Positions 1 through 64,000 of a stretch of DNA of 64,000 bases are shown here, piece after piece. Numbering within the stretch: the first letter of the stretch is position 1; each line of letters starts with the position of its first letter. Source of the DNA: Emticicia sp. 21SJ11W-3 (lineage in GTDB: Bacteria > Bacteroidota > Bacteroidia > Cytophagales > Spirosomataceae); the NCBI RefSeq assembly GCF_024138715.1, contig NZ_CP092074.1, positions 310,001 to 374,000 of the forward strand. Reading direction: 5' to 3'. Position numbers and translations under genes: made by a program. The notes below the pieces were generated by a model that was not told where the DNA came from, ran no database searches, and saw only the letters and a program-made list of their open reading frames with translations.

Positions 1-1
1 C

Positions 2-1453
2 GATTTGGATAACCCTAACGGAAGATGGAATTATCGTCGCCTGAAATTTACTTCACCTCTTTCAGAATTATCTTTACTAGCTGAAGTATATCCTTTCGGC
101 GAGCGCAAGTATTTCTGTGACGGAGGCTTTAAAAGAAACCTGACACCTTATCTATATGGTGGTCTTGCAGGTGTTTTCACTAATCCTACAGTAACGGTTC
201 AGTCGGGTGCTACTGCCCCTCCGTTGCAATCATGGATGGATGAAGACAAAGCAAACCTTAAAAAAGGTGCGCTTGCAATTCCGTTTGGTTTAGGTGTAAA
301 ATATAATGTAGCAGAAAGATGGACATTGGGTCTTGAAGTGGGTTACCGCTACGCATTCTCTGATTATCTTGATGGAACAAGCCGCGCTACTACAAGCCTT
401 GTGTCTAATAAAGCTTATAATGATGGTTACGCTGTAGGTAATTTACTGGTATCTTACCGTTTTGGTGATAAAGACACAGATAAAGACGGTGTTGTTGATC
501 GTTGCGACGCCTGTGTAAATGAAAAAGGTCTTCGTAAATTCCAGGGTTGTCCTGATACAGACGGTGACGGTATCCCTGATAAAGATGATGCCTGCCCTAC
601 TCAGGCTGGTCCAATGGCCTTGAACGGTTGTCCTGACACAGATGGTGACGGCGTAGCTGATAAAGATGATGCCTGCCCAACTTTAGCGGGTCCTGCTTCT
701 TTGCAGGGTTGTCCTGACCGCGACAAAGACGGCGTAGCTGATAAAGATGACGCTTGTCCTGACGTGCCTGGTTTGAAAGCCTTGAAAGGTTGTCCTGATA
801 CAGACGGTGACGGTATTACAGATAAAGAAGATGCTTGTCCTAACGAGCCTGGTCCGGCTTCACTGAAAGGTTGTCCTGATACAGACGGCGACGGTATTCC
901 TGATAAAGATGATGCTTGCCCTAGAGTTGCCGGTTCTGTAGCAGCTAAAGGTTGCCCTGACCGCGACAATGACGGTGTAGCTGACGATAAAGATAAATGT
1001 CCTGACCTGCCTGGTCTTGCGTCAAACGATGGTTGTCCTGAAGGTTACGTAAACGGTATGGCTCCGGGTTACAGAACGCTAAGCGGATGTATGATTACCA
1101 AAGAAGAATTGGATGAACTAAGCGCAGCAGCTCAGGGAATTGAATTCTACAGCGGAACCAACAAATTGAAACCAACATCATACAAAAAACTTGACCGCGT
1201 TTGTACATTGTTGCAAAGATGCCCTGATAGTATGCTTACTGTAGTGGCATACAACGATGGCCCAAGCACAGCCGCCAACCTTCGTGCTGCTAAATTGCGT
1301 GCCTGCGCTGTTTATGCTTACTTCTTGAAAAAGAAATGTATCAGCAAAGCACGCATGACCTACGAAGGAAAAGGAGACGAAGATCCTTCAACTCCTTACA
1401 CAACTCCGGATGGCAAGAAAACCAACACTCGTATTGAGTTCCAGTTGAAATAA
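2..1453 (+). CDS. OmpA-like outer membrane protein with TSP3 repeats (5' end cut by window)
   Basis: The reading frame is open at the left edge, so the N-terminus and signal peptide lie outside the window. The first 150 visible residues look like the second half of an outer-membrane beta-barrel, rich in aromatic alternating strands and ending in LLVSYRFGDKD. About seven calcium-binding thrombospondin type 3 repeats follow (DTDGDGIPDKDDACP pattern, DNA about 467-1040), each closed by paired cysteines. The last 120 residues resemble an OmpA C-terminal domain (GIEFYSGTNKLKP, then NLRAAKLRACAVY and NTRIEFQLK) that would bind peptidoglycan. Such proteins link the outer membrane to the wall. The C-terminal domain is cysteine-rich and diverged, so peptidoglycan binding is inferred. 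Confidence 0.85.
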   Translation, partial: DLDNPNGRWNYRRLKFTSPLSELSLLAEVYPFGERKYFCDGGFKRNLTPYLYGGLAGVFTNPTVTVQSGATAPPLQSWMDEDKANLKKGALAIPFGLGVKYNVAERWTLGLEVGYRYAFSDYLDGTSRATTSLVSNKAYNDGYAVGNLLVSYRFGDKDTDKDGVVDRCDACVNEKGLRKFQGCPDTDGDGIPDKDDACPTQAGPMALNGCPDTDGDGVADKDDACPTLAGPASLQGCPDRDKDGVADKDDACPDVPGLKALKGCPDTDGDGITDKEDACPNEPGPASLKGCPDTDGDGIPDKDDACPRVAGSVAAKGCPDRDNDGVADDKDKCPDLPGLASNDGCPEGYVNGMAPGYRTLSGCMITKEELDELSAAAQGIEFYSGTNKLKPTSYKKLDRVCTLLQRCPDSMLTVVAYNDGPSTAANLRAAKLRACAVYAYFLKKKCISKARMTYEGKGDEDPSTPYTTPDGKKTNTRIEFQLK

Positions 1454-1478
1454 GAGCTAAGTAATAAAGCAATAAATA

Positions 1479-1518
1479 AACCCCGGCTACGCAGTATGTG
1501 TATCCGGGGTTTTGTTTT
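1479..1518 (+). terminator. Intrinsic terminator after OmpA-like gene
   Basis: An 8-bp stem AACCCCGG (1479-1486) pairs with CCGGGGTT (1504-1511) and is followed by a T-rich tract. It lies 25 bp after the stop codon. Confidence 0.8.
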
Positions 1519-1634
1519 GTATCAATGCAGATGGCCTGTTTTAAGCGCTATATTCTCTTTAAAATAAACTGTTATTGTTGTGTGATATCCATATTGGTTA
1601 TACTCCATCACACATTCAGCAATACCTGGGGTTT

Positions 1635-3041
1635 TTATTTGTTTAATTTTAATAATTCAAAACCAATAGGCGCTACTTCTTCGGCTGAGTTAGACAATAC
1701 CACAACCGCTGTTTTTTTGGTTTTATCAAAAGCAACCAGAGTTCTGAATCCCCCTGTTCCTCCCGAATGCTGATAAATGTTTCTATTTTTAGTTAAATGC
1801 CAGCCCAGACCAATAATCTGTTGGCCCTGTTCAAATGTAATGGCGTGGGTAAGGTCTATTGCTTTTTGTAGATTTGCAGGTGCCTTGTTCATGTTGGCTT
1901 GTGTATATATAACCATGTCGTTAATTGTCGACCGTATGCCGCCCGCCCCTGCCAGGCTGTTCAGGTCCCAGGGTGAGGTGGCTTCACCTTTTTCGTTGTA
2001 GCCCTGCGCAAAGTTGCCTTCCTGTTTTGCGGGTATAGTAATGAATGTATGCTTCATATCCAGAGGGCCGGTTATTTTCTGAGCCAGAAGTTTTTCGTAG
2101 GTGGTGTGGTTTTGTACAGCTAAAATATTACCTAACAATCCCACGGCAAAATTAGAATATTCATAGTTGAGGCCTACCTCACGGAACGGCTTAAAGTGTT
2201 TCAGATAGGTGTACATCCGTTCGGTATCATAATTTTTGTAGGGGTCATCTATGGGGTCTCCTTTTTTGTAAAGGTTAATTGGCAGCCTCGGAAGCCCCGA
2301 ACTGTGGTTTGACAAACTTTTAAGCGTAATAGGTACACCCTTGAATGCCAATGTAGGAATAGAATCCGGAAGATATTTGTTAATTGGGTCATCGAGCGCC
2401 ATTTTGCCTTTTACTACCTCATCAGCCAGTAGAATAGCAGTAAAGGTTTTACTGATAGAGCCTATCTCGAACAACGTTTTGTTTGGGTCTGGTAATTGGT
2501 GGTTTCCTCTTTTGGTTTCGCCATAATTGTAGTTGTACACCTTGCCATCAGTAACAATGGCCAAAGCCAGGCCTGTGGTATGTTTTAACTGGATATATGG
2601 CCTTACTATACTATCAACCTTAACATCTAAGGCGGTCTGCATCTTGTTATCGGTTGCAACCAGATAATCTTTTTTAGGTTTATTATCTGCATTAGGCCGG
2701 AAAAGTAGCGTAGATATTTTATCTGAGGCGTCTAATGCTAAATAAACGTCCTGGGTTGCTTTTTCAAAAATACCTTTGTAGAAAGCCACACCATCAACGC
2801 TTTTTACAAACACTGAAGATTTCCATGTACCCAGTTGGTTATGAAGCTGCGTTATTACATTTTTTAGTTCAGTTTCGGGCAGTTGCTTCCTGAACACTTC
2901 TCCGGTCAGTTGAAAGAGATTAGCCGGATTTTTTTCGTTGAATGCCTTCTCGACCAGCACCCTTACTGAATCAATTTTTTTTTGGTTTGATTGCCGTGCG
3001 GCAGAAAATGAAAGTAGCAGAAGAAATAGTATTTTTTTCAT
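1635..3041 (-). CDS. Secreted serine hydrolase, class C beta-lactamase / PBP4-like fold
   Basis: A Sec signal peptide (MKKILFLLLLSFSAA) opens a 468-residue protein. Residues 22-130 form a small lead-in domain resembling the DUF3887-type modules found before such hydrolases. The hydrolase domain follows. It has the nucleophile motif S195-I-S-K198, the Tyr-containing triad Y295-S-N297 and the third motif H425-S-G in QHSGGTGGFRT. These are the three marks of the beta-lactamase/penicillin-binding-protein family, here probably a periplasmic esterase or D-amino peptidase. The true substrate cannot be read from the sequence. It stands alone and converges on the OmpA-like gene. Confidence 0.88.
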   Translation of the reverse strand: MKKILFLLLLSFSAARQSNQKKIDSVRVLVEKAFNEKNPANLFQLTGEVFRKQLPETELKNVITQLHNQLGTWKSSVFVKSVDGVAFYKGIFEKATQDVYLALDASDKISTLLFRPNADNKPKKDYLVATDNKMQTALDVKVDSIVRPYIQLKHTTGLALAIVTDGKVYNYNYGETKRGNHQLPDPNKTLFEIGSISKTFTAILLADEVVKGKMALDDPINKYLPDSIPTLAFKGVPITLKSLSNHSSGLPRLPINLYKKGDPIDDPYKNYDTERMYTYLKHFKPFREVGLNYEYSNFAVGLLGNILAVQNHTTYEKLLAQKITGPLDMKHTFITIPAKQEGNFAQGYNEKGEATSPWDLNSLAGAGGIRSTINDMVIYTQANMNKAPANLQKAIDLTHAITFEQGQQIIGLGWHLTKNRNIYQHSGGTGGFRTLVAFDKTKKTAVVVLSNSAEEVAPIGFELLKLNK

Positions 3042-3210
3042 GAGGTATTGGTTTAACAGGCTAAATGTCGGTCTGTCTGGTTATATCTCAAAGTAAAACT
3101 TTATAAGAGGTAACCAGGGTGCCTAACGATTATCATGTTTTTTTGGCGTAACAAACTAAAACTCCGATTTTTATCGTTATTCTTGCAAAAATTTTAAATC
3201 GTTTTTAGAA

Positions 3211-3651
3211 ATGAATAAAAGATTGTTTCTGGCAACTCTAGGGCTGTTTTTGAGTTGGTCAACCTTTGCTCAGCATTCATCTGCCACCGGTATTAAGTTT
3301 GAAGAGAAAACTTCATGGAAAGAAATAATTAAAAAGGCCAAAGCAGAGAAAAAGCTAATTTTTATGGATGCCTACACTACCTGGTGTGGCCCATGCAAGG
3401 CGCTTCAGGTAAAAGTATTTCCCGATAAGCAATTGGGCGAATTCTTTAACCAGAACTTTGTTAATGTAGCTATGGATATGGAAGAAGGCGAGGGCGTAAA
3501 GTTGTCTGGCATATATGATGTACAGGCCTACCCAACCTTGTTTTTTATTGACCCTAACAACGGGAAAGTGGTGCAGTCGGTTTTAGGATATACCGAAGCC
3601 CCCCAGTTGCTGAATACGGCAAAGCGTGCCGCTGCTAAAAGAAAAGTATAA
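3211..3651 (+). CDS. Secreted thioredoxin-family protein
   Basis: This 146-residue protein has a signal peptide (MNKRLFLATLGLFLSWSTFA) and one thioredoxin fold. The redox centre is W58-C59-G60-P61-C62, and the cis-proline is P108 in YPTLFF. The CGPC sequence matches reducing thioredoxins more than oxidising DsbA types. Together with the signal peptide, this suggests a periplasmic disulfide reductase or an electron donor in the envelope. The lead-in KTSWKEIIKKAKAEKKLIF is typical of the thioredoxin_7/DUF255-like group in Bacteroidota. It is monocistronic, ending at a strong bidirectional terminator. Confidence 0.88.
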   Translation: MNKRLFLATLGLFLSWSTFAQHSSATGIKFEEKTSWKEIIKKAKAEKKLIFMDAYTTWCGPCKALQVKVFPDKQLGEFFNQNFVNVAMDMEEGEGVKLSGIYDVQAYPTLFFIDPNNGKVVQSVLGYTEAPQLLNTAKRAAAKRKV

Positions 3652-3680
3652 TAGCAGGCTGATGCCGGTTTTGTAAGATA

Positions 3681-3720
3681 TGAACGAAAAAGAGGGGCGG
3701 ATGTTCCTCTTTTTCGTTCA
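3681..3720. terminator. Bidirectional intrinsic terminator between convergent genes
   Basis: A perfect 15-bp inverted repeat (3681-3695 with 3706-3720) has a 10-nt loop. The A-rich left arm and T-rich right arm let it act on both strands, serving the thioredoxin gene and the opposing methyltransferase gene. Confidence 0.85.
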
Positions 3721-3734
3721 CAGGCAATCGGGTT

Positions 3735-4940
3735 TTACTGTTTTTGCAGTAGAGCCATATAAAAGCCGTCATACCCCTCTTTGGCAGGTGAAGTGCGCTG
3801 CTCGCCAATGAGCTCAAAACCTGTATGGGTGGCCAGAAACTGCTGCACCTGCGCTTCGCTTTCAGAGGGCAGTAAACTACAGGTGGCATAAACCATTTTG
3901 CCGCCAGGTTTCAGCATTTTTGAGTAGTTACTTATAATTTCGGTCTGGGTTTTTCTGATGTTATCCAGAAACTCAGGCTTTAGTTTCCACTTCGCGTCGG
4001 GGTTACGTCTTAAAACACCCAGGCCAGAACACGGCACATCTAATAGCAGTCTGTCGGCGCTTTCTTTCAGCCTTTTAATGGTTTTAGCCTCTATCAGTTT
4101 AGTCTCTACATTACCAATACCATTGCGGCGGGCACGTCTTTGAAGTTCCTGCAGCTTATAATCTTCTACATCCATGGCAATAATGCGGCCTTTGTTTTCC
4201 ATCAGCGTAGCCAGATGCAATGTTTTGCCTCCTGCACCGGCGCAGGCGTCTATAACACGCATACCCGGCTGAACATCCAGAAACGGCGCTATTAACTGGC
4301 TGCCGGCATCCTGCACTTCAAAGAGGCCGTTCTTAAAGGCCTCGGTGGCAAATACATTGGCTCTGCGTTTCAATACCAATGCATCATGGGCATCAGGCAG
4401 GGTTTCTGTTTCAATACCAGCCTCGTTGAGTTTCTTTTGTAGTTCAGCTACACTGGTTTTTAAGGTATTGGTGCGTAACACTACCGGAGCCTGGTGATTC
4501 ATGGCTTGCAGTTCGGCGTTCCATTGTTCGCCCAATTCTTTTTCACCGGTTTCATCAATCCAGTCCGGCACTGATTCTTTTATTTTTCTGGTGTGCTGGG
4601 CTTCTTCATAACGGGCTGTAATATTTTTTAGATTCAGACCAGCAAATTCCTGCCAGTCGGGTAGTTTATCTCCCTGCAACACGCGCCAGGCGCCGAATAT
4701 CTGCCAGAATTGAGCCGCCTCTGTAACTTTAGAGCCAGAGAGCTGAGTTACAAATTTCAGTAACCGCCACCAGCGTACAATCTCATAAGTGTTTTCGGCA
4801 ATAAAGGCTCTGTCGCGGCTGCCCCATTTTTTGTTAGATTTCAGCACATATTCAATTACCTTGTCGGCCTGCCGGTTTTCAATAAAAATTTGTTGCAGCG
4901 CGTAAACGATGGCTTCAACCAATACTCTATGGTATTTCAT
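3735..4940 (-). CDS. RsmB/NOP-family rRNA (cytosine-C5) methyltransferase
   Basis: A 401-residue class I SAM methyltransferase of the RsmB/NOP2/Sun family, which makes 5-methylcytosine in rRNA. An N-terminal helical NusB-like region precedes the PUA-like linker. The SAM-binding motif is DACAGAGGKT (residues 231-240). The two family cysteines are present: C304 in DVPCSG, and C354 in YATCSLLPSE, the predicted nucleophile. Whether the target is C967 or another position cannot be decided. The gene is divergent from rpoB, with 517 bp between them. ATG at 4940 is the first start in the frame that precedes the conserved helices. Confidence 0.9.
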   Translation of the reverse strand: MKYHRVLVEAIVYALQQIFIENRQADKVIEYVLKSNKKWGSRDRAFIAENTYEIVRWWRLLKFVTQLSGSKVTEAAQFWQIFGAWRVLQGDKLPDWQEFAGLNLKNITARYEEAQHTRKIKESVPDWIDETGEKELGEQWNAELQAMNHQAPVVLRTNTLKTSVAELQKKLNEAGIETETLPDAHDALVLKRRANVFATEAFKNGLFEVQDAGSQLIAPFLDVQPGMRVIDACAGAGGKTLHLATLMENKGRIIAMDVEDYKLQELQRRARRNGIGNVETKLIEAKTIKRLKESADRLLLDVPCSGLGVLRRNPDAKWKLKPEFLDNIRKTQTEIISNYSKMLKPGGKMVYATCSLLPSESEAQVQQFLATHTGFELIGEQRTSPAKEGYDGFYMALLQKQ

Positions 4941-5184
4941 TAATCAATATCTGTTTATAAAAAGCACAAAGTTCAGGCTTTTTTGTGGGATGCGGAAATA
5001 CAGGGGTGTATTTTTCGAAGGCGTTCAGTTTTCAACATAAATACTGGTTCTGGTAAAAACCTTGTTCAGAAGGCCGTAGCCAGAGTAAAGTACCCTAATT
5101 ACATGCTGATGGGGCGGTATTTAATGCCAAAAATCAGCAAATAAAGAAAAATTTCAAATAATACAAACATTTGTGCAATAAGAA

Positions 5185-5216
5185 TTTGTTATTTAAGTTA
5201 ATATTTTATAACTTCG
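5185..5216 (+). promoter_or_regulatory. Predicted Bacteroidota promoter for rpoBC
   Basis: TTTG at 5185-5188, a 20-bp spacer, then TAACTTCG at 5209-5216, which matches the -7 consensus TAnnTTTG in all but one specified base. Transcription would start near 5223, giving a leader of about 235 nt before rpoB. Confidence 0.6.
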
Positions 5217-5258
5217 CACCCTATTTAGCGATACTCTCTTTAAAAACGCTTATCATTC

Positions 5259-5360
5259 ATGAGATTTTTGTCCGATACACAACTTGTTTCACGTAGGGCA
5301 GTTGAACAGGGGCAATTATTTTCTTCACTACGAAATATATATTTTCAGCTGGTTTTATAA
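5259..5360 (+). CDS. Possible 33-residue leader ORF ahead of rpoB
   Basis: An ATG 36 nt after the predicted transcription start opens a 33-codon frame (it begins MRFLSDTQLVSRRAVEQG) and closes with TAA 97 nt before rpoB. I recognise no family. It has no obvious regulatory codon run, so it could be a chance frame or an eroded remnant. It is listed because its position fits a leader peptide. Confidence 0.25.
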   Translation: MRFLSDTQLVSRRAVEQGQLFSSLRNIYFQLVL

Positions 5361-5457
5361 GCATAAGTACCTCACTCTCAAGAGTCTGTCATAAGCTTGT
5401 TGCTATTATGAAACAGCATGTAGTTTAAAAAATTATAAACTTAAAACTTTCAAAGCC

Positions 5458-8400
5458 TTGAGTCTTACAGTAACCGGTAGAAAAAGTTTTGCAACGGTTT
5501 TTCCTGCTATTGATTATCCTGATTTTCTGGATGTGCAGGTAAGATCGTTTCAGGATTTCTTCCAGATTGACACACCAGCCGAAAGCCGCAAAAAAGAAGG
5601 GCTTTACAATGTGTTTGCTGAAAACTTCCCAATCGCCGATTCACGCGAGAACTACGTATTGGAGTTTGTTGATTATACAATTGACCCACCGAAATATTCG
5701 GTAGATGAGTGTATCGACAGAGGTCTTACTTACGCAGTTCCTTTAAAAGCGAAATTACGTTTGATTTGTAATGACGCCGATAACGAGGATTTCGAGACGA
5801 TTGAGCAGGAAGTATTCCTGGGCAACATTCCTTATATGAACGAAAGAGGTTCTTTCGTTATCAACGGTGCCGAGCGCGTTATCGTTTCTCAGCTGCACCG
5901 TTCTCCGGGTGTATTCTTCTCTATGAGCAAGCATACAAACGGAACCAAGCTTTACTCTGCCCGTGTGATTCCGATGAAAGGTTCATGGATAGAGTTCTCT
6001 ACAGATGTAAACAACGTTATGTATGCTTACATTGACCGTAAGAAGAAATTCCCGGTTACTACACTTCTTCGTGCCATCGGGTTTGGTTCTGATAAAGAAA
6101 TCCTGAACCTGTTTGGTCTTTCAGAAGAAATTCCGGGTTCAAAAGAAGCCCTTACCAAAGCTATCGGCCGTCGCTTAGCAGCACGTGTTCTGAGAACCTG
6201 GACTGAGGACTTTGTTGACGAGGATACAGGTGAGGTGGTATCAATTGACCGTAACGAAGTGATTTTAGAACGTGACTCTATCATTTCGGAAGGTGACATT
6301 GATATTATCCTGAGCACAGAGCAGAAGTCGGTTATTTTACACCGCGAAGACGCCAACGTTTCAGAATTCAACATTATTTATAACACTTTGCAACGCGATA
6401 GCTCAAACTCTGAAAAAGAGGCCGTTGAGCAAATTTATCGCCAGTTGCGTAACACGGAAGCTCCTGATGAGGCCACTGCCCGTGAGATTATCCAGGGCTT
6501 GTTCTTCTCTGACAAACGTTATGATTTAGGAGAGGTAGGTCGTTACCGTGTAAACACAAAACTGAACCTGACAACTCCATTGGAAACAGGGGTGCTAACC
6601 ACTGAAGATATTGTTGAGATTGTTAAGTTCTTAATCAGCCTTATTAACTCTAAGGCGGTTGTCGATGATATCGACCACCTTTCGAATCGTCGTGTGCGTA
6701 CAGTAGGCGAGCAGCTTTATGCCCAGTTTGGCGTAGGTCTGGCGCGTATGGCACGTACCATCAAAGAACGTATGAACGTTCGTGATAACGAAGATTTCAA
6801 ACCTGTTGATTTGATTAATGCCCGTACGCTTTCGTCGGTTATTAACTCATTCTTCGGTACCAACCAGCTGTCGCAGTTTATGGACCAAACCAACCCACTG
6901 GCCGAGATTACGCACAAACGTCGTATGTCTGCCCTTGGGCCGGGAGGTTTGAGCCGCGAGCGTGCCGGTTTCGAGGTTCGTGACGTTCACTATACCCACT
7001 ATGGTCGTTTGTGTACCATCGAAACGCCAGAGGGGCCGAACATCGGTCTTATTTCATCGCTTTGTACGTATGCCAAAATCAACAGCATGGGCTTCATTGA
7101 AACCCCATACCTGAAAATTGAGAATGGTAAACTTACCAGCGAACTGATATATCTGACAGCCGAAGAAGAAGATGGTAAAAACATAGCCATGGCTACGGCC
7201 GATGTAGATAAAGAGGGTAACTTCCTGGTTGATACCTTGAAATGTCGTTATGAGGGTGACTTCCCGATGAAGACTCCTGATTCAATTGACTACATGGACA
7301 TTGCCTCTAACCAGATTGTATCGGTTGCTGCATCGTTGATTCCGTTTATTGAACACGATGACGCCAACCGTGCCCTGATGGGTTCAAACATGCAACGCCA
7401 GGCAGTGCCATTGTTACGCCCTGAAGCGCCAATTGTAGGTACAGGTCTTGAAGGCCGCCTGGCTCGTGACTCACGTACCCTTGTAGTAGCAGAAGAAGAT
7501 GGTGTGATTGAGTTTGTGGATGCTAACATGATTAAGGTACGTTATAACTGGACCAAAGAACAAAATCTGGTTAGTTTCGATACCAACGTTACCACCTACG
7601 AATTGATTAAGCATCGTCGTACCAACCAGGATACCTGTATCAACATCCGTCCGATTGTATTAAAAGGACAGGAAGTGAAAAAAGGTCAGATTCTGGTAGA
7701 AGGATATGCTACTCAGGGTGGAGAACTTGCATTGGGTCGTAACCTGTTGGTTGCTTTCATGCCTTGGCAGGGATACAACTTTGAGGATGCCATCGTAATT
7801 TCTGAAAGAGTTGTACGTGAAGATATCTTTACTTCTATCCATATTGAAGAATATGAACTGGAAGTACGTGACACCAAACGTGGTGAAGAGGAGCTAACAG
7901 CTGAGATACCGAACGTTTCGGAAGAAACCGTTAAAAACCTTGACGAAAACGGTATTGTACGCATTGGTACAAGAGTAAAAGAAGGAGATATCCTGATTGG
8001 TAAGATTACACCAAAGGGTGAGTCTGACCCAACACCTGAAGAAAAACTTTTACGTGCCATCTTTGGCGACAAAGCCGGCGACGTGAAAGATGCTTCGAAG
8101 AAAGCGCCACCATCAATGGACGGTGTGATTATTGATACAAAATTATTCTCTCGCCCAAGTAAAGAAGAACGTTCGAAACACAAAGACGAGCTGAAAGCCC
8201 TGATGAAAAAACACAGCAGAGCTTTGATTGAATTGCGTGACAGAATGCTTGATAAAATCGTAGAATTGCTTGACGGCAAAACTTCGGCAGGCGTGAAACA
8301 TAAATTCGGTGATGAGCTGATATCGAAAGGCGTGAAATTCAACCGTTCGAATATTGCCAACAACTTGTTCCCGGATAAAAACAATTATGTTGACGAAAGC

Positions 8401-9315
8401 CAGTATAACGTGCCTGAAGAGGTTAACCTTTTGGGAGACGTGATTCTGGATGGTTGGACAGATGAGTTAGACACCAACAAACTGGTAGTAGCGCTTTGTA
8501 AAAACTACCTGGCTCGCCGTAGCGAGGTAATCGGCCGTTTCAAACGTGAAAGATTCGTTCTTGAAGTAGGTGATGAGCTACCGGCAGGTATCGTGAAGCT
8601 TGCTAAAGTTTACATTGCTAAAAAACGTAAACTAAAAGTGGGTGATAAAATGGCGGGTCGCCACGGAAACAAAGGGGTTGTTGCCAGAATTGTGCGTGAC
8701 GAAGACATGCCATTCCTGGAAGACGGCACAACAATGGATATCGTGCTGAACCCACTTGGGGTACCTTCTCGTATGAACATCGGTCAGCTTTATGAAGTTG
8801 TACTGGGTCTTGCGGGTCGTAAGTTAGGTCGTAAATATGCTACACCAATCTTTGACGGCGCTACTGAGCAACAGGTTTCGGCAGAGTTGTCAGAAGCGGG
8901 GCTTCCTCCGTTTGGTCGTTCGCAGCTATACAACGGTCTTTCGGGTGAGCCATTCGATCAGAAAGTTACGGTAGGTATCATGTACATGATGAAACTGGGC
9001 CACTTGGTTGATGATAAAATGCACGCCCGTTCTATCGGACCATACTCTCTTATTACACAACAACCGCTGGGTGGTAAAGCACAGTTTGGTGGTCAGCGTT
9101 TCGGAGAGATGGAGGTGTGGGCGCTTGAGGCCTTTGGTGCGTCTCATATCCTGCAGGAGATTCTGACAGTTAAGTCTGACGACGTGGTGGGCCGTGCGAA
9201 AGCATACGAGGCTATCGTTAAAGGAGAAAACCTTCCGAAAGCCAACATCCCAGAGTCATTTAACGTATTAGTGCACGAGCTGAGAGGCCTTGCACTTGAA
9301 ATTACCCTGCAATAA
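5458..9315 (+). CDS. rpoB: RNA polymerase beta subunit
   Basis: A 1285-residue beta subunit of the transcribing core enzyme. The start is TTG: the first ATGs upstream are out of frame, and translation from TTG gives the family N-terminus ([20 protein letters not shown]). The rifampicin pocket begins near N469-Q-L-S-Q-F-M-D-Q and looks wild type at the common resistance positions. One Asn-to-Thr change relative to the E. coli sequence falls in MDQTNPL. The downstream KxxGRHGNKG-type active-site segment ([14 protein letters not shown]) is intact. It forms an operon with rpoC 78 bp downstream. Unlike the usual order, no rplJ-rplL precede it. Confidence 0.98.
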
Positions 9316-9326
9316 GCAATATTACC

Positions 9327-9352
9327 TGCGTGTTTCTTTCGGGAAACACGCA
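9327..9352 (+). other. Hairpin between rpoB and rpoC
   Basis: TGCGTGTTTC (9327-9336) pairs perfectly with GAAACACGCA (9343-9352) over a 6-nt loop. It sits 11 bp after the rpoB stop and 41 bp before rpoC. No long U-tract follows, so a processing or stability element, or partial attenuation, is more likely than a full terminator. Confidence 0.6.
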
Positions 9353-9393
9353 TCAGATTTTAAAAAATCATTTTCACATCAATCATAAGGAAA

Positions 9394-12300
9394 ATGTCTT
9401 TAAAGAAAAATAAAAAACTTAACAGCGACTTCAACAGCATAACCATCAGCTTGGCTTCACCTGAGTCAATCCTGGAAAGCTCGTTTGGAGAAGTTACACA
9501 GCCGGAAACTATCAACTATCGTACATACAAACCCGAAATGGGTGGGTTGTTTTGCGAGCGTATTTTCGGACCTGTGAAAGACTGGGAGTGTCATTGTGGT
9601 AAATATAAGCGTATTCGTTACAAAGGCATTATCTGCGACCGTTGTGGTGTAGAGGTAACCGAAAAGAAAGTGCGCCGCGAGCGCATGGGGCACATCGAAC
9701 TTGTAGTACCTGTGGCGCATATCTGGTACTTCCGCAGTTTACCTAACAAAATCGGGTATTTGTTAGGAATGTCGTCTAAGAAGCTTGACCAAATTATTTA
9801 TTATGAACGCTACGTGGTTGTTCAGCCGGGAATCAAGGCAGAAGATGGTATCTCTGCCAACGACTTCCTGACTGAAGAAGAATATCTTGACATTGTTGAT
9901 AAACTGCCAAGAGAAAACCAGATGCTTGACGATAAAGACCCGAACAAATTTATCGCCAAAATGGGTGCGGAGGCATTAGAAATGATGCTTTCTCGTATCA
10001 AGCTGGATGAATTGTCTTATGACTTACGCCACGCCGCCGCTACTGATACTTCTCAACAACGTAAAGCTGAGGCTTTGAAACGTCTGAAAGTAGTAGAGGC
10101 ATTGCGTGACGCCAATACACGTATTGAAAACAAACCAGAGTGGATGGTTATCCGTATGGTGCCGGTTATTCCACCAGAATTGCGTCCGCTTGTACCTCTT
10201 GATGGTGGTCGTTTCGCAACTTCTGACCTGAATGACCTTTATCGCCGTGTGATTATCCGTAACAACCGTTTGAAACGTCTGTTGGAAATCAAAGCGCCAG
10301 AGGTAATCTTGCGTAACGAAAAACGTATGTTGCAAGAGGCTGTCGATTCACTATTTGACAACTCTCGTAAAGTAAACGCCGTTCGTTCTGAAGGTAACCG
10401 TGCTTTGAAATCACTTTCAGATATGTTGAAAGGTAAACAAGGCCGTTTCCGCCAGAACCTTTTAGGTAAACGTGTTGACTACTCGGGTCGTTCGGTAATT
10501 GTGGTAGGTCCGGAATTGAAACTACATGAGTGCGGTTTGCCAAAAGATATGGCAGCAGAGCTGTTTAAACCGTTTATTATCAGAAAACTGATTGAACGCG
10601 GAATCGTGAAAACAGTGAAATCTGCCAAGAAAATTGTTGACAGAAAAGATGCCGTAGTTTGGGATATTCTTGAAAACGTATTGAAAGGCCACCCGGTTCT
10701 GCTAAACCGTGCCCCTACGCTTCACCGTTTGGGTATTCAGGCTTTCCAGCCTAAATTGGTAGAGGGTAAGGCTATCCAGTTGCACCCATTAGTTTGTACG
10801 GCCTTCAACGCCGACTTTGACGGTGACCAGATGGCGGTACACGTGCCGCTTGGCCAGGAAGCCATCATGGAGGCATCTATCCTGATGCTGGCTTCGCACA
10901 ACATCCTGAACCCTGCCAATGGTGCACCAATTACGGTACCATCGCAAGACATGGTGTTGGGTCTGTACTACGTAACTAAAGGACGTGTTTCTTCTGCTGA
11001 TGATCCGGTTCCTGGTGATGGAATGACATTCTATTCTCCTGAAGAGGTAATCATTGCCTTGAACGAAGGTAGAATCTCTAAACACGCACACATTAAATGC
11101 CGTGTGAAAGTGAAAGATGAAAACGGCCAGTTGGTATTGAAAATAGTAAATACAGTGGCAGGTCGTATTCTGTTCAACCAGTGTGTGCCTGAAGAAGTAG
11201 GTTATCTTGACGAATTGTTGACCAAGAAAAAACTTCAACAGCTGATTGGTCGCGTATTTAAAGAAGCCGGATATGCCCGTACAGCAAAATTCCTTGATGA
11301 TATTAAAGAACTGGGTTATCAGACGGCCTTCAGAGGTGGTTTGTCAATCGGTTTGGATAACATCATTATACCGGAAGAAAAAACAAAATTGATCACCGAT
11401 GCCAAAGCAGAAGTAGAAGAGGTACAAAACAACTATATGTTTGGTATCATTACCGAGCGTGAGCGTTACAACCAGATTATTGATATCTGGGGCCGTGTAA
11501 ACACACGTATCCGTGAGGTATTGTTGAGACAATTAGAAGCAGACCAGAAAGGTTTCAACCCAATCTATATGATGATGCACTCTGGTGCACGTGGTTCGCA
11601 AGAGCAGGTGCGTCAGTTGGGCGGTATGCGTGGATTGATGGCGAAACCACAGAAAAATATTCAGGGTTCAGTAGGTGAAATCATCGAGAACCCGATTTTG
11701 TCAAACTTCAAAGAAGGCCTTGACGTACTAGAGTACTTTATCTCTACCCATGGTGCCCGTAAAGGTTTGGCCGATACAGCCTTGAAAACAGCCGATGCGG
11801 GTTATCTGACACGTCGTTTGCATGACGTAGCTCAGGACGTGGTAGTAAACGAAGTAGACTGCGGTACACTACGCGGTATTCAGGTTTCTGCATTGAAAGA
11901 CAACGAAGATATCGTTGAGCCGTTATCAGAACGTATTCTGGGTCGTACATCAGTTTATGATATCATTGACCCACTTACCAAAAAACTGATTATCAAGTCA
12001 GGTGAGGAAATTACTGAAGAAATTGCTGCTGAAATTGACGAAACAGCCATTGAAACAGTAGAGATTCGTTCGGCATTGACTTGCGAAACGCAAACAGGTG
12101 TGTGTTCGAAATGTTACGGACGTAACCTGGCAACCGGCCGTATGGCCGACATCGGTGAAGCTGTGGGTGTTATTGCCTCGCAGTCAATCGGTGAGCCTGG
12201 TACACAGCTTACACTTCGTACGTTCCACACAGGGGGTACTGCCCAGAACGTTGCCTCTGATGCCAGCATCAAAGCCAAATTCGGTGGGGTTGTTCAACTG

Positions 12301-13710
12301 GAAGAGATGCGTACCGTACAATCGTCTGACCGTGAAGGTAACGAAATTACCATCGTGTTGGGTCGTCGTGGTGAAATCCGTATCGTTGAAGAAGGTACCA
12401 ACAACATCCTGATTACCAATAACGTACCTTACGGTGCCACGCTTGAAGTAAAAGATGGCGATGTTGTGAAGAAAGGTGACCCGCTTTGTCACTGGGATCA
12501 GTTCAATGCCGTTATTCTTTCTGAGTTGGATGGTACCATTGAGTACGAAGCCATCGAAGAAAATATTACCTTTAAAGAAGAGGCTGACGAACAGACCGGT
12601 TTCCGTGATAAGGTTATTATTGAGTCGAAAGACCGTTCTAAAAACCCGGCCATTATTATCAGAACCGCCAGCGGCGAAGACGAAAAAGCATATAACTTAC
12701 CTGTAATGGCACGTTTGACTGTAGAAAACGGTCAGGCTATCAAAGCAGGTCAGGTTCTGGCCAAGATTCCTCGCGCTATTAATATGAACCGCGACATCAC
12801 CGGTGGTTTGCCTCGTGTAACCGAGTTATTTGAGGCACGTAACCCATCGAACCCTGCCGTTGTTTCTGAGATTGACGGTATCGTTCAGTACGGTAATGTT
12901 AAACGTGGTAACCGTGAGATTTTTGTAGAAGCAAAAGACGGTGTTAAAATGAAATACATGGTGCCTCTGTCGAAACTGATTCTGGTACAGGATGGTGACT
13001 TCGTTTTAGCTGGTGACCCACTATCTGATGGCGCCATTACTCCGGCTGATATTCTACGTATCAAAGGGCCTACCGCCGTTCAGGAATACCTCGTTAACGA
13101 AGTACAGGCCGTTTATCGCCAGCAAGGTGTGAAGATTTCAGACAAGCACATTGAGGTTATTGTACGTCAGATGATGCAAAAAGTTGAAATCGTTGATTCA
13201 GGAGATACTTTGTTCCTTGAATACCAGATGGTAGATAAATGGGTGGTTCGTTTAGCGAACGACAAAATTATGGACAAAAAAGTAGTAATGGATGCCGGTG
13301 CTTCTGACAAGTTTAAGCCTGGTCAGATTATCACCGCCCGCGAAATGCGTGATGAAAACAGCCGTTTAAAACGTGCTGACCTTGCGCAGATTCAGGTGCG
13401 TGATGCCATGCCGGCCGTTTCTCGTCCTACCTTGCAAGGTATCACTACTGCTTCGTTAGGTACAGAGTCATTCATTTCTGCGGCATCGTTCCAGGAAACC
13501 ACCAAAGTATTGTCAGAGGCTGCTGTAAGAGGTAAGCGCGATATGCTTGAAGGTTTGAAAGAAAACGTTATCGTAGGTCACCTGATTCCTGCCGGAACTG
13601 GTAACCGTAAATACCAGAACATTCTGGTTGGTAGCAAAGCTGAACTGGAAGCCGCCGCTGAAAAGCGTCGCTCTCAGGAAGCTGCGAAACAACGCAGAGA
13701 ATATGTGTAA
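9394..13710 (+). CDS. rpoC: RNA polymerase beta' subunit
   Basis: A 1438-residue beta' subunit. The N-terminal zinc ribbon has C66-x-C68 and C81-x2-C84. The catalytic magnesium site is D474-F-D476-G-D478 in [12 protein letters not shown]. The second zinc site uses C823, C897, C904 and C907. The trigger-loop region and C-terminal assembly segment are complete, and the length is normal for Bacteroidota. ATG at 9394 gives the expected start [16 protein letters not shown]. It is co-transcribed with rpoB, and a strong terminator follows 40 bp after the stop. Confidence 0.98.
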
Positions 13711-13751
13711 ATAATACAGTGATTTAAGTCTTTGAATCACGTAATGATAAG

Positions 13752-13792
13752 AACTCCTCCCTGCCTTTTGGTGGGGAGGAGTTTGTTTTTTA
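13752..13792 (+). terminator. Intrinsic terminator of the rpoBC operon
   Basis: AACTCCTCCC (13752-13761) pairs with GGGAGGAGTT (13774-13783) and is followed by a T-rich tract. It is a classical rho-independent terminator. Confidence 0.9.
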
Positions 13793-13880
13793 TTGGGGTT
13801 ATTAACGTATTCAGCATTACCTTAAGTTGGTAGTTTTATTTTTTTTGTAGGAACAAAATCTACAACAAATGGGGTATTAT

Positions 13881-13963
13881 TACCTTTTTGGGCTAGTAAA
13901 AAGGTAGATAAAAGGTGTGGAATGTTTTCTTTATAGTTAATACAGAGCCTGACAGGCTCCGTA
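13881..13963. promoter_or_regulatory. Two inverted repeats upstream of the fasciclin gene
   Basis: TACCTTTTT (13881-13889) is inverted at 13898-13906 with 8 bp between. A second dyad, GAGCCTG-A-CAGGCTC (13945-13959), extends to 13941-13963 with one mismatch. The second lies 29 bp before the start codon and looks like an operator or a 5'-UTR hairpin. The protein that binds is unknown. Confidence 0.45.
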
Positions 13964-13991
13964 ACTAATTTTCACATAAACCAATAAAAGC

Positions 13992-14549
13992 ATGAAAACT
14001 ATATCATTGTTATTAGTGTCTGCTTTCATTTCATTTGCGACACTTGCGCAGCAGTCAGACGCAAGAAAGGTGTCAGTTGGCGGCGCAGAGATGAGTTCTT
14101 ATAAGAATGTGGTGACAAATCTGGAGAATTCGAGAGACCATACCAAGTTTATTTCGGCGGTTAAAGCGGTATGGTTATCCAATGCGCTGCAAGGGCCAGG
14201 GCCATTTACTGTTTTAGCGCCTACAAATGACGCTTTTGCCAGAATTGCTTCAAGACAATCTAAATCGGCGCTAAACAAGGTTTTGATGTACCACGTAATA
14301 GATGGTATCTGGGATTCAAACAGTATAAGAGCCGCCTTGAATGGAAACGGTGGTTCGGTATCAGTAAAGACTATGCAAGGTGGGTATCTGAAGTTTACAA
14401 CCAGCGGAGATAACATAGTTGTTACTGACGAAAGCGGCGCAATGGCATCTATTACATCTAAGCCAATATACCAGAGTAACGGTATAACCTATGTGGTAGA
14501 TTCAATACTGATGCCTTCTGAAAGCAAAATGGTAGTAAGTGGGCAATAA
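13992..14549 (+). CDS. Secreted fasciclin (FAS1) domain protein
   Basis: A 185-residue exported protein with signal peptide MKTISLLLVSAFISFATLAQ and a single FAS1 domain. The two family signatures are GPFTVLAPTNDAFARI and the C-terminal ITYVVDSILMPS segment, with the central VLMYHVIDG typical of the fold. FAS1 domains mediate surface adhesion or carbohydrate contact, and the exact role here is unknown. It is monocistronic with its own terminator. Two inverted repeats upstream suggest regulated expression. Confidence 0.9.
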   Translation: MKTISLLLVSAFISFATLAQQSDARKVSVGGAEMSSYKNVVTNLENSRDHTKFISAVKAVWLSNALQGPGPFTVLAPTNDAFARIASRQSKSALNKVLMYHVIDGIWDSNSIRAALNGNGGSVSVKTMQGGYLKFTTSGDNIVVTDESGAMASITSKPIYQSNGITYVVDSILMPSESKMVVSGQ

Positions 14550-14575
14550 GAAAATCAGCGGGTTAATATATAAAG

Positions 14576-14616
14576 CAGTAAAAGGTTATTCAGATAATCT
14601 TTTGCTGTTTTTGTTT
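14576..14616 (+). terminator. Intrinsic terminator of the fasciclin gene
   Basis: A 14-bp stem with two G-U pairs (14576-14589 with 14594-14607) and a T-rich tail. It overlaps the end of the convergent ogt gene. Confidence 0.75.
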
Positions 14617-15119
14617 TAGAAGAGGTTGAGTTGCTCTTGTTTTGGCAGGCTGCCTTCATGGCGAAGAAGCCATTCTTTACGCCATAAATCTCCGCCATAG
14701 CCCACCAGTGTTTTATCAGAACCTATTACCCGGTGGCAGGGTAAGATGATAGTTAAAGGATTGTTGCCATTGGCTACGCCTACAGCTCTGATAGCCTTTT
14801 CATTACCCAACCGACGTGATAGCTCAAGATAGGAGATGGTCTTGCCATAGGGGATGCTTTTGAGTGTTTCCCAGACCAGTTTCTGGAAGTCGGTTCCTCC
14901 GGGTAATAGTGGCAAATCAAAGTCTTTTAATTCTCCCTTAAAATAGGCATCCAATTGCCTGATACATTCATCAATAATGGGTGAATTTTCGAGCGTTTCC
15001 TGCAATTGTCGGCTGGGTTTTTTCTGTGCTTCCCGAAAAAGAACATGGGTAAGGTGTGTATCGGTAGCTATAAGTTCCAGGGCTCCCAGCGGAGATTCAT
15101 AGTGTTTGATATAGGTCAT
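14616..15119 (-). CDS. ogt: Methylated-DNA--protein-cysteine methyltransferase
   Basis: A 167-residue suicide DNA-repair enzyme that takes the methyl group from O6-methylguanine onto its own cysteine. The acceptor is C128 in ILPCHRVIG. The arginine finger is R111 in AIRAVGVANGNNP, in the DNA-recognition helix, and the C-terminal YGGDLWRKEWLLRHEG helix is intact. The length fits the stand-alone Ogt form, with no Ada regulatory domain. It converges on the fasciclin gene. Confidence 0.95.
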   Translation of the reverse strand: MTYIKHYESPLGALELIATDTHLTHVLFREAQKKPSRQLQETLENSPIIDECIRQLDAYFKGELKDFDLPLLPGGTDFQKLVWETLKSIPYGKTISYLELSRRLGNEKAIRAVGVANGNNPLTIILPCHRVIGSDKTLVGYGGDLWRKEWLLRHEGSLPKQEQLNLF

Positions 15120-15182
15120 ACAGGGCTGGATTTTAATAAAGAATACGCTCTCAATTATTTACAAATTTTTAATAAATTGGGG

Positions 15183-15223
15183 CTTTAAAACAAATGAAGT
15201 CACTAAAACTTAGTGACTTCATT
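15183..15223 (-). terminator. Minus-strand terminator, near-copy of the secA terminator
   Basis: A perfect 14-bp stem (15193-15206 with 15210-15223) has a 3-nt loop. Read leftwards, a T-rich tract follows (ATTTGTTTTAAAG). It lies about 100 bp beyond the stop of the metalloprotease fragment. It is almost identical to the hairpin at 19601-19631 after secA. Confidence 0.75.
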
Positions 15224-15325
15224 ATAATAATCTTATTTAAGACAAAAGGCTTAAAAGATAATATCAGAGTTGAATTAAAAAAGGATTCAATCTCTAATAA
15301 TTAAATCTTTTTATTTTTAAGAGAG

Positions 15326-16117
15326 TTACTCTAATAATATGCGAATAGTTTCTTTAGGTTTGTCTTTTAATTGTGAATTATTTATGACTAAATAATAAGT
15401 ACCTCTTTTAAGATTTTTTACGTCTAATTCAATTTTATTATTGCTTATTGTTTTCGCAGCATATAATTCGGAAAGAATAACTGAAATAACAGGTGCAGAC
15501 GAATTCTCACTGAATAATTCTAACTTATCATTAAGATTTTTAATTTCTTTAGGACTTTCAAATTCAATAAATAAAATATCTGTGGTTGGATTGGGATAAA
15601 CATTGAGTCGAAAACAACTCGATACTTCAAACGGATAATACCTATCTATAGTACCACAAGCATTAGTTTTATTTGCTTTAACAACAAAGTCACCAGCTGT
15701 ACTTCCTGCTGAAATAGTGGCGCTGGAACTATTACTTGTGACTACATAACCGCTAGCACTGTAATTTTGTACTGTCCAAGTTATAGATTGAACACCAGGG
15801 CCGGATGAATTCATACTATACCATGTATATAAACAACCATAATTTGTATCATAAGGATTTACAGGGCTCCCATCTTTATTTACATTAATCTCCCCTGTGT
15901 TTAGACAAGATTCAAGTCCACCAGTCAAATTTGTTCTTATTTCAGATATAGAAGCCGATGCAAATGTCGTTGTGCCAGTAATACTAGATTCCATTAAAGT
16001 AGATGGGGTTGTAGCGCTAACATGACCGGCACCCAAGATGTGACCTAATTCATGGGCGAGAGCTTGATAATCATATAAAGGATTAGCAATCATACCATAA
16101 GCATTTGAAGTACACAT
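15326..16117 (-). pseudogene. C-terminal part of a split metzincin protease with T9SS sorting domain
   Basis: This is the 3' part of a protease gene cut by an IS element. It carries the zinc motif H22-E-L-G-H26-I-L-G-A-G-H32 (HExxHxxGxxH) and a likely Met-turn at M42 in STLMESS, as in M12/reprolysin-like metzincins. After a Ser/Thr-rich immunoglobulin-like stretch, it ends with a type IX secretion sorting domain (VYPNPTTDILFIEF, later LKRGTYYLVI). That points to a protease once secreted to the cell surface or medium. The ATG at 16117 lies inside the duplicated target sequence, so this piece has no signal peptide of its own. Confidence 0.85.
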
Positions 16118-16189
16118 TGAATTTTGAATTGCAACACCAATATACGAACCAGTGAAACTTCTTTTAGAAAAAAGTATAGCGCAATCTCT
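16078..16189. repeat. Left copy of 112-bp target-site duplication
   Basis: These 112 bp are identical to 17793-17904 and directly abut the IS element. The IS1634 group is known for long, variable-length target duplications, which explains the size. Confidence 0.92.
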
Positions 16190-17792
16190 CCTGACTTGTT
16201 CAAATTAGGTCAGCAAGTTAATTTTTCTTAGGATTTCCATGATTACTGGGTTTAGATTTGCCTTTATTTTTATTTCTTTTCCTGTAATCTTGTTTTTTAG
16301 CCTTGCCGTTGTTATCCTTTTACATTCATGGATACATTTGCGGATGGATTTGTTTGTTTGAAGTTCTATGTGCTTGGATATAACCAGTGCTGTAAAGCAA
16401 ATTAACAGATGTAGCTTGATAGGTTCTTCTTTGTAGTGAAATATGGGTCTTGTCTGTAAATCGCTTTTAGCTATTCGGAAAGCCTGTTCTATTCTGAACA
16501 ATTCGTGATAACGTTCTATGATGGTATCATTGCTGAGAAGGCTTTCTTCTATATTGGTATAATAGCCTTTGATTCCCAGAATCTTTTGTGTTTTATCAAT
16601 TAGTTTCTGGTTGAGTGCTATAATTTCTTCTTTCGTGGTGGTGAACTTTAGCTTTTTGTTTTTGGAGGGGTTTTCGATGATGTATTTAGCATTTTCTATT
16701 TGCTTTTCCATTTCATACTTATCCTTACGATACCTGACTGTGGAGTAGCTGCAAACCAAATATCCTTTGTCTGTTTTGATGCGGATGCTTTTGCCATCTT
16801 CACGCAAAATACTTTTGTCTATTGCCTCTATCAACTCATGGGAAAGATTACCTAATCTGGCTCCTACAATGTAGCTGATGTCATTTTCTCTTAGCGCCTC
16901 AATGTTTTCGGTACTAATCATTGCCGCATCAGCCACTACTGTAAAGTTTTTTACCTTATTTTTAAGGATGAAACTTTTTACAACGGGAATGATGGTATGC
17001 CCCTCGAAAGTATTGCCAGCAAAGACTTCGTAAGCTATCGGAAATCCCTCTTTACTGACCATTAGTGCCACTAAAATTTGTGGTTGTTGGAATTTATTAT
17101 CTTTAGAAAATCCATTCTTACGCAATTCATCTTCTTCAAAAGTCTCAAAGTACAAGGTAGTGACATCATAAAACAATAAGTCATAATTAAAGGCATAATG
17201 CTTCCTGGCAAATGCGAGAGCAATGCCCTCGGCTTTCGACTTTAGTTTAAGCCACTCAGGAGCAGTCTTATAATAATTTTGTCTGCGATGTTTGATACCA
17301 AAATATTCCTCCAGAAGCGCAATAGAACGAAGTTTAGAGGCCGGTTCCATTATCCGCATAATGACCAAATCCAGAAGCAGAGTATTGTTTAGCTTGTCAA
17401 AACCGATGGCAAGGATAATTTTGGATAGTACATCATAAAGAAAAGTATAATGAACCCCGATAAATTCGGTTTGTCTGATATAAAATACATTGCCTGCTTG
17501 CTGGTCTTCAAAGAGAAAAAGTTGTTTAGAGATTTTTTCAATAAAATCATTAGCAAGAACAAGTAGGTCAGATTTCTCCTGCTCGTTACGAGCAGTGCCG
17601 ATGTGGCGAACAATGACTCGCTTCCTGTTTTCAATCTTATAAACCTGGATAGAAACCGAACTTTCTGAATATTTTATTTGCCTGATTTTATACATTTTGA
17701 CCCATTAGGTCAGCAAATTACAAAATTAATAGAGTTAATATACTCTATTTCAGCAACTTATGATTTTAAATTTAAGAGGTGGACAAGTCGGG
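16190..17792 (-). mobile_element. IS1634-like insertion sequence (IS4 superfamily)
   Basis: A 1603-bp element has terminal inverted repeats of 13 bp with 11 matches: CCTGACTTGTTCA at the left end, and the complement of TGGACAAGTCGGG at the right end. It carries one transposase gene and is flanked by 112-bp direct repeats of the host gene. Inside, a 17-bp direct repeat (ATTAGGTCAGCAARTTA) lies at 16204-16220 and 17704-17720, exactly 1500 bp apart and bracketing the transposase. Confidence 0.9.
16205..17695 (-). CDS. IS1634-family DDE transposase
   Basis: A 496-residue transposase of the IS1634 group. Acidic catalytic positions are visible in YDVTTLYFET, in VVADAAMIS (after the GNTFEGHTI segment) and at the distal RYHELFRIEQAFRIAKSDL (the YREK-like E block of the IS4 superfamily). 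The frame is intact from start to stop, so the element may still be active. Its stop codon overlaps the internal 17-bp direct repeat. The gene runs in the same direction as the host gene it interrupts. Confidence 0.92.
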   Translation of the reverse strand: MYKIRQIKYSESSVSIQVYKIENRKRVIVRHIGTARNEQEKSDLLVLANDFIEKISKQLFLFEDQQAGNVFYIRQTEFIGVHYTFLYDVLSKIILAIGFDKLNNTLLLDLVIMRIMEPASKLRSIALLEEYFGIKHRRQNYYKTAPEWLKLKSKAEGIALAFARKHYAFNYDLLFYDVTTLYFETFEEDELRKNGFSKDNKFQQPQILVALMVSKEGFPIAYEVFAGNTFEGHTIIPVVKSFILKNKVKNFTVVADAAMISTENIEALRENDISYIVGARLGNLSHELIEAIDKSILREDGKSIRIKTDKGYLVCSYSTVRYRKDKYEMEKQIENAKYIIENPSKNKKLKFTTTKEEIIALNQKLIDKTQKILGIKGYYTNIEESLLSNDTIIERYHELFRIEQAFRIAKSDLQTRPIFHYKEEPIKLHLLICFTALVISKHIELQTNKSIRKCIHECKRITTARLKNKITGKEIKIKANLNPVIMEILRKINLLT

Positions 17793-18746
17793 AAGGATTA
17801 GCAATCATACCATAAGCATTTGAAGTACACATTGAATTTTGAATTGCAACACCAATATACGAACCAGTGAAACTTCTTTTAGAAAAAAGTATAGCGCAAT
17901 CTCTACTTATACTGCCATTATTAGTATTCCAATAGCTTATGACTTCGCTAATAGCAGTACTTTTTTCTATAGGGCCGTTTGAATAAGGGTCAGCTGAAAA
18001 TGCCCATAGAGATGTGTTTGAAACTTGAACGACAAAACCTAATTGTGCTGAATATAAACTTGCTACATTACTCATAATGCTTGCCATTGTGCTTAACCCT
18101 GTAAAATACCCATATGTAGAGAACCATTCATAATCTCCCTCAATAGCAACATTTACTACTCTACAGTAAGTGCCACTTCCCCACATTACCTTTGCATTTC
18201 TATTAACTTTATTAATTATTGAATTTGTACCACAGGTATAGGGAGTCTCTGACTTGTAAGAACTGGATTTAAAGAAGACTATTTTATTACTACTAAAGTC
18301 TTTGCCTAAAATATAGCTTAAAGGCGTAAAATGGTAATCTTCTCCAGATTCATCATGAAATAAGCCACTAATAGAAGAGTTTATTATTGAAAGGCTGAAA
18401 TATTCCCCTGATTTCAATTTAATACCCTTTATAAAATATGTAGTTTCTAAAAAAGAAGAAATCTCTTTAGAGCGAGCATTTAGTTTATTAAATAATTCAT
18501 AGTTTTCAAACTGAAATGAATTATCAGGGAAATATGCTCCTTTTAAATCGAATCGTAATTGCTTACTTTCTTTCAATTCTTTTATAGAACTTTCCGAAAA
18601 TTCATATACCTGATAGTCCTTAAAAATAGCACTTAATTTTTTTTCCTCAGCGTCATTTAATGATGCTGATATACCTTTCATAGTCACAGCCCTTGGGCAT
18701 TTAGAATAATTGCATTAGTCAGCAGAAAAAAAAGAATTTTTTTCAT
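17758..18746 (-). pseudogene. N-terminal part of the split metzincin protease, with a frameshift after the signal peptide
   Basis: The mature frame runs from GTG at 18687 into the right repeat and ends inside the IS with 11 foreign residues. It contains the pre-catalytic metzincin region (YFTGLSTMASIMSN, AISEVISYWNTN, CAILFSKRSFTG). A separate ATG frame (18746-18684) encodes a good signal peptide, MKKILFFLLTNAIILNAQGL, and stops. Adding one base in the GGG at 18690-18692 would join it to the mature frame. The gene start is therefore 18746, immediately after the lipoprotein stop. Joined with the C-terminal part, the mature protein would be about 548 residues plus the signal peptide. Confidence 0.8.
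17793..17904. repeat. Right copy of 112-bp target-site duplication
   Basis: Identical to 16078-16189. Recombination between the two copies would delete the IS and one repeat, and would restore the protease frame across the junction. Confidence 0.92.
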
Positions 18747-18748
18747 TG

Positions 18749-19159
18749 TTATAGTTGTTTTATATTTAAAATTAAAAATGGATGAGTGACTCTTCCACTA
18801 CATGGGTGTAATGGTTTGCAGCGAGTAACATAAGCTGCGCCAGAAATGAGAATTTTAGTATTGTCATGTTTAAGCTCTTCTGGTAGTTTGCAACAATCAA
18901 ATTTCGTTTCTTCGTAACCTTTAATTTGTAGATAATAAAGCTTGTAGTACGAGTCATATTTAATAAAAGCTGCTTCGTTAATAAACTCTACATCTTTAGT
19001 AGGCGTTAGTTCATTTTCTACATCCAAACATAAATCATTTAATAGTTTTATATCTACCACTTCTTCCTTTTTGTCTGTGGAAGGATCTAAATTTCTTTTG
19101 TTACAAGAAATATTGCATACGGTTACTAAAAGGAATAATAAAAAAAAATGTGGTTTCAT
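18749..19159 (-). CDS. Small putative lipoprotein of unknown function
   Basis: A 136-residue protein with a lipoprotein signal (MKPHFFLLFLLVTVCNISC, lipidation Cys at 19). I do not recognise the family. Four further cysteines occur in the second half (FDCCKLP, TRCKPLHPCSG), which suggests disulfides. Its stop is 2 bp from the start of the metalloprotease signal peptide, so the two are almost certainly one operon. A role as partner, inhibitor or anchor of the protease is possible but is inference only. Confidence 0.75.
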   Translation of the reverse strand: MKPHFFLLFLLVTVCNISCNKRNLDPSTDKKEEVVDIKLLNDLCLDVENELTPTKDVEFINEAAFIKYDSYYKLYYLQIKGYEETKFDCCKLPEELKHDNTKILISGAAYVTRCKPLHPCSGRVTHPFLILNIKQL

Positions 19160-19653
19160 AAAGATGTAATAATTTAATAGTTAAAAAATAGTTGTTCCTA
19201 AAATTGATGTAAATTAGACTCGATTTAAGTGTAAATAAAGTTATACTTAAATGTTAATTTATTGATGAAGTAAGAATTTGACAAAAAAATCAGTTATATA
19301 GCAGATGACAATTGTTTTTTAGTGGCACAGTGAGTTATTTTTATTAACTCAATTATTTTACAAGTAGTTTTATAAAACTCAAAAAATATATAAAGGTAAA
19401 ATTATTTGATTAAAATAAACAAATATTCAGGTAGATTTTTATTTAAAGGCACTAAGTTTATTTATAGGTGAAATTCTTTTTATTAAATCATTAAGTTTTT
19501 AATTTCATTGATTAAATTTTGCGCCTTTTTTTTGATATAAAGTTCTTGACTGAAAGCCTGTAAACGTATAGCACAGAGCAATGACTAATGCCTTAAAACA
19601 AAAGAAGCCGCTAAAACTTAGCGACTTCCTTAATACTAATGTATTTCAATATT
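19160..19653. other. AT-rich 494-bp gap between lipoprotein gene and secA
   Basis: The stretch is very AT-rich and holds no convincing gene. Its right end has the secA terminator (19592-19631). It should contain the promoter of the leftward lipoprotein/protease operon, but I could not find a clear TTTG / TAnnTTTG pair. Its low GC matches the rest of the 15-19 kb accessory block. Confidence 0.6.
19592..19631 (-). terminator. Intrinsic terminator of secA
   Basis: GAAG(T)CGCTAA pairs with TTAGCG(G)CTTC on the transcribed strand (stem 19604-19614 with 19618-19628, one G-U pair). A TTTTGTTTT tract follows leftwards. It is about 25 bp past the secA stop. Confidence 0.85.
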
Positions 19654-22600
19654 TTAATCAACCAGAACGGCTTTTCCGCTTATTACGTCTTCTTCCACGT
19701 GTTTATATTTTACATCACGTTTTATGGTACCATCTTTGTACTGCACGCTTACACGTTGGTTTCTATCGGCAATTTTCTGCTGGCGGGCCGGGGTGGCGCG
19801 TACAGAAGAATCAGAACCACCATCGCCCTCGTCGGCCTTATTGGTTTGCAATTTCGGTTTGTCTTCTTTCTGAGGAGCCGCCATTTGTTGGAAACGAAGC
19901 TCTACCACATTGGCTTTCATCAAGAAACTCACGGTATCTGTATTAACCTTGTTCAGGAAATTCTTAAACAACTCTACCGCCTCAAATTTATAGATTAACA
20001 AGGGGTCTTTTTGCTCATAAGAGGCATTCTGAACCGATTGTTTCAGGTCGTCCATGTCACGCAGGTGTTCTTTCCATTCCTGGTCAATTACCGTCAGCGA
20101 AATATTCTTTTCAATTTCTTTAATCAGCTCACGGCCATCACTATCTACGGCGCTTTTCAGGTTGCAGTATAAGCCTATATTTTGGGTGCCGTCACCAATA
20201 ATGGCAATAAACGGCTCATCAACCATCGCACGGCGGTCTTTCAGCACATCAGCCAGTACAGGCACCATGTTTTTACGGATGGCATCATTCTTGGCTTTGT
20301 AGGTTCTTTCAGCCTGCTGATACAATCGGTCTACCAGTTTGCTGTTTCCCTTAGTGAACTCATGGCGTTCTATTTCAGGCTTAATGCTTAACTTCTGAAT
20401 GCAACGCAGCTCAAACTCATCATAATTGCCCTCTGCGTTCATCACAATATCATTACAGGTATCGTAAAGAATATTGGCGATGTCTAAAGAAAGGCGGTCA
20501 CCAAAAAGCGCATTTTTACGGCGTTTATAGATAGTATCACGCTGGATATTCATTACGTCGTCATACTCAATCAAACGTTTACGGGTACCAAAGTTATTTT
20601 CTTCTACTTTTTTCTGGGCTCTTTCAATAGAGTTGGTAATCATAGAGTGCTGAATCACCTCGCCTTCTTGCATACCCATTCTGTCCATTACTTTCGCTAT
20701 GCGGTCAGAACCGAACAAACGCATCAGCTGGTCTTCCAGCGACACAAAGAACTGCGATGTACCCGGGTCTCCCTGACGACCTGCACGCCCTCTCAACTGG
20801 CGGTCTACACGGCGCGAATCGTGGCGTTCGGTACCAATAATGGCCAATCCACCGGCAGCTTTACTTTCAGGTGTAAGTTTAATATCCGTACCCCGACCCG
20901 CCATGTTGGTAGCAATGGTAACTGTACCTGGTTTGCCGGCCTCTGCTACAATATCTGCCTCACGGGCATGTTGCTTGGCGTTCAATACCTGATGCGGAAC
21001 CTTCAGAAGTGTCAGTTTTTTACTCAATATTTCCGAGTTCTCAACCGAAGTTGTACCAACCAGCACCGGGCGACCAATTTTTACCAGTTGTTCAATTTCT
21101 TCAACTACTGCATTATATTTTTCACGAACGGTTTTATACACTTTATCTTCTTCGTCTCGGCGAACAATGGCTCTGTTGGTAGGGATACTCACTACGTCCA
21201 GCTTATAGATTTTCCAGAACTCTCCTGCTTCTGTTTCGGCCGTACCGGTCATACCGGCCAGCTTATGGTACATACGGAAATAGTTCTGAAGCGTAATGGT
21301 AGCGTAGGTCTGGGTTGAATCTTCAACCTTTACGTTTTCTTTGGCTTCAACTGCCTGGTGCAAGCCATCTGACCAACGGCGGCCATCCATGATACGACCT
21401 GTCTGCTCGTCAACAATCATTACCTTGTTGTCTAGTACTACGTATTCTACGTCTTTCTCAAACAGGGTATAGGCTTTCAATAATTGGTTAACGGCATGAA
21501 TACGCTCGGCTTTGGTAGAGTAATCACGAATCAGCTCGTCTTTTTTAACAATTTTCTCCTGCTCGCTTAAATCAGATTTCTCAATGGCGTTCAGGTCAAC
21601 ACCCAAATCAGGCATCAGGAAGAAGTTTTGCTCTTCGCCTTCGCTGGATATAAAATCAAGACCTTTATCTGTTAACTCAATAGAGTTGTTTTTTTCTTCA
21701 ATGGTAAAGTACAACGGAGCATCGGCTTCCGGCATCAGTTTCTGGTTTTCTGCCAGGTAAGTAGACTCTGTTTCATGCAAAATCTGTCTCATGCCTTGCT
21801 CAGACAAGAACTTAATCAACGGTTTGCTTTTAGGTAAACCTCTGAAAGCACGAAACAAGGCCAGGCCACCCTCTTTTTTATTACCGGCTGCTATCAGTTT
21901 TTTGGCTTCGTTCAGGTAGCTGTTGGTAAGGGTTTTCTGTGCCTCAACAATGCGCTGGATACGCGGCTTGAGCGATAGGAACAACTCTTCATCACCGGTG
22001 CGAGACATAGGCCCGCTGATAATCAAAGGCGTACGGGCATCATCAATCAAAACTGAGTCAACCTCATCTACCATAGCATAGTGGTGTTCGCGTTGTACCA
22101 GTTCTTCGGGGTCATTTACCATGTTATCGCGCAGGTAATCAAACCCGAACTCATTATTGGTACCATAGGTGATACCTGCCTGGTAGGCTGCTCTGCGAGC
22201 CGACGAGTTGGCAGGGTATTTATCGATACAGTCGCACGTGATACCGTTAAACTCAAAAATAGGTGCCATCCACTCCGAGTCACGGCGGGCAAGGTAGTCG
22301 TTCACGGTTACAATGTGTACACCTTTACCGGCCAGTGCATTCAGAAACGCAGGGAAAGTAGCCACAAGGGTTTTACCTTCGCCGGTTGCCATTTCAGCAA
22401 TTTTACCTTTATGAAGCGCCGCGCCACCAATAATCTGTACATCGTAATGTACCATGTTCCAGGTTATCATGTTACCTGCTGCCTGCCATTGGTTTTGCCA
22501 GATAGCCTTATCGCCCTCAATTCTGATATGCCCTTTCTTCATGGCCAGTTCGCGGTCAAGATGTGTGGCGGTAACAACAATTTCGTTATTTTCAGTAAAA

Positions 22601-22974
22601 CGGCGGGCTGTTTCTTTTACAATGGCAAAAGCCTTGGGTAGTATTTCAATCAGAACTTCTTCCAGTTCTTTATTGCGGTCGAGTTTAAGCGAATCAATTT
22701 TTTTGAAAACAGCCTCTTTTTCATCCACCTCCATATCAGGGTTTTCGCTGATACTTGTTCTCAATTGATTGATCTGGTCGTCGATATGAGCCAGTTTCTG
22801 GGCAATATAATTTTGTAAATCTACTGTTTTCTGACGAAACTCATCATGGGAAAGATTTTGTAACCTGGCAAACTCTTCGTTTGTCTGTCCTACATAAGGC
22901 TGTAACTCCTTATTATCTCTATCAGACTTTGTTCCAAAAATCTGGGTGATTCCCTTGGTTAAAAAATTCAACAT
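19654..22974 (-). CDS. secA: Preprotein translocase ATPase SecA
   Basis: A 1106-residue SecA counted from ATG at 22974, which yields the family start MLNFLTKGITQIFG. A longer frame to 23142 adds 56 residues without similarity. The Walker A is G198-E-G-K-T202 and the Walker B region is DEVDSVLIDDARTPLIISG. The protein-crosslinking and helical wing/scaffold regions are complete (RGRAGRQGDPGTSQFF). A Bacteroidota-type insertion follows the first motor domain. The C-terminus ends in an acidic tail without the CxCxSGxxxxxCH zinc motif of E. coli, so the SecB-type contact is likely absent or different. It drives export of the many signal-peptide proteins in the window. Confidence 0.96.
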   Translation of the reverse strand: MLNFLTKGITQIFGTKSDRDNKELQPYVGQTNEEFARLQNLSHDEFRQKTVDLQNYIAQKLAHIDDQINQLRTSISENPDMEVDEKEAVFKKIDSLKLDRNKELEEVLIEILPKAFAIVKETARRFTENNEIVVTATHLDRELAMKKGHIRIEGDKAIWQNQWQAAGNMITWNMVHYDVQIIGGAALHKGKIAEMATGEGKTLVATFPAFLNALAGKGVHIVTVNDYLARRDSEWMAPIFEFNGITCDCIDKYPANSSARRAAYQAGITYGTNNEFGFDYLRDNMVNDPEELVQREHHYAMVDEVDSVLIDDARTPLIISGPMSRTGDEELFLSLKPRIQRIVEAQKTLTNSYLNEAKKLIAAGNKKEGGLALFRAFRGLPKSKPLIKFLSEQGMRQILHETESTYLAENQKLMPEADAPLYFTIEEKNNSIELTDKGLDFISSEGEEQNFFLMPDLGVDLNAIEKSDLSEQEKIVKKDELIRDYSTKAERIHAVNQLLKAYTLFEKDVEYVVLDNKVMIVDEQTGRIMDGRRWSDGLHQAVEAKENVKVEDSTQTYATITLQNYFRMYHKLAGMTGTAETEAGEFWKIYKLDVVSIPTNRAIVRRDEEDKVYKTVREKYNAVVEEIEQLVKIGRPVLVGTTSVENSEILSKKLTLLKVPHQVLNAKQHAREADIVAEAGKPGTVTIATNMAGRGTDIKLTPESKAAGGLAIIGTERHDSRRVDRQLRGRAGRQGDPGTSQFFVSLEDQLMRLFGSDRIAKVMDRMGMQEGEVIQHSMITNSIERAQKKVEENNFGTRKRLIEYDDVMNIQRDTIYKRRKNALFGDRLSLDIANILYDTCNDIVMNAEGNYDEFELRCIQKLSIKPEIERHEFTKGNSKLVDRLYQQAERTYKAKNDAIRKNMVPVLADVLKDRRAMVDEPFIAIIGDGTQNIGLYCNLKSAVDSDGRELIKEIEKNISLTVIDQEWKEHLRDMDDLKQSVQNASYEQKDPLLIYKFEAVELFKNFLNKVNTDTVSFLMKANVVELRFQQMAAPQKEDKPKLQTNKADEGDGGSDSSVRATPARQQKIADRNQRVSVQYKDGTIKRDVKYKHVEEDVISGKAVLVD

Positions 22975-23283
22975 TTGTATATCTTGTTCGTTAATTTCTG
23001 ATGTATAAAAAATATTACCCGTCAAATACCTCTCCAAAGCGGGTAAACCTGCCATTTTGTCAATTATTAAATGGCTGATTGCAAACCGTTTCTGAATGAA
23101 AGGCTGCAAATTTAAGATTTTATGACAGTTTAATAACCACAAAAATAGAGGAATATTGTTAATATCTGTCCATGAAATAGGGTGAACGGTAAAATTTTAA
23201 ACTTTATTTAATACTTTTTCTTTTTAGATACGTAGCAAATCTGCCTTTTCTTCTTCAATTTTGGATTTAAAAAACAGTACCCG

Positions 23284-26205
23284 ATGTTTGAATCATTGCA
23301 GAGAGATTTTGAGGGAGAATTGTACTTCAGAAATACCGTTGTTGACGACGCCATAAGAACCGTTTATGCCACCGATGCTTCAGTGTATCAGGAAAAGCCC
23401 ATTGCAGTGGCCTTGCCTAAAAGTGTAAATGATATCCGTGGCCTGATAAACCTGGCCAGTACCAGACAGCTCACTATTATACCGCGTGCAGCCGGAACCT
23501 CTCTGGCAGGGCAGGTAGTAGGCAAAGGGCTGGTGGTTGATATTTCCAAAAACTTTACCGGTATTCTGGAAATAAACAGAGAAGAGAAATGGGTGCGCGT
23601 GCAGCCGGGGGTGATTCGTGACGATCTGAATGCATATCTGAAACCTTACGGGCTAATGTTTGGCCCGGAAACTTCAACTTCAAGCCGGGCCATGATTGGC
23701 GGTATGATTGGTAATAATTCATGCGGGTTGCATTCAATTATATGGGGCACAACCAGAGATAACCTGCTGGAAGTAAAGGCTTTGTTGTCTGATGGCAGTG
23801 AGGCCGTTTTTGGAGCGCTGACAACTGAAGAACTGGATAAAAAATGCGGGCTGCAAAACACTGAGGGCCGTATTTACAGAGAAATACTAGCGCTGGTGAC
23901 AGATGCTGAGAACAGAGAGGCAATCAGAGAAGGATTCCCGAAAAAAAGTGTTACCCGCAGAAATACAGGCTATGCTTTGGATGTGCTGGAAGAAATGGCC
24001 GCATTTGAGGATGACCGCCTGTTTAACCTGAGCAGCCTGATTGCCGGGTCTGAAGGTACGCTGTGTTTTGTAACAGAAGCCAAATTAAAGCTGATAGACC
24101 TGCCACCTGCTGTGGCCGGTATGGTAGCTGTGCATACTTCTACGCTCCATGAAGCGCTTTTGGCCAATCTGATTGCCCTGAAGCACGGGTGTTCGGCTTC
24201 TGAGTTGGTGGATGATTTTATTATGGAGTTCACCAAAACCAATATTGAGCAATCAAAAAACAGGTTCTTTATAGAAGGCGGCCCCAAGGCTATACTGATG
24301 GTGGAGTTTTTTACCGATACCCCTGCCGATTTGCAGGATAAGGCAGAAAAGCTGATTGCAGCGCTTAAAGAAAATAATCTGGGATACGCCTACCCCATAC
24401 TTTTGGGCGATGATGCCAGAAAGGCCTGGGATGTACGGAAAGGGGGGCTGGGCTTATTAAGAAACCTGCCCGGCGATACGCAACCCGTTAACCTGATAGA
24501 AGATTGCGCAGTAGCAGTAGAAGACCTGCCTGCCTATATAGATGAACTGGAAGCATTGCTGAAAAAGCATGAGGTACAATACTCTATGTATGCGCATGCC
24601 GGGGCAGGGGAGCTGCACGTTGAACCTATGGTGAACCTGAAATCTACTGAGGGCAGAGCGCTTTTCCGTACTATTCTGGCAGAAACGGCAGCATTGGTGA
24701 AAAAATATGGTGGCTCGCTTTCAGGAGAACATGGCGACGGCAGGCTGAGGGGAGAGTTTATACCCTTTATGATGGGCGATAAAAACTATGCGCTCTTTAA
24801 AGAGGTGAAGCAGATTTTTGACCCTGCCGGTGTTTTTAATAAAGGTAAAATTGTGGATACTCCACCAATGAACGAGTTTCTGCGTTATGAAGCCGATAAA
24901 CCTGCACCCCAACAAAAAACGGTATATGATTTTTCGAGGCAGGAAAGTATGCTTCGCCTGGCAGAGAAATGTAGTGGCTCTGGCGATTGCCGGAAAACCG
25001 AAATAACCGGAGGCACCATGTGCCCCAGCTACATGGCTACCCGAAGCGAAAGAGACACCACCCGGGCAAGAGCCAATATATTACGGCAGTATCTTACTGC
25101 CTCAGAAGAAAGAGAAGTAGCGGGTGAAGAAGAAACCAAAGAGATTCTCGACCTGTGTTTGTCATGCAAAGCATGCAAGTCAGAATGCCCGTCAAGTGTG
25201 GACATAGCCAAAATGAAAGGCGAGTTTTTGCAACAATATTATGATAAAAACGGTGTTCCGTTTCGGGCCAGACTGATAGGCAATTTTACCAGACAGATGC
25301 GGCTGGCAAGTGTAGCACCCTGGGCTTATAATTTTATTTTCAAGACTGAATTTACCCGCCGAATAGCCAACCGCTTGGTAGGTTTTCATTCAGACCGCTC
25401 TATGCCTTTGTTACCGGGCCAGACATTAAGAAGTTGGTTTAAGCATAACAAGGAAGTAAACGGTTTCAGGTCTGACAAGAAAGTGCTTTTATTCTGTGAT
25501 GAGTTTACTGACTTTAATGATGTAGAAGTAGGCAAAAAACTGATTCTGCTTTTACAAAAGCTGGGGTATCAGGTATTGATACCGAATCATGTAGAAAGTG
25601 GCAGAACGTATCTTTCAAAAGGAATGATACGTGAGGCTCAAAAGATAGCCATACAGAATGTGAATCTGTTGAAAGATGTAGTGACACATGAAATACCCAT
25701 TATAGGCATAGAGCCCTCGGCCATTCTGACACTGAAAGATGAATATCTGGAGCTGGTGCCTGAAAATTTGAGAGAAGCAGCGCAAAAGATTGCTGCCAAC
25801 ACTTATATTTTTGATGAATGGTTTGCTTTGGAAATAGACAGAGGGAACATCAGCAAAGAGCTATTTACCACTGAAAAGCGATTGATTAAACTGCATGGGC
25901 ATTGCCATCAGAAAGCATTGTCTTCACTTACACCCAGCAAAAAGAGTTTATCATTGCCAATCAATTATGAGGTGCATCTTATTCCGTCGGGTTGTTGTGG
26001 TATGGCAGGATCATTCGGATACGAAGCCGAACACTATGAGGTATCAATGCAGATAGGTGAGTTGGTGCTTTTTCCGACGGTGAGAAAACAGCCGGAAGAA
26101 GTGATAATAGCTGCCCCGGGAACCAGCTGCCGGCATCAGATAAAAGACGGAACCGGCCGCATAGCCAAACATCCGGCTGAAATATTGTATGAAGCCTTGC
26201 TATAA
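23284..26205 (+). CDS. FAD-linked oxidase / Fe-S D-2-hydroxyacid dehydrogenase (paralogue 1)
   Basis: A 973-residue fusion. The N-terminal half is a GlcD-like FAD domain (PRAAGTSLAGQVVG near 67-80, GEHGDGRLRGEF). The C-terminal half is a GlpC-like Fe-S domain. One cysteine group is C563-x5-C569 with C580 in TMCPSY. The ferredoxin motif is C625-x2-C628-x2-C631-x3-C635. Two CCG-type blocks end the protein (HGHCHQKAL, IPSGCCGMAGSFGYE). This order matches YdiJ-like D-lactate or D-2-hydroxyglutarate dehydrogenases, which pass electrons to the respiratory chain. The substrate is not determinable. A paralogue lies at 37433. Confidence 0.9.
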   Translation: MFESLQRDFEGELYFRNTVVDDAIRTVYATDASVYQEKPIAVALPKSVNDIRGLINLASTRQLTIIPRAAGTSLAGQVVGKGLVVDISKNFTGILEINREEKWVRVQPGVIRDDLNAYLKPYGLMFGPETSTSSRAMIGGMIGNNSCGLHSIIWGTTRDNLLEVKALLSDGSEAVFGALTTEELDKKCGLQNTEGRIYREILALVTDAENREAIREGFPKKSVTRRNTGYALDVLEEMAAFEDDRLFNLSSLIAGSEGTLCFVTEAKLKLIDLPPAVAGMVAVHTSTLHEALLANLIALKHGCSASELVDDFIMEFTKTNIEQSKNRFFIEGGPKAILMVEFFTDTPADLQDKAEKLIAALKENNLGYAYPILLGDDARKAWDVRKGGLGLLRNLPGDTQPVNLIEDCAVAVEDLPAYIDELEALLKKHEVQYSMYAHAGAGELHVEPMVNLKSTEGRALFRTILAETAALVKKYGGSLSGEHGDGRLRGEFIPFMMGDKNYALFKEVKQIFDPAGVFNKGKIVDTPPMNEFLRYEADKPAPQQKTVYDFSRQESMLRLAEKCSGSGDCRKTEITGGTMCPSYMATRSERDTTRARANILRQYLTASEEREVAGEEETKEILDLCLSCKACKSECPSSVDIAKMKGEFLQQYYDKNGVPFRARLIGNFTRQMRLASVAPWAYNFIFKTEFTRRIANRLVGFHSDRSMPLLPGQTLRSWFKHNKEVNGFRSDKKVLLFCDEFTDFNDVEVGKKLILLLQKLGYQVLIPNHVESGRTYLSKGMIREAQKIAIQNVNLLKDVVTHEIPIIGIEPSAILTLKDEYLELVPENLREAAQKIAANTYIFDEWFALEIDRGNISKELFTTEKRLIKLHGHCHQKALSSLTPSKKSLSLPINYEVHLIPSGCCGMAGSFGYEAEHYEVSMQIGELVLFPTVRKQPEEVIIAAPGTSCRHQIKDGTGRIAKHPAEILYEALL

Positions 26206-26265
26206 TGTGGGGCGAACACGTATTTCGTGCTTTTTTAATAAAGGCAACTAAAAGTTCGCCCCACA
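26206..26265. terminator. Compound terminator / long inverted repeat between convergent genes
   Basis: TGTGGGGCGAAC (26206-26217) is perfectly inverted at 26254-26265. Inside lies a second small hairpin, CACG-tattt-CGTG (26217-26229), followed by a T-rich tract. It separates the dehydrogenase from the opposing panB and probably terminates transcription. Confidence 0.65.
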
Positions 26266-26271
26266 AATACT

Positions 26272-27087
26272 TTAATAAGACTCCCTCTCGTTCGGGAAAT
26301 CTGATGATTTCACATCTTTTGTGTAGTTCACAACGGCCTCGGTCATTATGGTATGCAAATCGGCATATCGACGTAAAAAACGCGGCGAAAATTCTTTGTT
26401 AATGCCCAGCATATCGTGTACCACCAGAATCTGTCCGTCACAATGCGGGCCAGCCCCGATACCAATGGTAGGTATGCTGATACTCTCTGTTACCTGTTTA
26501 GCCAATTGTGCCGGAATCTTCTCTAACACCACACCAAAACAGCCGATTTCGTCCAGCATTTTAGCATTTTCTATCAGTTGTCCGGCCTCTTCTTCTTCCT
26601 TCGCTCTTACGGCATAGGTACCAAATTTATAGATTGACTGTGGGGTAAGCCCCAGATGGCCCATTACCGGAATACCCGCACTAAGAATACGGACAATCGA
26701 TTCTTTCACCTCAATGCCGCCTTCCAGTTTCACTGCATGCCCGCCTGATTCTTTCATGATTCTGATGGCCGAGCGAAGTGCTTCTGACGAATTACCCTGG
26801 TAAGAACCAAAGGGTAAATCAACCACTACCAGGGCTCTTTTAACGGCTTTTACCACAGCCTGTGCATGATAAATCATGTTATCAACCGTAATTGGCAGGG
26901 TTGTTTCATGACCTGCCATGACGTTTGAGGCCGAATCACCCACCAGAATTACTTCTACACCGCCACCATCAATGATTTTGGCCATTGAGTAGTCGTAAGA
27001 TGTTAGGCAGGCTATTTTATCGCCTTTACTTTTCATTTCCTGAAGGGTATGAGTGGTAATGCGTTTTATTTCAGAATGAGTAGACAT
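26272..27087 (-). CDS. panB: 3-methyl-2-oxobutanoate hydroxymethyltransferase
   Basis: A 271-residue enzyme that adds a hydroxymethyl group from methylene-THF to alpha-ketoisovalerate, the first step of pantothenate (coenzyme A) synthesis. The family motifs are [16 protein letters not shown] (Mg-binding Asp) and DLPFGSYQ, then [15 protein letters not shown] and [16 protein letters not shown]. The length is normal. No panC or panD is adjacent, so the pathway genes are dispersed. Confidence 0.96.
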
Positions 27088-27221
27088 GTCAAAAATTGTG
27101 AATTAGTGATTGAGCGAATTAGCGAATAACACTTACACTCGTTTAATTATGCGTATATGCAGATTTTCCTATAACGTTTCTGTGTGTTTTTAGTTCTTTC
27201 ACTGCATTAAGAAACCCCGGG

Positions 27222-28499
27222 CTATTTCGGTGCCAGCCAGTTTTCGGGGTTCAGCCTTGCCGTATTATGCCATATCTGAAAGTTAATCTCGGTGGCTCCG
27301 CCTGACTCACCTGCAGTGCCAATGGTTTCTTTGGTATTTATTTTCTGGCCAACAGCGGCAAATACCTGGCTCAGATTCGCATAAACCGTAAAGTAGTCGC
27401 CGTGCTGAATAGCCACTACTTTGCCAAGCCCGGGTATAGAGGTAATGTCTTTAACTACCCCGGCATAAACGGCACGCACCGTGGCATTTGAGGGCGTCTG
27501 TATATCTATACCGTTATTGTTTATCATTACTCCATGCAGCACCGGATGTTCTTTTACGCCGAACCGGTCTGAAATAAATCCTTTTTGCACCGGCCAGGGA
27601 AGACGCGCGCGTGAAGCCCCGAAAGAACGCCCCAGGGTAGTTTCGGTTGCGTCCAGTTCAATTATTGCTTTGTTATTCTTTTTGGCTGGCGCTATGTTTT
27701 TCAATTTAGCGTCGTTATCCTGCTTTAACTCAGTTTCTTTGTTTTTTCTTGAAATCTCTCTTGAAACAATGCCGGCAATGAGGTTATCCAGTTTGGTAAC
27801 TGATTGTCTGGTTGCTTCAATTTCTCGCCTTAAATCTTTTTCTTTTTTAGATAGCTCGCCCACCATCAGGGTCTGTTTGGTTTTAAGCACCTCCAGATTT
27901 TTTGTTTCTACTACTTTGGCCGTTATTATCTTTTTCTTGTCGGTACGTTTGCCTTCCAGGTTGGTTTGCCGCTCGCGGAGCAAGGCAGTAACCTTGTTCA
28001 TTTGTAGAACCTGTGCCTTTCGGTTTTCGGTATATTGCTGCAGATACTTGTAGCGCATCAGCAACTCGTTAAAAGACGAGGCTGAGAATAAAAAACTGAG
28101 CTTATTAAGCTGCCCGCTATGCTTTGAGGCAGCGTAAAGCATGGCGGCGTATTCTTGTTGCAGTTTATTCAATCTGTTTTCCAGTGTTCCTTTGGCGCTG
28201 ATAATATCCTGCATTTCCATGTCAATCAGCTCAATATCCTGCTCCATCAGGCTTATTTGCTCTTCCTGAGACGAAATCTGCTCTTTTAATGCCTTGATAT
28301 TGCCAACGGTTACTTCTTTTTTAGCTCGTGCTGTTTCAAGCGCTTTTCTGGTTTCGGCAATTTTTTCTAGATTTCTTCTTTTTTCTGCCTCCAGTTGTGC
28401 GCGTGTTTTCCGCGTCCGCTGCGCAAACGCCGGTTGGCCTAACAAGAATAAGGAAACAAAGCAGGTAAGTAAGAAATATGTTTTATGCTTCAAAGACAT
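27222..28499 (-). CDS. EnvC-like murein hydrolase activator with degenerate LytM domain
   Basis: A 425-residue protein. A signal peptide (to about residue 26) leads into long coiled coils (about 30-260) and then an M23/LytM domain (about 310-425). The metal ligands are replaced: the usual HxxxD start reads NNNGIDI, the later YAHL reads YANL, and the last His motif reads INFQIW. It therefore cannot be a metalloendopeptidase and should act like EnvC, activating an amidase during division. It is the last gene of the TPR / DUF4292 / EnvC-like run, 26 bp after its neighbour, an arrangement recurrent in Bacteroidota. Confidence 0.88.
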   Translation of the reverse strand: MSLKHKTYFLLTCFVSLFLLGQPAFAQRTRKTRAQLEAEKRRNLEKIAETRKALETARAKKEVTVGNIKALKEQISSQEEQISLMEQDIELIDMEMQDIISAKGTLENRLNKLQQEYAAMLYAASKHSGQLNKLSFLFSASSFNELLMRYKYLQQYTENRKAQVLQMNKVTALLRERQTNLEGKRTDKKKIITAKVVETKNLEVLKTKQTLMVGELSKKEKDLRREIEATRQSVTKLDNLIAGIVSREISRKNKETELKQDNDAKLKNIAPAKKNNKAIIELDATETTLGRSFGASRARLPWPVQKGFISDRFGVKEHPVLHGVMINNNGIDIQTPSNATVRAVYAGVVKDITSIPGLGKVVAIQHGDYFTVYANLSQVFAAVGQKINTKETIGTAGESGGATEINFQIWHNTARLNPENWLAPK

Positions 28500-28525
28500 C
28501 AGGTATTAAAGGTGGCTTTGCCGGG

Positions 28526-29356
28526 CTAATTAGACGAGTATCCTCTGGGTATGCTAAACGAGAACCCGGGACTTTCATTTAAAAATTCGACTCTATTATG
28601 CTGCAAATTTATGAAAGTCTGCGTTGTTTTATCATCTTTTGGGGTATCAATCTTGGTAATGATTTCCTTGGGGAACAAAAAATTGTTGATTTCCAGAAAA
28701 TTGCTGTAGTCAATCTGCATTCTGTTGCCGCTGGTTGACTCGGCCGCTGTCAGCTTCTGCAATTTCAGGTTGCTCTCGGCAATGAAGTTTTCAATGGCTA
28801 TGCCGTTTTCCAGCTGTCTGATTACAAAGTTGCCATCTTGCCTGGTTATATCATCAGTTTCGCGCTTGAGCAAAGGCATATTGCCAATGAGAATAGACTG
28901 CACCAGATTATAATTAAGATTGAATTTAAACCGGCGGCTAAGAGAGGCAAAATCGTATTTGTAATAGGTGCGGTGTAGTCTGTCAATAAAAATAACCGAG
29001 TCCTGGGTAATAATACCCCTGGCTACTTCAAGCCCTACGGCTATAGATAACCAAATTTTATTGTCTTTTTCAACGTGCACTGTTACGGGGAACGACTGAG
29101 ACTCGGTACCCGAGGTGTAATTAATTTTAGAGCGTATTTTCAGAAATCTGAAATCAACTTCGGCCGGTGTTACATTTATTTTAGCCAGATTAACCGAAGG
29201 AGCCACACTATCACTTTGGGCCGGGGCACCCTCTTGAGCTATTGCTACATTGGTGGAATCGCTGGTTTCTGTTTTATATATTTTATGACGCTTACAAGCC
29301 GATGTAAATATTATTACCAGGCACGAAAATGTAAGAACTATATAACGATTAAGCAT
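28526..29356 (-). CDS. DUF4292 lipoprotein
   Basis: A 276-residue protein with lipobox FTSAC (Cys 21). Its body is of the DUF4292 type, a LolA/LolB-like half-barrel (IWLSIAVGLEVARGIITQDSVIF, then FINLQHNRVEFLNESPGFSFSIPRGY). It lies between the TPR gene and the EnvC-like gene, as in many Bacteroidota. A role in lipoprotein or outer-membrane assembly is plausible from the fold, but its function is unproven. Confidence 0.85.
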   Translation of the reverse strand: MLNRYIVLTFSCLVIIFTSACKRHKIYKTETSDSTNVAIAQEGAPAQSDSVAPSVNLAKINVTPAEVDFRFLKIRSKINYTSGTESQSFPVTVHVEKDNKIWLSIAVGLEVARGIITQDSVIFIDRLHRTYYKYDFASLSRRFKFNLNYNLVQSILIGNMPLLKRETDDITRQDGNFVIRQLENGIAIENFIAESNLKLQKLTAAESTSGNRMQIDYSNFLEINNFLFPKEIITKIDTPKDDKTTQTFINLQHNRVEFLNESPGFSFSIPRGYSSN

Positions 29357-29458
29357 GCAAGTGCGGGTTTAATGAATTGATACAGGTTTTTCAAACGAAA
29401 AATTCAGAGTAAAAATCTTTTTAAAGCTGGTGTATCAAGGTTTTATTAAGGTGAGCAA

Positions 29459-31183
29459 TTACTCAATCAACTGTCCTGATTGTATTTTCTTGTCTATGTT
29501 CGCGCTGTTTTCACCCAATTGGCGGGCTTTTTTCCATTGTTCTATGGCTTTATCTTTTTCACCCAACTGGTATAGCACGTCGCCATAGTGTTCAATTATG
29601 GTGCCACTCACCTCATTGTTTTGCTTTATGGCACGTTCTAATATCTCCCGCGATCTCCGGAAGTCTTTCATCACATACAACACCCATGCATGCGTATCAA
29701 GATAAGTGGCATTGTTGCCTGCCTTTTCAATTAACCTTGTAGACATCTCCAGTGCCCGGTTCAGTTTGTCTTTTCTGAGCGACAAGTAATAGGCATAGTT
29801 ATTCAATACGTGTTCATCATTCGGGTCAATTTTCAGTGCGGCTTCATAGGCGTCGTCAGACTTGCTGTATTTCTTTACCTCATTGTAGGCATCGCCCAGC
29901 AAGCCATTTACAAATTTTACAAGTTCTTTATTATCAAGAGCCAGATTACGGGCTTCTTCCAACGACGTAATGGCTTTATCATAGTCTTTCTTTGCAAAAT
30001 TAGCCACCCCGTTGTGGTACCAGAACAGCGCCTGATTAGGGAAATATTCAATGGCTTCTTCCGAATGTCTGGCCAGATTATCGGTCTCGTTCAGTCTCGA
30101 ATCAATTTCTACAATGGCCATCCATACTTCAATAATTGATTTTTCCAACCCGGTCGATTGTACATAGCTGTCGCGGGCACCTGCTAAATCGCCTTTTTTC
30201 ATTAACAAATCGCCCAATACAACATAGGCTTTGGCTTCGTCAGGCGCCTGTTTAATTAACGCTCTGGTAAGGTTGATGAGGCTTTCTGTTGTTTTCTCGT
30301 TCTTATCGTCTTCCAGCATCAGCATATAGCTTGACAATATCTTGAACTTTACATCAGACGAAAGGTTTTTATTAGAGAACGCAACCTGGAGTTCCTGACT
30401 GGTTTTATCTAAATCACCTTTTTTTCGGTATATTTCAGCAAGTAGAATGTGTGCCTCAGCAAAATCCGGATTGTGTTTTAGCGTAGTTTCAAGCATCTTC
30501 AGGGCCTGGTCATACCGTTGGTTAGAAATCAGTATTTGTGCCTGCTGTACTACATATTCTGGTTCGGTTGGCTCAGAGGCAATCAATTTGTCTCCTTCTT
30601 CAATGGCTTTTTCAAGCTTGTTTTGTTTCAGGTAAATCAGCTGTTTCTGATGCGTAATTTCTTCGCTCATCCCGATCGTTTTCTCAATCTTGTTATACAC
30701 ATCTATGGCGTCTGAGTATTTCTCCTGAGCAATATAGGCATTAGATAACTCCAGGTAGTTATCAATATCTCTGGGGAATCTATCTGCCAGTTTTTCATAT
30801 ACCGCAGCAGCTTCTTTAAAGCGTTTCTGCTTAATGTATATTTCTGCCAGGAATTTCCGGTAAAACTTGTTTTCTTCATCAAGTTTTGTGGCTTTTTCGC
30901 TGTAGATGGTAGCATTGACAATGTCGTTGGTGGCAAGGTAACTCTTGGCAATCATGAAAGTGGCACCGGGGCTGGCCGGATTCATTTCCGCTGCTTTTTT
31001 AAAATGTGTAAGGGCTTTATCGTAGGTTTCGGCAATGAAAAACTTCATGCCGTCGGTAAAAATGGCCTCTGCCTGCAGTTCCTTTTCAGAGATGGTTCCG
31101 GCATCAACTTTTTTAGTTTTCTGTGCCGTACCTGCAAAAGGCAGCAGTAGCAATGCCCAATATATGATGCTTGATAATTTCAT
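29459..31183 (-). CDS. Periplasmic tetratricopeptide-repeat protein
   Basis: A 574-residue protein with signal peptide MKLSSIIYWALLLLPFAGTAQ and about twelve TPR motifs from residue 35 to the end. Examples are ALTHFKKAAEMNPASP and DAYEAALKIDPNDEHVLNNYAYYL. TPR solenoids scaffold protein complexes. Its partner is likely an envelope component, given the downstream DUF4292 lipoprotein and EnvC-like activator 102 bp further on. Confidence 0.88.
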   Translation of the reverse strand: MKLSSIIYWALLLLPFAGTAQKTKKVDAGTISEKELQAEAIFTDGMKFFIAETYDKALTHFKKAAEMNPASPGATFMIAKSYLATNDIVNATIYSEKATKLDEENKFYRKFLAEIYIKQKRFKEAAAVYEKLADRFPRDIDNYLELSNAYIAQEKYSDAIDVYNKIEKTIGMSEEITHQKQLIYLKQNKLEKAIEEGDKLIASEPTEPEYVVQQAQILISNQRYDQALKMLETTLKHNPDFAEAHILLAEIYRKKGDLDKTSQELQVAFSNKNLSSDVKFKILSSYMLMLEDDKNEKTTESLINLTRALIKQAPDEAKAYVVLGDLLMKKGDLAGARDSYVQSTGLEKSIIEVWMAIVEIDSRLNETDNLARHSEEAIEYFPNQALFWYHNGVANFAKKDYDKAITSLEEARNLALDNKELVKFVNGLLGDAYNEVKKYSKSDDAYEAALKIDPNDEHVLNNYAYYLSLRKDKLNRALEMSTRLIEKAGNNATYLDTHAWVLYVMKDFRRSREILERAIKQNNEVSGTIIEHYGDVLYQLGEKDKAIEQWKKARQLGENSANIDKKIQSGQLIE

Positions 31184-31402
31184 TAATCAAAGTTTGTAGG
31201 TACTTTAACGCCCCTAAAGCCATAATATTGCCCGGTATATTTGTTGCCCGATAACGCCGATATTCAAAGTTCTCTAAATTATCTGATAATACAAAAACCA
31301 TGTATTCAATCCTGGGGAGCTTTTCAGCAATCTATGAAATCTGTGCCGGATTTACAAGTTGTAATAATGCAAACGGAAAAATGAAGGTTGGCACTATTCA
31401 AA

Positions 31403-32254
31403 CTAAATAACTGTATCCGGCTCGGTGGTATCAGGCAATTGATAGAAAAAATCTAATGGGTTTTTGAACAGGAAACGATACCCGGACCGCTCAAGCCACT
31501 TATCAGGGTTTATTACTTTAAAAGGTTGTGGTGTTGCCGGTTCTGAAAATTCGGGCACATCAAAACCAAACTCTTCGCAATTTCTTAGGTACACTTCCCG
31601 TCGGACGGGATGCTCAGGAGATACTACATTGAAAGTTTCTCCCCAGATATCTTGTTCTATTATAGTTTCAATAATTCTGATGATGTCATCGCGATGAATA
31701 TAGTTTACCGGAATGCCGCCGGTGGTAAGTCCTTTCCACCCGGCAAAATATTTAGCCGGGATGCGGTCGTAGCCCATCAACCCGGCTGCTCGTAGAATGG
31801 TTACGCCGGGTATAAAATCTTTCAGCAGGTTTTCGGCTTTTACCATAGTAGGGCTGGCCGATTCCCCGGGAGTTTGCACGTCGGCTTCCACAACTTCACG
31901 ATTGAGTTCGGGATATACAGAGGTAGAACTGATGTAAATAATTTTTTTAACGGCAGACATACGCACGGCCTTTAGCAAATGTGCTACCTGCTCAACATGC
32001 GCATCTGTTTTTTGCTTGCTAATGCGTGGAGGGATGTTGATAATCAGGATTTCACTATCCAGTAGTTTATCCAACTGCGCGCCTTCCGGTTCTGGATTGA
32101 GCTTGAGAATAAAAGGCTCTATGCCGTTTTGCTGCAACTTGCTCAGTTTCTCAGGTGTGGTAGTACTGCCTTTTACCAGATAGTTTTTTTCTGAAAGATA
32201 GGCGCCCAAAGGCAGTCCCAACCAACCACAACCTATAATGCTTATTGTTTTCAT
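31403..32254 (-). CDS. NAD(P)-dependent epimerase/dehydratase (YeeZ-like)
   Basis: A 283-residue Rossmann-fold protein. The nucleotide-binding loop is at the very start (IIGCGWLGLPLG, residues 6-17), followed by IINIPPR, and IYISSTSVYPE holds the Ser/Tyr region. Overall it resembles the atypical short-chain dehydrogenases of the YeeZ group rather than true sugar epimerases. The substrate is unknown. It sits between the flippase and the TPR gene on the same strand, so an envelope-glycan role is possible. Confidence 0.8.
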   Translation of the reverse strand: MKTISIIGCGWLGLPLGAYLSEKNYLVKGSTTTPEKLSKLQQNGIEPFILKLNPEPEGAQLDKLLDSEILIINIPPRISKQKTDAHVEQVAHLLKAVRMSAVKKIIYISSTSVYPELNREVVEADVQTPGESASPTMVKAENLLKDFIPGVTILRAAGLMGYDRIPAKYFAGWKGLTTGGIPVNYIHRDDIIRIIETIIEQDIWGETFNVVSPEHPVRREVYLRNCEEFGFDVPEFSEPATPQPFKVINPDKWLERSGYRFLFKNPLDFFYQLPDTTEPDTVI

Positions 32255-32321
32255 GTATGCCTGATGTAATTCTTAAACCAAACTGTGCTATTAAAACATC
32301 ATTTCTGCCTGACTGGTTATC

Positions 32322-33827
32322 TCAGACACGAAAATACCGGGTAAGCCCCAGACTCTTACGCTCAAGAAAAGCAATAATGAGTATAAATAAGAGGCTCAGC
32401 GCAAGGCGGAATGGAATAGAATAGTAGGGATTGTCTATTTTGATTTGCCATACGGCAAAAATCAGTACACCTGCCGCTGTAAGATAAGCCGTAACGCTGC
32501 TTAGCTCATAGGGTATGGGGTAGTACTTTTGGCCGAACCAATAACAAAGGGCCATCATTACAAAAGAAGAGGAGGCAAAGGTAAGCGCACAACCAACATA
32601 GCCCATCTGAGGAATGAGGATGAGGTTCATAACGACTGAAATAAAAACCCCTATAAAAGTAAGAATGGTACCAAAATGGGTTCTGTTGCTTAGCTTAAAC
32701 CAGATAGACATGTTCTGATACACACCTATAAACAAATTGGCCAATAATAGTATGGGTACAACTTCAAGCCCGAACCGGTAATTTTTGCCAAGCAACAGGC
32801 TGATTAAATCTATATTGAGGCTTACCCCAACCCAGATAATAATACAGGCTATGGTAAACCATTTGGTAGCTGTGGCGATCATAGCCGGAGAGTTTTTGTC
32901 TTCTGCCTTAGAGAAAAAGAAAGGGTCTGCCGCATACCGGTACGCCTGCACAACCAGCAGCATAAAAATAGACAGCTTATATACATTGGCATAAATACTA
33001 AAAGCGGCATCGGTAGAAAGGCCCTCGTAGAAACCCTCCGGTAAAATGCTTCTGAACATCAGCCTGTCGGCTAACTGATTGGTAGCACCTGCCAGACCCA
33101 TAATTAACAGTGGGTAAGCATAGATAAGAACCGGTTTGAATTTCTGGAAATCGAAAGTAAACCTGAAACCGACAAACTCGCGCCAGAGCAACAACAATGT
33201 AACAAGGCTTGCAATAAAGTTTGCCCAAACGATGTAATCCGGCCCTATTTTCGGGTTATAGAAGAAATCGGCAAAGGGTTTCCAGTCTGGCAGCATGAAG
33301 CCATCATGAATGTATTTACAGAAGGTCAGGTAAAAGACGTTCAGACCTATATTGACAAATATGTTAACCAGCCGTATGGCTACAAATTTTTTGGCTCGGT
33401 TTTCGGCACGTAGTTTAACAAATGCAATGGCGGCTACGGCATCAGTTGCCAGAATAATAGCAAACCAGACAATTAGCCTTTCTTTACCGGGGAAACCCAT
33501 CAGGTTAATGATTGGGGTAGCTGCAAAATAGATTATACCAGAAAAAACTACACTGGTTAGGATAACGTTTGATAATATCAGATTATAGTATTCCTGGCGG
33601 TTTTCTTGTTTACTGCCATAGCGGAAGAAAGCAGTTTCCATGCCGTAGGTATACACAATGTTTAACAGCACAGCATAAATATAAAGCTGGTTGTTGTCGG
33701 CAAGTAAGCTCTGTTCAGGAAAAACCCTTGTGTGTACGGCCACCAGAAGCCAATTCAGAAATCTACCGGCAATACTGCTGATACCATAGAGGGCCGTATC
33801 ACTTGCTAATTTTTTTACTACGCTCAT
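32322..33827 (-). CDS. Polysaccharide/lipid flippase (MATE-like, Wzx type)
   Basis: A 501-residue membrane protein with about 12-14 predicted transmembrane segments and the polysaccharide-synthase N-terminus (VVKKLASDTALYGISSIAGRFLNWLLV). Such proteins move lipid-linked oligosaccharides or peptidoglycan precursors across the inner membrane. A conserved flippase commonly precedes the TPR / DUF4292 / EnvC-like cluster in Bacteroidota, which supports a wall or capsule role. Charged residues in the membrane segments are in keeping with the family. Confidence 0.85.
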   Translation of the reverse strand: MSVVKKLASDTALYGISSIAGRFLNWLLVAVHTRVFPEQSLLADNNQLYIYAVLLNIVYTYGMETAFFRYGSKQENRQEYYNLILSNVILTSVVFSGIIYFAATPIINLMGFPGKERLIVWFAIILATDAVAAIAFVKLRAENRAKKFVAIRLVNIFVNIGLNVFYLTFCKYIHDGFMLPDWKPFADFFYNPKIGPDYIVWANFIASLVTLLLLWREFVGFRFTFDFQKFKPVLIYAYPLLIMGLAGATNQLADRLMFRSILPEGFYEGLSTDAAFSIYANVYKLSIFMLLVVQAYRYAADPFFFSKAEDKNSPAMIATATKWFTIACIIIWVGVSLNIDLISLLLGKNYRFGLEVVPILLLANLFIGVYQNMSIWFKLSNRTHFGTILTFIGVFISVVMNLILIPQMGYVGCALTFASSSFVMMALCYWFGQKYYPIPYELSSVTAYLTAAGVLIFAVWQIKIDNPYYSIPFRLALSLLFILIIAFLERKSLGLTRYFRV

Positions 33828-33853
33828 GTTTTAATTGAAGGGGGGTGTCCCGC

Positions 33854-36800
33854 TCAGAATCTGATTACCTGAACCTTGTCGTTATTTTTTGCCAAAATTA
33901 GCATATTTTTCTTTGCCCCTTTTACAATTTTCATGCGCCGTACCTGTCCGGTACTGAAAAGGCCTGTGGCGTTTGGTTTCATTACTTCAAATTTACCCTG
34001 TCCGGTACCGTGAAGTACTAATCCGCGGTTACTATCATAACGCCCTATTTCAGGTAGTACATCATAGAAATTGCCTGTAAGAATAATATCAAGCTGATTG
34101 TCATGGTCGAAATCGCAGGTTTCTATGCCATAAACCGGAGAAAACTGTACTTCAATGGGTAAGGGCAAAACACTGAAATTTCCTTTGCCGTCGTTGATAA
34201 AGAAAGAAGTCTGCGGTTGCACAACCGATTTCTCAATCATGCCCTCTTTTTGAGCGCCGGTAAATATTTCATCCACCGATTTATTAGCATAGTCTTTGTG
34301 ATACACAAACCGTTCTTTGATAGACGGAATGGCTCTTTGTAAGTCAGGCTTTTGCATCATGGGTACCAGCTTGCCGCCGTTATACACGCAAATGAGTTGT
34401 TCTACCGAGCCGTTTTTATCAAAGTCGTTCACATAAAGCATGGCTGGTTGTTCTTTAGTGGCTCTGAGTTTAGAGTTTAAGCCCAGATTACCCACAATCA
34501 GGTCGGGGTCTCCGTCGTTATCAATGTCCGCCACTTTTATGGCATTCCACCAGCCTTGCGTGTTTGCCACAGGTTCTGGCATAAGTTTTCCTTTCTGATT
34601 TTTGAGAATCGTAACCGGCATCCAGTCTCCGGCCAATATCAGGTCTTGCCAGCCGTCGTTATCAATGTCAGCCCATGACGCATCCGTTATCATGCCTAAT
34701 TCGCCCAGGTCTTCGGTAGTAAATTGTCCTTTGCCGTTATTTCTTAATATATGGCTTTTAGGGCTTTTGCCATATTGGGCGCTAATCATTCTTGAACCCA
34801 CAAATAAGTCCTGGTCTCCATCTTTGTCAAAGTCGGCCGCCACTACACAAGAAGCATTCTGGTAAAGAGCAGGTAAAACTCCGGGCGTGAAATTCCCCTT
34901 GCCATCGTTAATAAACAGATTGTCTTTCAGTAGCGGGCTACCATTCAGAAATTCATTACCACCTGTGGCCACGTATAAATCCAAATCTTTGTCGCCGTCT
35001 GCATCAAAAAACGTAGCGGCTACCTCGTCGGCATGAGTACTGGCAAACAATTGCCCGGATACTTTGAAAGCCCCGGCTGGTGTTTGTAAAAACAGCTGAC
35101 CTACGGTTTTGGCAGCAGCGCCAACATATACATCTTCCAGGCCGTCACCGTTTACATCTCCTACCGCCAAAGCAGGCCCTTCTCTTGAAAACATCTGCTT
35201 CAGGGTAGCATCACGGTTATAGTCAACAAAATCGTTTTCTATATGTTGATAGTTTAAACCCGATTGTGCAGTAATATCGGTAAAATATCTGGTTTGTGTT
35301 GCGGGTGTCTGAATGGCAGCCTGATTTGCATTTCTTTGTTCTAATACTAAATCGGCATCAGCTTTAGGGTTTTTTATGGTTTGCTTTCTGTCATTTTGCC
35401 AGATAACCGTCAGCGAGTCAATGGTTGGGTTATTGTCAAGCCCAAAGATTAAGATATGGTCGCTTGATGACTGAAACCCGTGATTGGGTATGGCCTGGAG
35501 AAACTGTATTTTGCCTTGCTGATACACATAAACTTTGGCTCCTATACCCAGCGTATTTTTATTCTGACCTTTCAGATTTATTCTCAAAAAGTGTTTTTTA
35601 AGTTTTTCAACCGTATGGTTTCTGTAAATAGATACCGGCATATTGTTGTTATTAACTACCAGGTCAAGGTCTCCGTCGTTATCTAAATCGCCATAGGCAG
35701 CACCGTTTGAGAAGCCCGGCTCGCCCAGCCCCCATGCTGCTGCTCTGTTTTCAAAGGTTAGACCACCCAGATTACGAAACGCATAATTGGCAATTGGCTG
35801 AGAAGGCATTTTCTCTACCATTTTATTGATGTTGAGCTGCCCGTTCTTGTCTAGCATTTGTGGCACCGTATTTTTATCAGCCAGAAAGCTGATAAAATCC
35901 TGGTCGGTCAGGTCATGTACTATACCATTGGCTACGAAGATGTCTTTCCGGCCGTCATTATCCATATCAAAAATTAAAGCGCCCCAGCTCCAGTCGGTGG
36001 CATATAAGCCTGACAAGGCCGCTATTTCGCTGAAAACCGGAAGGCCGTCACGGTTATAGCCACTGTTCAATTGCAGGGTATTGCGGGTATATTGATGATA
36101 GAAGTCCCGGTTTAATTTGATTTGCTCTAATTCATACGCCTCAAAGCTGGCGGTAGTTTTCAGGCGGTAGTCGTCATGGGGCAGCATGTCTGTAACAAAG
36201 ATATCCGGCTGGCCGTCGTTATTGATGTCACCGATATCAGCCCCCATCGAGTTAAGGCTGGTATGCCCCATCGATTCTTCAACGGCTTCTTTAAAGGTGC
36301 CGTTTTTCTGGTTAATATACAGGTAGTCGCGTTCGTAGAAATCGTTTGAAATGTAGATGTCCAGCCAGTTGTCGTTATTCACATCTCCTACGGTAATACC
36401 AAGGCCGAAACCTATCAGGCTTCCGTAAATACCTGCCTGTTGGCTTACATCTACAAAATGATTGTTATCGTTTCTGAATAATTTATGCCCGCCAAAAGGG
36501 TCTCGCTGGCCGCGCAGGTTCTGGTATTGCAGTTTATTGACCTGTATAAAACTGTTATTGAGCAGATACATATCGAGGTCGCCGTCGCGGTCATAATCAA
36601 AAAAAGCGGCGTGGGTAGAATATCCCCCATCAAAAAGGCCATATTCCTTTGCCATTTCTCTGAAAGACGGAACACCGTTCCGTCCTACGCCCTGATTAAT
36701 AAACAGCTCATTTCCCCGGGTATCATTTTTTAATTCACCAGAGTTACAAACGTAAATATCCATCAGGCCATCGCCGTTTACGTCGGCAAAGGTTACGCCG

Positions 36801-37150
36801 GTACTCCAGGCCTTGGTACCCTCAACCCCAGCGAGTTGAGTGATGTCTTCAAACCGAAATGAACCATCTTTTTGAGCGCCTTTATTGAGATACAGTTTAT
36901 TGTCTCCCTGATTAGCCGTAAGATAAATATCAGCAAAGCCATCGTTGTTTACATCGCCAATGGCAACCCCTGCCCCGTTATAAAAATTACGGTAGTTAAT
37001 GATATTCATTTCGGGGGTATCCACAATTTTATTCGTAAACTCAATGCCCGTCTGCGAGGCATCGAGCGTTTCAAACAGATAGTCCTGAGAATTTTCTTTG
37101 CAGGAAAACAGTGAAATGAGAATAAAACAATAAAGCAGTGATTTGGTCAT
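33854..37150 (-). CDS. FG-GAP/VCBS-repeat lipoprotein with ASPIC/UnbV domain
   Basis: The start is placed at ATG 37150, which gives lipoprotein signal MTKSLLYCFILISLFSC. A longer frame to 37267 would add 39 unrelated residues. About 1098 residues hold two blocks of FG-GAP repeats with calcium motifs (DVNNDGFADIYLT, DIDNDGDPDLIVG). They flank a central ASPIC/UnbV module (LGIGAKVYVYQQGKIQFLQ). Such surface beta-propellers occur widely in Bacteroidota, often linked to glycan or protein uptake systems, but no TonB receptor is next to it here. The exact role is unknown. Confidence 0.88.
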   Translation of the reverse strand: MTKSLLYCFILISLFSCKENSQDYLFETLDASQTGIEFTNKIVDTPEMNIINYRNFYNGAGVAIGDVNNDGFADIYLTANQGDNKLYLNKGAQKDGSFRFEDITQLAGVEGTKAWSTGVTFADVNGDGLMDIYVCNSGELKNDTRGNELFINQGVGRNGVPSFREMAKEYGLFDGGYSTHAAFFDYDRDGDLDMYLLNNSFIQVNKLQYQNLRGQRDPFGGHKLFRNDNNHFVDVSQQAGIYGSLIGFGLGITVGDVNNDNWLDIYISNDFYERDYLYINQKNGTFKEAVEESMGHTSLNSMGADIGDINNDGQPDIFVTDMLPHDDYRLKTTASFEAYELEQIKLNRDFYHQYTRNTLQLNSGYNRDGLPVFSEIAALSGLYATDWSWGALIFDMDNDGRKDIFVANGIVHDLTDQDFISFLADKNTVPQMLDKNGQLNINKMVEKMPSQPIANYAFRNLGGLTFENRAAAWGLGEPGFSNGAAYGDLDNDGDLDLVVNNNNMPVSIYRNHTVEKLKKHFLRINLKGQNKNTLGIGAKVYVYQQGKIQFLQAIPNHGFQSSSDHILIFGLDNNPTIDSLTVIWQNDRKQTIKNPKADADLVLEQRNANQAAIQTPATQTRYFTDITAQSGLNYQHIENDFVDYNRDATLKQMFSREGPALAVGDVNGDGLEDVYVGAAAKTVGQLFLQTPAGAFKVSGQLFASTHADEVAATFFDADGDKDLDLYVATGGNEFLNGSPLLKDNLFINDGKGNFTPGVLPALYQNASCVVAADFDKDGDQDLFVGSRMISAQYGKSPKSHILRNNGKGQFTTEDLGELGMITDASWADIDNDGWQDLILAGDWMPVTILKNQKGKLMPEPVANTQGWWNAIKVADIDNDGDPDLIVGNLGLNSKLRATKEQPAMLYVNDFDKNGSVEQLICVYNGGKLVPMMQKPDLQRAIPSIKERFVYHKDYANKSVDEIFTGAQKEGMIEKSVVQPQTSFFINDGKGNFSVLPLPIEVQFSPVYGIETCDFDHDNQLDIILTGNFYDVLPEIGRYDSNRGLVLHGTGQGKFEVMKPNATGLFSTGQVRRMKIVKGAKKNMLILAKNNDKVQVIRF

Positions 37151-37432
37151 CATGAAAATATAAGCATGTAAAATTAACAATAGAAATGGAATATTATTGC
37201 TATTGAAGAGCCAGGCGATAATTATAATTAGCACCAGATAGAGGTATTTTAATAAAGCAAAGCACAAAAAATTGACAGGCAGGGTTTTAGGCGAAAGGCT
37301 TTTTGGGGTAAATCATACACCGGCTTCCACTTTCTGACAGCGGCATGCCGAATAATTCTTTTATACTTTTTAAATTATTTAGCTTCATAATCAGTAATTT
37401 TGAGGTCTTGAAAACGCGTACAGGAAAGATAA

Positions 37433-40378
37433 ATGACCACCGAAAGAATGCTTGATACCGAACTTAACCAGCTTGCCCGAACATTAGAAGGAGAACTCCA
37501 TTTTGATAAAGTGATGCGCACACTCTATGCCACCGACGCATCGGCGTATAGAGAAATGCCATTGGCCGTTGCCATTCCAAAAAATGAATCTGATTTAAAA
37601 AAACTCATATCTTTTGCCAGAGCCAACAACACGTCGCTGATACCCCGCACCGCGGGTACATCACTGGCCGGGCAGGTAGTAGGGAACGGCATTGTGGTTG
37701 ACGTATCAAGAACCTTCACCCAAATACTGGAGCTTAACCGCGAAGAAAGCTGGGTAAGAGTACAACCCGGCGTAGTGCGCGACGAGCTGAACATGTTCCT
37801 GAAGCAGCACGGGCTGTTCTTTGGCCCCGAGACCTCAACGGCCAACAGAGCCATGATTGGCGGCATGGTGGGTAATAACTCATGTGGTTCTAACTCGGTA
37901 GTGTATGGTTCTACCCGTAACCACCTGATGGAGGTAAAAGGATACCTGAGTGATGGCAGTTACGTAGAGTTTAAGGATTTAAGTATTGATGAATTTAAGA
38001 AAAAGGCCGGTTCAGCCGACGACAGTCTGGAAACCAGAATTTACAGGCATGTGAACCAGATATTGAGTAACCAGCAAAATCAACAGGAAATAAGGAATGA
38101 GTTCCCGAAGCGAACCATTGAACGCCGCAATACAGGCTACGCCATTGACGAGCTGCTGGAAACAGAAGTGTTTACCCCAAATTCAACAGCGCCTTTCAAC
38201 TTTTGTAAGCTGATAGCAGGCTCAGAAGGGACGCTGATTTTCATTACTGAAATCAAGCTGCATGTAAATCCGCTGCCACCCAAATTTTCAGGACTGGTAT
38301 GCGTGCATTTCAATTCGGTAGACGAGTCGCTGCGTGCCAATCTGATTGCGCTTCAATACAAGCCATCGGCCGTAGAGTTGATAGACCATTACATTTTAGA
38401 ATGTACCAAAGAAAATAAGGAGCAGCGGCAGAACCGCTTTTTTGTACAAGGCGACCCCGGGGCAATACTGGTAGTAGAATTGTCAAGAGACAGCATAGAA
38501 GAAATTCAGCAACTGGGAGCTGCTATGGAAGCCGAAATGCGTGCCGCCGGGCTGGGCTATCATTTTCCGGTATTGTTCGGAGAAGATACCAAGAAAATAT
38601 GGACTTTGAGAAAAGCAGGATTGGGTTTATTGTCGAATCTGCCAGGTGATGAAAAAGCCGTAGCTGTGATTGAAGACACGGCAGTTGATGTAAACGACCT
38701 GCCCGAGTTTATCGTAGATTTCAATAAGATACTGGCGCAACAGGGTATGTCGGCGGTGCATTATGCCCATGCAGGGTCAGGGGAGATCCACCTTCGCCCC
38801 ATTATTAACCTGAAAACGCAGGAGGGGCATCAGCAATTCAGGTTAATTGCTGAAGAGATTTCAACCCTTGTAAAAAAATATAAAGGCTCGCTTTCTGGTG
38901 AGCATGGCGACGGACGTTTGAGAGGAGAGTTTATCCGCCAGCAAATAGGGGATAAAAACTACGATTTAATTAAAGAACTGAAGCAGGTCTGGGACCCTCA
39001 GCATATCTTCAATCCGAATAAGATTGTAGATACCCCGCCAATGGATAAGTTCTTGCGTTATGAGGCCGGCCAGCAAACACCAGCATTTAAAACGGTGTTC
39101 AGGTTTCATAATCAGGATATTTTGCAGCACGCCGAGCAATGCAATGGCTCAGGCGACTGCCGTAAAACAGAGTTGAGTGGGGGCACTATGTGCCCCAGCT
39201 ATATGGCTACCCGCAACGAAAAAGATACTACCCGCGCCAGAGCCAATATATTGAGAGAAACCCTGACACGCTCTGACAAGCTCAATCGCTTTGATAGCAA
39301 AGAAGTAAAAGAGGTGATGGATTTGTGCCTGGTTTGTAAAGGCTGTAAGATGGAATGCCCGTCAAACGTAGACATGGCCAAGCTGAAAATGGAGTTTTTG
39401 CAACATTACCACGACGAACACGGCGTGCCGGTGCGCTCATGGCTGGTGGGTAATTACTCAAAAATGAGCAAGATAGCGTCTTATGTACCCTGGGCCTATA
39501 ATCTGGTTTTCGACAACGCACCTTTACGTAAAATAGCGAATAAATTAGTGGGCTTCCATCCGGAGCGCACCATGCCGCTTTTGCAGAAGGATACCCTTAA
39601 AAGCTGGTATGATAAAACCGTAGCCAGAACAAACGACAAAAACGCTGAAAAGAAGGTTTATCTGTTTTGTGATGAGTTTACCAATTTTAATGATGTTGAG
39701 ATTGGCAAAAAGACGGTATTCCTGCTGCAAAAGCTGGGGTATCAGGTTGTTATCCCCGAGCATACAGATGCAGGCCGGGCGTTTCTGTCTAAAGGTATGC
39801 TGAAAGATGCACAAAAACTGGCCAATAAGAATGTTAATCTCCTGAAGGGTATCATAAATGAAAATACACCTTTGATAGGCATTGAGCCGTCAGCCATTTT
39901 AACGTTCAGAGATGAATATCCTGACCTGGTTGATGCAGAGTTAATTGATGACGCCCGCGAACTGGCTAAAAATGCCCTGATGGTAGACGAGTTTATTGCC
40001 CGTGAAATAGATAAAGGAAATATCAGCAAAAACAGTTTTACTAACGAGAAAAAACTCATAAAACTGCACGGGCATTGCCAGCAAAAAGCGGTGGCATCGC
40101 TTACACCCACCAAAAAAATGCTGTCGTTCCCGGCCAATTATGAGGTCCATCTCATTCCATCGGGCTGTTGCGGTATGGCGGGTTCATTCGGTTATGAAGA
40201 AGAACACTTTGATATATCAATGAAAATAGGTGAGTTGGTGCTTTTCCCTACGGTTAGAAAACAACCCGAAGAAGTAATTATTGCGGCACCCGGTACCAGT
40301 TGCCGCCACCAGATACATGATGGCACCGGCAGAAAAGCCCTGCATCCGGTAGAGATTCTATGGGATGCCCTGGTCTGA
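37433..40378 (+). CDS. FAD-linked oxidase / Fe-S D-2-hydroxyacid dehydrogenase (paralogue 2)
   Basis: A 981-residue paralogue of the protein at 23284, with the same domain order. The FAD loop is PRTAGTSLAGQVVG, then GEHGDGRLRGEF. The cysteine group CNGSGDCRK with TMCPSY is followed by the ferredoxin motif CLVCKGCKMECPS, then HGHCQQKAV and IPSGCCGMAGSFGYE. Long stretches are identical in protein sequence, especially the final 40 residues. Two copies may serve different D-hydroxyacids. Both copies are on the + strand and flank an 11-kb run of minus-strand genes. Confidence 0.9.
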   Translation: MTTERMLDTELNQLARTLEGELHFDKVMRTLYATDASAYREMPLAVAIPKNESDLKKLISFARANNTSLIPRTAGTSLAGQVVGNGIVVDVSRTFTQILELNREESWVRVQPGVVRDELNMFLKQHGLFFGPETSTANRAMIGGMVGNNSCGSNSVVYGSTRNHLMEVKGYLSDGSYVEFKDLSIDEFKKKAGSADDSLETRIYRHVNQILSNQQNQQEIRNEFPKRTIERRNTGYAIDELLETEVFTPNSTAPFNFCKLIAGSEGTLIFITEIKLHVNPLPPKFSGLVCVHFNSVDESLRANLIALQYKPSAVELIDHYILECTKENKEQRQNRFFVQGDPGAILVVELSRDSIEEIQQLGAAMEAEMRAAGLGYHFPVLFGEDTKKIWTLRKAGLGLLSNLPGDEKAVAVIEDTAVDVNDLPEFIVDFNKILAQQGMSAVHYAHAGSGEIHLRPIINLKTQEGHQQFRLIAEEISTLVKKYKGSLSGEHGDGRLRGEFIRQQIGDKNYDLIKELKQVWDPQHIFNPNKIVDTPPMDKFLRYEAGQQTPAFKTVFRFHNQDILQHAEQCNGSGDCRKTELSGGTMCPSYMATRNEKDTTRARANILRETLTRSDKLNRFDSKEVKEVMDLCLVCKGCKMECPSNVDMAKLKMEFLQHYHDEHGVPVRSWLVGNYSKMSKIASYVPWAYNLVFDNAPLRKIANKLVGFHPERTMPLLQKDTLKSWYDKTVARTNDKNAEKKVYLFCDEFTNFNDVEIGKKTVFLLQKLGYQVVIPEHTDAGRAFLSKGMLKDAQKLANKNVNLLKGIINENTPLIGIEPSAILTFRDEYPDLVDAELIDDARELAKNALMVDEFIAREIDKGNISKNSFTNEKKLIKLHGHCQQKAVASLTPTKKMLSFPANYEVHLIPSGCCGMAGSFGYEEEHFDISMKIGELVLFPTVRKQPEEVIIAAPGTSCRHQIHDGTGRKALHPVEILWDALV

Positions 40379-40461
40379 CCAGCGCTGCCGGCAAGGGTTG
40401 GTTTGTATCCAACAATATCAAAGAATATAATTTTTTAAAGAAGGGTTGTTTTTATTATGTG

Positions 40462-40490
40462 TACAAACAATTGAAAATCAGTTGTTTGTA
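40462..40490. other. Hairpin or operator upstream of the esterase gene
   Basis: TACAAACAATTGA (40462-40474) is inverted at 40478-40490 with one wobble pair and a 3-nt loop. It lies 94 bp before the esterase start. No T-tract follows on the + strand, so an operator or UTR structure is as likely as a terminator. Confidence 0.45.
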
Positions 40491-40583
40491 AGTAAAAAAT
40501 TGATTGTTTTTTTGAACTCAAACTTATAAAAGACAGTTTTGTTAGGTAAGTTTGACAGTTAATCAGGATACAAAAAGTAAAAA

Positions 40584-41675
40584 ATGAGCAATCGCACACT
40601 GTTAAGTTTAGAGTTAACAACACCCACCGACGACGATAGACCTGTTTACCTTACCGGAAATTTCTGTAACTGGTATCCGGATATGGCAGAGTTTGAAATG
40701 CAGAGGGTAGCAAAAGGAAAATATAAGTTTAATTTTTCGCCAGAAGGGCCGCTTCCCGAAAAAATAGAATACAAATATACCAGAGGCGGTTGGGACCACG
40801 TAGAACTGGATGATTACGGTAACTCTCCGGCTAATCGGATTATCACCAGAAAACAGGGCAGTGTAAAAGACTTTGTGCCTTACTGGCGGCTAGAAGGCTC
40901 TACCGCATTTATTGCTAATCTGATGCCCGAGGTTGAATTGGTTTCCGACAGTTTTGCCATTCCGCAATTGGCAACAACCCGTGCCATTCATGTGCTTTTA
41001 CCGCATGATTATAAAACAAACACAGAAAAGTATTATCCGGTATTATATATGCAGGATGCCCAGAACCTTTTCGGTGAGGGCTCTGACTATGGTAACTGGG
41101 AAATAGACAAACGCTTGTCATTACTGGCCAGGCAAAAGAAAGGCGATGTTATTATTGTAGCCATAAACCATGGAGACAAAGACCGCTTTAAAGAATACTC
41201 GCCCTACACCGTGCCCTCAAAAGGCAAAGGGTTGGGCATGAAATATGCCAATTTTGTAGTTCGCACGCTGAAACCTTATATTGATAAAAACTACCGTACC
41301 AAACCAGAGGCTACCGCAACGGGTATAGGTGGTAGTTCAATGGGCGGATTAATCAGTTTATACGCAGGTTTGATGTACCCGGAGACCTTCGGTCGATTAA
41401 TGGTATTTTCACCTTCTTTGTGGGTATCAGGCAAGATTTATTTTGATATCGGCGAATTCTTCAGTCCCGTTAGCAGTAAAATATACCTTTATGGTGGCGG
41501 CAAAGAAGGTACTCCTATGATACCGGACTTGAAAAAACTAAAGCAGACCATGGAGGCACAGGGCTGGAGCCAGGAAAAACTGGAAATAAAGATTTCGCAA
41601 GACCCGAAAGGCGGGCATGACGAAAAAAGATGGGGGGAAGAGTTCCCGAAAGCCCTTGAATGGCTGTTTTATTAA
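40584..41675 (+). CDS. Enterochelin-esterase-like alpha/beta hydrolase with N-terminal glycogen-binding-like domain
   Basis: A 363-residue protein without a signal peptide. Residues 1-95 resemble a CBM48/AMPK-beta-type carbohydrate module (VYLTGNFCNWYPDMAEFEM). The catalytic domain is of the esterase D / Fes type. The nucleophile S252 lies in GGSSMGG, and a likely catalytic His is in GGHDEKRWGEEFP near the end. It is probably a cytoplasmic esterase. A link to glycogen or siderophore cleavage is inferred from the domain mix. Its stop is 97 bp from the aminopeptidase gene. Confidence 0.85.
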   Translation: MSNRTLLSLELTTPTDDDRPVYLTGNFCNWYPDMAEFEMQRVAKGKYKFNFSPEGPLPEKIEYKYTRGGWDHVELDDYGNSPANRIITRKQGSVKDFVPYWRLEGSTAFIANLMPEVELVSDSFAIPQLATTRAIHVLLPHDYKTNTEKYYPVLYMQDAQNLFGEGSDYGNWEIDKRLSLLARQKKGDVIIVAINHGDKDRFKEYSPYTVPSKGKGLGMKYANFVVRTLKPYIDKNYRTKPEATATGIGGSSMGGLISLYAGLMYPETFGRLMVFSPSLWVSGKIYFDIGEFFSPVSSKIYLYGGGKEGTPMIPDLKKLKQTMEAQGWSQEKLEIKISQDPKGGHDEKRWGEEFPKALEWLFY

Positions 41676-41772
41676 TGCCATGAAGCTATTTAATTGTTTT
41701 TAGCCACTGCGTTATTAAGGCATTGGCATTGGTGTATTTATTGTACAGGTCTTATTACTGAACACAAAGCTT

Positions 41773-43251
41773 ATGAAAATTAATATCTCTTCTCAACTGA
41801 ACAGCCCGCAGGCGATTGTATATCCATTGTTAGACAACGAGGAGCTATCAGCTAATCTGGTTAAAATTGCCGGTGAGGCCGGGCTCAGTGCAGACGCATT
41901 GCAACAAGATTTTAAAGCAGGGCTGAAAGAGATTCTACCACTTTACACAGCCCAAAAAGACCTTCAAAAGATTTATCTTATTGGGCTTGGCAAAGAGCCT
42001 AAACAGGCTGATTTTATCAAAGTTTTCCGTTCATTCTTTTATAAGCATAAAAAAAGGCTACCGTTGGCGGTAGGCATAGACCTGAATGCAAGCAAGCTGG
42101 AAACCAGCATTGAGTATATAATCAACGGTGTTTGTCTGGCCGAATACGAAATCGGAGTTTTTAAAACTGATAAAAAAGCGGAGGCTGATTTCTTTTCAGC
42201 TGATTCGGAGCTGACTATCGTCGTTCCTGAAAAAACTGTGGAAAAAGCTCGTACATCAGCGGAGATAGGGGAGGAGACTGCCAAAACGCAAATCAGGATT
42301 ATGAGCCTGGTAGATGCCCCGGCCAATATCAAATATCCGCAAAAAATGGCTGAATACGCCCGGCAGGCAGGCGAATTGTATGGTTTTGATGTTAAGGTAT
42401 TTGACGAAAAAGAATGTGAGAGCCTTGGCCTCGGTGCCTTAGTGGCCGTTGGCAAAGGCAGCACCGAAAACCCGCCGCGATTCATAGTGCTTGAATATAA
42501 CCTGTCAGCACTGGCTGAAAAACCCCTCAGAAAAATCGGTCTGGTAGGTAAAGGCGTAACTTTTGATACCGGAGGGGTTTCTATTAAAGGTTCGGGTAGC
42601 ATGAGCTACATGAAGTCTGACATGGGCGGGGCTGGGGCGGTATTAGGTACCATTGAACTGGCCGCTAAGTTAAAACTTCCGGTACATCTGATTGGGGTGA
42701 TTCCTGTAACAGAAAACTGTGTGGATGGAAATGCTTTAAAACCCAGTGATGTAATCAATACTTATTCAGGCAAAACTATTGAGGTAATTGATACTGACGC
42801 CGAGGGTCGCATCATTCTGGCTGATGGTCTGTCTTATATAAAAAAGGTATACGAACCGGAAGTAATCATAGATTTGGCAACGCTTACGGGCAATTGCATT
42901 GCGGCACTGGGGTATAATGCTGCCGGGCTGTTATCTAATAACGATGAACTGGCAGAGCAATTATTGGCTACCGGACAACTGAGTGGCGAGAAACTCTGGC
43001 GCCTGCCTTTGTGGGATGATTACAAAGACATGATGAAGTCTGACATTGCCGATGTAAAGAACCTTTCTTCATTGCCCATTGCAGGGGCGATTACGGCGGC
43101 CAAATTTCTGGAGATTTTTATCGATGGGCACAGCAACTGGGCGCATTTAGATATCGCCGGTATGGCCTTTGCAGACTCTGAGTACGGCTCTATGAAGTCG
43201 GCCACTGCCTATGGTGTAAGGTTGTTGACCACTTGGTTGAGAGGGCTGTAA
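41773..43251 (+). CDS. pepA: Leucyl aminopeptidase (M17)
   Basis: A 492-residue cytosolic M17 metallopeptidase that removes N-terminal amino acids. The C-terminal catalytic domain has the di-metal site: VGKGVTFDTGG, MKSDMGGAGAV, and D342-A-E344 in IDTDAEGRIILADGL. The N-terminal domain is diverged, as is usual. The length fits the family. It is on the same strand as the upstream esterase and the downstream serine hydrolase, with 70 bp to the latter. Confidence 0.94.
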   Translation: MKINISSQLNSPQAIVYPLLDNEELSANLVKIAGEAGLSADALQQDFKAGLKEILPLYTAQKDLQKIYLIGLGKEPKQADFIKVFRSFFYKHKKRLPLAVGIDLNASKLETSIEYIINGVCLAEYEIGVFKTDKKAEADFFSADSELTIVVPEKTVEKARTSAEIGEETAKTQIRIMSLVDAPANIKYPQKMAEYARQAGELYGFDVKVFDEKECESLGLGALVAVGKGSTENPPRFIVLEYNLSALAEKPLRKIGLVGKGVTFDTGGVSIKGSGSMSYMKSDMGGAGAVLGTIELAAKLKLPVHLIGVIPVTENCVDGNALKPSDVINTYSGKTIEVIDTDAEGRIILADGLSYIKKVYEPEVIIDLATLTGNCIAALGYNAAGLLSNNDELAEQLLATGQLSGEKLWRLPLWDDYKDMMKSDIADVKNLSSLPIAGAITAAKFLEIFIDGHSNWAHLDIAGMAFADSEYGSMKSATAYGVRLLTTWLRGL

Positions 43252-43277
43252 TTTCAGCTTAGCTAAAACGTAATTTT

Positions 43278-43324
43278 CATCAGATTTTGTTTAAATTTGA
43301 CCACTACCTAAACAAAATCTGATG
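43278..43324 (+). promoter_or_regulatory. 16-bp perfect inverted repeat covering the start codon of the next gene
   Basis: CATCAGATTTTGTTTA (43278-43293) is perfectly inverted at 43309-43324. The right arm includes the ATG at 43322-43324. In mRNA the start codon would be buried in the stem. As DNA it would be a large operator. Confidence 0.6.
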
Positions 43325-44836
43325 AAAAACATTTCTCTCTTTCTTCTCCTTTTTGTTCTTTTTCCTGCCTTTGCTCAAAAGAAAAAAGCAAAGGCGCCTG
43401 TTGCTCCCGATACCCTGCGACAACTGGATGTATTTGTTAATAAAATGCTCACTGAATGGAGCGTGCCAGGTGCGGCTTTGTGTATAGTGAAAGACGGAAA
43501 ACTGCTATATGCCAAAGGATACGGGGTTAAAGATGTAAAGACCCAGGCCCCGGTAACTGCGCATACGCTTTTCGGCATTGCCTCATGCTCTAAGTCTTTT
43601 ACGGCGGCCTGCCTCGCTATTCTGGCTGATGAAGGTAAGCTGGACTGGAATAAGCCTGTAAAGGAATATATGCCCGATTTTCAGCTGAATGATGAATATG
43701 CCACGCGCACCATTACAGCGCGTGACTTGGTTTCGCATCGTTCAGGTCTGCCTCGTCATGATTACGTCTGGGTATCGGCTCCACTGAATAGAAAAGAAAT
43801 GTTTGAGAGACTGAAATATCTGCCCCTCAATAAACCCATATATGCCCAGTATCAATATAATAACCTGATGTACATGGCAGCAGGTGTGTTGATAGAACGC
43901 CTGTCGGGTAAAACCTGGGAGGCGTTTATGCAGGAGAAAATCCTTGACCCCCTGGGCATGAAAACCACAGTATTGACCTACCCCGAAATGCTGAAAAGTA
44001 GTGATTACGCCCTTTCTTATGATGACGAGAAGAACCCCACCAAAGAAGCAGGCTTTGATAGCAATGTAGACGGCATTGGCCCAGCCGGGGCAGTAAAAGC
44101 AAACGTAACCGAAATGAGCAACTGGCTTATGCTGCAACTCAATAAAGGAAAAGCCGATGGTAAGGTAATAATATCAGAGAAAAACCTGAACGAAAACCAC
44201 ACCCCCTGGGCGGTTGTGCAGCCTGCTGAAGCAAAATACCCTGAACTGGGCTTTAGCACCTACGGCATGGGCTGGAACATCAACACCTATCGCGGGCATC
44301 TGCGTCGGCAGCATGGTGGTTCTATAGAAGGTTACCGGTCTTTAATGACCGTTCTCCCGAACAATAACTTGGCGGTGTTCATCACCACCAACACCGGTGC
44401 AGTGGGCTACAATTTGGTAAACACCGTTACCAATTACATTGTAGATACCTACCTTGAAAAAAACGTAATAGACTGGAACAGCCGTTTGAGAAAAGATTTC
44501 ACGGATGCCAAAGAGAAATCGACCCAAGCAAAACTAGATAACGAAGCCCATCGGCAGAAAGATACCAAACCTACACACACGCTCAGCAGCTATGCAGGTT
44601 TTTATGAGCACCCTGCCTACGGAACGCTTACATTGGCAATGGATGGTGAAACACTGAAGGCCGACTTCCACACAGAAAAAATAGCGTTGCGCCATTACCA
44701 TTACGATATCTTTGAAGGCCAGGGCGATTGGGAGGGTATTAAATTCAAATTCCTGATGAATGCCAAAGGAGACATCGACCGGGTCTCTGTTGAAATGCCT
44801 GCTGCCACTATGGACATTGAGTTGAAGAAGAAGTGA
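43322..44836 (+). CDS. Secreted serine hydrolase (beta-lactamase fold) with DUF3471-like C-terminal domain
   Basis: A 504-residue exported protein (signal peptide MKNISLFLLLFVLFPAFAQ). The family motifs are S88-C-S-K91 (nucleophile), Y179-N-N181, and HGG in RQHGGSIEGYRS. The last 100 residues form a lipocalin-like DUF3471 domain (LSSYAGFYEHPAYGTLTL), as in the Pab87/PBP4 type of D-aminopeptidases. A true beta-lactam target is not shown. It lies directly upstream of the BlaI/BlaR1-type pair, though no BlaI operator is seen before it; instead its start codon is in a hairpin. Confidence 0.88.
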   Translation: MKNISLFLLLFVLFPAFAQKKKAKAPVAPDTLRQLDVFVNKMLTEWSVPGAALCIVKDGKLLYAKGYGVKDVKTQAPVTAHTLFGIASCSKSFTAACLAILADEGKLDWNKPVKEYMPDFQLNDEYATRTITARDLVSHRSGLPRHDYVWVSAPLNRKEMFERLKYLPLNKPIYAQYQYNNLMYMAAGVLIERLSGKTWEAFMQEKILDPLGMKTTVLTYPEMLKSSDYALSYDDEKNPTKEAGFDSNVDGIGPAGAVKANVTEMSNWLMLQLNKGKADGKVIISEKNLNENHTPWAVVQPAEAKYPELGFSTYGMGWNINTYRGHLRRQHGGSIEGYRSLMTVLPNNNLAVFITTNTGAVGYNLVNTVTNYIVDTYLEKNVIDWNSRLRKDFTDAKEKSTQAKLDNEAHRQKDTKPTHTLSSYAGFYEHPAYGTLTLAMDGETLKADFHTEKIALRHYHYDIFEGQGDWEGIKFKFLMNAKGDIDRVSVEMPAATMDIELKKK

Positions 44837-45137
44837 AGTTTATCTAACCTAACTGGCGGTTTCAAATTGATTTTCTGCCAAATAATATTTTTAACTTTTC
44901 TTTTTGAAACACCAACCAGAAAAACCATTTCGCTGGGCTGTTCTGTTTTAATCTACTCATCAACAGGCTTTTAGTAAGGCTGTTCAGTTAAAAAATCTTA
45001 ATCCCAATCTATCTACGAAAAAATTCGTAATAAAATTTGGAAGTGTAATTCCTTTTATATTACATTTGTTACGAAATAATTCGTAGATGATTTCTTCGGT
45101 CCGGAAAGAAGAAAACAAATTAAGGAAAAAGATAATT
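44837..45137. other. 301-bp gap holding the BlaI-type operator/promoter
   Basis: The first half shows nothing clear beyond T-rich sequence. The second half (45014-45085) contains twin operators and a consensus promoter. A longer in-frame start at 45087 is possible for the repressor, but it would begin inside the expected leader and adds 17 residues without family similarity. Confidence 0.7.
45014..45085 (+). promoter_or_regulatory. Promoter flanked by two BlaI/MecI-type operators
   Basis: Two 16-bp dyads, TACGAAAAAATTCGTA (45014-45029) and TACGAAATAATTCGTA (45070-45085), differ at one base. Between them are TTTG (45036-45039), 21 bp, and a perfect -7 box TACATTTG (45061-45068). The second dyad begins 2 bp after the -7 box and covers the expected start point. 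Repressor bound there would block its own operon. Confidence 0.85.
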
Positions 45138-45524
45138 ATGGAAAAGCCAATCAAGATTAAACCCACAGAGTCGGAACTGGAAATATTGCAGATACTCTGG
45201 GCATTAGGTAAAGCCACAGTTCGACAGGTGAACGACGAGCTGTCTAAAACCAGAGAAGTGGGCTATACGACAACCCTCAAACTGATGCAGATTATGTTTG
45301 AGAAACAACTGGTAAGCCGTACCGACGAAGGCCGCTACCATGTCTATGAAGCCGCAGTAGGTGAGGAGTCAACCCAGGGCATGCTTCTTGATAAATTTAT
45401 TGACACCGCGTTTCGCGGCTCGGCTACCCGCATGGTAATGCAGGCTTTGGGCAACCAGCAGGTAAGCAAAGCAGAACTGGATGAAATCAAAAAACTGATT
45501 GATTCTATCGAAAAAGCAAAGTAA
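45138..45524 (+). CDS. BlaI/MecI/CopY-family transcriptional repressor
   Basis: A 128-residue winged-helix repressor. The start ATG at 45138 gives MEKPIKIKPTESELEILQILWALGK, matching the family. The recognition helix lies in ATVRQVNDELSKTREVGYTTTLKLMQ, and the C-terminal dimerisation helices end in AELDEIKKLIDSIEKAK. Family members are inactivated by proteolysis once the partner BlaR1-type protease senses its signal. The gene is 38 bp upstream of such a partner and directly after two matching operators, so autoregulation is very likely. Confidence 0.93.
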   Translation: MEKPIKIKPTESELEILQILWALGKATVRQVNDELSKTREVGYTTTLKLMQIMFEKQLVSRTDEGRYHVYEAAVGEESTQGMLLDKFIDTAFRGSATRMVMQALGNQQVSKAELDEIKKLIDSIEKAK

Positions 45525-45562
45525 CCTATTACTAAACGTACAATACAAATACTTAACAAATT

Positions 45563-47905
45563 ATGAAAAAGCTTTTTGACTTTACTACGGGTATCCCCGA
45601 AAACATCAGTTCTGCACTGGGCTGGACCCTCTTTCATTCGTTATGGCAGGGCATTGTTATTGTAGTTGCATTCGGCATTTTACGCCAGGTTTTCAAAGCA
45701 TCTCATGCACGCTATTGGCAGGGTATAGGCTCATTAAGCCTACAATTTATTAGTGCTGTTGTAACATTTTTTGTTGTGTTCGAACCAGCTGAAAATCTGG
45801 TTGAAGGCAAAAAAAGATTCACGGCATTTTTTATTCAGAATGCGGCCACCGGCCTTGACAACGTTTCCGTCTTTGGTGCAGCCACCCGTTTATCGTTCAT
45901 TCAGCAGGCAGAACTTTTCATACACTCCAACCTCGATACGTTCGTTCTATTCTGGTTCATTGGCGCTAATCTGCTTTTATTGCGTTTAATAGTAGGTTTT
46001 GTTTATGTGCAGCAATTGAAAGTACAATCTATAAACCCTGTAAAAGACGAAATACTGGGCATGATGGAAGATTTACAAGCCAGAATGCAATTAAACATAC
46101 CTATCAGATTATTTGAGTCTGCCAAGGCAGTTGTACCTATGACCATCGGCTGGATAAAACCTATCGTTCTGCTACCGGCAGGTATCATGTCAGGGCTAAC
46201 TGTATCACAACTGGAGGCCGTTCTGGCACATGAGCTGGCGCACATTAAACGTTACGACTACCTCGTTAATATCTTCCAGAGTTTTGTAGAAATTCTGTTT
46301 TTTTATCATCCGGCTACCTGGTTTATTTCAGCACAGGTGCGTGATGAAAGAGAAAACTGCTGTGACGATTACGCCGTTAACATCTGCGGTGACAGACTGG
46401 CCCTTGCCAAAGCACTGACCCAGGTGGCTACTTTTCAGCAGCAACCACGCCTGGCTATGGCCTTTGGCGCCAAAAGACAAACTTTTATGGACAGAATCAA
46501 GCGCATTGTGGGCATTAACGACGCCAAACCAATGAGCTACGGCAACTGGGCTGTTTTTGTAGGATTGGTTATGATTATTGCAGTTGGGGTAGCTTATGGG
46601 CAGGAGAGAATTGCCACAACTGATAAAACAACCCGAAGCAGTGCCAGGCCAGATAAAACCAGAGAAGAAATGGACTTCTACTTTTTTGAAAAAGATAAAA
46701 GGGATGTGGGTGTTTATAAGAATAAAAAAGGTGAAATAGTAAAAATTATAGAAGAAGGTAAAGTACTTGAAGGCCAGGAGTTTGATAATATGAAGCTTTT
46801 TGCTATTGATTTTCTGAGGTCAAAAAACGCAAATTTTGCAGTAGTGCCAGGTATTCATGAATCTGAAATGGATGCAGTAAGGCAACAGTTTTTTGAGCAC
46901 GGAGGCTATAATGCCGATACTACAAGATTGCAACAGGTAGAGAATGAGATGGAATTGCTAAATAAAGAGATGGAGAAATACAACCAGCTAAGAGAAAAAC
47001 ACTGGCAAAAAATAGAGGATAAATTTAGTAAGCAGATGGAGAAGCATAGCAAAGAAATGGATTTGATATCGGCTAAAATGGAAGTGCCACAAAGAAAGAT
47101 AGAGAACATATCCATAGAAATGCAGGAAGTCGACCTTGTGATAAGAAAACTCGAAAACCAGTATCGTGGTTCAAAAATGCCGGCAGATGCTGAACAAAAG
47201 GTAAAGGCTTTACAGAAAAAAGAGCGGGAGCTAGAAAATCAGATGCGCCTGGTTGAACAGGAAATGAAGAAGGTAGAACAGGAAATGATGTCTGTTCAGC
47301 AAAAAATGGAACAACTGAACGCTCCTATGGACAGTATGCAAAGGTTAGTAGAGCGTTTTGACAAACCAATGGACAGCCTTAGCCACCTGATGGAAGAAAA
47401 AGGCCGCATAATAGAAAAGCTGGCCAATGAAGAAGAAGCCCGTTTCAGGAAAGAGTTTGCCGATTTTACGGAGTCGCTCTATAAGGCAGGATTAATTAAA
47501 GACAAGAAAGATTACGAGATACGGCTGAAAAGCGAAAAGCTGCTGATAAATATGGAACCACAGCCACAGGCAGTTTATGAAAAAGTATGGAACCTGATTA
47601 ATAAAAACTGGGGCAGCCAAATGAGAGGTTTGAAAGATAAAGATTTCAGGATAGAAGTAAAAGGTGAAAGTATTAATTTCAGTACTTATGCTAATGGCGG
47701 AAACATCAATCATTATTTCGGTAAAGCCCTTCCTCCTGTGCCACCCAAGACACACCTGATTGGCAGGGCCGGGGTTTTGCCACCTGTACCACCGGCGCCG
47801 TTAGATGCCCCCATTGTTCCAAAATCGCCGATAAGACGTGTCCCTCAACCTGCAGCCGCTCCTAAAGCACCTCCTGCACCAAGAGAGGGAGTTGTAAGGT
47901 ATTGA
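45563..47905 (+). CDS. BlaR1-like M56 metalloprotease sensor with coiled-coil tail
   Basis: A 780-residue membrane protein. Three N-terminal membrane segments (about 15-40, 52-73, 118-143) precede the cytoplasmic zinc site H223-E-L-A-H227. A fourth segment lies near 328-350. Instead of a penicillin-binding sensor domain, the outer part is a long charged coiled coil (about 456-633, rich in Gln/Glu/Lys/Met), a small globular region, and a proline-rich tail (about 720-780). It should cleave the BlaI-type repressor on a signal other than covalent beta-lactam binding. The signal is unknown. Confidence 0.88.
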   Translation: MKKLFDFTTGIPENISSALGWTLFHSLWQGIVIVVAFGILRQVFKASHARYWQGIGSLSLQFISAVVTFFVVFEPAENLVEGKKRFTAFFIQNAATGLDNVSVFGAATRLSFIQQAELFIHSNLDTFVLFWFIGANLLLLRLIVGFVYVQQLKVQSINPVKDEILGMMEDLQARMQLNIPIRLFESAKAVVPMTIGWIKPIVLLPAGIMSGLTVSQLEAVLAHELAHIKRYDYLVNIFQSFVEILFFYHPATWFISAQVRDERENCCDDYAVNICGDRLALAKALTQVATFQQQPRLAMAFGAKRQTFMDRIKRIVGINDAKPMSYGNWAVFVGLVMIIAVGVAYGQERIATTDKTTRSSARPDKTREEMDFYFFEKDKRDVGVYKNKKGEIVKIIEEGKVLEGQEFDNMKLFAIDFLRSKNANFAVVPGIHESEMDAVRQQFFEHGGYNADTTRLQQVENEMELLNKEMEKYNQLREKHWQKIEDKFSKQMEKHSKEMDLISAKMEVPQRKIENISIEMQEVDLVIRKLENQYRGSKMPADAEQKVKALQKKERELENQMRLVEQEMKKVEQEMMSVQQKMEQLNAPMDSMQRLVERFDKPMDSLSHLMEEKGRIIEKLANEEEARFRKEFADFTESLYKAGLIKDKKDYEIRLKSEKLLINMEPQPQAVYEKVWNLINKNWGSQMRGLKDKDFRIEVKGESINFSTYANGGNINHYFGKALPPVPPKTHLIGRAGVLPPVPPAPLDAPIVPKSPIRRVPQPAAAPKAPPAPREGVVRY

Positions 47906-47932
47906 TTTCTGAGTTTGTCTTAAGAAAATTGT

Positions 47933-47959
47933 ATAGAGCCACTTCAAAGGTGGCTCTAT
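47933..47959. terminator. Terminator hairpin between convergent genes
   Basis: ATAGAGCCAC (47933-47942) pairs with GTGGCTCTAT (47950-47959). Modest T-rich sequence follows on the + strand. It lies between the BlaR1-like gene and the opposing aldo-keto reductase. Confidence 0.65.
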
Positions 47960-47970
47960 GCATTTTAACC

Positions 47971-48960
47971 TTAGCCATTTAAGAATTGCATACTGGCAGC
48001 CGGATAGCGGTCGCCCACAGCAATGTTCTTTGGGGCAATGCTATTTATTTCAGTTAGTTCATCTGCTGTTAATTTAATATCGGCAGCAGCCATGTTTTCG
48101 TCCAGATATTTGATGCGTCTGGTACCCGGAATCGGGAAGACGTCGTCTCCCTGAGCCATTACCCATGCCAATGCCAACTGAGAGGCCGTACAGCCCTTTT
48201 GTGAAGCCAGTTGTTTTATTTTATCTACCAGAACCAGGTTTTTGTTGAAGTTTTCTCCCTGAAAGCGTGGTGAGAATCTTCTGAAATCGTCCGCAGCCAA
48301 ATCATCAAAACTTTTGATTTCTCCTGTCAGAAAACCCCTTCCCAGCGGGCTGTAAGGCACAAAACCAATGCCCAGTTCACGGCAGGTAGGTATAATCTCA
48401 TCTTCAGGTTCTCTTGACCACAACGAATACTCAGTTTGCAAAGCAGACACCGGATGCACCTTAAATGCCCTGCGCAGTGTGGCAGGAGCTGCCTCTGATA
48501 AACCAATGTACCTTACCTTGCCTTCTTTCACGAGGTCGGCCATTGCGCCTACCGTTTCTTCAATGGGTACGTTCGGGTCTACCCTGTGCAGGTAATACAG
48601 GTCTATGGTGTCAATACCCAGCCTTTGCAGGCTGTTGTCGCAGGCTTTTTTACAATATTCGGGCGTGCCGTTAAAACCCCTTACGGTAGGGTCTGTCGCA
48701 CTTCTTACAATACCAAATTTGGTGGCAAGCACCACTTCGTGGCGTCTTTCTTTTAAAACCTTGCCGAGCAGTACTTCATTTTTAAAAGGGCCGTAAATAT
48801 CTGAGGTATCAAGTAAATTTATACCTGCATCAATAGCGTGGTTAATGGTGCGCAAAGATTCGGTGTCATCACTATTACCATAAAATTCTGACATGCCCAT
48901 GCAGCCAAGACCCATCTGCGAGGCTACCAGCCCCTGATTCCCGAGTTTACTTTGTTTCAT
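47971..48960 (-). CDS. Aldo-keto reductase
   Basis: A 329-residue NADPH-dependent oxidoreductase of the AKR superfamily (AKR13/YajO-like). The catalytic tetrad is complete: D51 and Y56 in DTSDIYG, K81 in ATKFGI, and H125 in YYLHRVDP. The NADP site near the C-terminus reads [14 protein letters not shown]. These enzymes reduce aldehydes and ketones. The physiological substrate is unknown. It is monocistronic. Confidence 0.94.
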
Positions 48961-49126
48961 TGTAATCTATTTGAAGTGTAAGAAAATAGTACGTTGCAGG
49001 CAGAAAACAGGCCAAAATCATAAACACCTGCCTGTATATCAACAATAGGTGCAGCGGTTTGGTTTATGCTTAATAGCAGATTAAAACAATTTAATATTTC
49101 TAGTGGCATTAGTTGGTATCAAACAT

Positions 49127-49156
49127 AAATGCCGCTCTTTTGTGGAGGCGGCATTT
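49127..49156 (-). terminator. Terminator of the DUF1080 gene
   Basis: AAATGCCGC (49127-49135) pairs with GCGGCATTT (49148-49156). On the transcribed strand it is followed by ATGTTTG, a weak T-run. Confidence 0.6.
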
Positions 49157-49186
49157 GTGTTTAACTTTATATGTAAGCTGTTAATA

Positions 49187-49975
49187 TTACAGCTTTCTTA
49201 TCCAGATGTTTCTGAACTGTGTTTTGTTACCGTGGTCTTGCAGGTGAATTACGTCATCACCATGTGCCTCAGGATACAAGTGCAGGCCGATGTAGTTGGT
49301 CAGACCCAGAATGGTTGTATTGTTCTGAATCAACACACCGTTATGCAATACAGTAATGCGTGCCGGGTAATCCAGGCGGCCATCTGGTTTAAAACGAGGT
49401 GCGGTATAGATTACATCATAGGTGTTCCACTCTAATGGTCCACGCATGGCGTTTACTAATGGAGCTGCGTCTTTATATATACTACCCGCCTGACCGTTAC
49501 GATAAGTGCGGTTCTGGTAAGAGTCTAATACCTGTAGCTCATAACGGTCCTGGAAGAAAACCCCACTGTTACCACGGCCCTGGCCTGCGCTTGCTACTTC
49601 ATCCGGGGCGCTCCATTCAATATGCAGTTGGCAGTCGCCAAATTTCAATTTGGTTTTAATGTCGCCCGATCTTGGAACTACCTCCAATATGCCGTTAACG
49701 ATTTTCCATTTTGCAGGGCTGCCGTCTTTAGCGCTTACCCATTGCGACAAGTCTTTGCCGTCAAAAAGCACAATGGCATCAGACGGAGCATCGGCATTGG
49801 TCTTACCTGGTGTAACCACTACTACCTCAGGATTCCAGATTTCTGTCATTTCAGGTTTCATGGGCATAGGCGAAACTTCCGGAGGGTTAGACGGGTATCC
49901 GTTCTGAGCGTAGGTGTTACAACTGGCTAAAAGTGCAATGGCAAAAGAAGCAGCTAGAATCTGTATTTTTTTCAT
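49187..49975 (-). CDS. DUF1080 (3-keto-disaccharide hydrolase-like) lipoprotein
   Basis: The start ATG at 49975 gives lipoprotein signal MKKIQILAASFAIALLASC. Upstream in-frame residues look non-coding. The 262-residue product has the DUF1080 concanavalin-like fold: AIVLFDGKDLSQWVS, the GDIKTKLKFGDCQLHIEW core, GNSGVFFQDRYELQVLDSY, and HGDDVIHLQDHGNKTQFRNIWIR at the end. Some members cleave 3-keto-glycosides. Activity here is inferred from the family only. It is single, with its promoter in the long upstream gap. Confidence 0.9.
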   Translation of the reverse strand: MKKIQILAASFAIALLASCNTYAQNGYPSNPPEVSPMPMKPEMTEIWNPEVVVVTPGKTNADAPSDAIVLFDGKDLSQWVSAKDGSPAKWKIVNGILEVVPRSGDIKTKLKFGDCQLHIEWSAPDEVASAGQGRGNSGVFFQDRYELQVLDSYQNRTYRNGQAGSIYKDAAPLVNAMRGPLEWNTYDVIYTAPRFKPDGRLDYPARITVLHNGVLIQNNTTILGLTNYIGLHLYPEAHGDDVIHLQDHGNKTQFRNIWIRKL

Positions 49976-50473
49976 CTTGAATATATAAGGTTGAATGTTA
50001 CTGTATCTGCCTGTAGCAGGCATAGATTTCTTTGCAAGCTACAAGTTTTTTAAAAAGAATGCTTCAAAAAAATTATAAAATTTATTCTTTATTTCTCTTT
50101 CAAATAGCCTCTGCACGCGCTTTTGGCTAATATTTATGGATGAAAAATCCCCGCGAATAAAGTGTAGAGTGTACGGAAACGGAATATAAACGTACGATAA
50201 CGGACAAATTTTTGTAGCTGTTGTTTTTTTTTGGCACGCAAAAATGTATTTAAGTTGTTGACTATAAGTCTTTTATGTGTTTTTTAAAGAATTTTAATTT
50301 TTTTTGGCACGAGTTTGTCATATATATATAACGAACGGATGAAGGAAAGGGCTCGAAAACGATTTTGCCGGAATATTATTTTGTTTGTAACCTTTTTTTT
50401 AAAGTAAAGTATATACAGATAGAATAAAATTTTGTGAAACCAGTGAATCAAGCCAATGACACATTAATCTTTA

Positions 50474-50544
50474 ACCGTTCATGAATTAGCTTTGACCGCT
50501 CATAAATTTGGAGTTAACTAATTAAAAAAGACACTCTAGATTTG
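50474..50544 (+). promoter_or_regulatory. LytTR-type promoter module 1
   Basis: The boxes ACCGTTCAT (50474-50482) and ACCGCTCAT (50495-50503) start 21 bp apart, i.e. with a 12-bp spacer. The first fits the LytTR consensus [TA][AC][CA]GTTN[AG][TG] fully and the second misses one base. Then come TTTG (50507-50510), 26 bp, and a perfect -7 box TAGATTTG (50537-50544). No gene starts soon after, so it may feed the downstream genes or a small RNA. Confidence 0.6.
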
Positions 50545-50720
50545 AATCGTCAAAGCAGCAATAAAAATAAAAAAGCAGTAAAAGTAAAAATTAGAGGTTT
50601 TAACAAATTTTAACTTTTTGCAGAATAAAGTTTTGTTTTTGTTGCGAAAAAGTAAAGTAATTAAAAATTGACAAAATAAAATTCTGATTTCAATGACAAT
50701 TAAGACTATCAAATCTACTA

Positions 50721-50792
50721 ACCGTTTATCCTTTTAAAATAACCATTCAAGTAGTTTGTATAGCATAGTACCAAGTAAAACACATAACTTTG
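50721..50792 (+). promoter_or_regulatory. LytTR-type promoter module 2
   Basis: ACCGTTTAT (50721-50729) fits the LytTR consensus fully. ACCATTCAA (50742-50750) fits in 7 of 9 positions. The period is again 21 bp. Then TTTG (50755-50758), 26 bp, and a perfect -7 box TAACTTTG (50785-50792). The layout matches module 1, and both continue with TTTGAATC and CAAAG. Transcription would start near 50799, 160 nt before the gene at 50962. Confidence 0.6.
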
Positions 50793-50961
50793 AATCAACA
50801 AAGAAAAACAAGTACCGGTTGAGGCAAAAAACAGAGGCATAATAAAATGAAGATTGAGAACAAAAAATCAGGTATTCATCACAAAAGCCAAACTGACAAC
50901 TAAAGCCCGGCTAATTTTAAATCATCAAAAAATATTAAATAAAATCTTAAAAAATAAAATT

Positions 50962-51336
50962 ATGAAAACGTTAACATCAACCATCGCCATCGCTTTATTA
51001 GCAACATCAATCGCATTCAACGCCAATGCTGATGATAAAAAAATTGAATATAAAAGTAGTAACCTTAACGTAGGGATGTACGAAGCCGGTTATACTAATT
51101 CAATGAAACTGAACATGAATCTTACTAAAGATAAAGGGGTTTCGGCCACTATCAAATTGATGGATGCTGACGGAAGCCTGCTACACGAAGAAGTGCTTGG
51201 TAAAAAAGTTACCGCATACAAATTGTGTTTCGATATGAGTAACATGAAACCTGGTAAATATTATGTTGAGTTGAAAAACGGCGACCGCATCATTACCAAA
51301 GAAATATTAAAAGGTACCGGTTCTTTAAGCTATTAA
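50962..51336 (+). CDS. Small secreted beta-sandwich-like protein (tandem paralogue A)
   Basis: The start ATG at 50962 gives signal peptide MKTLTSTIAIALLATSIAFNANA. The 124-residue product is about 100 residues when mature. It resembles the DUF3244/T9SS-sorting-like Ig fold, with alternating strands and the closing pattern LKPG-type turn plus YYVELKNGDRIITKEI. No cysteine-based or catalytic motif is seen. It is a paralogue of the next gene (shared VGMY, MKxNxM and closing strand). Regulation is probably by the LytTR-type modules upstream. Confidence 0.8.
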   Translation: MKTLTSTIAIALLATSIAFNANADDKKIEYKSSNLNVGMYEAGYTNSMKLNMNLTKDKGVSATIKLMDADGSLLHEEVLGKKVTAYKLCFDMSNMKPGKYYVELKNGDRIITKEILKGTGSLSY

Positions 51337-51397
51337 GCATTTAACCGCTCATCAGGTTATTTTGCCGATTAACTTAAATGCTGACACAAAAGTTTTT
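51336..51397 (+). other. Hairpin and T-run between the two secreted paralogues
   Basis: AGCATTTAA (51336-51344) is inverted at 51374-51382, and a TTTTTT run follows 9 bp later. The loop holds another ACCGCTCAT (51344-51352), the same 9-mer as in module 1, with a poor partner 20 bp on. It could be a partial terminator or a third, weaker promoter module for the second gene. Confidence 0.4.
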
Positions 51398-51453
51398 TAA
51401 GTGCATCTATTAAATTGAAAAAGCTAACATTTAAATTTTAAAAAATTACAATT

Positions 51454-51843
51454 ATGAAAAAGTCTGTAAAAAATTTCGCTTTAGCTCTTGTAGCTGGTTT
51501 GTTCACTATCTCATCAGTATTTGCTACTGAATTGCCTGAAGGCAAAACTTTTGATGTGGGTATGTATCGTGTGATGAACTCCATGAAAATCAATGTTATG
51601 ATTGCCAAAGAGCAAGGTAACTGGGTGGAGATTCGTGTAAAAAATGCTAAAAATGAAACCATCTATGTTGAGGTGGTAAACAGAAAAGCAACTCAGTTTG
51701 CCAAGAAATTTAATCTGGAAGGCCTGGAAGACGGCGCTTACCGTTTTGAAATTACAAATGGTAAAGAAACCGTGGTGAAAGAAGTAAGCGTGCAAACGAA
51801 CTCTCCGAAACCAACTGATTACAGAACTGTAGAAGTAAAATAA
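51454..51843 (+). CDS. Small secreted beta-sandwich-like protein (tandem paralogue B)
   Basis: A 129-residue protein with signal peptide MKKSVKNFALALVAGLFTISSVFA. The mature part (FDVGMYRVMNSMKINVMIAK, then LEGLEDGAYRFEITNGKE) matches the neighbour's layout strand by strand. Both look like a single T9SS-sorting-type or DUF3244-type sandwich without a cargo domain. The function is unknown; the closing pattern LxxGxYxxxxxxGxxxxxKE is shared with secretion signals. A strong terminator follows, so the pair forms one unit. Confidence 0.8.
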   Translation: MKKSVKNFALALVAGLFTISSVFATELPEGKTFDVGMYRVMNSMKINVMIAKEQGNWVEIRVKNAKNETIYVEVVNRKATQFAKKFNLEGLEDGAYRFEITNGKETVVKEVSVQTNSPKPTDYRTVEVK

Positions 51844-51875
51844 TAGATCATTAGTATTTAGTTTAGGGTAATCAG

Positions 51876-51911
51876 ACAGCGTTGTGGTCATTTTCCGCAA
51901 CGCTGTTTTTT
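51876..51911 (+). terminator. Intrinsic terminator of the secreted-paralogue pair
   Basis: A 12-bp stem with one G-U pair (51876-51887 with 51895-51906) is followed by six T. Confidence 0.88.
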
Positions 51912-51944
51912 ATTTACGTTTAGGCATAGGTGTTTCTTAAAACA

Positions 51945-51975
51945 AAAGCCCTGCTTGGCACGCAAGCAGGGCTTT
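51945..51975 (-). terminator. Intrinsic terminator of the DUF349 gene
   Basis: AAAGCCCTGCTTG (51945-51957) is perfectly inverted at 51963-51975 with a 5-nt loop. On the transcribed strand, TTTTGTTTT follows. Confidence 0.88.
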
Positions 51976-51998
51976 CTGTTATGTTACGGTTTTATACC

Positions 51999-53273
51999 TT
52001 ATTGCACATTCTGAGCGGCACGTCTCAATTCTTCAAGAATCACTTCTTTCATCAACAACTTGCGTCGCTGTGTCTGAATGTTCGAAGTCATGATTTTGTC
52101 CATGTCAGGGTTACGTGCCACACCGTCATAGCTTTCAATGAGCTGTTTCAACTCACCTCTGGCACGGGTAACAATCGTTTCCATTTCACGATACTTGGTC
52201 AGTACCTGTTGTCTTTCGCTCAGATAATTATAGTTCGGCAATTTTCTGGTGATAACCTTCATCAGGTAGCTCAATTCAAAAATCTTGTCGCAGGCAGCTC
52301 TGAAGCGCTCTGCCACGTTCCGAACAGCCAGATGAGAAGGAACCTTGATGTTTTTCCAGTCGTTCAACAATACTTTTGCTCTTTCTGTTGATGCAAAAAT
52401 ATCCTTCGCTTCTGCCAGTCTTTCGGCTTCCTCCATCATTTTTTGTTGTGCCTCTACGCGAGGGTCAACGCGGGTTTTAATCTGAATACCCTTAGCCGCG
52501 CAGTATTTTTCATAATACGTGGTGGTAAGCTTCTTGAATCGGCGGAATTCAAACTTCAAACGTTTCGGAGGTACATCCCCCACGTTTTTCCATTCATTCT
52601 GCAATCTTTTCAATTCAGCAAAAGACAACTCCCAGTTACCCATGCGGAACAACTGCTCGGCGCCTTTAACCAGCTCGTTATATTTTTCCATCCGCTCGGC
52701 AATGATTCTGTTCTGCTCTTCGTAGAAGGCTTTTCTACGCTGATAGAACTCATCCAGTACTTCGCGGAATTCGGTTTCAATATCATCCTGATAAGGTTTG
52801 TCAACAGGGCCCGTTCTGATCCAGCGGGTTTTAATGTCCTGCAGCTTTTCAGCTACAATACCCCAGTCAACATCTTCTTTGGCTTCTTTGGCTTCGGCTA
52901 TCAACGCTTGCTTAATAGTAAGGTTGTTTGCCTGGTTGCCAACAATAAGCCCACGAAGATAATCCTCTTGCTCATCTAACTTGTTGAGCAATGGAATGAA
53001 ATCGCCGATACCGTCGAAGTTCAGCAGTCGCTTGCGAAGTTGCGTGAGTTTCGTTAAGAAGGAGCCCTTATTCTGGGCTTCAACGATTTCTGTTTCAAGT
53101 TGATTAACCTTATTTACCGCAATCTGGTAACGGTTAATGAAATACTGGAAAGCTTCTTCTTCTGTGCGTTTTACTTCGCCAATTTGTCGGTCGGGCATAT
53201 CTAAATAGCCCTTTAAGAATACCTTACCGTCTTTGATGTAAGCGTATTCGTTTTCTAATGTTGCGCCGTCCAT
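51999..53273 (-). CDS. DUF349 helical protein
   Basis: ATG at 53273 (MDGATLENEYAYIKDGKV) is preferred to a GTG four codons upstream. About 424 residues, mostly charged helices, hold four or five DUF349 repeats with the typical W-x-x-[IV] pattern (LQNEWKNVGDVPPKR, KVLLNDWKNIKVPSHL, TRWIRTGPVDKPYQDD). No signal peptide is present, so it is cytoplasmic. The function is unknown. The repeat form suggests a rod-like scaffold. It is divergent from ettA with about 200 bp between. Confidence 0.85.
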   Translation of the reverse strand: MDGATLENEYAYIKDGKVFLKGYLDMPDRQIGEVKRTEEEAFQYFINRYQIAVNKVNQLETEIVEAQNKGSFLTKLTQLRKRLLNFDGIGDFIPLLNKLDEQEDYLRGLIVGNQANNLTIKQALIAEAKEAKEDVDWGIVAEKLQDIKTRWIRTGPVDKPYQDDIETEFREVLDEFYQRRKAFYEEQNRIIAERMEKYNELVKGAEQLFRMGNWELSFAELKRLQNEWKNVGDVPPKRLKFEFRRFKKLTTTYYEKYCAAKGIQIKTRVDPRVEAQQKMMEEAERLAEAKDIFASTERAKVLLNDWKNIKVPSHLAVRNVAERFRAACDKIFELSYLMKVITRKLPNYNYLSERQQVLTKYREMETIVTRARGELKQLIESYDGVARNPDMDKIMTSNIQTQRRKLLMKEVILEELRRAAQNVQ

Positions 53274-53471
53274 AATTAAAATCACATGGCTTGTGAGTCA
53301 AGGGTTGTGGTTTGAAAAGGTAAAATTCGCAGTTTTTTTGTATAATGCAAACTTGAATGACGATATTTGAAACAAAATTTTATTATTTGGAGAAAAAAAA
53401 CAGATTTTCCCTTTATTATTCAAAAAATTTAACTTAAAACAACTAATCTTTCTTAGAAACCACGTTTAAAG

Positions 53472-55136
53472 ATGAGTGAGCAAATAATTTTTTCTATGGA
53501 GCGGGTGAGTAAAATCATACCTCCCAATCGCCAGATTCTCAAAAATATCTACCTGTCTTTTTTTTATGGAGCCAAAATCGGCGTACTTGGGCTCAACGGC
53601 TCGGGTAAATCTACCTTGCTAAAAGTAATTGCCGGCTTAGATAAGAACATCAATGGCGATGTGGTTTTTTCGCCCGGCTATACAGTAGGTCTTTTAGAAC
53701 AAGAACCACAACTGGACACGAACAAAACCGTGAGAGAAGTAGTGGAAGAGGGCGTACAGGAAATTGTGGATTTGTTGAAAGAGTTTGATGATATTAACAA
53801 TGCCTTTGGTGAACCCGATGCCGACTTTGATAAACTTCTTGAAAGACAAGGCGTGGTGCAGGAGAAGCTGGACCAACTGGACGCCTGGGAACTGGACACC
53901 CGCCTGGAGCGCGCAATGGATGCCCTGCGTTGCCCGCCGGAAGATGCCAGAATTGAGACATTGTCTGGAGGAGAGAAACGCCGTGTGGCACTTTGCCGCC
54001 TCTTGCTGAAACAACCTGATGTGTTGCTGCTCGATGAGCCTACCAACCATCTGGATGCCGAGTCGGTATTATGGTTGGAAGAACACCTGCGCCAGTACAA
54101 AGGAACGGTAATTGCCGTTACCCACGACAGGTATTTTCTTGATAACGTTGCCGGATGGATTCTTGAACTGGACAGGGGAGAGGGCATTCCATGGAAAGGC
54201 AACTACTCTTCATGGCTGGAGCAAAAGCAGAACAGACTTGAGAAAGAAGAGAAGTCGGAATCTAAACGCCAGAAAACCCTGCAACGTGAGTTGGAATGGG
54301 TGCGCATGGCGCCCAAGGCACGTCAGGCTAAATCGAAAGCCCGTCTGGCTGCCTACGACCGCATGGTGAATGAAGATAGCAAAGAAAGAGAAGATAAACT
54401 GGAGCTGTTTATACCGCCGGGGCCGCGTCTGGGCAACAAGGTAATTGAAGCCAAAGGTGTAAAAATGGGCTTTGGCGACAGGCTGTTGTATGAAGACCTG
54501 AATTTTAGCCTGCCGCAAAACGGTATCGTAGGTATTATCGGGCCCAATGGTGCTGGTAAAACCACTTTGTTTAAACTTATAACCGGGCAGCTGCAGCCAC
54601 TTGAGGGCAGCTTTGAGGTAGGTGATACCGTGAAACTATCTTATGTAGACCAGGAACATAACCAGTTGGAGGGCAGCAAGTCTGTTTATGAGATGATATC
54701 AGGTGGTAACGACTGGGTAATGCTGGGTAATAAGCAGGTAAATGCCCGTGGCTATGTGAGCCGTTTTAACTTTCAGGGTGCAGACCAGGAAAAGAAAATA
54801 GGCAATCTATCTGGCGGTGAAAGAAACCGTGTACATTTAGCCATGATGCTGAAAGAAGGCGGTAACTTACTACTGTTAGATGAGCCTACCAACGACCTGG
54901 ACGTAAATACCCTACGTGCTTTGGAAGAAGGTCTTGAAAACTTTGCAGGTTGTGCGGTGGTTATCTCCCACGACCGCTGGTTCCTCGACAGAATTGCTAC
55001 GCATATTCTGGCATTTGAAGGAGACTCGCAGGTGTATTGGTTTGAAGGCAACTTCTCTGAATACGAAGAAAACAGAAAGAAACGCCTGGGTACTGATGTA
55101 ACACCTAAGCGTATTAAATATAAAAAATTGCAATAG
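53472..55136 (+). CDS. ettA: Energy-dependent translational throttle protein EttA (ABC-F)
   Basis: A 554-residue soluble protein with two ABC domains and no membrane part. Walker A motifs are G40-L-N-G-S-G-K-S and G357-P-N-G-A-G-K-T. Signature motifs are LSGGEKRRVALCRLLL and LSGGERNRVHLAMML. The EttA arm insertion is present in the first domain, and the linker WVRMAPKARQAKSKARLAAYD matches the family. It binds the ribosomal E site and couples elongation to ATP level. It ends at a terminator shared with der. Confidence 0.96.
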   Translation: MSEQIIFSMERVSKIIPPNRQILKNIYLSFFYGAKIGVLGLNGSGKSTLLKVIAGLDKNINGDVVFSPGYTVGLLEQEPQLDTNKTVREVVEEGVQEIVDLLKEFDDINNAFGEPDADFDKLLERQGVVQEKLDQLDAWELDTRLERAMDALRCPPEDARIETLSGGEKRRVALCRLLLKQPDVLLLDEPTNHLDAESVLWLEEHLRQYKGTVIAVTHDRYFLDNVAGWILELDRGEGIPWKGNYSSWLEQKQNRLEKEEKSESKRQKTLQRELEWVRMAPKARQAKSKARLAAYDRMVNEDSKEREDKLELFIPPGPRLGNKVIEAKGVKMGFGDRLLYEDLNFSLPQNGIVGIIGPNGAGKTTLFKLITGQLQPLEGSFEVGDTVKLSYVDQEHNQLEGSKSVYEMISGGNDWVMLGNKQVNARGYVSRFNFQGADQEKKIGNLSGGERNRVHLAMMLKEGGNLLLLDEPTNDLDVNTLRALEEGLENFAGCAVVISHDRWFLDRIATHILAFEGDSQVYWFEGNFSEYEENRKKRLGTDVTPKRIKYKKLQ

Positions 55137-55151
55137 AGTTAGTTTAAAAGC

Positions 55152-55190
55152 GAAGAAGCCCTGTCATCAGACGGGGCCTCTTCATTTTTA
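55152..55190 (+). terminator. Intrinsic terminator after ettA
   Basis: A 14-bp stem with one mismatch (55152-55165 with 55170-55183) and a 4-nt loop precedes ATTTTTA. Confidence 0.8.
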
Positions 55191-55200
55191 TAGATGTTTT

Positions 55201-56511
55201 TTATTTCTGTCTGAAAAAAACCGTGATTGGTACACCATCAAAACCGAAGTGCTCGCGTATCTTGTTTTGTAAGAATCGCTCGTAGGCATCCTTGATGTAC
55301 TGCGGCAGATTACAGAAAAACACAAACGTAGGCGACGGCGTTGGCAACTGAATACAATACTTAATCTTGATTTGCTTCCCTTTCAACATCGGCGGTGGCG
55401 TGTTCTCTATAATTGGCAGCATTACCTCATTCAATTTTGAAGTGGTAATTTTTTTGGTTTTGTTTTCAAAAACCTCCATGGCCTTTTCAATTACCTGAAA
55501 AATACGTTGTTTTTCTATAACCGAGGCAAATATCACGGGCATGTAATTCATGGGCGCAATGCGTTCAAGCATCTCCTTTTTCATGGTATCGGCAGTTTTT
55601 GAGTCTTTTTCTACCAGATCCCATTTATTAATCATCAGCACAATACCCTTTTTAGAATTATGCGCGTTGGCTATAATGCTGATGTCCTGCGCCTCAATTC
55701 CTTTGCTGGCATCAAGCAGAATAATACATACGTCAGAATCCTCAAGGGCTTTAATAGAACGCAAAACCGAATAAAACTCAATGTTTTCGTGTACTTTCGC
55801 TTTTTTACGGATACCGGCTGTATCGGTCAGAATAAAATCTTTGCCATAAAGTTTGTAGTGGGTATCAATGGCATCGCGGGTAGTACCGGCAATATCGGTT
55901 ACAATGCTGCGGTCTTTTCCGGTAAGGGCATTCAGAAAAGATGATTTACCCACGTTCGGCCGACCCAGAATTGCAATTCTCGGTATACCTTCGTTCGGGT
56001 TTTCAATACCATCGTCTTCAAATTCTTTTACCACGGCATCCAGCAAATCACCGGTTCCGCCTCCGTCTACTGCCGAAATAGCAAAGATTTCGTTACTTAA
56101 CCCCATCTCATAGAACTCTGATGCCGTTTGCTGGCGCTCAAAAGTTTCGGCTTTGTTGGCCACCACAAAAACAGGTTTCTTTGAGCGACGCAGAACGTTG
56201 GCAAAATCTTTATCCAAATCGGTTAATCCGGTCATGGTGTCTACCACAAACAAAATAACACTCGATTCCTCAATAGCAATTTCTACCTGATCACGGATGG
56301 CTTCTTCAAAAGTATCTTCCGAGCCCACCACGTATCCGCCGGTATCAATTACTGTGAAATATTTCTCTGTCCATACGGCATGTCCATAGTGGCGGTCGCG
56401 GGTAACACCCGGCATATTATCTGTGATAGCCACACGGCTCTCAATTAAACGATTAAAAAGTGTAGATTTACCGACGTTCGGCCGGCCTACAATTGCAACA
56501 ATATTTGCCAT
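55201..56511 (-). CDS. der: Ribosome biogenesis GTPase Der
   Basis: A 436-residue protein with tandem G domains and a C-terminal KH-like domain. The G1 loops are G9-RPNVGKST and G183-RPNVGKSS. G3 is DTGGY in the first domain and DTAGI in the second. G4 is NKAE and NKWD. It is needed for 50S subunit assembly. The GTPase gene era lies 1.1 kb upstream on the same strand, beyond the transporter gene. Confidence 0.97.
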   Translation of the reverse strand: MANIVAIVGRPNVGKSTLFNRLIESRVAITDNMPGVTRDRHYGHAVWTEKYFTVIDTGGYVVGSEDTFEEAIRDQVEIAIEESSVILFVVDTMTGLTDLDKDFANVLRRSKKPVFVVANKAETFERQQTASEFYEMGLSNEIFAISAVDGGGTGDLLDAVVKEFEDDGIENPNEGIPRIAILGRPNVGKSSFLNALTGKDRSIVTDIAGTTRDAIDTHYKLYGKDFILTDTAGIRKKAKVHENIEFYSVLRSIKALEDSDVCIILLDASKGIEAQDISIIANAHNSKKGIVLMINKWDLVEKDSKTADTMKKEMLERIAPMNYMPVIFASVIEKQRIFQVIEKAMEVFENKTKKITTSKLNEVMLPIIENTPPPMLKGKQIKIKYCIQLPTPSPTFVFFCNLPQYIKDAYERFLQNKIREHFGFDGVPITVFFRQK

Positions 56512-56710
56512 AAACCCCTAACCCTTAAGCGGGTATAAATTATAAATGAAGACCTCTGAACTAAAAAAAACAAAATTTCAAACACCTTCAAAGAGAGAGG
56601 TCTGTGAGTCTCTTTGGGTATTTGCCATAATTGGGGGAACAAAGATAGGGAAAACAGAGGGAATTCTGTTGAGTATCAACACAGTACTATGGCTTTGGGT
56701 TCACGTATAC

Positions 56711-57610
56711 CTAAAAAATTCCCCGAATATCCTGCCAGGAAATCAAAGCAATGGCCACAATGGCAAGCATAAGCCCTGCTTTGTTGAGATCCGTCAGCTT
56801 TTCTTTAAAAAACAACCAGGCAACCGTGGCCGAAACCAGTATTACGCCAATGTTGTAAATGGGGTATACAAATGCACCACTGTTACCATAGGCCGAGAGT
56901 GTAAGTATCAGGAAATAGAACGATAAAAAATTGGGTACCCCCAATGTAATACTGGCAAGCAGGTTTTTACCGGCTAGTTTTTCTTTGCCTCTTACAACCT
57001 GAATCAGTAACGATACCGCCCCGGCTATTACTGCCCCCAGCACCATTACAAGCGTAACGGGTACAGTGCGGTCAGTAGAGGTAATGTATTGCATGTTCAG
57101 GTAATTGATAGCCGTATTGGTAATGCCATATAGCAAAAAAACGGCAATGGGCAGCAGGAAATCCAGCCCTTTGCCTGAAATCTTTTCCTTGTTGGGTTTA
57201 TAGGTACTTAACCCTACAGCCACAACAGCCAGTGCCAGCCCCAGATAATTGAGCCAGTCGAAGGCGCGACCAGTATTTTTTAACACAAAAAGGCTGAAAA
57301 GAACCGGAATAACCAACGAAATATTATTGGCCAGTGAGGTTACCGTAATGCCCATCTTCTGGGTAGAAACACCAGACAGAATAAAAGTGATAATAAACCC
57401 CACACCCAGCAGCAGGGCGTATAGCGGCCAGTCCTCAGTAAAATTCAGTTCGAAGTGCTGCCCTTCGGGCATCAAAGCCAGTCCTGTTAAAAAACAGACC
57501 GGATAATTGAAAGCAATAGCCTGAAAAGTGCTGATTTGGTATTTCGGGTAAATCCGGAAATTAATCAGCAACAAGACCGAAAAAACAATACTTAAGATAA
57601 GGTATAACAT
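56711..57610 (-). CDS. EamA/DMT-superfamily transporter
   Basis: A 299-residue inner-membrane protein with about ten predicted transmembrane helices, two EamA repeats and the typical closing FFKEKLTDLNKAGLMLAIVAIALIS. DMT proteins export or import small metabolites, and the substrate is not predictable here. It starts 30 bp after era ends, so the two are co-transcribed. It is 199 bp from der. Confidence 0.88.
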   Translation of the reverse strand: MLYLILSIVFSVLLLINFRIYPKYQISTFQAIAFNYPVCFLTGLALMPEGQHFELNFTEDWPLYALLLGVGFIITFILSGVSTQKMGITVTSLANNISLVIPVLFSLFVLKNTGRAFDWLNYLGLALAVVAVGLSTYKPNKEKISGKGLDFLLPIAVFLLYGITNTAINYLNMQYITSTDRTVPVTLVMVLGAVIAGAVSLLIQVVRGKEKLAGKNLLASITLGVPNFLSFYFLILTLSAYGNSGAFVYPIYNIGVILVSATVAWLFFKEKLTDLNKAGLMLAIVAIALISWQDIRGIF

Positions 57611-57640
57611 TGGTAGCCGGGTTTAAAACTTCTGCCTGAA

Positions 57641-58543
57641 TTATTCGTAACCAAATTTTTCTAATTTATTGCGCTTGTTTCTCCAGTCTGGTTCAACTTT
57701 TATGTACTGTTCCAGAAAAATCTTTTTGCCGAAGAATTTTTCCATTTCCTGTCTGGCCTCTACTCCGACTTTTTTTATTCGCTCGCCCTTGTGGCCCAGC
57801 AGAATGGCCCGTTGTGTGGTACGTTCAACATAAATCTCGGCACTTACCACAATCATATCTTCTTTTTCCTTGAAGCTCGTTATTACAACCTCGCAGCTGT
57901 AAGGTATCTCTTTCGTATAATTAGTGAAGATTTTCTCGCGAATTATTTCTGCCGCAAAGAATCGCTCCGGCTTATCTGTCAACTCATCTTTAGGGAAATA
58001 GGGCGGGTGATTAGGCAGAAAATCAATGATTTTATCCAGCAGTCCTTCTACATTCTGTTGTTCCAGCGCCGAAATGGCAATTACATCAGTAGCTTTGAAG
58101 TTTTCTTTCCAATAGGCTATTTTTTCTTCTATCTGCTCTGGTTTTGCCAAATCTATTTTATTGATGATTAGCAGAATAGGAGATTCTATGCGCTGAAGTT
58201 TCTCTAGCACATCGTTCTCATCGTGTTTTTCGAAAATATCGGTTACAAACAAAATCACGTCGGCATCATCTAAAGAGCCATGCACAAAGTGCATCATTGA
58301 TTTATGAAGCTCGTACACGGGCTTGATGATACCGGGGGTATCAGAATACACTAGCTGAAATTCGGTGCCATGATGCACACCGTTAACAATACCCATAATG
58401 CGGTGGCGCGTTGTTTGTGCCTTAGAGGTAATAATTGAGAGGCGTTCGCCCACCAGAATATTCATCAGGGTAGATTTACCCACATTGGGCTTACCCACAA
58501 TACTGATAAACCCGGCTTTATGATTCGGAGAAATGATGTCCAC
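57641..58543 (-). CDS. era: GTPase Era
   Basis: A 300-residue Era. The G1 loop is G17-KPNVGKS24, G2 is in SKAQTTRHRIMG, G3 is DTPGI and G4 is NKID. The C-terminal KH domain carries the RNA-binding GHKGERIKKVGVEAR segment and ends in KVEPDWRNKRNKLEKFGY. It binds the 3' end of 16S rRNA during 30S maturation. It is divergent from the tRNA-Met gene. Confidence 0.97.
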   Translation of the reverse strand: MDIISPNHKAGFISIVGKPNVGKSTLMNILVGERLSIITSKAQTTRHRIMGIVNGVHHGTEFQLVYSDTPGIIKPVYELHKSMMHFVHGSLDDADVILFVTDIFEKHDENDVLEKLQRIESPILLIINKIDLAKPEQIEEKIAYWKENFKATDVIAISALEQQNVEGLLDKIIDFLPNHPPYFPKDELTDKPERFFAAEIIREKIFTNYTKEIPYSCEVVITSFKEKEDMIVVSAEIYVERTTQRAILLGHKGERIKKVGVEARQEMEKFFGKKIFLEQYIKVEPDWRNKRNKLEKFGYE

Positions 58544-58628
58544 AAGAAAAAATATTTGTTTTTTTGCAAAGATAGTTTTTTTATTTCGAATAAAGCTGTA
58601 CCTTTGCAGTCCGATTTAGGAACAACAT

Positions 58629-58701
<73 letters not shown>

Positions 58702-58712
58702 CTCTGATTATC

Positions 58713-58748
58713 AGGCAGTTACATGTAAAAATGTAGCTGCCTTTTTTT
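58713..58748 (+). terminator. Intrinsic terminator of the tRNA gene
   Basis: A 12-bp stem with one wobble pair (58713-58724 with 58731-58742) and a run of seven T. Confidence 0.9.
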
Positions 58749-58751
58749 GTT

Positions 58752-58771
58752 GGTACAACATAGGTACAACA
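58752..58771 (+). repeat. GGTACAACA direct repeat next to the tRNA terminator
   Basis: GGTACAACA occurs at 58752-58760 and 58763-58771, an 11-bp period. A reverse-oriented pair of GTACCAA lies at 61720-61726 and 61732-61738. They could be recombinase arm sites at the ends of an accessory segment. Confidence 0.35.
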
Positions 58772-58786
58772 TTTTGCTGTTTTCTT

Positions 58787-59279
58787 GGCTCAAGCGAAAA
58801 AGTTTGGGACTACGCATAAATCTTGGCGAGTCTAAAGAGGAAGAAAGTAATATTTCTTACACCTCTGAACTGGTTTCTTAATGCTTTGACCTTAGCGTTG
58901 AATGCTTCTGCTGATGCATTGGTACTTCTTCTGTCAAAGAAGTTCAGGATTTTCTCATAGTGGTTCTGGCAATGCTATTAAAAGAATTAAAGCTTGCCTT
59001 TTCAACTTGATTGTACCATAGTACCAGCTTTTTGAATGCTACAATTCTTTCTTTGGAATGGGTAAAAATGTCAGATAATCCTCTACTCAATACATAAGAT
59101 TCTGCAATGTCTGGATATAATCTGAATAAGATTTGAGCTCTGTGTGTTTGTGATTCAGACCAGTTATGTTGCTTCTTATAAAGTAAATACCGACTTCGGG
59201 CTAAAAGTTGTTTGAGTGTATCTCCGTTCTCTAGTATTTGAGGGGTAAAAGATACTTTTTGTTCTTTAGCTGATTGCAT
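58787..59279 (-). pseudogene. Transposase fragment, older ISAon1/ISL3-type copy
   Basis: The frame from 59279 (MQSAKEQKVSFTPQ) matches residues 170-280 of the neighbouring transposase. It ends early in ARTTMRKS at 58944 because about 10 bp are deleted relative to the intact copy, which shifts the frame. Beyond that, the DNA still matches the C-terminal coding part (ASAESFNAKVKALRNQF region) down to the IS end. It is dead. Confidence 0.85.
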
Positions 59280-59305
59280 TTGGGCTCAAGCGAAAAAGTT
59301 GGGGA

Positions 59306-60292
59306 TTAAGCATAAATCTTGGCGAGCCTGAACAGAAAGAAAGTAATGTTTCTTACCCCTCTAAACTGATTTCTTAGTGCTTTGACTTTTGCATTGAAAG
59401 ATTCAGCTGAAGCATTGGTACTTCTTCTGTCAAAGAAGTTCAGGATTTTCTCATAGTGATTCTGAATCGTTCGGGCAATTGTATTGAATGAATCGAAACT
59501 TGCCTTTTCAATCTGATTATACCATAGTGCCAGCTTTTTGAATGCTACAATCTTTTCTTTGGAATGGGTAAAAATGTCAGATAATCCTCTACTCAATACA
59601 TAAGCTTCTGCAATGTCAGGATACAATTTAAATAATAGTTGTGCTCTATGTGCTTGTGATTCAGACCAGTTATGCTGCTTTTTGTAAAGTAAATATCTAC
59701 TCCGGGCGAGTAGCTGTTTGATTGTATCTCCATTCTCTAACACCTGAGGCGTAAATGGTGTTTTTTGTTCTTTAGCTGACTGCATTTGCCTGTTTTCTTC
59801 TTCCATAGCATGCCACCTGTGTTGGATTCTAATCTCTTGTACTGCATCACAGGCTAGCTGTTGAACATGAAACCTATCCGCTACAAGTTTGGCTTTAGGG
59901 AATGCTCTTCTGGCTATTTTCTCCATTGTAGGAGCTAAATCTAAAGTCACTTCTTTTACCTTCTTCCTTAGAGATTCAGGTATCTGACGTAATACTTCTA
60001 TGATTTTCTCACTTTCAGTGCCTTTTATCATGGCTACTAAAGTACCTTTACGTCCTTTAGCCGCTTTATTAGTTAGAATAGTATAAAGCTCTCCCTGCGA
60101 TAAGCTCGTCTCATCAATAGATAGATATTCACCAATATTCTCAGTGAACAACAACCAATCTTCAGCATATGAGGCCTGTGGCCAACTCTTAAAGTCACTT
60201 AAATGACTCACGTACTGCTCCTGGAATCGCTTGCCATCTAAGCCATAAAGTTCTCCCAGTGTTTTACAACTAATGGGGGTATTATCTACCAA
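59306..60292 (-). CDS. ISAon1-like (ISL3-family) transposase, second reading frame
   Basis: A 328-residue DDE transposase. Acidic positions lie in YLSIDETSLSQGELYT, VTLDLAPTMEKI with KLVADRFHVQQL, and the C-terminal RRSTNASAESFNAKVKALRNQF block. The start codon would be TTG at 60292. In this group the protein is the second of two overlapping frames, and the T8 run (A8 on + strand, 60316-60323) just upstream could link them, although a +1 (or -2) shift is needed. The element lacks its upstream end, so it is probably not mobile. Confidence 0.8.
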   Translation of the reverse strand: MVDNTPISCKTLGELYGLDGKRFQEQYVSHLSDFKSWPQASYAEDWLLFTENIGEYLSIDETSLSQGELYTILTNKAAKGRKGTLVAMIKGTESEKIIEVLRQIPESLRKKVKEVTLDLAPTMEKIARRAFPKAKLVADRFHVQQLACDAVQEIRIQHRWHAMEEENRQMQSAKEQKTPFTPQVLENGDTIKQLLARSRYLLYKKQHNWSESQAHRAQLLFKLYPDIAEAYVLSRGLSDIFTHSKEKIVAFKKLALWYNQIEKASFDSFNTIARTIQNHYEKILNFFDRRSTNASAESFNAKVKALRNQFRGVRNITFFLFRLAKIYA

Positions 60293-60400
60293 GTCCTTTC
60301 GGTCGGCGTTCCGATAAAAAAAATGCGAATTCCTTTGTCATTCGAGTGCCATCTGCTACCATTTCCCAATTTCTATAGACTGTTTTACCAGTAGTGAGAT
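60282..60400 (-). pseudogene. Remnant of ISAon1 first reading frame (N-terminal region protein)
   Basis: The codons read TTGKTVYRNWEMVADGTRM, then TKEFAFFLSERRPKGLGR and stop at 60282. This matches the tail of the ISAon1 N-terminal region protein (TGK, GTRMT, EFA). Everything upstream of TTGK has been replaced by the neighbouring lipoprotein gene. Confidence 0.65.
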
Positions 60401-61104
60401 TCAGCAGTACCTGTTACTTTATTTGCCTCTCCAGCTAATCCCAGCGCAAATAAGTTGCCCAAGTCAACATTACCTTTATTGACTTTAACAGTTGCAGAAA
60501 ATCTTAATCCTACACCTACATAAACAGGTACGATAACTGATGTTGTAACATCTGTATTAGCTGGACGGGCTTGCAATTCAGATGATTCTTCTTCATCTCT
60601 ATTATGATTAGGTTTTGAGCCTATGATATAATCAAGCCCAATAAAATCATTTGAATCGGTATAACCTTTTTTTCTGGATTTGCTTCTCGGTTTATCCTCA
60701 TTATTTTTATTTTCTTTTGTAATTTTTACTAATAGAGACTTAGTATCAAACTTAATATAATCTAATATTATTTCATATGTTCTGTTTTCATATCCTAATT
60801 TAGCACTACTAAAACTTCCATTAAATTTTCCATCAAGTTCTCGAATAGCAAGTCTCATAGTTTCATCATGCAAAGTTTGTAATACTTTCTCATTTCTTTC
60901 CGGAACTTGGTTTATATCAATAATCGTTGGCAATCCAGTTATACCATTAGTGTGAAAAAATTGTACTGGAAGTGGGTCAATTGGCTGATATCCATATGAT
61001 TGTGCATCTTGTGGATCTCCTTGGGTTCTTAGGCCTTTGTTGTTCTTTAAAGCTCCACATCCGAAAAATATGAAGCAAATTAACAGATAGGATAAGTTTT
61101 TCAT
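60385..61104 (-). CDS. Putative lipoprotein, 3' end replaced by IS sequence
   Basis: A 239-residue protein with lipobox FFGC (signal MKNLSYLLICFIFFGC). I do not recognise the family. A charged middle region (KENKNNEDKPRSKSRKK) precedes VYVGVGLRFSATVKVNKGNVDLGNLFALGLAGEANKV, which looks like a membrane-associated or barrel-like strand pair. The last five or six codons and the stop overlap IS-derived DNA, so the native C-terminus is probably lost. It is AT-rich like the surrounding accessory zone. Confidence 0.6.
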   Translation of the reverse strand: MKNLSYLLICFIFFGCGALKNNKGLRTQGDPQDAQSYGYQPIDPLPVQFFHTNGITGLPTIIDINQVPERNEKVLQTLHDETMRLAIRELDGKFNGSFSSAKLGYENRTYEIILDYIKFDTKSLLVKITKENKNNEDKPRSKSRKKGYTDSNDFIGLDYIIGSKPNHNRDEEESSELQARPANTDVTTSVIVPVYVGVGLRFSATVKVNKGNVDLGNLFALGLAGEANKVTGTAESHYW

Positions 61105-61239
61105 TCTTTCAAAAGATTTAAATTAATTCTTGCAATTGTATTAGAATTATTAGAGATTTCATAGAAAATCTTATTTATAGGCACTACAATTTTTTAAGTT
61201 ATAATACTTTGTATTTTTATATAAAACATTCTTTTCAAA

Positions 61240-61677
61240 ATGTGCTACCGCCTATCATTCCTAGTCAAAAAACTATCCGATTTAGCAATCTGGTATAATG
61301 ACATTCTTGCCCCTGAATGGCAGGCACACATAGGTGATTTTAAAGTGAAGGTTGCTAAGCCTAGGTCAGACGAACTTATTTCACCTGAGGCAGTAGAAAA
61401 TTGGAAAGCTAAACTTGATGTCATAGACTTTCCTAACTTTTATCACGTTGTTGGCCAGGCTCATCCGAAATTACCTATTATTGCCAGGAAGGGAATCTTC
61501 CTAACTGAGTGGGGGCTTATTCCTTCTTGGGCAGAGTCAGGATTAAATAGTAAGTATACTTTAAATGCTCGTGGTGAAGAAATTGATACGACGAAATCCT
61601 ATAGAAATGTTCATATGGCATGCAAGAGGTCACCGGTTCGAGACCGGTTAGCTCCACCATGTTTTTCAATCTTTTAG
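61240..61677 (+). pseudogene. Truncated SRAP-domain (HMCES/YedK-like) gene
   Basis: The product starts MCYRLSF with the catalytic C2 that links to abasic sites in single-stranded DNA. It keeps IFLTEWGLIPSW and the TLNARGEEID block, which holds the conserved Asn. The family then needs RRCLIPAxGFYEW and a catalytic His, but here the frame runs into HMACKRSPVRD, which is encoded by a tRNA 3' end. About one third of the usual length is missing. The gene was cut at a tRNA-type recombination junction. Confidence 0.85.
61615..61659 (+). tRNA. 3' fragment of tRNA-Ala(GGC), likely attachment-site remnant
   Basis: 45 nt hold the end of the anticodon loop (ATGGCAT), stem GCAAG, variable loop, T arm ACCGG-TTCGAGA-CCGGT, the acceptor strand and an encoded CCA. 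The 5' half is absent. Such 3' fragments mark the far end of elements integrated at tRNA genes. It is not a working tRNA. Confidence 0.75.
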
Positions 61678-61878
61678 ATTCACTTAGAAAGTGAGCAATT
61701 CAAAACAGATATTTACTGCGTACCAACCCGTGTACCAATAAAATATCAATGCGAGTATTGTGAATTAAGGCTGCCCCTAATTGGCAGTTTGCGAACTGAT
61801 AACAAATTACGTTCATTAATAGTCGGTATTTCAAATACATTTTCAGTGTTAAAGGAGTATCAATAAAAGCATGCCGAT

Positions 61879-63108
61879 TTAAGTTCTTTTAATTTGAGTC
61901 TCAATTAAAGTTATCTTTTCAGGACTCACCCCATATTTTTTAGCTAATTGCCTCCATTGCCCTAAAGCGTATTTGGTTTGATCTATGATACCGTCAATCA
62001 ATTGTTTTGAAAGTTTAGCTTCCAATCCTAATTTTATTAAGTGCTGCTCTTTTGGATTTTTCCCTTCTCCCATGACCATAGTGCTTTGCTCTCCCCTGGG
62101 TCCACTGGAAAAGGTAAGGTCATAAGCAGGAGATAATTGCCATTGTCCGGTTTTATCCATCAGAAAACTGAAATTTTTGGCATGATCATCCCGGTTATGA
62201 GATAACACATTGAAAACAGCCAAGCGATACATCTTTTCTACTTCACGCATATCTTTGGTAAGTGCTCCTGTGAGAGTCAGTAAATCTTCGTAATCTAATG
62301 AGGGCATTCGGTAATCACTATGCAGCAATCCTGCTGCTGTATGCATGTGATACCGCTTTGAGCCATCCCGGTCGAAACGCTTGACGGCAAAATAACCAGC
62401 TCCCTTTTGTGAGGGGAACAAATGTACCTCCGGTATATTCACGCCTGCTGCCTTCGCCATGATGGCGTAAACATACTCAATGGCACCAGCATCCTTACCA
62501 TCCAACGTATTGGGAAATTTAACAAGCCAGGGTTCAAACCCTTCTGCAAGATGTTTTGCTCCATGCGATATATTTTGGCGATTCTTATCTAGTCCGATAA
62601 GGGCTTTAGGTCTGGCTCCGGCAGATGAGCCATTTAAGCTCAAGAGTTCTTTTATAACGTCACCAGAACTTCCGGTAAGGACTTCTTCAGCTTTTTCGGC
62701 GAAATAATCCAGTTGAATTAAACCATTTATATCAGGCTGACTGAAGTCCGGTTCATAGACCAAGGCTCCCATACCTTTTAATCCCACATAGGCCAAACGT
62801 TCAAGAGGTGTTATCTCTGATGACAGCACTCCCTGTGACTGCATATAGCGGTCAAATAGTAAACGTCCCCAACCATCAGGCAAGCTGTCACTGAATACCC
62901 CAGCCAGGCCTTCAAAAGGTCGTGGTGCAAATGAAGAAACTCCCGGTTTTAGTGGCAAACGTAGTGGTGAAATTTCAAGGTTCGATTGAAGAAAAGCATT
63001 GTGATACTCAAAATAGATAACTCCATCATGAGCAGCTAAACGCCCGACAGGCCAGATATCTCCACCGAAGTCCAACCCTACTTTAATATCTGCTAATGTT
63101 TTTTTCAT
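61879..63108 (-). CDS. hipA: HipA-family toxin kinase
   Basis: A 409-residue serine/threonine kinase-fold toxin. The regulatory loop is NGSSAGARPKAL (S161/S162), the equivalent of the autophosphorylation segment. The ATP lysine region is EPWLVKFPN. The catalytic block is H304-N-R-D-D308-H-A-K-N, followed by the metal Asp330 in SPAYDLTFS. The E. coli relative phosphorylates glutamyl-tRNA synthetase and induces dormancy. The start ATG overlaps the antitoxin stop as ATGA, so translation is coupled. Confidence 0.93.
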   Translation of the reverse strand: MKKTLADIKVGLDFGGDIWPVGRLAAHDGVIYFEYHNAFLQSNLEISPLRLPLKPGVSSFAPRPFEGLAGVFSDSLPDGWGRLLFDRYMQSQGVLSSEITPLERLAYVGLKGMGALVYEPDFSQPDINGLIQLDYFAEKAEEVLTGSSGDVIKELLSLNGSSAGARPKALIGLDKNRQNISHGAKHLAEGFEPWLVKFPNTLDGKDAGAIEYVYAIMAKAAGVNIPEVHLFPSQKGAGYFAVKRFDRDGSKRYHMHTAAGLLHSDYRMPSLDYEDLLTLTGALTKDMREVEKMYRLAVFNVLSHNRDDHAKNFSFLMDKTGQWQLSPAYDLTFSSGPRGEQSTMVMGEGKNPKEQHLIKLGLEAKLSKQLIDGIIDQTKYALGQWRQLAKKYGVSPEKITLIETQIKRT

Positions 63109-63413
63109 TTCCGATGCCCTCTTTTACGTGTTAAACCTCTTTCCACTTTCAGCACATCATCAATCGAATTGAATAACGGTTTATTGGGTTTTGTAGCGTC
63201 AATGATTTCTTCAAGTCCACCAACCACTAAAAGAAGTTTGAGAAAAGATTCCAGAGAAATAAACCCCTTCTGCTCAAATTTCCTCAAGGTCGGCAGCGGA
63301 ACGCCTGAGCGTTCCGCTAATTCTTCCTGAGTCATCGCCATAAGCAAACGTCTGCTACGGATATTATCAGTCAGTTTTCTTTGGGCTTTAGAAGGGGTTA
63401 AAAGTGATATCAT
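63105..63413 (-). CDS. hipB: HipB-type antitoxin (HTH_3/Xre)
   Basis: A 102-residue DNA-binding protein. The helix-turn-helix is MTQEELAERSGVPLPTLRKFEQKG (about 28-51), followed by SLESFLKLLLVVGGLEEI. It neutralises the downstream HipA toxin and represses the pair. The order antitoxin-toxin and the 4-bp overlap are typical. A twin TAC-N4-GTA motif lies 36 bp upstream of its start. Confidence 0.92.
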   Translation of the reverse strand: MISLLTPSKAQRKLTDNIRSRRLLMAMTQEELAERSGVPLPTLRKFEQKGFISLESFLKLLLVVGGLEEIIDATKPNKPLFNSIDDVLKVERGLTRKRGHRK

Positions 63414-64000
63414 GATATTAGTTATGCAAGCAAAAATCTATTTTTTGATACTATTGTATTACAAATGTACTTAAATTCAACTAGAAAGTCTATCTCTTTT
63501 TTATAATAAATTAGGGGATGGTATATGTATGCGCGTAGCTACAGATGGCAATAATAAACGCTCCGGAGCGACTGGTTTCGTGTATTAGCGATTCTATAAC
63601 AGTCCTGTTGGGGCTAGGCAATTCAACAAAAACTGGTAGCACGGGCAGTCTCGAACCAAGCCACACATCAAGAAGTTACGGGAGCTAATCGTTTTAAATC
63701 TTCAATAAAGTGGTTCGAAAAGCATACAGTTTGGCACACTGATTCAAAATTATTTGGCGATTGACAAATCTACGCTATCGATAATTCGGGTGCCGTTAAA
63801 TAAGTTTATTTTTTTTCTGTTTTATAAGTTTCTAATTTACTCCTATTATATACATATTGTAATGTAAAATTATGATTTGCAACTTCGCTGATATCATTTT
63901 TTATGAAAAGCATTTATAAAAGCGCAGTTAGGTAAATGCTTAAACAATAATGTTATAATGTTATAGTATTTCTTATATTATTCATTTTTAAATCTCCCAC
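63414..64000. other. 587-bp AT-rich region upstream of hipB to the window end
   Basis: No gene is convincing. It holds the hipBA operator/promoter (63449-63469). Further right is a stretch 63560-63690 of higher GC without long frames, then very AT-rich sequence. A tRNA-like 3' end on the minus strand near 63634-63660 does not fold properly. Confidence 0.6.
63449..63469 (-). promoter_or_regulatory. Twin TAC-N4-GTA operator over the hipBA -7 box
   Basis: TACTATTGTA (63449-63458) and TACAAATGTA (63460-63469) are side by side. The second contains, on the minus strand, TACATTTG (63462-63469), a perfect TAnnTTTG -7 box. A -33 TTTG at the right distance is not seen. Repressor at the twin site would cover the promoter. 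Confidence 0.55.

Follow-up and report, generated by a model that had tools for sequence, protein, structure and literature searches.

Paired LytTR-like boxes, a PadR-type operator and a −7 element recur with near-rigid spacing ahead of small secreted protein genes in Emticicia and related genera

Introduction

The question raised by this locus is which kind of promoter, and which regulators, serve two small secreted paralogues (ORF1 and ORF2) encoded in a 64,000-nucleotide stretch of Emticicia DNA, referred to here as the window, from a genome of 5.18 Mb in a single contig. A preliminary description had reported two duplicated promoter modules of identical geometry, each with a pair of 9-bp LytTR-like boxes, a TTTG, a gap of 26 bp and a TAnnTTTG box, and had placed the modules ahead of the two paralogues. 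The features considered in the window are as follows.

50474..50503, + strand: LytTR-like box pair of module 1, ACCGTTCAT (50474-50482), N12, ACCGCTCAT (50495-50503)
50507: TTTG of module 1
50537..50544, + strand: −7 element of module 1, TAGATTTG
50721..50750, + strand: LytTR-like box pair of module 2, ACCGTTTAT (50721-50729), spacer CCTTTTAAAATA, ACCATTCAA (50742-50750)
50750..50772, no strand assigned: PadR-type operator AGTAGTTTGTATAGCATAGTACC, half-sites GTAGTTTG-N5-CATAGTAC, abutting box 2
50755: TTTG of module 2
50785..50792, + strand: −7 element of module 2, TAACTTTG
50962..51336, + strand: ORF1, 124 aa, with a signal peptide (by eye) and a predicted Ig-like beta-sandwich, DUF3244/Por_Secre_tail-like
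51344..51372, + strand: third, weaker box pair with a 20-bp period, ACCGCTCAT (51344-51352) and GCCGATTAA (51364-51372)
51383..51410, + strand: tentative ECF-sigma-like promoter of ORF2, GACAC (51383-51387) and GCATCTAT (51403-51410)
51454..51843, + strand: ORF2, 129 aa, secreted paralogue of ORF1 with 28–29% identity

Architecture of the two modules upstream of ORF1

The 9-bp box pairs with a 21-bp period, at 50474/50495 and 50721/50742, are present as had been described, and in both modules a TTTG is followed after 26 bp by TAnnTTTG and then, 3′ of the −7 box, by TTTGAATC-NN-CAAAG. By eye, three of the four boxes match the LytTR pattern of the preliminary description with at most one miss, and the fourth, ACCATTCAA, has two. 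The geometry is identical as far as the 21-bp period and the 26-bp gap are concerned, but not in the gap from box 2 to TTTG (3 bp in module 1 vs 4 bp in module 2); from box 2 to the −7 element, the gap is 33 bp in module 1 vs 34 bp in module 2. Moreover, the two modules do not serve one paralogue each, as both are located upstream of ORF1, and their description as duplicates found no support, since only 14 of 33 positions agree between box 2 and the −7 box, a value that 401 of 2000 shuffles also reached. Within the 12-bp spacers, 3 of 12 positions agree between the two modules.

With a hand-made paired-box scorer, which was designed knowing the window boxes, the two modules were the best pairs in the window (20.2 and 19.5, the next being 16.9). 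A genome-wide search for TTTGN{24,28}TANNTTTGAATC returned 4 matches, and none in the backwards control. Another candidate, TTTGNATCNTCAA, gave 2 matches in the genome vs 0 in the control and was not established as a general promoter signature.

Conservation of the modules within Emticicia

Among ten relatives from the genus that keep the genes, the boxes of module 2 withstood the comparison, being kept in all ten, with box 2 damaged in two of them (L012 and L018). Those of module 1 mostly did not, being kept in only 3 of 10 (L010, L011 and L012), so few that the conservation of module 1 is weak evidence; the other seven relatives had no pair scoring at least 15 within 700 bp before module 2. 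Over the ten relatives, the module 2 block showed an identity of 0.82 to the window, vs 0.45 and 0.53 for its flanks. Mean identities within module 2 were 0.67 for box 1, 0.81 for box 2 and 1.00 for the spacer, and the −7 element reached 0.90. The spacer CCTTTTAAAATA (50730-50741) was identical in 10/10 relatives and hence conserved above the boxes that it separates; this would not be expected of a plain LytTR site.

In case of module 1, the TAnnTTTG was retained in all three relatives having the module, whereas its TTTG was missing in all three (AAATTATAAG in one and AAATTGTAAG in two). Thus, the TTTG of module 1 looks like a chance match. The TTTGAATC that follows the module was also lost in 3/3, with ATCAAAG retained in 2/3. 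On the other hand, the TTTG-N26 of module 2 was conserved, but as part of AGTAGTTTGTATNNCATAGTACC and its close variants. Module 1, which is confined to one sub-clade, consists of boxes and a −7 element and is without an operator.

The −7/−33 promoter question

The sigma-ABfr promoter of Bacteroidota is described with TAnnTTTG at −7 and TTTG at −33 (PMC7366714, PMC2483708). A TTTG near −33 was not found in the two modules, where it sits 26 bp before the −7 box. The 26-bp gap had been read as a long −33/−7 spacer, and this reading is not supported, since the TTTG of module 2 is an operator half-site and that of module 1 is not conserved.

Positions relative to transcription are given for starts assumed 7 bp after TAnnTTTG, at 50551 and 50799 as in the preliminary description. 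On this basis, the box pairs are centred at about −62/−63 and the operator, from about −48 to −28, takes up the place of a −33 TTTG. AgrA sites are reported to be located at about −60 (PMC4227749). The suggestion of an activator-dependent promoter is thus plausible, given that module 2 is without a −33 TTTG and that the pair centre is near the −60 reported for AgrA (PMC4227749).

One explanation would be two duplicated LytTR promoters, with a −33 TTTG and a −7 box 26 bp apart, that a LytTR-type regulator activates alone. It would account for the TTTG-N26-TAnnTTTG of both modules and for the conserved boxes. We consider it very improbable, however, since the TTTG is lost from module 1 in every relative that keeps the module, the TTTG of module 2 forms half of an operator that padR promoters also have, and between box 2 and the −7 box the two modules resemble each other no more than shuffled sequences do.

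PadR-type operator and the padR operon

The palindrome of module 2, the left half of which is its TTTG, scored 25.2 bits with a matrix made from 18 padR promoters of other genera (without Emticicia). A second regulator had escaped the preliminary description. In the Emticicia genome, a PadR gene (Pfam PF03551, 66.5 bits) is found 74 kb upstream (G000:C1:286532), and a matching palindrome, AGTATCTTGCATTGCATAGTACC, lies directly ahead of its own TAnnTTTG. The next gene encodes an 836-aa protein with PspC, LiaI-LiaF-TM, Toastrack and DUF2807 domains, in which no HAAS domain was detected in Pfam at E ≤ 0.01. Of 30 genomes, 29 have the palindrome at their padR promoter (L094 is without it), as do 10 of 11 further ones (L190 is without it); these 11 omit L196, whose genome is the same as that of L094, and L197, which is not an upstream region. 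A site ahead of padR is at the expected place for an autoregulatory operator.

As the genome has 3 PadR genes, the regulator that binds the palindrome might not be the PspC-linked PadR. This is quite unlikely, considering that the palindrome precedes the PspC-linked padR in 39/41 genomes, where an autoregulatory site is expected, whereas upstream of the two remaining PadR genes the matrix scored −3.1 and −6.5.

For the family-wide analysis, 71 upstream regions of the ORF1 family from 30 genomes were used (29 relative loci, 2 window regions and 40 fetched regions). The set omits weak matches and most downstream copies of tandem arrays, many of which are strong, and L117 contributes only 56 bp upstream, where its contig ends. 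An operator of at least 19.4 bits was found in 24/71 family regions, while dinucleotide shuffles reached at most 17.7 (1420 shuffles), reversed regions at most 10.9 (71) and other loci at most 7.5 (86 chunks); 44/71 regions had no operator of at least 10.5. The operator was seen in family regions of 24 of the 30 genomes, all 24 of which also have it at padR. As for the six remaining genomes, G013 and G039 are without an operator at padR too; G017, G027 and G038 have it at padR and none ahead of the examined family genes; and in G015 an operator was noted by eye at the family locus, upstream of the 800 bp that the scan covered.

A pattern search for the operator allowing 2 mismatches was not specific (72 matches vs 91 in the control), and 30 of the 72 were re-scored with the matrix. 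Candidates L158, L161 and L181-L183 (11.2–16.0) were not counted, because they fall below the shuffle maximum of 17.7.

Other genes behind PadR-type operators were also observed. In the Emticicia genome, L199 (G000:C1:518141) encodes a small secreted protein behind an operator of 19.7 bits and one LytTR-like box, with no Pfam match at E ≤ 0.01, and L142, from another genus, encodes a protein of L199-like appearance, preceded at a greater distance by an operator and a box pair. L200 (G000:C1:966900) encodes an OMP_b-brl_3 protein behind an operator of 29.7 bits, and L149, from a second genus (G033), a protein of outer-membrane beta-barrel type, also behind a PadR-type operator (by eye).

Box pairs and spacing across the family

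The paired-box scorer, with periods of 20 or 21 bp, was run on the last 420 bp of each of the 71 regions. Pairs scoring at least 18 were found in 22/71 regions, and in none of the 71 reverse complements, 71 reversed regions and 568 dinucleotide shuffles. Without Emticicia, 13 of the 56 family regions had such a pair. At a cut-off of 17.2, there were 13 regions with a 20-bp pair and 12 with a 21-bp pair, whereas any other period from 10 to 39 gave 3 at most; no pair of at least 16.5 was present in 37/71. A strict pattern searched over 61 genomes of Spirosomataceae, which we take to be the family of Emticicia, gave 13 matches, spread over 11 genomes, whereas the backwards control gave 2. Nine of the 13 precede ORF1-family genes (7 already known and 2 assigned by eye), while by eye three of the other four lie ahead of another small secreted protein, an outer-membrane-type protein and a TetR gene, respectively, and the last is at a contig edge. 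Paired LytTR-like boxes thus recur across the secreted-protein family.

What recurs, in Emticicia and in other genera of the family, is the composite of box pair, PadR-type operator and −7 box, and its spacing is near-rigid. The operator-bearing family regions above 10.5 bits number 27, from 24 genomes, with 26 distinct sites as L033 and L121 share one; the operators of L033, L121 and L037 (10.9–13.9) fall below the shuffle maximum. In 20/27 regions, box 2 ends exactly at the operator, and five more come within 1 bp after the left half-site is re-anchored by eye, the exceptions being L024, which is without a pair, and L035, which is out of register. The TTTG of the −7 box lies 36–38 bp after box 2 in 25/37 box pairs, and a TTTG at 4 bp after box 2, which is the operator half-site, was found in 14/37, any other distance being seen at most once. 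The distance from the boxes to the −7 element is retained whether the middle is an operator, an AT-rich stretch, as in module 1, or a TGTCAC/GCAAC/GTAAC element. Such an element is followed, after about 17 bp, by TCTTTG in L021, L023, L113 and L120 and by TCATTGG in L026; we presume that these elements behind the box pairs of the five regions are ECF-sigma-like.

At padR promoters, pairs of at least 17 were found in 13/41, all with a period of 21, compared with 3/410 shuffles, 0/41 reversed and 0/41 reverse-complemented promoters; the other 28/41 had no such pair. In all 13, box 2 ends 24–26 bp before the operator (26 bp in 11/13). The −7 TTTG follows box 2 by 57–58 bp in 6/13, and in the other seven, where an earlier TTTG 10 bp ahead was caught, the −7 TTTG located by eye gives 56–58 bp. 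Compared with the pair at family genes, the padR box pair is thus set back from the −7 box by about 21 bp more, or two helical turns. In the padR promoter of the Emticicia genome itself, only the proximal box is good and the pair score is 13.7.

These distances bear on the possibility that boxes and operator make up one extended site, at which PadR would be the sole regulator (or an activator) and the boxes would be accessory to PadR or RNA polymerase. The boxes indeed abut the operator in 20/27 family regions, and wherever a padR promoter has a pair of at least 17 (13 cases), its distance to the operator is fixed at 24–26 bp. Nevertheless, we find this unlikely, as pairs without an operator (module 1, L021 and L023) keep the same −7 distance, the distance from pair to operator is 26 bp at padR vs 0 at family genes, each of them fixed, and 28/41 padR promoters are without a pair of at least 17.

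LytTR assignment of the boxes

The BtsR motif is ACC[GA]CT[CT]A-N13-ACC[GA]CT[CT]A; it plays no part in the assignment given here. For AlgR, the sites CCGTTCGTC and CCGTTCATC are reported (PMC4064291), and box ACCGTTCAT (50474) contains 8/9 bases of CCGTTCATC, the rhlI site (PMC4064291). The description of the boxes as LytTR-like is supported by their resemblance to AlgR sites; in the family promoters they cluster at 20/21 bp, and they are conserved beyond the genus and stand ahead of small secreted proteins. A broad LytTR regulon in the genome was not confirmed, since the strict pattern gave 4 matches, both modules included, vs 3 in the control.

The Emticicia genome has 26 LytTR matches, which were scanned for box pairs of their own, and two pairs of at least 17.2 were found. 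One of these (L065, 17.3) was discarded as it lies inside an open reading frame. The other (L002, 17.5) is intergenic, 104 bp before the start of L204 (G000:C1:4916287), a gene for a stand-alone LytTR protein of 156 aa. A GCCACTTAY-type pair of period 21, scoring 16.8–17.7, precedes this gene in 10/10 Emticicia genomes having it (L204 and L205-L213); in G005 there was no gene match at 1e-15. Related direct repeats do accompany a LytTR gene in Emticicia, and the GCCACTTAY repeat is probably an autoregulatory site. However, in 27 genomes searched outside the genus, an orthologue of L204 was found in none of 12 other family genomes and none of 14 order genomes, with one 38% match in G015, and the boxes of the L204 gene (CACTTACC) differ from the family-wide ones. 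For these two reasons, the L204 protein cannot account for the boxes found across the family. A gene for a LytTR response regulator was also seen 1.3 kb from the L021 gene (G021), and this was set aside as probably due to chance, on a rough estimate.

It is conceivable that the direct boxes are bound by a direct-repeat activator that is not of LytTR type and acts with PadR. The searches did not turn up a LytTR gene that occurs throughout the family and has these boxes, and the spacer CCTTTT belongs to the conserved sequence, both of which fit such an activator. We assign it a small but real chance, as the boxes match the AlgR sites CCGTTCGTC and CCGTTCATC and have a period like that of LytTR sites, a related conserved pair of period 21 precedes a LytTR gene in Emticicia, and 26 LytTR matches are available in the genome.

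ORF1, ORF2 and the third box pair

ORF2 starts 117 bp after ORF1 and has a box pair of its own ahead of it, which is absent from the preliminary description and scores 16.8. The first box of this third pair, with a degenerate second box, is kept in 12 other intergenic regions of 8 genus genomes, in an alignment that leaves out G004 and G009 and in which CATC is nearly invariant. The GACAC/GCATCTAT ahead of ORF2 is presumably an ECF-sigma-like promoter.

Orthologues of ORF1 with 87–88% identity are found in Emticicia sp. BO119, E. agri and Emticicia sp. C21. In searches with profiles, neither protein reached the cut-off of DUF3244 (PF11589; 25 bits, with 20.6 for ORF1 and 19.9 for ORF2) or of Por_Secre_tail (PF18962; 27 bits, with 26.0 and 19.7), and ORF1 stayed below that of TIGR04183 (22.8 vs 23), for which ORF2 was not listed. 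An AlphaFold2 model of ORF1 from 9 sequences showed seven strands with modest confidence (pLDDT 59.7), residues 61–120 having a pLDDT of about 71–85 per ten-residue block. Foldseek with this model (pLDDT 59.7) gave as its top match the DUF3244 protein 4g5a (E = 1.6e-4); in fifth place came a T9SS C-terminal domain (8qb1). ORF1 and ORF2 are probably envelope or surface proteins.

Two further observations concern copies of these genes in other Emticicia. A short hairpin-like insertion, GCGGTTCGCCGC, was seen immediately before the start codon in different copies of ORF1/ORF2 (L201-L203, at G003:C11:185039 and at G007:C2:532259 and 532810), and an extended 25-bp pattern of it had 3 matches in 6 genomes, all at the ORF1/ORF2 locus. 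In E. agri (L011/L052), a first copy of the ORF1 family has an in-frame stop codon and stands beside a second, open copy.

A proposed two-input promoter

The observed sites, their spacing, their conservation and the match to the padR promoter are, with reasonable probability, best explained by a composite two-input promoter at module 2, where a LytTR-type activator and PadR would jointly control ORF1. A LytTR-type regulator would bind both direct boxes, which span about −78 to −49, and would recruit RNA polymerase to a TAnnTTTG promoter without a TTTG at the −33 distance. The PadR repressor, encoded 74 kb away ahead of the PspC/LiaF/Toastrack membrane protein, would bind the palindrome at about −48 to −28, and there, beside box 2 and over the −33 region, would block activation until an envelope signal releases it. 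We propose LytTR activation without a −33 element and an override by PadR because the boxes are centred near −60 and the operator lies over −33. The binding of the proteins, the logic of activation and repression, the start sites, the signal and the function of the proteins are here predicted from sequence.

Module 1 may be an activator-only promoter of ORF1, and ORF2 may be served by its own weaker box pair, the output being small secreted Ig-like (DUF3244-like) proteins. Two signals would probably meet at a single ORF1 switch. As the padR promoter shares the operator and often the box pair, the two inputs probably form one circuit. For a family-wide two-signal circuit, in which padR and the secreted Ig-like genes are jointly controlled by the LytTR-type activator and by a PadR-PspC repressor of envelope stress type, we see roughly even chances.

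If this is true, promoters that share the geometry from boxes to −7 element and differ in what lies between (a PadR operator, an ECF-like element or neither of them) would make up a modular series, and the secreted Ig-like proteins would be an output of the PspC system that we have not found described. The secreted DUF3244-like family would gain its first regulatory context and the LytTR proteins of Bacteroidota a candidate binding site. No description of such a LytTR/PadR promoter in Bacteroidetes was found in the open-licence literature, judged mainly by titles, nor any paper there on Emticicia and LytTR. The conserved operator names candidate targets, and the PadR-PspC envelope-stress idea (PMC11237479) thereby becomes directly testable in Bacteroidota.

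Comparison with known systems

ORF1 may be related in fold to DUF3244 proteins (PDB 4g5a, 3sd2 and 3d33) and T9SS C-terminal domains (8qb1), 4g5a being the top Foldseek match of its model of modest confidence; the sequences of ORF1 and ORF2 score below the Pfam cut-offs.

As to the promoter, both modules share the TAnnTTTG −7 box with the sigma-ABfr promoter, but module 2 has no TTTG at the −33 distance and the operator occupies this region (PMC7366714, PMC2483708). The 9-bp direct boxes resemble the direct-repeat sites of AlgR and AgrA, with sequences near the AlgR sites CCGTTCGTC and CCGTTCATC (PMC4064291), and the pair is centred near −60 as reported for AgrA (PMC4227749). They differ from AgrA and AlgR sites in that they abut a PadR-type operator, stand at a Bacteroidota −7 promoter and have a conserved spacer.

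Finally, PadR-like proteins paired with HAAS-bearing membrane proteins have been proposed, in the portion of the source available, to answer membrane-linked signals (PMC11237479). Compared with the HAAS-PadR-like wHTH/PspC-Toastrack systems in that portion, the Emticicia pair has no Pfam HAAS domain at E ≤ 0.01, and its PadR-type operator also precedes genes for secreted proteins, beside LytTR-like boxes, an arrangement of which that portion makes no mention (PMC11237479).
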